From positions 1-24,124 of the IMG/VR virus record IMGVR_UViG_3300022540_000077: a DNA stretch of 24,124 nt, one strand, 5' to 3'. The notes under the pieces are model-generated. The model ran no database searches. It was not told where the DNA came from and worked only from the letters and a program-made list of their open reading frames with translations. Position numbers and translations under genes: made by a program. Within the stretch, counting starts at the first letter, position 1, and each line of letters begins with the position of its first letter. The DNA is from a virus. This document shows positions 1 to 24,124 of the stretch, piece by piece.

Positions 1-115
1 TCACAGGATAAACAAGTTCAGGCGGCAACGGTAGTTTGGCCTGTGTAGGAATAGAGCTACAAGCATTAATCCAAAAACTTGTCACGATTAGTAGAATTAT
101 CGTTTTTAATTTCAT
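1..115 (-). CDS. Rz1-like outer-membrane spanin lipoprotein (3' end beyond window)
   Basis: This is a partial gene with 38 visible codons that starts inside the Rz-like gene in another frame. The ATG at 115-113 follows a strong GGAGG ribosome binding site at 6 bases spacing. The N-terminus is a short basic, hydrophobic signal (MKLKTIILLIVTSFW) ending in the lipobox-like INAC, so Cys19 is the predicted lipidated residue. After it come a serine/threonine linker and a proline-rich stretch (LPLPPELVYP). Rz1-type o-spanins are short outer-membrane lipoproteins rich in proline that pair with an inner-membrane Rz protein to disrupt the outer membrane at the end of lysis. The embedded overlap and the position last in the lysis cassette fit this. 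The lipobox -2 residue is Asn, which is not ideal. The stop codon lies at or beyond base 1. Confidence 0.85.
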   Translation of the reverse strand, partial: MKLKTIILLIVTSFWINACSSIPTQAKLPLPPELVYPV

Positions 116-296
116 TTTCAGCCTCCAATCCTTCAATCATTGCGTCTGTAGCTTTATTCTCAACCTCTCTAGCAGCCTTCTCGCCGTCTAACTGCGCTCC
201 CTTGTAGTTTGCGCGCTCTCGGTAGAATAATGCCGCAAAAACGGCCGCTAGTACGCCTAATAGGGCCAATCCGTATGCTTTAAGCTTGCTTATCAT
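66..296 (-). CDS. Rz-like inner-membrane spanin
   Basis: The product has 76 residues from the ATG at 296-294. A longer GTG start at 344 exists, but its extra 16 residues would lie over the upstream gene and the ATG has a GGA motif about 7 bases before it. One N-terminal membrane segment (LALLGVLAAVFAALFY, about residues 8-23) is followed by a charged, probably helical periplasmic part rich in Glu, Lys and Ala. That is the usual i-spanin plan: a type II membrane anchor with a coiled-coil ectodomain. It is shorter than lambda Rz. The Rz1-like gene lies embedded across its 3' end, the classic Rz/Rz1 arrangement. It overlaps the preceding small membrane protein gene by 17 bases, which suggests translational coupling. 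Confidence 0.75.
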   Translation of the reverse strand: MISKLKAYGLALLGVLAAVFAALFYRERANYKGAQLDGEKAAREVENKATDAMIEGLEAENEIKNDNSTNRDKFLD

Positions 297-453
297 CACG
301 TATTCCAAGGATACCAAGTCCAAGTCCCATAACAGCCATTCCACCCGTTACGTCCTTCTGTTCAATAACAACGTATAAACCTAACCCCATCATAAATACG
401 CCCGCAATCATCCCTTTAGATTTTACTGCTTTATTCATTGGCATTTTAATCAT
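280..453 (-). CDS. Small membrane protein in lysis cassette (possible second holin or antiholin)
   Basis: This is a 57-residue ORF. Its ATG (453-451) overlaps the stop of the holin-like gene and its TAA is at 282-280. The N-terminus is basic (MIKMPMNKAVKSKG). Two short hydrophobic segments follow: GMIAGVFMMGLGLYVVIE (about 14-31) and a glycine/methionine-rich GGMAVMGLGLGILGI (about 37-51), separated by a charged turn EQKDVT. The C-terminus IRDDKQA is polar. A hairpin membrane protein between holin and spanin genes suggests a second holin or an antiholin, but I do not recognise the family. It overlaps its neighbours on both sides (8 bases with the holin-like gene, 17 with Rz), so its translation is probably coupled to theirs. 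The function is inferred from position and topology only. Confidence 0.6.
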   Translation of the reverse strand: MIKMPMNKAVKSKGMIAGVFMMGLGLYVVIEQKDVTGGMAVMGLGLGILGIRDDKQA

Positions 454-655
454 TATCTAACTCCTTTTTCTTTATTTTATTTGAAAGCTGCATATCTATA
501 ATTCGATATACCCCCCATATTATAGCCAATATTAGAGCAAAGAAATTCAAAACTGGCGTTAAGACTTCAATCAGCGAGAGAAGTATGGATGCCCCTGCCG
601 CCGCATCAACCCCATGCTTAACCACGGGTACAACGTGATGTAATTCCTCTTTCAT
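446..655 (-). CDS. Holin-like membrane protein
   Basis: This 69-residue protein has a polar N-terminus (MKEELHHVVPVVKHG). A long hydrophobic block at about 17-53 can form two membrane helices (VDAAAGASILLSLIEVL and PVLNFFALILAIIWGVY), and a highly charged tail (QLSNKIKKKELDND) follows. Size, two membrane segments and a charged C-terminus are typical of small phage holins, which accumulate in the inner membrane and open it at a set time. It follows the M15 peptidase with an ATGA overlap (its ATG at 655-653 overlaps the peptidase stop at 654-652). The exact holin class is not determined. The assignment rests on topology and lysis-cassette position. Confidence 0.7.
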   Translation of the reverse strand: MKEELHHVVPVVKHGVDAAAGASILLSLIEVLTPVLNFFALILAIIWGVYRIIDMQLSNKIKKKELDND

Positions 656-1116
656 ATTAATCCCTTCTTATATATAGTTTTACCATTTTCTTTTAATGCG
701 GTTAATTCTTCATATCGAGGGAATCCAGTACATAATCCAACATGCACCCATCGACCGAATTCGTGGATAACCTGATCAAAACCATCATCTGCCATATTAT
801 CACGTATAAATTCCGCTAATTCTAGCGGGGTTAAATCTGGACAAGTAATATCTGCAGCAAGACCTTTCATGTGCGCCGAAGTTTTGGAGCCGCCAATAAT
901 CAGGTTTAATTCTTCACAGCGAAATCCGGAGCTAACAATAATAATAGCCCGCTTATCAACAAGCATGCGTATTCTCATGCGTAATGATTCAAGAAACCAA
1001 GCTAATCTAACAAGATTACTTAATTGAGTTTCATCTGGTGAATTATCAATCTCATTCCTTGTTGCTTTCTGAGAGCGAGTTAATTCTTCTAATGAAAAAT
1101 GTGGAGGAAATTTCAT
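652..1116 (-). CDS. M15-family peptidase, probable endolysin
   Basis: This 154-residue protein is of the peptidase M15 (VanY/M15_3) type. The zinc site is visible: SSGFR at 62-66, then SAHMKGLAADI with His82 and Asp89, then WVHVGL with His125. Family members cleave the peptide cross-links of peptidoglycan (D-Ala-D-Ala or L-Ala-D-Glu type bonds); the bond cut here cannot be told from sequence. It has no signal peptide, so release through the adjacent holin is expected. Position directly before a holin supports endolysin rather than a tail-borne hydrolase. The ATG at 1116-1114 has AAGGG six bases upstream. Family assignment is firm, lysis role likely. Confidence 0.9.
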   Translation of the reverse strand: MKFPPHFSLEELTRSQKATRNEIDNSPDETQLSNLVRLAWFLESLRMRIRMLVDKRAIIIVSSGFRCEELNLIIGGSKTSAHMKGLAADITCPDLTPLELAEFIRDNMADDGFDQVIHEFGRWVHVGLCTGFPRYEELTALKENGKTIYKKGLI

Positions 1117-1157
1117 GCTTCACCCTTAATGAGTAATTGTTTTAGTTTATTAATCAT
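1113..1157 (-). CDS. Possible 14-codon leader ORF upstream of the endolysin
   Basis: A 14-codon reading frame (MINKLKQLLIKGEA) lies in the 95-base gap before the M15 peptidase. A GAAGG motif is about 7 bases before its ATG, and its TGA overlaps the peptidase ATG as ATGA. This geometry would suit translational coupling or a leader peptide. It is too short to be judged by composition, so it may be chance. The rest of the gap (1158-1211) shows only a weak TGAAT/ATTCA hairpin and no convincing promoter. Confidence 0.25.
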   Translation of the reverse strand: MINKLKQLLIKGEA

Positions 1158-1211
1158 AAGCAACCTTCGTCTGAACGTGCAATGAGATATTAAAATATAT
1201 GAATAATTCAA

Positions 1212-1463
1212 TCATAATGCTTGTGCTGCTGCTTTCTCAGAAATACGAGCCGCCTTTACTTCTGCCGTCCATATTCGTGGTGCAATTGCTTTAATGCGGG
1301 GAGATTCATTTGTTATATCATCATCCACATCAATCACCTTGGTATGAGGCCTGCTTTCGCTTATCTTTACGCCGTCTTTTTCAATAACAATATAATCTTT
1401 AACCTGTATTAATCCGCCTCTGCTGATAAATAGTTCTTGTTCTGTTTTTTCTGTGAGTGCCAT
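1212..1463 (-). CDS. Conserved-type small phage protein downstream of tail fibre
   Basis: This is an 83-residue soluble acidic protein. Its sequence includes IQVKDYIVIEKDGVKISESRP (21 to about 41), the acidic DVDDDI, and a C-terminal PRIKAIAPRIWTAEVKAA segment. From general knowledge, small proteins of this pattern (a 'viv-kdG..is...R' core and a 'v..i....Wt.ev..ay' tail) often sit near tail fibre genes in siphoviruses, but their function is not established. It starts 10 bases after the tail-fibre stop. No membrane segment, signal or catalytic motif is visible. A structural or fibre-assembly role is possible and unproven. Confidence 0.6.
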   Translation of the reverse strand: MALTEKTEQELFISRGGLIQVKDYIVIEKDGVKISESRPHTKVIDVDDDITNESPRIKAIAPRIWTAEVKAARISEKAAAQAL

Positions 1464-1473
1464 GATATTTTTC

Positions 1474-2367
1474 CTATATGTAATAAGTAACTGTAAACAT
1501 TATAGAGCCATCTGCCGACCACTCGGTAGAAGTCATAGGAAAGTTTCCAGTAGCAACATCCCACAGTCTTAGAAAAATTGAAGTTCCTGCTCCCCCCATA
1601 TACCCTCCCACATTCTGCCCTGCGACTATATTAAGTCCTGTTCCATATCCAACAGATATAGATGCATTACTACCATTTGTAAATGGTGCGCCTAATACCC
1701 TTATATCACCACTAACCAATCCTAAACTAGAAGTAGATAAGTAAGCGGTAAGTGTTACCTGATTTCCAATCTTTACGTATTTACCGATTTGAATATTCAT
1801 AGCGGCGTTATTAGTTCCGTCACTTAAAACAGGAGTCCACGTGCCTTCCTCATAATCGTCTAACGTATTGGCTGCGGTGATAGCGTCACCATTAAATACA
1901 ATGCCTTCACCGGCTGCGAATTGGGCTGTGCCCACAAACTGTACATCTTCATTAGAATCTATTGTTATTGCATTAGAGGTAGCGTTGTCATCTATCCCTG
2001 TTGACAAAAATGATGTAAGCGGATTGGCGAAAGTTACATTTTCGCTAGAATCAATCGTAATAGCGGTAGTAGTGGCATTATCTTGAATTCCAAAACCAAG
2101 GCTATAAATAGATACATCTTCTAGCCATGTTATGTCGCTACCATTTACGATTTTAATATCATAAGTGCCATTATTGGCCTTAAAGAAAAAAGCTCCTTTA
2201 GAATCATAATTATCATCGGCATTTGTAAATGGATTATTATATGTTGCGATTTCATCATCTTTATAAAGCGTTGCAGGCGTACCTGTATTTGCAAGAAATA
2301 CCGTAACCGTTGCCGTTGTGATGATATTGCCTTGTTTATCTTGAGCTGTATTATGATATTTTTGCAT
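1474..2367 (-). CDS. Tail fibre protein
   Basis: This 297-residue protein is built like a phage tail fibre. The N-terminal part (about 1-90) has a beta-rich start typical of fibre attachment domains, with VTVFLANTGTPATLYKDD near 21-38. Two copies of a 31-residue unit follow, beginning GIQDNATTTAITIDSSENV at 93 and GIDDNATSNAITIDSNEDV at 124; this repeat suits a trimeric beta-helical shaft. The C-terminal domain starts with YEEGTWTPVLSD (172-183), a motif common at the start of receptor-binding or knob domains of tail fibres, and ends in a beta-rich region. It probably makes host contact. It is the last long structural gene before lysis. A chaperone was not identified. Confidence 0.8.
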   Translation of the reverse strand: MQKYHNTAQDKQGNIITTATVTVFLANTGTPATLYKDDEIATYNNPFTNADDNYDSKGAFFFKANNGTYDIKIVNGSDITWLEDVSIYSLGFGIQDNATTTAITIDSSENVTFANPLTSFLSTGIDDNATSNAITIDSNEDVQFVGTAQFAAGEGIVFNGDAITAANTLDDYEEGTWTPVLSDGTNNAAMNIQIGKYVKIGNQVTLTAYLSTSSLGLVSGDIRVLGAPFTNGSNASISVGYGTGLNIVAGQNVGGYMGGAGTSIFLRLWDVATGNFPMTSTEWSADGSIMFTVTYYI

Positions 2368-2380
2368 TTTTACCTACTTA

Positions 2381-2953
2381 TTAAATGAAATAATACTGCA
2401 CCGCTGCGATGTCATATCCAGGACTAACACTACTGACTGGTCTAAGCTCCACTTTGTCCATATTGTGCCAACCTGATTTTGCGCTGACATCTATAGCGTG
2501 AAATCCAGACCATTTCCACCCGGTTAAACTTGTGGTTGTAATAGTGTCAGATAAGGTGCCGTCTATTGTAATGCGGGAATCTATATTTTGTGTTGCCCCA
2601 CTTGCAAAATAAAGTATTCTAATATATGCGTTAGAAGCGTTACTGTTTATATATAGCTCAGGTACTGACAGTTCGCTGACAGTAACATCCGTCCACCCAT
2701 TTATAGACCCAGTAACAATTATATTTTTTAAGGTGCTAATAAGATAGCTATTAGTTATATCTATCAAATCAGAATAATCCAGCTTATCGCTTGTTACTAC
2801 TGAGCTTGCAAGTGCAGCGGAAACAATAGAAGGAGCGCCAGCAGCACCTTCAGTAATTGCTATAGGATTATTTCTTAATTTTCCGAAAAGCGTAGTTGTT
2901 CCAGGTGATTCTGGGTCAATTTCTGAATCTGCAATTGTCGAATAAGCTGTCAT
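2381..2953 (-). CDS. Tail appendage / fibre-associated protein
   Basis: This 190-residue protein starts with MTAYSTIADSEIDPESPG, then a LFGKLRNNPIAITEGAAGAP segment (about 23-42). The 'seid..sp.t..l...l.dNp.ai.eG..gap' pattern is one I associate with N-terminal domains of tail-tip or fibre-linked proteins in siphoviruses. The remainder is beta-rich, with many Ser/Thr/Ile/Asp residues, and ends aromatic (VQYYFI). No enzyme motif is visible. It overlaps the next upstream gene by one base (TAATG) and precedes the tail fibre gene, so it is probably a fibre base or second receptor-binding component. That function is inferred. Confidence 0.6.
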   Translation of the reverse strand: MTAYSTIADSEIDPESPGTTTLFGKLRNNPIAITEGAAGAPSIVSAALASSVVTSDKLDYSDLIDITNSYLISTLKNIIVTGSINGWTDVTVSELSVPELYINSNASNAYIRILYFASGATQNIDSRITIDGTLSDTITTTSLTGWKWSGFHAIDVSAKSGWHNMDKVELRPVSSVSPGYDIAAVQYYFI

Positions 2954-3171
2954 TAGTCACTCGCTATTTTCATTAATTTACGTGTTATTGGTCTACCACA
3001 AAGCACTTGGAAATCATCGGCTTCATTGCCTTTTATCGGCTCATCATTAACGGTAGCCTTCATTAAGCCTTGATAATGTTCGCAATTCAAACAGTGTTTA
3101 ATCATTCTAAAATTAAAGCCTTTCTCTGGGCACTGTACTAAAATGTTATCTGTTAATTCTATTTCGCTCAT
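2953..3171 (-). CDS. Small cysteine-containing phage protein
   Basis: This 72-residue protein has five cysteines: CPEKG near 14, CLNCEHY near 27-30, and VLCGRP near 58. CxxC together with the flanking cysteines suggests a small metal-binding fold, though the spacing matches no named zinc finger I can assign. It lies between the large tail hub-like gene and the fibre genes and is translationally coupled to the latter by TAATG. Similar small Cys proteins are common at this place in siphovirus tail clusters, without known function. It could be an assembly factor or a minor tail component. Confidence 0.6.
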   Translation of the reverse strand: MSEIELTDNILVQCPEKGFNFRMIKHCLNCEHYQGLMKATVNDEPIKGNEADDFQVLCGRPITRKLMKIASD

Positions 3172-3179
3172 AATTTTAC

Positions 3180-4922
3180 CTAAATTATTTTATGCCCTTC
3201 TGATCCATCAGCAAATAAGCCGGTAGATAATGAAATAAACCCATAAGCATCTTTTTGCGCTTCTGTTGCGCTCGAATAATCCGGAGTCGAATCTGGCGCA
3301 ATAAAAAAGTATCGCCCTACAAATGAAGATGTTAATGCTTTCACTGTGAAATTCTCTCCTGCGTCTTTACCTTCATTTATCTCTAAAACTTGAAACTTTC
3401 TCTTTTCGTTTGCGCCGCTAAAATCTTGAAATTGCCATGAGTCCAATTCTACGCGACCCGCCATTGTTAGTTTACCATGATCTTTCTGGTCTAGCTTAAA
3501 AGTTACAGTTTCCGGCGTGTCTGAGAATCGCGCCAATTGTCTGCCCGATAATTGCGCCGCATTTCCTTGAGCAATAAACCATCGGCTTAGAATCGTTTTG
3601 ACTGAATTACCATTATATCTATCAGATCCAGCTCGACTTGCATCTGCTGATATTTGCCATGTTGCAAATTGTTCTATGTCATTTTTCTCGCTGTAATCAA
3701 TTTTATTATAACCAACTCTAATTTCTGTGAATCGATCTTTTGATTTGCGCTCTATTTTAAGACTATCTTGAATAATGTCATAGCCTTCTGTTAGCGTGTT
3801 TATTGTTACCCCTGATGGTTCTGGACTTAATGCTTTAATATCCACTTGTTGATCAACTGCATTCCACCATATATCAAACATAAATACTTCTGACCATTCG
3901 CCAATCACTTTTTCTATGCTTTCAGGCTTCATTAATATTCCATAAACAGTTGCACTGCTTAACCATAGATCACGCTCAGCTTCCCAGTCTGTTGTTGGTA
4001 TATAAGAAGACGGTAATCCTGCACCGGTTGTTAAAATTCTATCCAATGCGACAACGATATTTTCATTAAATACCTCGCATATTTGAACGGTATCGCCTGC
4101 CTTGTGATCCTTATCCTCCGTTCCCCATTGTTTGCGAACAAGAGTTAATGTATCTCCTGATCGTGTAAAAGTCATTGCCTCTTTACCGATGGATAATGTA
4201 CCGCTTGCGGGATAATCGCTATCCCCTATTCCAGAAGGTGTAAGTGTGGCAGATGTTACCCCCGCCGCGAGATCGGACAATAATGAGCCTTCACTTAAAA
4301 CAGGATATTGCGCTTTTCTATCATAAGTCCTAACAAGTACATCTTTTGCCGTGATTGTAACGCTTTTGTCTTTCACGCCATCAATATCAATAATGTCGTA
4401 TTCTTGATATTCAAAATCAGAGGTCGAGAATCCATCGGGGCTTATATAGCCATAACCGATTTTTATTGTGCGGCCTTCATAATAAGGATTGCGGGTTAAG
4501 AATTTACCCCAAAAAGTGCCTTGTTCAACTGCGTTATATGTTCTCTCGTCAACATAAGGATCAATATTGCGATCAGAATGCGGAAAATCAGCTAATTTAA
4601 TTCTGGCAACTGCTCTTTTGCCTAATCCTGATCCTGCTGTTGTTGAAGTTGCTGCTTTTTGTATATTGCCCATAATTACGGGAAACATATTCACGCCTTT
4701 CGGCAAAGACGATCGAGACTGGCAAAATACGTATTCTTTTGTTGTTTTGTCATAATTCGTAGTATCGTTGCAAGTTGCACGAGTGTTATAACATTTTGCA
4801 TCACCTGTTTCGGTTGCAGTACAAGCACCCACACCCGCCGTCAAAGCACAATAATCCATGATTAAAGTGCTTGTTATTAAAGGTTCTCCGCCTAATCGTG
4901 CTTTTTCAATATCATAACTCAT
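3180..4922 (-). CDS. Large tail-tip (hub-type) protein
   Basis: This 580-residue protein follows the distal-tail-like gene with an ATGA overlap and sits where siphoviruses encode tail hub or tip proteins. The N-terminal 70 residues hold a cysteine cluster (DYCALTAGVGAC, KCYNTRATC, EYVFC) that I associate with a family of tail proteins in marine and proteobacterial phages. Further on, beta-rich segments typical of hub domains appear (YQEYDIIDIDGVKDKSVTI near 170-190), then a Gly-rich Ig-like insertion with LSIGKEAMTFTR near 245-256, and a C-terminal region ending ATEAQKDAYGFISLSTG. No peptidoglycan hydrolase motif is seen. The family is not named with certainty; the structural role is well supported by context. 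Confidence 0.7.
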   Translation of the reverse strand: MSYDIEKARLGGEPLITSTLIMDYCALTAGVGACTATETGDAKCYNTRATCNDTTNYDKTTKEYVFCQSRSSLPKGVNMFPVIMGNIQKAATSTTAGSGLGKRAVARIKLADFPHSDRNIDPYVDERTYNAVEQGTFWGKFLTRNPYYEGRTIKIGYGYISPDGFSTSDFEYQEYDIIDIDGVKDKSVTITAKDVLVRTYDRKAQYPVLSEGSLLSDLAAGVTSATLTPSGIGDSDYPASGTLSIGKEAMTFTRSGDTLTLVRKQWGTEDKDHKAGDTVQICEVFNENIVVALDRILTTGAGLPSSYIPTTDWEAERDLWLSSATVYGILMKPESIEKVIGEWSEVFMFDIWWNAVDQQVDIKALSPEPSGVTINTLTEGYDIIQDSLKIERKSKDRFTEIRVGYNKIDYSEKNDIEQFATWQISADASRAGSDRYNGNSVKTILSRWFIAQGNAAQLSGRQLARFSDTPETVTFKLDQKDHGKLTMAGRVELDSWQFQDFSGANEKRKFQVLEINEGKDAGENFTVKALTSSFVGRYFFIAPDSTPDYSSATEAQKDAYGFISLSTGLFADGSEGHKII

Positions 4923-5713
4923 GGTGTACCCTCAAAACTGAGTGATACTTTCATAAGAAGAGGAGTCGAATACGTAGGATTTGGGATTTTTTTTGTGACC
5001 CACCCTAAAACAGCCTCAGATGAGTAATTCACATCATCCCACGCAAACACAAAAACTTTTGGAGTTTGTGCGTGATTAATAAATGGGATCCAATCGCTAC
5101 GCACCCATGCAGGATCCAGGTTGCTTAAAGTAAGACCCCCTTCAATACCTTCTGATATTTTGCGACCTCCGATAAACGCACCACCCTCGGAAAGCGATGT
5201 TTTTGTCTTAACTATCGGCACTAAAGAAGCTGGAGCAAAACCCACATCCATTCCTTTGGTTAGATCCAAAGCCATGCCAATTTGAACGCCTGCAATGGCT
5301 GCAACAATCAAAGGATTATTCACTAATAATCGCCAATCAGCCGCGTTTATATCACCCCATGATATAAATAAAGTATTATTATCAGATGGAGCAACAGCAG
5401 AATCCGCATCGTTCCACGTGGAACCACCATCAGTTGAATATTGAGGCTTTATACTTGAACCAAAGCCTGCTAAATCATGCCCCCATATTGCCATATAATT
5501 AGCTGTTTGAGCCGTTCCAAAAGATGCTCTCAGCCAGCTCTCGCCTGTTGCGATAGGTTTCCACCAGCTATACCCAAAACCATCATAAGCATTTTCCTTA
5601 TCAAAATCAGCGGCCTCTGATGAAGCTGTTACAGTCACGCCCGAAGTCGTAAATAGATTTTTATAACCTATTTTGCCATTTCCCGGTATTGCTGTGTCAA
5701 TTATTACTGGCAT
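4919..5713 (-). CDS. Distal-tail-like protein with discoidin-type fold
   Basis: This 264-residue protein has a pattern resembling F5/8 type C (discoidin) domains in its N-terminal half: VTASSEAADFDKENAYDG (about 28-45), WWKP, SWLRASFG near 60-67, and ANYMAIWGHDL near 72-82, where accessible beta-strands would bind sugars or pack on a tail tip. The C-terminal half is a second beta-rich domain. The gene lies directly after the tape measure (TAATG overlap), the usual site of the distal tail protein that joins tube and tip complex. A carbohydrate-binding role is inferred from the fold resemblance. Confidence is moderate for the fold and good for tail location. Confidence 0.65.
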   Translation of the reverse strand: MPVIIDTAIPGNGKIGYKNLFTTSGVTVTASSEAADFDKENAYDGFGYSWWKPIATGESWLRASFGTAQTANYMAIWGHDLAGFGSSIKPQYSTDGGSTWNDADSAVAPSDNNTLFISWGDINAADWRLLVNNPLIVAAIAGVQIGMALDLTKGMDVGFAPASLVPIVKTKTSLSEGGAFIGGRKISEGIEGGLTLSNLDPAWVRSDWIPFINHAQTPKVFVFAWDDVNYSSEAVLGWVTKKIPNPTYSTPLLMKVSLSFEGTP

Positions 5714-7734
5714 TATGAAAGCACCAATCGGCCAACGCCGCCCATATCTTCAATTGTTTCTGCTAAATTTTCAGCAAATTTCCTCATCCCTTCTGAGTTA
5801 GGGCCATCGCCTTCAACTGTTATTCTTAATTCTCTGACTGTTGGCTGCTCTGCTGCATCAGGTACAGCCGTAGCACCTGGAGGTAAGCCGCTTGCCACTG
5901 GAGCAGAAGGAGCAGTAGAGCCACCCCCGCCGCTGATTGCTGGGGCAGAAGCCCCACCACCGAACGTGGCCGACCTAATCGAGTTTATTTGATCGAGACC
6001 GGCTTTTAACATTAAACCAGCGGGGATTAAGCCAAACGGGTAGCCGCCACCGTTTTTATACGAACTCATAACAGCGGCAGGAAGATCAACAGCAGCCGAT
6101 GCCATAGCGGCAATCTTCTGAGCCTCAAACGCTGCCCTGTTTGTCTTAGCTGCATTTGCGAGCATTAGCGATCCGTGGCCTATTGCTAGCTTATACTCAC
6201 CAGCGTCCATAGCTTTACCAAAATCTAAAGCAGCTTGCTGTGAGCCAGACTGCATATTAAATAAGCGATCCCAATAATCTTGTTTTTGAGCCAGTTTCGC
6301 CGCGTCTGATTCTGCCATTTGAGCAAGCATTTCATCAGTATGCTCACTCATTCGTAAAAACTCATTATCTAATCTTAGCGATTCCGCTTCTTCGTCTTGC
6401 TGTTGAGTGCCTCCACCCAACCCATTTACTATTTCTTTTGTTTCTTTTGTTTCGCTTTTTATTTTTTCCAGTTCTTTTTGTTTATCTAAAGCACCATTGA
6501 TATTCCAGATCAAATTATATTCTTTTTCTAGTTTTGCGGCGTTTTTGTCTCTTGCTTCACCGATGGCTGTTACAGCGTCAAAATCAAGGCTTGCAAGAGC
6601 AACAAGCTGCGCGGCAGCTGCTCCAATCTTATTACCTAAATCTTTGAATGTTAATACGATTGTTTTTGCCGCCTTAGCCATGAAACCCATAAGATTTACA
6701 ATGCCACGCAACGCGGGATCAAATGTATCACCAAGCATCAAAGCAACACCTTCCCATGCAGAGCCCATGCGCTTAATATCACCGTCTAAGTTATTAGTAT
6801 TTATTGATGCTTGCTCTGTCGCTGTATTTGTTCCTGTTAGCTTTTTTGTTAGCTCTCCAATAGCATCGGCCTGACTTATTAATGCTGTGGCCGCTGTAGC
6901 GGATTCAAGACCAAATAACTTCATTTTTTCAGACGTTGTTAAGTTCGCATCTTTTAGATTCTTAAGCGCAGACTCAAGACCAACAATTTCGGGGTTAAAA
7001 TCATCCCTAGATTGTTTAGCTAGTTTTAATAAAACCCCTCTTAATCCTGTTCCGGCTTCTGCCCCTTTGATTGACACAGACGCGAGAGCTTGAATAGCTG
7101 CGTTTGTTTGCTCAAAAGACAGTCCGAGGCCGGACGCTACAGCACCCACATTCTTCATGGCTTCTGCTGTTTCATTTATTTCAGATGCACCAAACTTTGC
7201 TCCTGCCGCCAAGACATTAATAAATCTATTCGCTTGTGTTGCGTCTGCTTCAAATTGATTTAATGAGCTGCCTAATGCGTTTGCAGCTTGTGGCAAATCT
7301 AGTCCAGATGCTTCAGCTAAAGTTAAAACTTCACGCGTTACAGCCGCTAGAGCTTCTTTGCTTTCTAATAATTCTGGTTTTGCTGATGCGATCAACTTAA
7401 ATGCTATCGCAACTTGACTGGCTGAGAATGTTGTCGACTCTCCCATTTTTAAAGCTTGCTCTCTAAAGAATTTTAAGTCTTCACCTGTTGCTCCGGTAAT
7501 AGCAGACAGTTCACTCATTGATTTTGTGAATTCTCTGTGTGCTTGAATGGTAGACCATAAAGCGGCGGTAGCGGCGGCCATAGCCGCAACCATACCGACC
7601 TTAAATGCTGCTGACATCTTTCCTGTTGCTGTTTCGGTCTTTTTTGCTTGATCGCCTAGTTTGTTAAGCGATTTAGTGCCTTTATCGACTTGTCGACTAT
7701 CAACACTTAAACCAACCTGAACAATATCAACCAT
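5713..7734 (-). CDS. Tail tape measure protein
   Basis: This 673-residue protein sets tail length and is ejected with the DNA. Residues about 70-330 match the TP901/PhageMin_Tail core pattern: MSELSAITGATGEDLKFF, STTFSASQVAIAFKLIASA, LPQAANALGSSLNQF and AGTGLRGVLLKLAK. A hydrophobic segment (VGMVAAMAAATAALW) lies near 46-60. More hydrophobic alanine-rich helices follow in the middle, then a charged coiled-coil part near 395-470 and a Gly/Ala/Pro-rich low-complexity linker (near 590-625) before the conserved-looking tail. By the usual 0.15 nm per residue, the tail would be roughly 100 nm. It follows the tail chaperones by one base, as in most siphoviruses. Confidence 0.93.
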   Translation of the reverse strand: MVDIVQVGLSVDSRQVDKGTKSLNKLGDQAKKTETATGKMSAAFKVGMVAAMAAATAALWSTIQAHREFTKSMSELSAITGATGEDLKFFREQALKMGESTTFSASQVAIAFKLIASAKPELLESKEALAAVTREVLTLAEASGLDLPQAANALGSSLNQFEADATQANRFINVLAAGAKFGASEINETAEAMKNVGAVASGLGLSFEQTNAAIQALASVSIKGAEAGTGLRGVLLKLAKQSRDDFNPEIVGLESALKNLKDANLTTSEKMKLFGLESATAATALISQADAIGELTKKLTGTNTATEQASINTNNLDGDIKRMGSAWEGVALMLGDTFDPALRGIVNLMGFMAKAAKTIVLTFKDLGNKIGAAAAQLVALASLDFDAVTAIGEARDKNAAKLEKEYNLIWNINGALDKQKELEKIKSETKETKEIVNGLGGGTQQQDEEAESLRLDNEFLRMSEHTDEMLAQMAESDAAKLAQKQDYWDRLFNMQSGSQQAALDFGKAMDAGEYKLAIGHGSLMLANAAKTNRAAFEAQKIAAMASAAVDLPAAVMSSYKNGGGYPFGLIPAGLMLKAGLDQINSIRSATFGGGASAPAISGGGGSTAPSAPVASGLPPGATAVPDAAEQPTVRELRITVEGDGPNSEGMRKFAENLAETIEDMGGVGRLVLS

Positions 7735-7735
7735 T

Positions 7736-8125
7736 TTAACCTCTTAATAATGCAAACATATTCTTAATCTTGCTTGCAATTGCATCTCTGTTCTTTGGCC
7801 TCTCGATATTAGGAGAGGGACAGCCTTTTTCCGTTGCTTCGTAATACTGCGATACATAAGTCACAGATAATTCTTTTATGGCTTCGGCTTCGCCTGGGCT
7901 TATCTCAGCCCCTGTGATTTCAATCCATGCCTTAATATCTATCCAGTCGATCGACGTTAATCGTTCACCGGATATTTTCCCTTCCCCTATCTCGGATAAA
8001 GCGGATACTAAATATTCCGCTTCTCCGATTTCAGGTAACTGGTATTCAGGCTCGATTCCATTCGATTCTGCCAGCAATTTTATTTGTGATTGCCTTGGCT
8101 CCTTATCTCCTTTTGGGATTGCCAT
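7736..8125 (-). CDS. Tail assembly chaperone, second frame (T-like part of G-T fusion)
   Basis: This 129-codon ORF lies just before the tape measure and is probably expressed mainly as the C-terminal part of a frameshift fusion. Its reading frame is open upstream into the preceding chaperone gene, where a run of seven T residues sits. A -1 shift there gives the linker YESLEQAKKYLKQLAWL, which runs directly into its MAIPKGDKEPRQ start. The acidic, helical sequence with no catalytic motif fits the lambda gpT part that binds tape measure and tail tube protein during assembly. An ATG is present at 8125 with no clear strong ribosome binding site, so independent translation is less likely. Confidence 0.8.
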   Translation of the reverse strand: MAIPKGDKEPRQSQIKLLAESNGIEPEYQLPEIGEAEYLVSALSEIGEGKISGERLTSIDWIDIKAWIEITGAEISPGEAEAIKELSVTYVSQYYEATEKGCPSPNIERPKNRDAIASKIKNMFALLRG

Positions 8126-8163
8126 GAGCCATGCAAGCTGTTTTAAATACTTTTTAGCTTGCT

Positions 8164-8583
8164 CTAGGCTTTCGTAAAAAAATTAGCTCTATCCGCAATA
8201 AACGCGTCGGCTTGCTCACGTATCCAAATATGATCCATATACATTTGAAAGGCCGCTTCGGTAGAAAACTCTATCTTCTCCCCTTTATCTTCTAGCCCAC
8301 CCCACCCCGTCGTACAAGCGGCTAACATTTCACAGGCTTCTTCATCGCTAACAGAATAGTCCACGTTTTTAGCGCGATTCCGTACCATTTTCTGAGTGCG
8401 CTTCTTTTGAAATTCGCGGTTTTTATTCCGCCATACTTTAGAATCCGTACCTAATAATTTAATAGTGACGGGCTTTTCTTTCTTACCACTACCATAAAAC
8501 AAAGGATCATCAAATGGATCTAATAAGTGAAGATCTGCGCCAATTTCTGCTTGTTGTGTCAGGTTGAATTTAGATAAATCCAT
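8164..8583 (-). CDS. Tail assembly chaperone, first frame (lambda gpG-like)
   Basis: This 139-residue soluble protein lies between the tail tube gene (2 bases upstream) and the tape measure. It includes a PFDDPLFYGSGKKEKPVTIKL segment (about 23-43), then a basic helical region (KNREFQKKRTQKMVRNRAK, about 54-72), and an acidic C-terminal helix region WIREQADAFIADRANFF. The shape fits the first tail chaperone that coats the tape measure. Near its end the codons AAT TTT TTT ACG offer a T_TTT_TTT slippery heptamer for a -1 shift into the next frame; without the shift it ends TKA and TAG. By place and by the slippery heptamer it is a G/G-T chaperone pair. Confidence 0.8.
   Translation of the reverse strand: MDLSKFNLTQQAEIGADLHLLDPFDDPLFYGSGKKEKPVTIKLLGTDSKVWRNKNREFQKKRTQKMVRNRAKNVDYSVSDEEACEMLAACTTGWGGLEDKGEKIEFSTEAAFQMYMDHIWIREQADAFIADRANFFTKA
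8176..8182 (-). promoter_or_regulatory. Programmed -1 frameshift slippery site (T_TTT_TTT)
   Basis: The zero-frame codons are AAT TTT TTT ACG, so seven consecutive T residues form a T_TTT_TTT heptamer. A -1 slip continues TAC GAA AGC and enters, with no stop, the frame of the downstream chaperone ORF. Frame arithmetic agrees: codon start positions shift from 0 to 1 modulo 3 going from the 8583 frame to the 8125 frame on the minus strand. The predicted fusion is about 282 residues. No obvious downstream stimulatory pseudoknot was identified. Confidence 0.75.
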
Positions 8584-8585
8584 GA

Positions 8586-9038
8586 TTAAGCCTCAAATAA
8601 TGTTTCAGGTTCAATTGCCAATTCTACAGTCGTCATTTCAACTGCGCCCGATGCAATCGCACCAATACCGGCTTTAATGACTTTAGCCGTGAAATTACCA
8701 GTATCTCCAGAAGGCAAAACTATTTCAAAAGAGTAACTTGCGCTTGCAGCTAAAGCGGTTTGTAAAAGCACTTGCCCTGCATCCGTAGATACGCGGCCTA
8801 GAGTCAAAGTGATATTTGCAATATCGTAAGTATCTTTAAGTTTTTGCGGGTAAGCGCGCGTAACTGTTTGATGATTAATTACAGCAAAGGCTTTGGCCAA
8901 TTCACCTACGTCAATTACCTCTCCCAGGTCGGTAAAAGTTAATGATGGATAACCTGTTATAGCATCACTGTCATAAGTTGTAGGCAAAGTCGCAGACATA
9001 CCCACTGTGGTTCCTGTTGTTGTTGATACATCTGTCAT
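8586..9038 (-). CDS. Major tail (tube) protein
   Basis: This 150-residue, Thr/Ala/Val-rich, beta-structured protein lies just upstream of the tail chaperone pair, the standard place for the tail tube subunit. Typical features are the flexible N-terminus (MTDVSTTTGTTVGMS), the segment YPSLTFTDLGEVIDVGELA (about 30-48) and the central DIANITLTLGRVSTDAGQVLL (about 71-91), followed by a strand-rich end with GNFTAKVIKAG. The length is typical of siphovirus tube proteins of the 140-200 residue class. Ordering of tube, chaperones and tape measure is the main support. Confidence 0.85.
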   Translation of the reverse strand: MTDVSTTTGTTVGMSATLPTTYDSDAITGYPSLTFTDLGEVIDVGELAKAFAVINHQTVTRAYPQKLKDTYDIANITLTLGRVSTDAGQVLLQTALAASASYSFEIVLPSGDTGNFTAKVIKAGIGAIASGAVEMTTVELAIEPETLFEA

Positions 9039-9042
9039 TTTA

Positions 9043-9489
9043 CTATCCTCTTGTTACGTATGCGGTATAATTTACCGAGCATACAATTTGATAAAATCCG
9101 CCTTCTATTCTACCACCGTCGCGGTTCTTTGACGATATATAGACTTTTTGGCTTTCATAAATAATAGAACTTCCTATTGTGAATAAATCTAAAAACGCTT
9201 CTGCTTTTTGCTTAATGATTATTGATCCAACATCGGCAGGATATTTAATGATTGCTTGAAATAATCCCACATATTCATCACTATGTTTTAAGCTTAACGG
9301 GATAGAGCTTGCCGGAAAGTTTCGTATTTCCATGTGCTCTCTATTCGCGTCCGGCGTATAAACGCCCGTTTTGTTTGTGTAAGATGACCCACTCCAAACA
9401 GAATAGATGCCATTCTCATAAATAATATCAATAGATAATCCGCCGTTTAATACGGTAGAGTCTAGCGCCTGATCGATCTTAATACTCAT
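9043..9489 (-). CDS. Tail terminator-like protein (DUF4128-like)
   Basis: This 148-residue protein precedes the tail tube gene by 4 bases. The sequence has an N-terminal helix (KIDQALDSTVLNG), a segment RNFPASSIPLSLKHSDEYVG (about 56-75) and a strand pattern ADVGSIIIKQKAEAFLDLF with a C-terminal GRIEGGFYQIVCSVNY. This looks like the DUF4128/tail-terminator group, which caps the tail tube and joins it to the head. In siphoviruses this gene sits between the HK97 gp10-like completion gene and the tube gene, as here. The assignment is by pattern and position. Confidence 0.7.
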   Translation of the reverse strand: MSIKIDQALDSTVLNGGLSIDIIYENGIYSVWSGSSYTNKTGVYTPDANREHMEIRNFPASSIPLSLKHSDEYVGLFQAIIKYPADVGSIIIKQKAEAFLDLFTIGSSIIYESQKVYISSKNRDGGRIEGGFYQIVCSVNYTAYVTRG

Positions 9490-9857
9490 CCTTTAATCTT
9501 CCTGGCCATGTTCTTAATATTCTGTTTTACCCGTGCAATATTCCGTCTAACCATTGCATCTTTTTCTTCGTACACAACTGCATAAGGCAGGTTATTCACA
9601 AAGTAAGTTGTTCCGTTTTCAGTTGCCTTGCTTAAAATCTCACTGTTAACAATCGAACCTGATTTATCTATCCTGTCTAAAGTGCCGCTTGATGGGCTGT
9701 TTTCCTGAATTTGCCAATTAGCTCTTAACCGTCCTGTATCGACGCGGGTATCACTTACAATACCCGAAAACATTTCAATCTTAACTGCCTTCATTAGTTC
9801 GCCTAAATCATGGCCGCCTTTGGTTGTGAGCTTCTCTAATTGCTGACTCCAACCCAT
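9486..9857 (-). CDS. HK97 gp10-like tail completion protein
   Basis: This 123-residue basic protein contains DTRVDTGRLRANWQI (about 36-50), the recognised 'vdTG.Lr..w' motif of the HK97 gp10 / head-tail completion family, then NNLPYAVVYEEKDAMVRRNIA (about 88-108), matching the usual 'Y...E.G....' segment of that family. The C-terminus is a lysine-rich helix (VKQNIKNMARKIKG). Such proteins act at the head-tail joint to allow tail attachment. It overlaps the tail terminator gene by 4 bases and follows the head-closure-like gene by 2. Confidence 0.8.
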   Translation of the reverse strand: MGWSQQLEKLTTKGGHDLGELMKAVKIEMFSGIVSDTRVDTGRLRANWQIQENSPSSGTLDRIDKSGSIVNSEILSKATENGTTYFVNNLPYAVVYEEKDAMVRRNIARVKQNIKNMARKIKG

Positions 9858-9859
9858 AA

Positions 9860-10216
9860 TTATTTCCTTACATGCACAAAATAAACGATAACCACATCAA
9901 AGGGCTTAACCGTTTCAATTGCCTCAATAGACCATTCCTCCCCCGCTATAACGGGTTTATCTGTTGGCTGTGGCGTTTGTTCATTCGACAAAACTAACTC
10001 TCTATCGCCGCTTAAAATCCGTGCCCCGTCAATCATTTTGTCAGGGTATTTTTTAAGCAGCCCTGTAGTCGTAACGCTTGTATTTGTTCCTGCTGCCACT
10101 ACGCCAGTAATCGGGTCAATACTATCGCCTGTTGTTCTGGATAAAGTAATCTCACCACCAAACCGCGTAAGCAATTTTAATGCTGTTTGAGCTGATTTTG
10201 AATAATCGAAACTCAT
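9860..10216 (-). CDS. Head-tail joining (head closure-like) protein
   Basis: This 118-residue protein is between the DnaT-like connector and the gp10-like gene, the usual place for a stopper or head closure protein. The N-terminus (YSKSAQTALKLLTRFGGEI) is helical and is followed by strands with LSRTTGDSIDPITGVVA near 25-41, a GLLKKYPDKMIDGARI segment, then SGDRELVLSN and a hydrophobic VVIVYFVHVRK end. This strand arrangement is typical of the small beta-barrel closure proteins. There is no enzymatic motif. The function is inferred mainly from position. Confidence 0.65.
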   Translation of the reverse strand: MSFDYSKSAQTALKLLTRFGGEITLSRTTGDSIDPITGVVAAGTNTSVTTTGLLKKYPDKMIDGARILSGDRELVLSNEQTPQPTDKPVIAGEEWSIEAIETVKPFDVVIVYFVHVRK

Positions 10217-10217
10217 T

Positions 10218-10730
10218 TTAAGCCCTAATTAAACTAATTGAGGTTAAACCGCTGTTATTCAGCAAAGATGCAAGCAAAGCATCCCCTGTGCTTGTCTGGC
10301 TTAGCTTCTGCCCTGTGCTCTCACTTACTGCGTACTCAATATCAATCGCACCCTCGACTCGCTCACTCTTTGTAATGAGGTTAGGGTTTTGAGATCGGTT
10401 ATATAAATCTTCACCTGAATTAATATCCAGAGCGAAGGCAAGCTGACATAAAATAACTTGTCTCGGAATCTCGTCACTTCCCCAATACCAGCCATCAATC
10501 GTCAAGTTGTTACGCGGATAAGCCATAGATTGATCGCGCTCAACAATATAACCCTTTAGATTATCTTCATGCCGGTCGATATATTCAGCCGCTGTTAATA
10601 ATTGAACATCAGCCGCCGCCGTATCTGCTATTGTTATGCCGCGAGCATTAGCGTAAGTAATATAATCGGCACGTGTCACATAGCTATTTGAATCCGTGAC
10701 TTGTGATCCATCCTCAATAATTAAGGCCAT
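10218..10730 (-). CDS. DnaT-like head-tail connector protein
   Basis: This 170-residue protein opens with MALIIEDGSQVTDSNSYVT and then ADYITYANARGITI and LLTAAEYIDRHEDN. This N-terminal pattern, followed by YPRNNLTIDGWYWGSDEIPRQV, is what annotation usually calls a putative DnaT-like ssDNA-binding protein in phage structural clusters. In this place it more likely serves as a head-tail adaptor bound to the portal (like HK97 gp6), and I see no evidence of DNA replication function. The gene overlaps its upstream neighbour by one base (TAATG). Confidence 0.75.
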   Translation of the reverse strand: MALIIEDGSQVTDSNSYVTRADYITYANARGITIADTAAADVQLLTAAEYIDRHEDNLKGYIVERDQSMAYPRNNLTIDGWYWGSDEIPRQVILCQLAFALDINSGEDLYNRSQNPNLITKSERVEGAIDIEYAVSESTGQKLSQTSTGDALLASLLNNSGLTSISLIRA

Positions 10731-11032
10731 TATCTTTCCTCAACGCTAATGCTTGCTGTTCTTTCGTCCGTTCGCCCTAATGACGTTACTATTTTGCAAG
10801 CCAAATCATATGTCGTGCCATCTGTGCCACCTGAAAGCCAAACTGTGACGCTTGTATTAGTATCAGATAGTGCGCTTGAATCAACTGTCAGGCCGGATGC
10901 CGCGGTGATTGTGAAACTTGATATCGTTTCACCTGATTCCAACCAATCAGTATTCCCGCTTAAATTGGTTTTTGCTTTCCAATCAAATTTATAATCAAGA
11001 ATTGCATCTGGATCTTTAATATATGTCGGCAT
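10730..11032 (-). CDS. Ig-like fibre-tail adaptor-type protein
   Basis: This 100-residue protein starts MPTYIKDPDAILDYKFDWK and continues with a short beta-sandwich with the strands SSFTITAASGLTVDSS, VTVWLSGGTDGTTYDLACKIV and TSLGRTDERTASISVEER. The pattern 'kDPdavldY.fdW...L..gdtI....' followed by an Ig-like fold is one I know as a phage fibre/tail adaptor-type protein found upstream of connector genes. It probably anchors or decorates a capsid or neck appendage rather than acting as an enzyme. It begins right after the stop of the beta-repeat peptide, so the two are likely co-translated. Confidence 0.6.
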   Translation of the reverse strand: MPTYIKDPDAILDYKFDWKAKTNLSGNTDWLESGETISSFTITAASGLTVDSSALSDTNTSVTVWLSGGTDGTTYDLACKIVTSLGRTDERTASISVEER

Positions 11033-11200
11033 TTAAACCTCTATCGCATAAATGCGTGATTCTGATTCTATTGTTAAAATTCGACTATCTTCATCAATAG
11101 CATTTATTCTATTTTCAGATGCTATTATATACATGCGGCTTGATGGTGTTTCGACAATAATTGCCGCCGTAGAAGATAATTGAAAGAGTAAAAATATCAT
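11033..11200 (-). CDS. Small 9-residue beta-repeat peptide
   Basis: This is a 55-residue ORF. The ATG at 11200-11198 overlaps the stop of the 388-residue protein (ATGA), and its TAA abuts the next ATG. The N-terminus is hydrophobic (MIFLLFQLSS). The remainder is a run of 9-residue units each starting with Arg: RMYIIASEN, RINAIDEDS, RILTIESES and RIYAIEV. Alternating hydrophobic and acidic residues suggest repeated beta-strands, as in beta-solenoid or fibre shaft pieces. The exact fit of both ends to neighbouring genes is good evidence that it is translated. Its function is unknown; by location it belongs to the fibre or neck module. Confidence 0.6.
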   Translation of the reverse strand: MIFLLFQLSSTAAIIVETPSSRMYIIASENRINAIDEDSRILTIESESRIYAIEV

Positions 11201-12363
11201 ACCGGATCGCTCGCACTAACTGGATCGCCTGCTGTTTGTGTCATGGCAGATGTCCATAAAATCGTTGTATCATCCGTATCATAAACGGTTAATGTGCCGC
11301 CTATGATTGTCCATTTATTACGTAAAAACGCTAATGCTTCTTCAATTGTTCGACCATTACCCATATCGTAAGAAGCTACTGCTGCTGCCACCGCTGCTGC
11401 GGTTGGATCATTTAGAGCGGTAATAAGCCCCGGAATATCATCTGCTTGTAGCTCGTTAGTATCTGCTACGATTGCAGCTAATTGAGTAGAATTAGAATCC
11501 ATTTCTGTTCTAACGCTTTCCGAAAGCTCACTAATTCCATGAACATGTGGCGTAGCTACGACAACATCATCACCAGATATTAGTGCTGTGGTGAATGGTT
11601 CGTCAAATGTAAAAGTACCGTCTGTATTATATGTGGTGACAATACGGCTCTGGCCTGCCTGCGCGGCTCCGTTATAAGCCCAAAATCCTTGATCTCTAAA
11701 AAAGTTGGTATCGTACCCAGTTATATTTGTCGCAATAACTGTTGTTGTTGGTGTGCCGGTTACAGCGCCTTCTGCTGAATTCCATGATCCAAGCTCACGG
11801 ACAATTTTAGCGAGTGATTGCCCTACATTATAAGTTGCTTTATCTAATACTTCATTGAATATATCTGCTATTAATTGTGCGCTTGTAGCTACAGCAGTTA
11901 ATCCCATATCATCCCCAGCTTTACTAGGAGCATATAGAGCCTGTAAAGTTGCTAACCTTACACCGTCAGCACCTGCCATAATAGTTAATGCGATAGCAAT
12001 AGCATCTAAATCTGGACGAACATTATCGTTCAAATCAAATGCATGCATAGCAGACGCATGGCCATAAGTTTCAATATTTATATCAATATCTAACCAAACT
12101 TTTGTAGCTGTTTGGTCAACAATAAATAATCTGATTCTTCTTGCTTGTAATTCTGCTAAGGTCAATATTAAGCTATAACCTTGACCTTCATCTGTAGGTA
12201 AATTAGTGGTATTAACTTCTGCTGCACCATCTTTAGATATTTTAATATCACCTGTAGCAAATGTAGCAGCAGGTTCAATATCTACACCATCAATTTGATA
12301 CAATGTAAACTGAATGGCTTTTGCGGCTGTTAGTAAAACACCGTATTTTCTTTGTTCACTCAC
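11197..12363 (-). CDS. Large appendage / fibre-type structural protein
   Basis: This 388-residue protein has an N-terminal Ig- or BppU-like beta domain (about 10-100). It includes AIQFTLYQIDGVDIEPAATF, then TGDIKISKDGAAEVNTTNLP, then the helix LTLAELQARRIRLFIVDQ and WLDIDINIETYG. A helical Ala/Asp-rich middle follows, then a beta-rich insert (TTTVIATNITGYDTNFFRDQG near 205-225), a helical segment ESVRTEMDSNSTQLAAIVAD, and a C-terminal beta domain (WTIIGGTLTVYDTDDTTIL). The N-terminal pattern is one I associate with phage fibre-base proteins. It lies between capsid and connector genes, not with the tail fibre, so a capsid or neck fibre is likely. Confidence 0.6.
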   Translation of the reverse strand: MSEQRKYGVLLTAAKAIQFTLYQIDGVDIEPAATFATGDIKISKDGAAEVNTTNLPTDEGQGYSLILTLAELQARRIRLFIVDQTATKVWLDIDINIETYGHASAMHAFDLNDNVRPDLDAIAIALTIMAGADGVRLATLQALYAPSKAGDDMGLTAVATSAQLIADIFNEVLDKATYNVGQSLAKIVRELGSWNSAEGAVTGTPTTTVIATNITGYDTNFFRDQGFWAYNGAAQAGQSRIVTTYNTDGTFTFDEPFTTALISGDDVVVATPHVHGISELSESVRTEMDSNSTQLAAIVADTNELQADDIPGLITALNDPTAAAVAAAVASYDMGNGRTIEEALAFLRNKWTIIGGTLTVYDTDDTTILWTSAMTQTAGDPVSASDPV

Positions 12364-13010
12364 GCGGATTTCCTCATAATCATTCTACGTCTGAATACAT
12401 TAATTCCACCAACTACTGGGGCAGCATCATCTATCTGGAAATCATAATGCCGCATTGTTGCGTCGATCCTTAGTCCTGAATGGAATCCTGCATAATTACC
12501 AGTTGTTATGGATGAATCAGACAAAGATAATCGACTAACACCATCAATTATAAAATCTAATGCGCTGCCATTAATTTCACACTCTAAAGAATAATCTGTT
12601 ATGGAGTCCATAGCAAAGCCAGTTGTAGCTGCAAGCTCAGTTCTTAATCCCGATACTCTTTTTGCTAGTTTTAAAGTTCCTGTAGAAAGTTCAGGTTTTA
12701 TCTCAAAAGCATACGCATTCTCAACACCTAATGAGGAATTATCTCTTCTTAATAAAATTACAGATTGATTATTAACTCCTGTGGAAGATGCGCCTCTGAA
12801 ATTAGAAATACACCATTGATTTGTCGTGCCGACATCTATCCAGCCTTGTTTACCTGCTGAATTTAATTTTAACGCTCCAGCACCATCTAGCTCTAATTCA
12901 TTGGCTGTACTTTGTAACCATCCGCCGCCAACAACATCAGTATCAGGAATATGATCTACTAAATCAGTGCCGTCCGCACCATTAAACGTATCAAAGACTT
13001 TAGTTGTCAT
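12360..13010 (-). CDS. Concanavalin-like jelly-roll (lectin) structural protein
   Basis: This 216-residue protein starts FDTFNGADGTDLVDHIPD (about 6-23) with GGGWLQS (28-34), a typical opening of LamG or concanavalin-like jelly-roll domains that bind carbohydrate. Later segments NAYAFEIKPELSTGTLKLAK (about 98-117), YSLECEINGSALDFIIDG and GNYAGFHSGLRI fit the strands of that fold. A basic tail (VFRRRMIMRKSA) closes it. Carbohydrate binding to the host or environmental glycans is inferred from the fold. Its position after the capsid gene suggests a surface decoration or capsid fibre. It overlaps the preceding gene by 11 bases. Confidence 0.6.
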   Translation of the reverse strand: MTTKVFDTFNGADGTDLVDHIPDTDVVGGGWLQSTANELELDGAGALKLNSAGKQGWIDVGTTNQWCISNFRGASSTGVNNQSVILLRRDNSSLGVENAYAFEIKPELSTGTLKLAKRVSGLRTELAATTGFAMDSITDYSLECEINGSALDFIIDGVSRLSLSDSSITTGNYAGFHSGLRIDATMRHYDFQIDDAAPVVGGINVFRRRMIMRKSA

Positions 13011-13548
13011 AATGAGTCTTTAAAAGTGGATGATTAATTGCAGCAACATCTTTGATGATGTCTCGTGATTTTTTATTTAACTCAATACTAACGCCTAATT
13101 CATTTGCCATTGCTTGTACTGCGGCTTGTTCTGGTAGAGTTAAAAATGCCTCTAAATCATTAGGCATATCTGAATTTGCTAAAAGTTGACGGATTAGAAA
13201 TCGTTTAGTAATGCGCTGCAATAATTCTCGCAATGTGTTTGTGCCTGTGAAATCATCTGTAGGCACTTGATAAGTTTCTAGCTGGGCAAGTAAAAGGGAT
13301 AAATTGGGGTTATCAATTAAAGAATCATCTAAACCTAAATCACCTGTATCAACATAAGTATTCAAAGAGCCTGCAATAATTAAATTATGTTCTACTTGAG
13401 AAGGGCTACATTCTACAAATAATAAGCCGCTTACTTTTGCATCACTTCGCATATCAACGCATCGCCAATCTTGTAGGTAATCACTTACAACAGGGCGAAA
13501 CGACTCCTCTGTTCCATTACCCATTGTTTGTGATATATAGAATCTCAT
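13000..13548 (-). CDS. Phage structural-cluster protein of unknown function
   Basis: This 182-residue protein starts MRFYISQTMGNGTEESFRPVV, then CVDMRSDAKVSGLLFVECSP. The N-terminal half is beta-rich and the C-terminal half (about 100-182) is helical, with LRELLQRITKRFLIRQLLAN and AVQAMANELGVSIELNKKS. The 'f.i...gdGt.e.sfrP.v.dy' start is one I have seen in proteins sited soon after the major capsid gene in similar phages, without a defined role. The next gene, which encodes the lectin-like protein, overlaps its 3' end by 11 bases, so they are probably coupled. No enzymatic motif was seen. It may be a capsid accessory or connector part. Confidence 0.6.
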   Translation of the reverse strand: MRFYISQTMGNGTEESFRPVVSDYLQDWRCVDMRSDAKVSGLLFVECSPSQVEHNLIIAGSLNTYVDTGDLGLDDSLIDNPNLSLLLAQLETYQVPTDDFTGTNTLRELLQRITKRFLIRQLLANSDMPNDLEAFLTLPEQAAVQAMANELGVSIELNKKSRDIIKDVAAINHPLLKTHYDN

Positions 13549-13568
13549 TCACTCATCACTTAAAATTG

Positions 13569-13697
13569 TTATTTCTTAGATTTCTTTGGTGCTTTCTTTT
13601 CAGAAAACAAAGTGTGTTCTTTTAATAGATCGGATTTATTAATAATAATAAAGCCTTGTTCATTATCTGCTTTTATTTTTACTGTTTCGCAACGCAT
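13569..13697 (-). CDS. Small 42-residue protein after the major capsid gene
   Basis: This short ORF encodes MRCETVKIKADNEQGFIIIN then KSDLLKEHTLFSEKKAPKKSKK (in two pieces here). A GAGGA ribosome binding site lies six bases before its ATG. The 'vkI..dn.qGfviIN.sDf....h.lf' core and lysine-rich end match a group of very small phage proteins that often follow the capsid gene, without known function. It lies between the capsid gene terminator-like hairpin and the 182-residue gene. The good ribosome binding site and the family-like core make it probably real. Confidence 0.65.
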   Translation of the reverse strand: MRCETVKIKADNEQGFIIINKSDLLKEHTLFSEKKAPKKSKK

Positions 13698-13708
13698 GAT
13701 TTTTCCTC

Positions 13709-13733
13709 AAAAAGTAGGGGGAATAAATCCCCC
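13709..13733 (-). terminator. Terminator-like hairpin after the major capsid gene
   Basis: The stem GGGGGA/TCCCCC (arms at 13717-13722 and 13728-13733) encloses a 5-base loop and is followed on the minus strand by TACTTTTTG. It begins 6 bases after the capsid stop. The T-tract is offset by three bases, so termination may be partial, allowing read-through into the later head and tail genes. Confidence 0.55.
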
Positions 13734-13739
13734 AAAAGA

Positions 13740-14903
13740 TTAACCTAACAATAAGCTGATGTGCTCGTTTTTAACCGCTTTAAAGCCCCACGCTAAAGAT
13801 ACTTCATATTGAACTTGGCGGTATTGTTTATACATCGCAACTTCAAAACTTAACCCACTTCGAGCATCGGTGATGATTTGACGATCTTCTGCCATGTCAC
13901 CCTCTTCTGGTAAAGCAGGGGCGCGAGTTGCTAAGACAATTGCATTACGAGAAAAACAAGTATTTGCCGCGTAGCTTGCAATTTCAGTGATTGCTAACGT
14001 TGCAGTGGTTGCTATTAACAAACCTGGAGCCGCGATTACAACGTCACCTGTAGTAGATGCGCCAATTGTTACAGCAGTTGTTACAACATATTTATTAGCA
14101 TCGCCTGCAATACTTAAAATATCGCCGGCCACATATTCAACAGATGAAGCTGCCGCTGTAGTAAGGTTGATAGTCGTTTCACCAACAGGCTCTACACCTG
14201 TCACTGTTACCGTACCAGTAATGCCGCCCGTTGCATGTGATACTGTTTGAGCTGATTGGCGAATATCCAAACCAGACATAGGTAAGATAATGCCTTGACG
14301 TTGAATTGAATCAGTACCGGCAATATTAGCTGATGCTTGCTTGCCTGTAATTGTCGCACCTGCTGTCGTGTTTAATACTAGCTGGTTATCAAATTCAGAC
14401 CCACCGTTATCAACGATAATCTTTTTGACGAATGAAGCGTCTGAAAAATCGCCTGCTGTAGCAAAAGGAGTCGTGCCAGCCGTACCGTATGCTCGTGATG
14501 CGCCTTGATAGGCTGCTGTCGCTAAATCAGACTCAACCTCATTAGTTAAGGTGCGATACGCCTGCATGAATTGATCCATCATTAAGCGTGAACGACTTAC
14601 GCCGCTGTTATTCAGACCGCGAGATTGCTCACCATTCCAGCGAATAGGAATACGGCGCGCTTTAGTGATCGTCATGTCTTTATTGCCGATGGTTTGATCG
14701 CCATCATCTGGAGGAGTTACTGCTGGAGTAATATCGCTTGCAGAAGATGCTGGAGCAACTGGAGATCGTACTGTCTGACCTACTGCCGCTCGCTCAAAAG
14801 TCATGTCAGAAGTTACAGCCGGAATGAATCCGACTAGTTCGCGCGAAACTGTGTCTAACGCGCTTTGCATCTCAGGAATGAGATTAGTTAATGTATTAGC
14901 CAT
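13740..14903 (-). CDS. Major capsid protein, P22-coat-like
   Basis: This 387-residue protein has the start MANTLTNLIPEMQSALD and VSRELVGFIPAVTSDMTF (18-36), a pattern I know from the P22 coat-like major capsid family (HK97 fold). A central beta-rich insertion (about 225-300, including TINLTTAAASSVEYVAGDIL and SIAGDANKYVVTT) resembles the accessory insertion domain of those proteins. The C-terminus has FEVAMYKQYRQVQYEVSLAW and GFKAVKNEH, as in the family's end. It forms the capsid shell after scaffold-guided assembly. It lies directly downstream of the scaffold gene, but with its own leader containing a promoter, terminator and ribosome-site hairpin. Confidence 0.85.
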   Translation of the reverse strand: MANTLTNLIPEMQSALDTVSRELVGFIPAVTSDMTFERAAVGQTVRSPVAPASSASDITPAVTPPDDGDQTIGNKDMTITKARRIPIRWNGEQSRGLNNSGVSRSRLMMDQFMQAYRTLTNEVESDLATAAYQGASRAYGTAGTTPFATAGDFSDASFVKKIIVDNGGSEFDNQLVLNTTAGATITGKQASANIAGTDSIQRQGIILPMSGLDIRQSAQTVSHATGGITGTVTVTGVEPVGETTINLTTAAASSVEYVAGDILSIAGDANKYVVTTAVTIGASTTGDVVIAAPGLLIATTATLAITEIASYAANTCFSRNAIVLATRAPALPEEGDMAEDRQIITDARSGLSFEVAMYKQYRQVQYEVSLAWGFKAVKNEHISLLLG

Positions 14904-14913
14904 TTTTTAAATA

Positions 14914-14929
14914 CCTCGTTTTAGCGAGG
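14914..14929 (-). promoter_or_regulatory. Hairpin holding the capsid ribosome binding site
   Basis: On the minus strand CCTCG, a six-base loop CTAAAA and CGAGG form a perfect five-pair hairpin. The 3' arm contains GAGG, the best ribosome binding site for the capsid ATG (10 bases downstream). Closed, it would hide that site. It lies just after the terminator-like stem, so only read-through transcripts would contain it. Confidence 0.5.
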
Positions 14930-14932
14930 CAT

Positions 14933-14976
14933 AAAAAAAGCACCCGCAATAATTAAAATTATCTTAGTGGGTGCTT
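14933..14976 (-). terminator. Strong intrinsic terminator in the capsid leader
   Basis: On the minus strand AAGCACCC (14976-14969) pairs with GGGTGCTT (14945-14938), eight of eight pairs, with an additional inner stem ATAATT/AATTAT (14962-14957 and 14954-14949). A run of seven T residues at 14939-14933 overlaps the end of the stem. This is the strongest terminator-like structure I saw. It lies after the scaffold gene but before the capsid gene, so it ends upstream transcripts or attenuates the capsid transcript. Confidence 0.75.
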
Positions 14977-15017
14977 CTCCCAAACGATTAACCCTGCAAG
15001 GGCATCACGTTTTATAT
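14933..15017 (-). ncRNA. Possible small RNA upstream of the capsid gene
   Basis: A transcript from the promoter at 15024-15052 to the terminator T-run would be about 85 nt with no plausible ORF. It would contain a short CCCT/AGGG hairpin (14992-15002) and the long terminator stem. The size and 3' structure resemble bacterial small RNAs. This is inferred; no homologous RNA family was recognised. It may instead be only a leader. Confidence 0.35.
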
Positions 15018-15023
15018 AGTTAA

Positions 15024-15052
15024 ATATTAGAGCATGTCTATATTAATGTCAA
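15024..15052 (-). promoter_or_regulatory. Sigma70-like promoter for the capsid leader
   Basis: The minus strand has TTGACA (15052-15047; consensus -35), 17 bases, then TAATAT (15029-15024; four of six to the -10 consensus). It overlaps the last codons of the scaffold gene, so transcription would start at about 15017. The spacing is ideal, though the -10 is imperfect. Confidence 0.6.
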
Positions 15053-15702
15053 TCAGTTAGTCGTCCGCCCTCTGATATGAATTTTGACTGAGCCATTGGA
15101 TCTATTGCATTATAGTTATCCCGTGTCATAGATTTAGATGCTGGATTACCTTTTTTACCGACATCACCCGATCCACTTGCCATCGACCCTAATAAAAGAG
15201 GGGCAAAAGCTTTGTTTGCTTCAATCTCTTTTCTTAAATCATCAATACTCATGGCTGATGGCTTGCCGTCTTTATCCAGTACGCGAACTAATGGACTATC
15301 TCCATCCATATCAACACTTAATCGACCTTTGATGTGAGGTAGTAAAACATCTGCGCTCCCGGGTAACGCTAATTCCGCCGCCATTTTGCGGGCCGATGCC
15401 CCTGCGGTCATATCAGATATTTGTTTTTCATACGCTGTTAGCTTTTCATCACGAGAGCCCGTTTCAGCATTTAGTTTGTCACTCCATGATTTTTCCAGAG
15501 CTTCAACATCGCCTGACTTTTTAGCGGCTTCCTCTTGAGATTCCTGTGCCGCTTTCTTAGCTGCGGCCTTTTCACTAAGTAAGGCTTTATTATTGTCCTC
15601 AAGCTTAGTGATTGATTCCTGAAAACCTTTAGATGCTTCAATGGACGCGGTTAGATCTGATTGTAGTTTCTCAAATTGTTCTTTTGTGATTTCGTCTGCC
15701 AT
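15049..15702 (-). CDS. Coiled-coil capsid scaffolding protein
   Basis: This 217-residue protein is rich in Lys, Glu, Ala and Ser. The first 100 residues are predicted coiled coil (KGFQESITKLEDNNKALLSE at 25-44 and AAQESQEEAAKKSGDVEALE at 51-70). A less regular middle follows (LPGSADVLLPHIKGRLSVDM, about 113-132), then a polar tail ending PMAQSKFISEGGRLTD. It lies directly upstream of the capsid gene, where scaffold genes are found, and its AGGA ribosome binding site lies six bases before ATG. The C-terminal basic and polar end would bind coat protein, as known for scaffolds. No protease motif was seen, so an assembly-only role is likely. Confidence 0.8.
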   Translation of the reverse strand: MADEITKEQFEKLQSDLTASIEASKGFQESITKLEDNNKALLSEKAAAKKAAQESQEEAAKKSGDVEALEKSWSDKLNAETGSRDEKLTAYEKQISDMTAGASARKMAAELALPGSADVLLPHIKGRLSVDMDGDSPLVRVLDKDGKPSAMSIDDLRKEIEANKAFAPLLLGSMASGSGDVGKKGNPASKSMTRDNYNAIDPMAQSKFISEGGRLTD

Positions 15703-15720
15703 GATGTTTCCTCTTGTTAT

Positions 15721-15825
15721 TTACTTTAATAATGCAGCAATTATCCATATTAAATTAGTTAATATTGTTCCAACCCAAATGCCGCGAGATAAATATTTTC
15801 TTTTTATCAATTCATAATTATTCAT
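15721..15825 (-). CDS. Possible 34-residue membrane peptide
   Basis: This is a short ORF in the gap between the F-like head protein and the scaffold. The ATG (15825-15823) follows the upstream stop by two bases, with GGA about 9 bases before it. The N-terminus is basic (MNNYELIKRKYLSRG), and a single hydrophobic segment (IWVGTILTNLIWIIAALLK, about 16-34) extends to the end. A one-pass membrane peptide is plausible, and such tiny ORFs sit in many phage head clusters, but function is unknown. With such a short length it may be chance. The remainder of the gap holds only the scaffold ribosome site. Confidence 0.45.
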   Translation of the reverse strand: MNNYELIKRKYLSRGIWVGTILTNLIWIIAALLK

Positions 15826-15827
15826 AA

Positions 15828-16919
15828 CTATAATCCAATACGAGAAAATGCAACCGGCTCTAGCTTTTTCATTTCTTTTAATGTCAATGGCTCAAAGTTT
15901 TTTCCTAGCTGCAATTCTGCGAAACGGTTAGAGCTTATCCCTCCATTTCGCAAAAGTTTGCCTCGTGTAGGGCCAATTATACTATTTTGCACTGATGCCG
16001 GTTGTCGTTTAAGCCAGTCGTAATATGAAGTCTCCGCGCTCGTCCGGCCTATTTTACCTGTTCCCGGATCTCTTTGCGCCCTTGTGCGGCCTTTGCTTAT
16101 TTCTTTGTATTTATCAGCTAAAACGGCTGTGGTAGAGCTTCGACAATTCACATGTGCCGGAGGTCTTGGCCCTGAATCAATAGGGTAGATTTGGCCATCC
16201 AAAGACGCACAAATTCGAGATGTGCGGGAATCCAAGGTAGACGACCACTTAACCCCTTTAATTACTTTAGAATTACGTTTCCATACCTCGTTACGCGCTT
16301 GGCTAGCCGCATGCTGTAGGGATGTTCTTACAATTGCCTCGGTATTTCGTTTTGAGATAGCCAATAAGCCGTCATTGAACCCCGCCGCTTTTGTGCCTCT
16401 GATTCTCTGGATTATTTGTTGAGTAGTTTGGCCTTCAACATATCCAAACCTGACAGCGCCTTGAATCCGCTTAATCTCATTAGCTCTCATATCAGCAAAG
16501 AAAGTCTCGAGTAGTGAGCCGCTCGAAGCCCCGCCAATATCACCTAGAGGGGCATTGAATACGGCTGCGGTTATTTGTGAGTCACTTGGTAGCCTGAAAT
16601 TAACGCCATCCACGACTTGAGATAGTGAACGTTGTTCAAAACCAGCCTCATAGATGGACGCATCCTTAATACTTTCAATCCAGACCTTTTTATAATCGTT
16701 ATAGGTTCCGTTTAGCAGTTTACCAATTTGTTTTATCTGTGATTCTATTTTGGCGCGGGAAAGGCTTTGAATGTCTAGGCCGGATAATCTTAAGCGTAAG
16801 TCTTTATCCATTTGGCGTAGGAAATTGTCGAAAAGATTTACTTGAGATGTTTTCAATCTTTCAAAGTGGCTTTGATGCCGAGTTGCAATCTCCACCAACG
16901 CAATATCAACCATCCTCAT
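15828..16919 (-). CDS. Head morphogenesis (Mu F-like / SPP1 gp7-like) minor head protein
   Basis: This protein of about 363 residues belongs to the phage head morphogenesis group (minor capsid protein, Mu gpF/SPP1 gp7). The family motif is clear near the C-terminal half: TEAIVRTSLQHAASQARN, then KWSSTLDSRTSRICASLDGQ, and GPRPPAHVNCRSS (zinc-finger-like Cys/His set). Such proteins are packed in the head with the portal. An in-frame ATG lies further upstream at 16943, but the ATG at 16919 has a GGA motif about 10 bases before it and less overlap with the previous gene, and yet another ATG at 16913 has almost no ribosome-site spacing. The start is therefore uncertain by up to 10 residues. It follows the portal and precedes the scaffold, as in related phages. 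Confidence 0.88.
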   Translation of the reverse strand: MRMVDIALVEIATRHQSHFERLKTSQVNLFDNFLRQMDKDLRLRLSGLDIQSLSRAKIESQIKQIGKLLNGTYNDYKKVWIESIKDASIYEAGFEQRSLSQVVDGVNFRLPSDSQITAAVFNAPLGDIGGASSGSLLETFFADMRANEIKRIQGAVRFGYVEGQTTQQIIQRIRGTKAAGFNDGLLAISKRNTEAIVRTSLQHAASQARNEVWKRNSKVIKGVKWSSTLDSRTSRICASLDGQIYPIDSGPRPPAHVNCRSSTTAVLADKYKEISKGRTRAQRDPGTGKIGRTSAETSYYDWLKRQPASVQNSIIGPTRGKLLRNGGISSNRFAELQLGKNFEPLTLKEMKKLEPVAFSRIGL

Positions 16920-17136
16920 TAACCAATCTATCCGCCCACTCATTAACCATAGATTCTAATATAGCTGATATAGAGGCCATTTTTTCAAATGTCATATTTG
17001 ATTTGTCCCATCTAATAACTCCTTCTGGATCAATCCATAGAGCAATATAAGCATCTTTATCGTTAACTCTTTGAAATGAATCCATAGCCGAAGCTTTAGC
17101 GCTCCAATTATTAGTAAGACCCTCTATTTCAGCCAT
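16906..17136 (-). CDS. Small protein between portal and head morphogenesis genes
   Basis: This 76-residue protein starts MAEIEGLTNNWSAKASAMDS and contains a central segment DAYIALWIDPEGVIRWDKSN (about 28-47), followed by a helix-rich end with ESMVNEWADRLVNEDG. It overlaps the portal stop by one base and the next gene's start by up to 38 bases, so it is probably co-translated. I do not recognise a family. It has no transmembrane segment and no motif. Its place suggests a small head or connector-related protein. Confidence 0.6.
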   Translation of the reverse strand: MAEIEGLTNNWSAKASAMDSFQRVNDKDAYIALWIDPEGVIRWDKSNMTFEKMASISAILESMVNEWADRLVNEDG

Positions 17137-18536
17137 TATTCATTATCTGCGCTATCGAGATCGGGCATCCTAGTTTGCGCTACTTCTTCAGCAAATTCCT
17201 CTAAAGTTTTATTTTCGTCTTCAAGATCCATTTTCTTAAGCCATCTGAAATAACTAGATATTGGATAAGCGCCAGAGATAAATCCTGTAAACATAGCTTG
17301 AATATCTTGTGCTGATGCAGTCGGGCTAATAAAATCCATCGTGGCTGTATATGTGCCGTCCTCACTGGCTCCCATATAACGGGCAGCCCATTGAATAGCT
17401 TGTGTGTAAGCCTCGCTAATATTGACAGAAACAAGCCCTAATGTGCTGTGTTGCGCTTTCTCGTCGTTGTTATCTTCTGAGGCAGTCTTAACCCGTCCGT
17501 TTTCTTGTACGAATCTTGCGCCTAGACCTATAAGCATCTCAAGCTTATCTAACATGGCTTGTCTAACTAAAGGGTTTGGATCAGCAGAAGCAAAACCAAA
17601 AGATTCGCCAGTGGGTACACCTAAAAGGCTTCGGCTGCCGACATACATATCATTCTTTTTCATCAAGTCGATATGAGTCTTATTAATTCCTGACATCCAA
17701 GGCTGTGCTTGACCGACATACCACACAGAATCCTCATAATCTGCGCTATTGCGGTAATGGGCTACATTAATTTTAACTAATGGGTAAATAGGCGCATCAT
17801 CTAAAACAGAGGTATTTGATTGCGAGCCAATAAAGGTGAAAGGGATTTCAGACCATGTATTGCCTGCTGAATCGGTAGGGATGCTCTCGCTAAAGATTTG
17901 CCATTCTTTTTTATCATCTTTGCGCCATTCTCGAACATTAAAAACGCCATCAATTAAAGCTAATTCTCTTAGTTGCTCTATTTCTTCTATCTCGTAATCT
18001 GTTACGACTTCGACAGATTCATGAATAACCACCAAAGAAAGGAAGGTTTTAGAGCCTTTTGTCTCTGTAGCCCAGTTTATGACTTGTTCTGCTTCAACCT
18101 TATTAATCGTTGCAACCAGACTACCATTATCCATATCAGCCCGTGATACCGCGCCCTCTGTCTTTGGGTAGGTCACAAATAAACCTGACCGGCCTTTTTT
18201 AATCACATTAGAAGATGAGTCTTGCGCTTGTTGGTTAATTGAAACGCCGCTACCGTCAACATTAGCGAGCATGTATTCAAGTTGTGAGGGAAGTTCAATA
18301 ATGGGTGGCTTGCTGAACAACAGGCCGATTAAGCCCTGCAAGGTATGGCCGGCTATCGTGTAAAGTACGGCTCTTTCTTTGTATTGCTTGTTTCGGGCAA
18401 TGTTTTCCGTGCTTGTGTCGGTAGGATTAAGCTCGATTAAATATTGCTCTACATTACGAGATGAGCAGATATTATCTGCTAATTTCCATCGTTCAATATT
18501 CTCTTTGTATTCTGGATGCTGGAAGTCGATAGCCAT
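17136..18536 (-). CDS. Portal protein (DUF4055-like)
   Basis: This 466-residue protein matches the pattern of DUF4055 proteins, which take the portal position in many phages. The N-terminus DFQHPEYKENIERWKLAD is typical, followed by GLIGLLFSKPPIIELP (about 68-83), SGLFVTYP (about 116-123), VEAEQVINWA (about 147-156), YRNSADYEDSVWYVGQAQPW (about 263-282), and an acidic C-terminal end DLDSADNE. Portal proteins form the dodecameric ring for DNA entry. The gene order terminase, portal, head morphogenesis, scaffold and capsid supports this. A ribosome site AAGGA lies about 8 bases upstream. Confidence 0.85.
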   Translation of the reverse strand: MAIDFQHPEYKENIERWKLADNICSSRNVEQYLIELNPTDTSTENIARNKQYKERAVLYTIAGHTLQGLIGLLFSKPPIIELPSQLEYMLANVDGSGVSINQQAQDSSSNVIKKGRSGLFVTYPKTEGAVSRADMDNGSLVATINKVEAEQVINWATETKGSKTFLSLVVIHESVEVVTDYEIEEIEQLRELALIDGVFNVREWRKDDKKEWQIFSESIPTDSAGNTWSEIPFTFIGSQSNTSVLDDAPIYPLVKINVAHYRNSADYEDSVWYVGQAQPWMSGINKTHIDLMKKNDMYVGSRSLLGVPTGESFGFASADPNPLVRQAMLDKLEMLIGLGARFVQENGRVKTASEDNNDEKAQHSTLGLVSVNISEAYTQAIQWAARYMGASEDGTYTATMDFISPTASAQDIQAMFTGFISGAYPISSYFRWLKKMDLEDENKTLEEFAEEVAQTRMPDLDSADNE

Positions 18537-18745
18537 TAATGAATCCTTTTCTGGAAATAACCTTCTATCTCATCAAGAGATAAAACCGTTGTTTTAGATA
18601 GCTCAATCATTGTTTCGGTAGATGCAAATACATCCCGATAAGAAAGCGGATAGAAGAATTTTAAAGATTTATCAATATCAATACAAAACATTGAAGAATG
18701 ATTAATAATCGTTTTAGCTTGCGCTTCTGACAATTCAATAGCCAT
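18536..18745 (-). CDS. Small protein upstream of portal
   Basis: This 69-residue protein starts MAIELSEAQAKTIINHSSMF and contains an aromatic middle (KSLKFFYPLSYRDVF). It overlaps the portal start by one base. It has no membrane segment, signal peptide or known motif, and no family is recognised. Translational coupling to the portal is likely. It probably belongs to the packaging and head operon. Between it and the next gene upstream there are 10 bases. Confidence 0.55.
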   Translation of the reverse strand: MAIELSEAQAKTIINHSSMFCIDIDKSLKFFYPLSYRDVFASTETMIELSKTTVLSLDEIEGYFQKRIH

Positions 18746-18755
18746 ATTTAATCCC

Positions 18756-18950
18756 TTAACGCTTTAATCTTTTCTTAAATATATTCGGTACAGCTTCACG
18801 AAAAACCTTGCTAAGCTCATGTTTTGCGGCTCTTATATTTATGATAGCCTCACCTAGAGATCCTTTTAGCTTTTGTTCGATCTTCTTGTCTGTTACCGAA
18901 CTAGGCAACTCATAGTAATCACGTAAAGCGATAATCATTTCTTTTTTCAT
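18756..18950 (-). CDS. Small basic protein downstream of terminase
   Basis: This 64-residue helical basic protein starts MKKEMIIALRDYYELPSSV and has a lysine- and arginine-rich C-terminus (VPNIFKKRLKR). An AAGGGA ribosome site lies 5-7 bases before ATG, and a sigma70-like promoter with a perfect extended -10 lies just upstream. It is the first gene after that promoter, so it leads the portal and head operon. I recognise no family. Nucleic-acid binding is possible from charge but unproven. Confidence 0.55.
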   Translation of the reverse strand: MKKEMIIALRDYYELPSSVTDKKIEQKLKGSLGEAIINIRAAKHELSKVFREAVPNIFKKRLKR

Positions 18951-18973
18951 AGTTAATCCCTTTTATTTTCCCG

Positions 18974-19001
18974 ATTATAGCATATTAATGAGCAGAGCCA
19001 A
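18974..19001 (-). promoter_or_regulatory. Extended -10 promoter for the head operon
   Basis: The minus strand reads TGC then TATAAT (18982-18974), a perfect extended -10. A TTGGCT -35 element (19001-18996; four of six) lies 16 bases upstream. Start would be about 18967, 17 bases before the ATG at 18950. It overlaps the end of the terminase gene. A second copy of GATTATAGCATA is at 20656-20667. Confidence 0.65.
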
Positions 19002-20223
19002 TGCCGGTGTAGAATACGGGCACATCAATAGGATATTTTCTATTTAAGAAATACCCTCCTGAATCATTCCAATCATCAATAGCTGGGTGTTTTTTAAACT
19101 TTTCTGGCTCACCTCTTTCGTCATACCCCTGCATATCAAGCGCATTAGAAAACTCAGGGCATTTATTTGTATTTATCATCATTCTGTCATGTGACAATAG
19201 CGCATTAACTGCGTTTATTCTATCTCTTACAAACGGGTTTTTTGATGGCGCATCGACAATATATCCCGCCTGCTCTAATAGCTGGACATCAGAATGAGCC
19301 GCGTTTGTTCTTTCTGCTTTACCACTTGCGTCAGGGTAAAGTGTAATATGGTGCTCATTATACCTTTGTAAATTGTTTATTATATCCATCGTATCGTGAG
19401 AAACAAACTCGTCAACAGCTATAGGCTTGTTATCCTCAATAACAAAAACAGTAGCACAGCAACCGCCTATATTAAAATCTAACCCTATATGGAGCCGTTC
19501 TTTTTCTTTTATTTCTCTGTCCGTATGATGCTTTTTACGCGAAAAGAAGTGATAAACCTTATCAGCATTAAATGATACAAACTCACCTCTAAGGTAAGCA
19601 TCAGCCATGATTGGATCATAATTAGATGTTATTTGGTCAATATATCCTTCTGGCAGATAAAAATTATCAATAGTGCTGGCCTTTATTAGCTCATAACCTT
19701 CTTCTGGATCTTTCCCCCATTTTGCGTATGTGAATCCATTTATCCCTTGGTCTGGCGTGGTAACATTGCCTAATGTGTTTATTCCTTTACATTTCTGCCT
19801 TGTTCGCTCTGAAGCTTTACGCCATACAATTTCCGCCTTATCTATTGGTAGCGTGTCCAGTTCGTCAAGGATAGTATGGGCACATTCAAACGCAACCCAC
19901 CTTTCAGGTCTATCGTAGCTCCTAAAATAAATAAACCCATAACCGATTATCTCTATTGAATACTCTGATTTGTTTGTTTTGTATGGTATTCCAATCTTTT
20001 CTAGATCCTGCTCTACTCCAGGCATCGCTCTAAGCCTTAATAAATCATAGGTTGGCATACCCATCAGCGTATTAATCCCAGCGTCAGACAGCATAAGAAG
20101 AATTAAGCGCATTGTAGCTCCCGCGCTCTTTCCTGAGCCAAGCCCTCCACATATTGCTGGGTGACGCGCTTTAGACGTTATAAACTTCTTTTGTGCCGGT
20201 AAAAGCTGGATGTTCACATTCAT
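18985..20223 (-). CDS. terL: Terminase large subunit
   Basis: This 412-residue protein has Walker A GGLGSGKS (26-33), a Walker B-like AHTILDELD (115-123) with Asp120 and Glu121, and a coupling-type motif NTLGNVTTP (149-157). The C-terminal nuclease has GLDFNIGG (247-254, Asp249), YPDASG (296-301, Asp298) and DDWNDSGGY (383-391), giving the three acidic metal sites expected for RNase H-like terminase nuclease. It drives ATP-dependent packaging and cuts the DNA. Its start overlaps the small terminase stop (ATGA). It is a compact version compared with 450-650 residue family members, yet all the key motifs remain. Confidence 0.95.
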   Translation of the reverse strand: MNVNIQLLPAQKKFITSKARHPAICGGLGSGKSAGATMRLILLMLSDAGINTLMGMPTYDLLRLRAMPGVEQDLEKIGIPYKTNKSEYSIEIIGYGFIYFRSYDRPERWVAFECAHTILDELDTLPIDKAEIVWRKASERTRQKCKGINTLGNVTTPDQGINGFTYAKWGKDPEEGYELIKASTIDNFYLPEGYIDQITSNYDPIMADAYLRGEFVSFNADKVYHFFSRKKHHTDREIKEKERLHIGLDFNIGGCCATVFVIEDNKPIAVDEFVSHDTMDIINNLQRYNEHHITLYPDASGKAERTNAAHSDVQLLEQAGYIVDAPSKNPFVRDRINAVNALLSHDRMMINTNKCPEFSNALDMQGYDERGEPEKFKKHPAIDDWNDSGGYFLNRKYPIDVPVFYTGIGSAH

Positions 20224-20648
20224 TCTTTTTTAGCGTCAACTAAATTTATTGTGATGTTTTGATCTGGAATAACCATTTCGCCTTCTGGTTTATCTCGCCA
20301 GTTTTCTTTATCTCGATTCTTTAACCAGAAAATACATGATGTTGGATCAGGCGGGTAATGCTTTATTGTTGGGACGATTAATGGCTTACCATTATTATTG
20401 AATATCTTATCTTCTGGATGACTGTATCCAGTCGCTCTTTTGAATAATGACTGTTTAACCGCGTTATCAGCATCAAGTTTGCCTTTCTTTAGGGACTCTA
20501 AAAACTCAGGGTAACTGTCTTTCCAATTATTAATGGTAGCAACCGATACACCAAAAAAAGCCGCTAAATCTTTATCTATTGCCCCTAGCTTTGTTAGGTG
20601 TATTGCTTGCGCTGCGTATTCTTTTTTATAAGATGAAGGTCTAGCCAT
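20220..20648 (-). CDS. terS: Terminase small subunit
   Basis: This 142-residue protein has an N-terminal helix-turn-helix (IDKDLAAFFGVSVATINNWK, 24-43), which would recognise the packaging site, and a middle helical segment (EFLESLKKGKLDADNAVK). The C-terminal half has KHYPPDPTSCIFWLKNRDKEN, a pattern common in terminase small subunits of this group. It overlaps the large subunit by 4 bases. No ribosome binding site is visible before the ATG at 20648, and an extended -10 promoter lies only 8 bases upstream, so the mRNA may start almost at the ATG (leaderless). Confidence 0.9.
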   Translation of the reverse strand: MARPSSYKKEYAAQAIHLTKLGAIDKDLAAFFGVSVATINNWKDSYPEFLESLKKGKLDADNAVKQSLFKRATGYSHPEDKIFNNNGKPLIVPTIKHYPPDPTSCIFWLKNRDKENWRDKPEGEMVIPDQNITINLVDAKKE

Positions 20649-20656
20649 ATTGCAAG

Positions 20657-20665
20657 ATTATAGCA
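20657..20665 (-). promoter_or_regulatory. Extended -10 promoter immediately upstream of terS
   Basis: The minus strand has TGC then TATAAT (20665-20657), a perfect extended -10, with no clear -35. The expected start is near 20650, one or two bases from the terS ATG. A 12-base GATTATAGCATA core is identical to that at the head operon promoter (18973-18984). Confidence 0.55.
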
Positions 20666-20668
20666 TAA

Positions 20669-20935
20669 TTATTTAACAAACATTGTTCTAGCTTTTAACA
20701 TCGCAATGTTAGCATTCACTACGCATTGAGCAATGGCGTGAGCTTTATCTATATGTGATTTTGCTTTATCAATCCTTACTGACTTAATGCAATTAATTTG
20801 TGCTAATGCTTGGGAAGCAATAAGCGCGGCCTGTATATTTCCAAAAGCTAATCTTTTTCGATACCATTTTGAATAAAAATGATTAATCCATTTAACGCCT
20901 TTTCTTGATCGTCTTTTCTTTGTTGTGATATTCAT
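20669..20935 (-). CDS. Small basic protein of unknown function
   Basis: This 88-residue protein is strongly basic at its N-terminus (MNITTKKRRSRKGVKWINHF) and helical and alanine-rich afterwards, with IQAALIASQALAQINCIKSV (about 34-53) and KAHAIAQCVVNANIAMLKAR. The alternating helix surfaces suggest a helical bundle. The charged N-terminus may bind nucleic acid. It follows the exported small protein by one base and is followed by terS. No family is recognised. Confidence 0.5.
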   Translation of the reverse strand: MNITTKKRRSRKGVKWINHFYSKWYRKRLAFGNIQAALIASQALAQINCIKSVRIDKAKSHIDKAHAIAQCVVNANIAMLKARTMFVK

Positions 20936-20936
20936 A

Positions 20937-21200
20937 TTAATTTTCCATTTCTGCTATGGCTTTATTTAATAAATCCCTCAATCTAACAACCTCTCCTTTT
21001 TTCATTATTGCCGATACCTTTCTGACCCCATATTTTCCTCTTACATACATAAAAACAGATTTTTCGCTATATCGACTAATAACGCTCACCGATACAGTAG
21101 TTCCGATTAATGTTGATATGCGCCCAATAGTCTTACTTTCCATTTCTGCTTTTACATTTAAAGATATTACCGCCATTAAAATCATTATATATTTTTTCAT
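20937..21200 (-). CDS. Small exported protein with signal peptide
   Basis: This 87-residue protein starts with a typical Sec signal: basic MKK, hydrophobic YIMILMAVISLNV (about 4-16), then KAEM, with likely cleavage after Ala18. The mature part is about 69 residues, with strands TIGRISTLIGTTVSVSVI and SVFMYVRGKYGVRKVS and a C-terminal helix (VVRLRDLLNKAIAEMEN). Export to the periplasm is predicted. An exported phage protein encoded apart from lysis genes could act on the host surface, for example in superinfection exclusion, but I recognise no family. It overlaps the upstream 71-residue gene by 4 bases. Confidence 0.6.
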   Translation of the reverse strand: MKKYIMILMAVISLNVKAEMESKTIGRISTLIGTTVSVSVISRYSEKSVFMYVRGKYGVRKVSAIMKKGEVVRLRDLLNKAIAEMEN

Positions 21201-21412
21201 GAATCCAATCTCCGTATATCAAATTTATCCTCTTTCTCGACAATGCAATTATAATCTTTCTCTAATACAGCCTCAATCATGGTTACGACTCGCTCTAAAG
21301 TTCTTTTTTCGTAGCTTTCAGTCATTTCAATTATTTCGTATAACCCCTCGATTATCTCAACACCTAATTCAATGGCTCCGGCGTTTTTTAGTTCGGCTTC
21401 GTTATCGCACAT
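21197..21412 (-). CDS. Small acidic helical protein downstream of ninB-like gene
   Basis: This is a 71-residue protein if translation starts at the ATG at 21412 (MCDNEAELKNAGAIELGVEI), which has GAGG about 9 bases before it. A longer frame runs to 21472 but extends into the NinB-like gene with no better site. The protein is acidic and helical (EIIEGLYEIIEMTESYEKRT, LERVVTMIEAVLEKDYNC). No family is recognised. It overlaps the NinB-like gene by 25 bases and the exported protein gene by 4 bases. Confidence 0.5.
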   Translation of the reverse strand: MCDNEAELKNAGAIELGVEIIEGLYEIIEMTESYEKRTLERVVTMIEAVLEKDYNCIVEKEDKFDIRRLDS

Positions 21413-21822
21413 TTCATAGCCTCGCTGTAATCTTCTGGGTGGGTTAATATTAGATTTAAATGCTCTGAACAATAAAATTCTAACAACTCCAAATAACCTA
21501 CCATTTCTTTATTTGTAAACTTGCTAGTATGCGCTCTAATCGTCCTTTCTTTTCCATTTATTTCAATTGTTTGCCTTGGCAATAAAAGATTAACCATGAA
21601 TTCATGTATGTCATCTGTTGAATATATCTGGCCTTGCGTTTCCCTAATATGTTTCTGAATTTCACCGTTCCAGACCCACATCAGAGAATTAATAGCCGTA
21701 CTTCGTTTTGGCTTATAAAGGCTTGTCTCTATAAGTATCGGCTTATCTATAGTTGCAATTGCCATTTTTTCGACAAAAGCGAGCTTTTCAGTCTCATTAT
21801 TAATGATAGTTCTATTTTTCAC
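21388..21822 (-). CDS. NinB/Orf-like recombination protein
   Basis: This 144-residue protein is like lambda Orf (NinB), which binds single-stranded DNA and SSB and helps load recombinases. The visible pattern is RSTAINSLMWVWNGEIQ (40-56), TDDIHEFMVNLLLPRQ (69-84), the HTSKFTNKEMVGYLELLEF core (98-116) and the end LTHPEDYSEAMK. It starts at a GTG (21822-21820), which follows a GAGG site with 4 bases spacing and lies inside the end of RusA (11-base overlap). Next to RusA it fits a recombination module. Confidence 0.75.
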   Translation of the reverse strand: MKNRTIINNETEKLAFVEKMAIATIDKPILIETSLYKPKRSTAINSLMWVWNGEIQKHIRETQGQIYSTDDIHEFMVNLLLPRQTIEINGKERTIRAHTSKFTNKEMVGYLELLEFYCSEHLNLILTHPEDYSEAMKCAITKPN

Positions 21823-22219
21823 AATGCCTCAACCTTTTAGAATCGCTTATCTCCTTTGCTAATGCTTTTGCTATTCCTTCGTTAGAATCGTTACCTGCTA
21901 TCATTTCAAATATATCAAAGCTAATGTATTCCTGGCCTTTTGGCACTATCCTCTTTAAAACTATTGCCGCATATATTCTGTTGTCATTAAATCCGTAGTA
22001 ACTACTTATGATGTCCTGAAAAGGTTTTAACGGATTATCCCAGTCGCTACCTCTGCTGCTAAAGCCGAATTGGACAGCTAATTCTAATTCTCCATCAGGT
22101 ATAGTCATCGGTTTAAGTTTTAGCTTTAACTCTTTAGTGTAAGCCTTGTAGTCATCTGTTCTGAATCTTCGACCTTTCCAGGCATCATTTACCGATAAAG
22201 GCTTAATATTTATTTTCAT
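21812..22219 (-). CDS. RusA-like Holliday junction resolvase
   Basis: This 135-residue endonuclease is of the RusA family, which cuts Holliday junctions and other branched DNA. The key motif is GSDWDNPLKPFQDIIS (57-72), with Asp59 and Asp61 at the spacing of the E. coli RusA catalytic pair, Lys65 four residues later, and Asp79 in FNDNRIY (77-83) at the spacing of the third acidic residue. The N-terminus MKINIKPLSVNDAWKGRRF is also typical. In phages it resolves replication and packaging intermediates. The site GAGGG lies about 3 bases before ATG. It is the first phage gene downstream of the attC-like array. Confidence 0.88.
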   Translation of the reverse strand: MKINIKPLSVNDAWKGRRFRTDDYKAYTKELKLKLKPMTIPDGELELAVQFGFSSRGSDWDNPLKPFQDIISSYYGFNDNRIYAAIVLKRIVPKGQEYISFDIFEMIAGNDSNEGIAKALAKEISDSKRLRHCEK

Positions 22220-22254
22220 AATCCCTCTATATTAGCTCGCCCTTAAATGGGTGC

Positions 22255-22324
22255 TTCCACCTAATTGTTATACGGACGTGGGCGTAATGTATTGCGCCCT
22301 TGGTCGTATACTCTTATGTTATGC
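22255..22324 (+). other. Degenerate attC-like site 1
   Basis: The R' box is GTTATGC (22318-22324) with a 6-base spacer. The L' box is GTATAC (22306-22311). L'' is GTTATAC (22267-22273), that is GTATAC with one extra T. A 5-base spacer precedes a poor R'' box TTCCACC (22255-22261). Central arms GGGCGTAAT and ATTGCGCCC (22280-22288 and 22291-22299) pair across a 2-base loop. Box order and spacers fit the other sites, but R'' does not pair with R'. Confidence 0.45.
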
Positions 22325-22325
22325 A

Positions 22326-22544
22326 TCACCAATGGTATCCAGCAGGATGTCCACACTTTCTGCAAAATTCACTATTAGTGCCATCAATCGTTTCTCTGGA
22401 TCCTTTACCTTCATACTTAAAACAAATTCCCATTTTATACTTAAGCCATCCATTGTTAATAAAGCGCCAATGTCTAGGCCAATACCTGCCAACCCAAAAA
22501 CCGATCAATAAAGAAAGTAAAATGTATAACAAATCATTCAACAT
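22326..22544 (-). CDS. Cassette ORF: small membrane-anchored cysteine protein
   Basis: This is a 72-residue protein. Its start codon (22544-22542) lies inside attC-like site 2, whose arm also supplies a GAGGA ribosome site 7 bases upstream. A longer frame to 22571 would run through the hairpin and is less likely. The N-terminus is one membrane segment (LLYILLSLLIGFWVGRYW, about 5-22), followed by a basic part (PRHWRFINNGWLKYKMG). The C-terminus holds CRKCGHPAGYH, a CxxC and His pair that may bind metal. No family is recognised. Its TGA lies just before the R' box of site 1. Confidence 0.6.
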   Translation of the reverse strand: MLNDLLYILLSLLIGFWVGRYWPRHWRFINNGWLKYKMGICFKYEGKGSRETIDGTNSEFCRKCGHPAGYHW

Positions 22545-22604
22545 CGCTCGTTCCTCGCTTGGACAGCGCAAAAGACGCGATGCCAGTTAATTAAATCGTT
22601 ATGC
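22524..22604 (+). other. attC-like site 2
   Basis: The R'' box is GTATAAC (22524-22530), spacer 5, L'' ATTCAAC (22536-22542). L' is GTTAAT (22586-22591), spacer 6, and R' is GTTATGC (22598-22604). L'' pairs with L' if the fourth base (C) is left out, the extrahelical base expected in attC. Between them CAGCGC and GCGATG (one mismatch) and TGG/CCA form the inner stem with another unpaired A. This layout closely resembles classical attC sites such as that of aadA cassettes. Confidence 0.8.
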
Positions 22605-22606
22605 GG

Positions 22607-22873
22607 TCATTCACCATAAGCATCATGCTTGATGCAAATATTATTCAAGTCTATTCTTGCTCTAAACACGGAAAACTCGCCTTCCCATTTTCCAGTTGTC
22701 TTTGTGTACATCGTGCCCTTTAATATTTTGTTGTTTTCGTGCTTAGCTCTGGCGATAACAGTCAACTCCAATTCATCAAATTCATCATCCGAATAATTAC
22801 TAAGCCAATCCGAAGCATCACAATGATAATCTTTGCGTGCTATTTGCTGAGTTTCTTCGCTAAAGTCCCACAT
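22607..22873 (-). CDS. Cassette ORF: 88-residue orphan protein
   Basis: This is an 88-residue acidic protein. Its ATG (22873-22871) falls in the R'' box of site 3, in the minus-strand reading GTTATG, with no good ribosome site (GAGG is 14 bases away). The N-terminus has ARKDYHCDASDWLSNYSDDE (about 12-31) and the C-terminus EGEFSVFRARIDLNNICIKH (about 64-83), ending DAYGE. I associate this pattern (ARKdy.CdA..w ... f.aR.d...ic.k...y.E) with small proteins found in gene cassettes and scattered proteobacterial islands, function unknown. The stop lies at 22607-22609, just after the R' box of site 2. Confidence 0.65.
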   Translation of the reverse strand: MWDFSEETQQIARKDYHCDASDWLSNYSDDEFDELELTVIARAKHENNKILKGTMYTKTTGKWEGEFSVFRARIDLNNICIKHDAYGE

Positions 22874-22952
22874 AACAAAACATTAAACCTCATTCACTTC
22901 GTTCATTTGGACAGCGCAAAAGACGCGCTGCCAGTTAATTCAATCGTTATAA
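22870..22952 (+). other. attC-like site 3
   Basis: The R'' box is ACATAAC (22870-22876), spacer 5, L'' ATTAAAC (22882-22888). L' is GTTAAT (22934-22939), spacer 6, and R' is GTTATAA (22946-22952). Leaving out the fourth base (A) of L'' makes it pair with L'. The inner stem is TGG then an unpaired A, CAGCGC paired with GCGCTG and CCA, with AAAAGAC in the loop. About 45 bases of its right half are nearly identical to site 2. Confidence 0.8.
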
Positions 22953-23180
22953 CTCTTGCGGCCTATCCGCTTCGTCTTGTTTCATAGCTTTATATAAAGC
23001 ATGTAATGCGGTTGTCGTAGCAGGGCTTTGCGTTCCAGAAGCACAGAACTCAACACTCTTTGTTGTTATTCTGTGGTCTTGTGGTAATACAGTAACAATC
23101 ACATCGCCATCTTCTTCAATGAATAGCTGCATTTTCATTCCGCTACCCATATCACATTTTCTAGCTATTTCTCTGGTCAT
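22947..23180 (-). CDS. Cassette ORF: 77-residue orphan protein
   Basis: This 77-residue protein starts at the ATG at 23180-23178, 19 bases inside the cassette edge, with AGGA about 9 bases before it. The TAA stop (22949-22947) is in the R' box of site 3. The sequence has MTREIARKCDMGSGMKMQL, then EDGDVIVTV (24-32), and SVEFCASGTQSPATTTALHA (about 43-62), followed by LYKAMKQDEADRPQEL. The 'veFc.sGtqSp.T..AL..l..am' segment looks conserved, in the style of small phage and cassette proteins, but function is unknown. No membrane segment is visible. Confidence 0.65.
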   Translation of the reverse strand: MTREIARKCDMGSGMKMQLFIEEDGDVIVTVLPQDHRITTKSVEFCASGTQSPATTTALHALYKAMKQDEADRPQEL

Positions 23181-23198
23181 GCTTATGCTTCCTAAAAG

Positions 23199-23277
23199 TT
23201 ATAACAAATAAATTAAGACCGTTCGTTTCACTCACTTGGACGCTCGTACCTCGCGCCACTTATTAAAGCCGTTATGT
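23199..23277 (+). other. attC-like site 4
   Basis: The R'' box is TTATAAC (23199-23205), spacer 5, L'' AATTAAG (23211-23217). L' is CTTATT (23259-23264), spacer 6, and R' is GTTATGT (23271-23277). L'' pairs with L' when the fourth base (T) is left out. The central part is less regular (ACTTGGACGCTCGTACCTCG). Box spacers are identical to sites 2 and 3 although box sequences differ, so this is not a simple copy. Confidence 0.78.
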
Positions 23278-23532
23278 GTTCGCCAGCTTTAATATTTCAT
23301 CCCAGTCATGATGATCTTGCGGGCAATGTTTTGTTGCTAACACTAATAACCTGTCATTTTTAGCGAGCATTTCAACCATTAAAGAATCAAACTGCTCTGC
23401 GTTCTCAGAGAACTTTTCCCTTAAACCACATAACAACTCATTTGAAAAGGACGCACTAACACCGTGCTCTCCGTGAACTGGGCATTTTAAATTAGGCCCC
23501 ATGCCTAAATGATAATTACATTTACACTCCAT
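23272..23532 (-). CDS. Cassette-associated ORF: small Cys/His protein
   Basis: This 86-residue protein begins with a putative metal-binding segment, MECKCNYHLGMGPNLKCPVHG, in which Cys3, Cys5, His8, Cys17 and His20 could bind zinc. A helical part follows (FSENAEQFDSLMVEMLAKND, about 41-60) and the end is HCPQDHHDWDEILKLANT. A GAGAGGT site lies before the ATG. The stop TAA is in the R' box of site 4. Upstream, near 23556-23562, is a lone GTTATAT resembling an R' box, but with no paired L''/R'' to the left, so this gene's right border is unclear. No family is recognised. Confidence 0.6.
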   Translation of the reverse strand: MECKCNYHLGMGPNLKCPVHGEHGVSASFSNELLCGLREKFSENAEQFDSLMVEMLAKNDRLLVLATKHCPQDHHDWDEILKLANT

Positions 23533-23556
23533 CGCGCACCTCTCAATTCAATTTCG

Positions 23557-23967
23557 TTATATCCTTCTTCTCATCTGACCTTCTAATGAAGCAACGGTTG
23601 CCTGACTAACATCAAATATGGCCGCGATTCGTGACCCTGATAATTCTTTTAGCCGTTCTTTTTGATTATAAATAGCCTCATCACCAATGCAGAGTTTTTC
23701 GTTTAACTCTTTTTCTAACTCAGGATATTTGCCGCTATCTTGCAATTCTTCGATGTTAAGCACTTCTTCTCTGTTGTGTTTTAGATTTCGTATAAGCTCA
23801 CATTTTTCTTTAAGCAAGATATTTACATCGGTTGTTTGTTTTGTGGTTAGCATATTCTCCCCTTTTTCGTAAAATTCGCATATTCTGTCGTTTCCCCTGC
23901 TTATTTTGATAGCATTAAGAACTTGCTGCTGCTTGGTATAGCTTAAACCGCATACGCCGCTTTTCAT
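23557..23967 (-). CDS. Helix-turn-helix protein with coiled-coil middle
   Basis: This is a 136-residue protein by the ATG at 23967, which overlaps the SSB-like stop (TAATG). A second possible start at 23853 has a GGGGAG ribosome site and would give 98 residues. The middle is charged and helical (LKEKCELIRNLKHNREEVLN and ELEKELNEKL). The C-terminus has LKELSGSRIAAIFDVSQATVASLEGQM (in parts: LKELSGSRIAAIF, then DVSQATVASLEGQ), a classical HTH of the 'gs.IA..f.VS.aTV..l' kind. It may be a regulator of phage genes. The function is inferred from the HTH only. Confidence 0.65.
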   Translation of the reverse strand: MKSGVCGLSYTKQQQVLNAIKISRGNDRICEFYEKGENMLTTKQTTDVNILLKEKCELIRNLKHNREEVLNIEELQDSGKYPELEKELNEKLCIGDEAIYNQKERLKELSGSRIAAIFDVSQATVASLEGQMRRRI

Positions 23968-24124
23968 TAGTAAGGTATGTCTTCATCGTGCTGGTTAGCT
24001 TGTGACATATTAGCAGCCTGCTGTGGGGCGTTCTTTTCATCCGTAAAGATTGAAGCAATGACAGAATCAGAGCCGTTTTTAGCTATGCCGTTTATTTGCT
24101 GCTTTAAAAGAAGACCGGCCATAT
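23967..24124 (-). CDS. SSB-like protein, C-terminal part (cut by window edge)
   Basis: The last 51 codons of a gene that runs past the right edge are visible, with the start codon probably beyond it (an in-frame ATG at 24122 may be internal). The visible part begins AGLLLKQQINGIAKNGSDSV, then ends NMSQANQHDEDIPY. The polar Gln/Asn linker and the acidic tip DEDIPY resemble the SSB C-terminal tail (D-D-D-I-P-F) that binds partner proteins, with Tyr in place of Phe. No OB-fold is visible here, so it could also be another protein with an SSB-like tail. Position with RusA and NinB-like genes supports an SSB role. Confidence 0.6.
   Translation of the reverse strand, partial: MAGLLLKQQINGIAKNGSDSVIASIFTDEKNAPQQAANMSQANQHDEDIPY

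Follow-up and report, generated by a model that had tools for sequence, protein, structure and literature searches.

Three hairpins punctuate a run of small genes near one end of a phage contig, and they raise the question of whether these genes are integron cassettes and, if so, why every one of them faces against the polarity of its recombination site. The window analysed here is the entire IMG/VR virus record IMGVR_UViG_3300022540_000077 (24,124 bases), in which terminase, portal and tail genes, including tape-measure genes, are present. The features of the array and its borders are collected in Table 1.

Table 1. Putative attC sites, cassette ORFs and bordering features of the window (bit scores from the bacterial-trained attC model).
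Feature	Position	Strand	Anatomy	Remarks
RusA-like resolvase gene, array border	21812..22219	-		phrog_11573 (1.5e-35); phrog_140 (3.6e-4)
Degenerate boundary site	22255..22324	+	R' GTTATGC intact at 22318-22324; strong hairpin; without R''	
Cassette ORF1	22326..22544	-		72 aa; N-terminus hydrophobic, C-terminus CxxC-type; no PHROG match
attC site 1	22524..22604	+ (canonical polarity)	R'' GTATAAC, 5 nt, L'' ATT(C)AAC ... L' GTTAAT, 6 nt, R' GTTATGC	predicted cut G^TT, 22598/22599; 39.0 bits
Cassette ORF2	22607..22873	-		88 aa; phrog_13613, E 1.1e-21 (phage family of unknown function)
attC site 2	22870..22952	+	R'' ACATAAC, 5 nt, L'' ATT(A)AAC ... L' GTTAAT, 6 nt, R' GTTATAA	28.2 bits; R'' holds the minus-strand ATG of ORF2
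Cassette ORF3	22947..23180	-		77 aa; TAA stop within R' of attC site 2, at the predicted cut
attC site 3	23199..23277	+	R'' TTATAAC, 5 nt, L'' AAT(T)AAG ... L' CTTATT, 6 nt, R' GTTATGT	24.8 bits; R' holds the minus-strand TAA stop of ORF4
Cassette ORF4	23272..23532	-		86 aa; TAA stop within R' of attC site 3, at the predicted cut
Isolated R'-like box	23556..23562	+	GTTATAT	contains the TAA stop of the minus-strand ORF 23557-23967

According to the original prediction, three palindromes share one architecture in which L'' pairs with L' only if its fourth base is skipped. The boxes and the pairing scores bore out both their coordinates and their anatomy, the skipped fourth base giving the better L''/L' pairing at all three sites (6.0 vs 2.6, 4.3 and 2.6). 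The three sites have the arrangement that defines an integron attC, R''-5-L''(extra base)...L'-6-R' with G^TT in R'. They were scored with a home-made model of positions and pairs, whose training set of 33 attC sites was drawn exclusively from bacterial integrons (class 1 plasmid arrays, an intI-linked array of Halobeggiatoa and two arrays of marine Gammaproteobacteria). A first scanner with fixed spacers had missed PH101 and scored the short-spacer sites of TJE1 poorly, and both were recovered when the L'-R' spacer was allowed to vary from 5 to 7 nt. Several Vibrionaceae arrays were kept out of the training set because most of them went undetected by the first scanner, whose orientation call was ambiguous on long Vibrio-type sites. 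With the bacterial-trained model, no hit in 60 dinucleotide-shuffled versions of the 24 kb window exceeded 18.1 bits, and with a looser model none of 100 window shuffles reached 24 bits (maximum 21.1). Reading sites 1, 2 and 3 in the opposite direction lowered their scores by 30.6, 25.8 and 37.5 bits, respectively. The predicted DNA fold energies of the bottom strand are unremarkable (z -0.8, -1.9 and +1.2), and thus it is the boxes, their spacing and the skipped base that support the window sites. Judged on these sequence features, the three hairpins are attC sites of the integron type, and the terminase, portal and tape-measure genes of the contig uphold the claim that such sites occur here in a phage.

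A different reading would be that these are intergenic phage hairpins unrelated to integrons, for example terminators, RNA processing sites or promoter-stem-loop (PeSL) shuffling elements. PeSL elements of T4-like phages are repeated stem-loops between small early genes, proposed as an aid to gene shuffling, and phage attC arrays resemble them in this respect; to our knowledge, however, they are not integrase sites and have no R/L boxes, no extrahelical base rule and no nearby integrase. The window sites do lie between small co-directional phage genes, in a record without integrase and with ordinary fold energies. Nevertheless, they score 24.8 to 39.0 bits in a bacterial-trained model, against no hit of 24 bits or more in 100 window shuffles, similar inverted arrays adjoin genuine intI genes and show cassette gain and loss with junctions precisely at the attC cut (see below), and attC sites of PH101 recombine with IntI1, the bottom strand better than the top (PMC9892861). 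We therefore regard unrelated hairpins as a very improbable source of the pattern. Our model finds four attC sites in PH101, and those assayed in that study are likely among them. Rfam and tRNA scans of the window gave no match.

With three attC sites within 0.8 kb and no integrase, the array qualifies as a CALIN (at least two attC, no integrase). It is not a complete integron as it stands, there being no match to TIGR02249 (intI) across the 24,124 bp record, which is possibly a fragment. When the array region and one attC were used as blastn queries against phage isolates, no match was returned. The degenerate fourth site held up in part: its R' is intact and its hairpin strong (z -3.2, + strand), but it has no AAC-type R'' and its model score is below 10 bits. 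The isolated R'-like box beyond ORF4 has no partner box and receives no score from the attC model; from its sequence, it is probably the remnant of a further cassette boundary. In the stretch 23556-23967, the HTH-like ORF that adjoins the array has its TAA stop within this GTTATAT, which suggests an older cassette boundary whose attC has apparently decayed. Near copies of site 3 were found in other contigs (L007/L126 and L011/L129), and a near copy of site 1 in L011 (contig G002). A close relative of site 1 also lies at 596-676 of JALTJZ010000066.1 (L033), a contig filed under a Chromatiales genome; because its coverage is very high (525x) and its genes are inverted, we treated it as probably belonging to a phage and left it out of the bacterial counts. 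It was probably binned with a bacterium and hints at a host group.

Each gap between sites holds one short ORF, as had been noted, and what had gone unmentioned is that every one of them is read from the minus strand, against attC polarity. All genes of the block are antisense to the + attC polarity, and no cassette gene of the window is oriented as its attC, the usual arrangement in bacteria. ORF2 has relatives in Vibrio and Pseudomonas phages; a relative in L007 (G001), with 85% amino-acid identity, adjoins another inverted attC array, and a homologue of the ORF2 cassette together with part of its attC is present in a largely different phage. Window cassettes have few relatives, and ORF1, ORF3 and ORF4 gave no match among PHROG families. 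One proposed check was whether related phages lack the block at the rusA locus. Indeed, six contigs with a relative of the RusA-like gene were fetched and none has attC there, nor does attC adjoin any of three terminase relatives. An in-frame stretch like VSASGSNELLC is common to ORF4 (23426-23457) and two L007 proteins (8032-8253 and 8513-8899), and it is encoded by attC-like DNA, as though the coding sequence had absorbed an attC.

Is the inversion a peculiarity of this contig? As a bacterial control, we fetched the 5' side of 60 Gammaproteobacteria intI genes. Forty-one of the 60 loci had attC, with 38 arrays in the same sense as their attC, 3 mixed and 0 inverted; single sites were divided 151 same vs 11 inverted, and 168 of 168 attC were canonical relative to intI. 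Virus contigs, with IMG/VR's virus labels, were gathered by an IntI profile and by DNA patterns blind to gene direction, and were merged into one cluster if they shared 1 kb at 90% identity. Among merged clusters with at least two attC, 80 of 103 were inverted, 16 same and 7 mixed, and two further clusters had contigs of both kinds. Most inverted contigs have few or no genes in common outside their arrays, and therefore the inverted arrays do not represent one lineage. In L007 (G001) and L011 (G002), where the arrays are likewise inverted, attC polarity reverses where gene direction reverses. In inverted arrays without intI, 73 of 109 cassettes have a stop codon that ends precisely at the attC cut (TAA^C), as do ORF3 and ORF4 of the window. 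The median cassette gene length is 81 to 94 aa in phages vs 145 aa in bacteria.

Since the genes were called by a simple script and some virus contigs are short fragments, one might suspect that the orientation signal stems from faulty gene calls or from bacterial contigs filed as viral. We consider this extremely unlikely, because the identical script gives 151 to 11 in the other direction for bacterial integrons, phage hallmark genes adjoin intI, and stops placed exactly at the attC cut in 73 of 109 cassettes are not expected from chance calls. The annotated isolates also speak against an artefact: PH101 and MW202573 are inverted, both by their own annotation and by the attC model. TJE1 has the usual bacterial orientation, and inversion is thus not universal. 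Inverted genes are the norm in phage arrays, and no bacterial array examined has this layout.

We also considered whether the phage had simply acquired ordinary bacterial integron cassettes. The window attC sites are similar in sequence to sites in arrays of marine Gammaproteobacteria (L019, L023), and a few virus contigs look like prophages beside host integrons, such as L190/L259 with intI and same-direction cassettes, whose IntI is placed among bacterial ones. Such an origin is nonetheless improbable for the window, where the genes run counter to attC polarity, ORF2 is a member of a phage family, and there is no protein match to the bacterial cassettes: a comparison of 184 inverted phage-cassette proteins with 120 bacterial cassette proteins, admittedly a small sample, yielded no match. 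The original prediction of the phage as a vehicle for cassettes finds support in the homologous cassettes carried by different phages, but not in so far as ordinary bacterial cassettes were meant. Most phage cassette proteins are nameless; those to which a name could be given are chiefly DNA methyltransferases, Lar restriction alleviation proteins, Mom, exonucleases and RNA ligases.

Cassette exchange itself can be seen in other phages. Three whole cassettes (616, 451 and 757 bp) distinguish the near-identical phages L246 and L248. When each is removed from the sequence at the predicted AA^C, the two phages match at 100, 100 and 99.3% over 300 bases, and moving the join position brings no improvement. 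The two are 99.9% identical from approximately 94 bases upstream of intI onward (L246 5793-6918 vs L248 5793-6903) and carry different cassettes before that point, as would be expected for insertion at attI. This makes them a naturally occurring pair from which a phage attI could be defined. Similar patterns were found for L250/L251, L252/L289 and L222/L226, and cassettes common to otherwise different phages (L066/L100, L163/L166 and L172/L201) have both ends close to attC cuts. Exact junctions show integron recombination in these other phages; for the window, its sequence points to the same process.

For the integrase, the original prediction had invoked the host. A host enzyme may act here, but a phage enzyme is an alternative, given that an IntI gene is found in many phages. 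An IntI query matched at least 504 virus loci, and among the best 80 there were 57 with attC nearby, 46 of them inverted, 7 mixed and 4 same, with 194 of 199 attC canonical to intI. All 10 IntI proteins tested passed the curated TIGR02249 cut-off. In the virus contig L098/L210, a 330-residue IntI scores 390 bits (cut-off 265), and its gene lies downstream of four attC sites, co-directional with the cassette genes. TerL phrog_2 alone proved a poor phage hallmark, matching 14 of 50 and 6 of 50 contigs, and hallmark genes near intI were therefore examined singly: in L214 and L220 the gene immediately downstream of intI is TerL, and other virus intI genes have portal, tail or phage integrase genes in their vicinity. 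In a tree of 134 IntI, whose bacterial side is made up of Gammaproteobacteria only, most phage IntI fall into two virus-only groups (30 rows, SH-aLRT 97; 29 rows, SH-aLRT 95); a third virus-only group has 6 rows, and sense-type L224 and L259 and inverted L238 are placed among bacteria. The full phage layout combines a TIGR02249 IntI, canonical attC and genes co-directional with intI, of which the window shows the array half, with no intI in its 24,124 bp.

Taken with the exchanges described above, we think it likely that the window holds an integron cassette array without integrase, of an inverted, phage-specific kind, moved by integron recombination. Recombination at attC by integron integrase is established in general. 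Each unit would consist of an attC followed by one small phage gene on the opposite strand, reading 5'-attC-gene-3' in gene sense. IntI would bind the folded bottom strand of the attC and cut R' at G^TT, and the unit would then be joined to another attC or to attI. The enzyme for the window phage might come from the host, from a second phage sharing the cell or from a part of the genome beyond the 24 kb record. As for the layout, phage operons presumably run one way, intI included, with attI just upstream of intI. The position of attI would then fix attC polarity away from intI and against transcription, and consequently only units with a reversed gene would be read from the phage operon.

The same system could owe its layout to replication: where genes run co-directionally with replication, inversion would place the recombinogenic bottom strand on the lagging-strand template and favour exchange, a layout that bacterial chromosomal integrons avoid. 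In native arrays of V. cholerae the bottom strand is on the leading-strand template, and inverting an array sharply raises excision (PMC11023631), in agreement with this idea. Transcription of genes and intI as one unit would, however, account for the layout without it, and we hold a replication cause to be possible but rather doubtful. The cassette pool may serve phages as a set of exchangeable counter-defence and host-takeover genes. We lean slightly towards the broader view that phages have a separate integron world of their own, with their own IntI lineages and reversed-gene cassettes in which counter-defence genes are traded among phages, a mirror image of bacterial integrons. If so, phage cassettes would be expressed from phage operons but not when placed in a bacterial integron, and a bacterial cassette that entered a phage array would have its gene in antisense.

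Reports of attC in phage genomes, mentioned in the original prediction, do exist. Phage CALINs, that is attC clusters without integrase, were described in PH101, TJE1, P12002L and MW202573 (Qi et al., 2023; PMC9892861), and they share with the arrays found here small genes, methyltransferase cassettes and the lack of integrase. The arrays of PH101 and TJE1 were described there as having the layout most typical of bacteria, whereas we find the genes of PH101 and MW202573 antisense to attC and only TJE1 bacterial-like, so the published descriptions of phage CALINs are qualified by the inverted layout. That study reported three complete integrons and one integrase-only element for phages, compared with the dozens of virus contigs with intI and inverted arrays found here. 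Temperate phages of Vibrio anguillarum and Shewanella likewise have intI in the phage genome; the V. anguillarum phage integrons were, however, described as pieces of the host's own integron (PMC9892861), while the IntI beside inverted arrays are mostly in virus-only tree groups. Chromosomal and class 1 integrons agree with the phage system in IntI family (TIGR02249), attC boxes and spacing, attC-intI polarity, insertion beside intI and exchange at G^TT. They differ in that bacterial genes follow attC polarity, away from intI, and phage genes run against attC, along the direction of intI. In literature searches covering mainly open-access journals, we found no description of inverted phage cassettes, of the spread of phage intI or of natural cassette exchange; phage attC clusters are thus already known, and inverted phage cassettes are apparently undescribed.

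Integrons have been studied as bacterial devices in which genes point away from intI. The reverse, mirror-image layout in dozens of unrelated phages, together with the natural exchange of cassettes evident between near-identical genomes, would amount to site-specific gene shuffling that carries restriction-evading genes, and it would help to explain why phage and bacterial cassette pools are separate. Whether the layout limits integron gene flow between phages and bacteria, resistance genes included, becomes testable.

Two further observations concern orientation in individual phages. A homologous cassette protein with 63% identity is encoded by L064 (1-288) and L149 (TJE1; 1138-1467), but only one of the two phages has it inverted relative to attC, the second having it in sense; either this gene became a cassette twice or it was flipped. 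In L129, near-identical attC at 3742-3826 and 15773-15857 are on opposite strands, each antisense to the local genes, possibly reflecting duplication of a cassette inside the genome.
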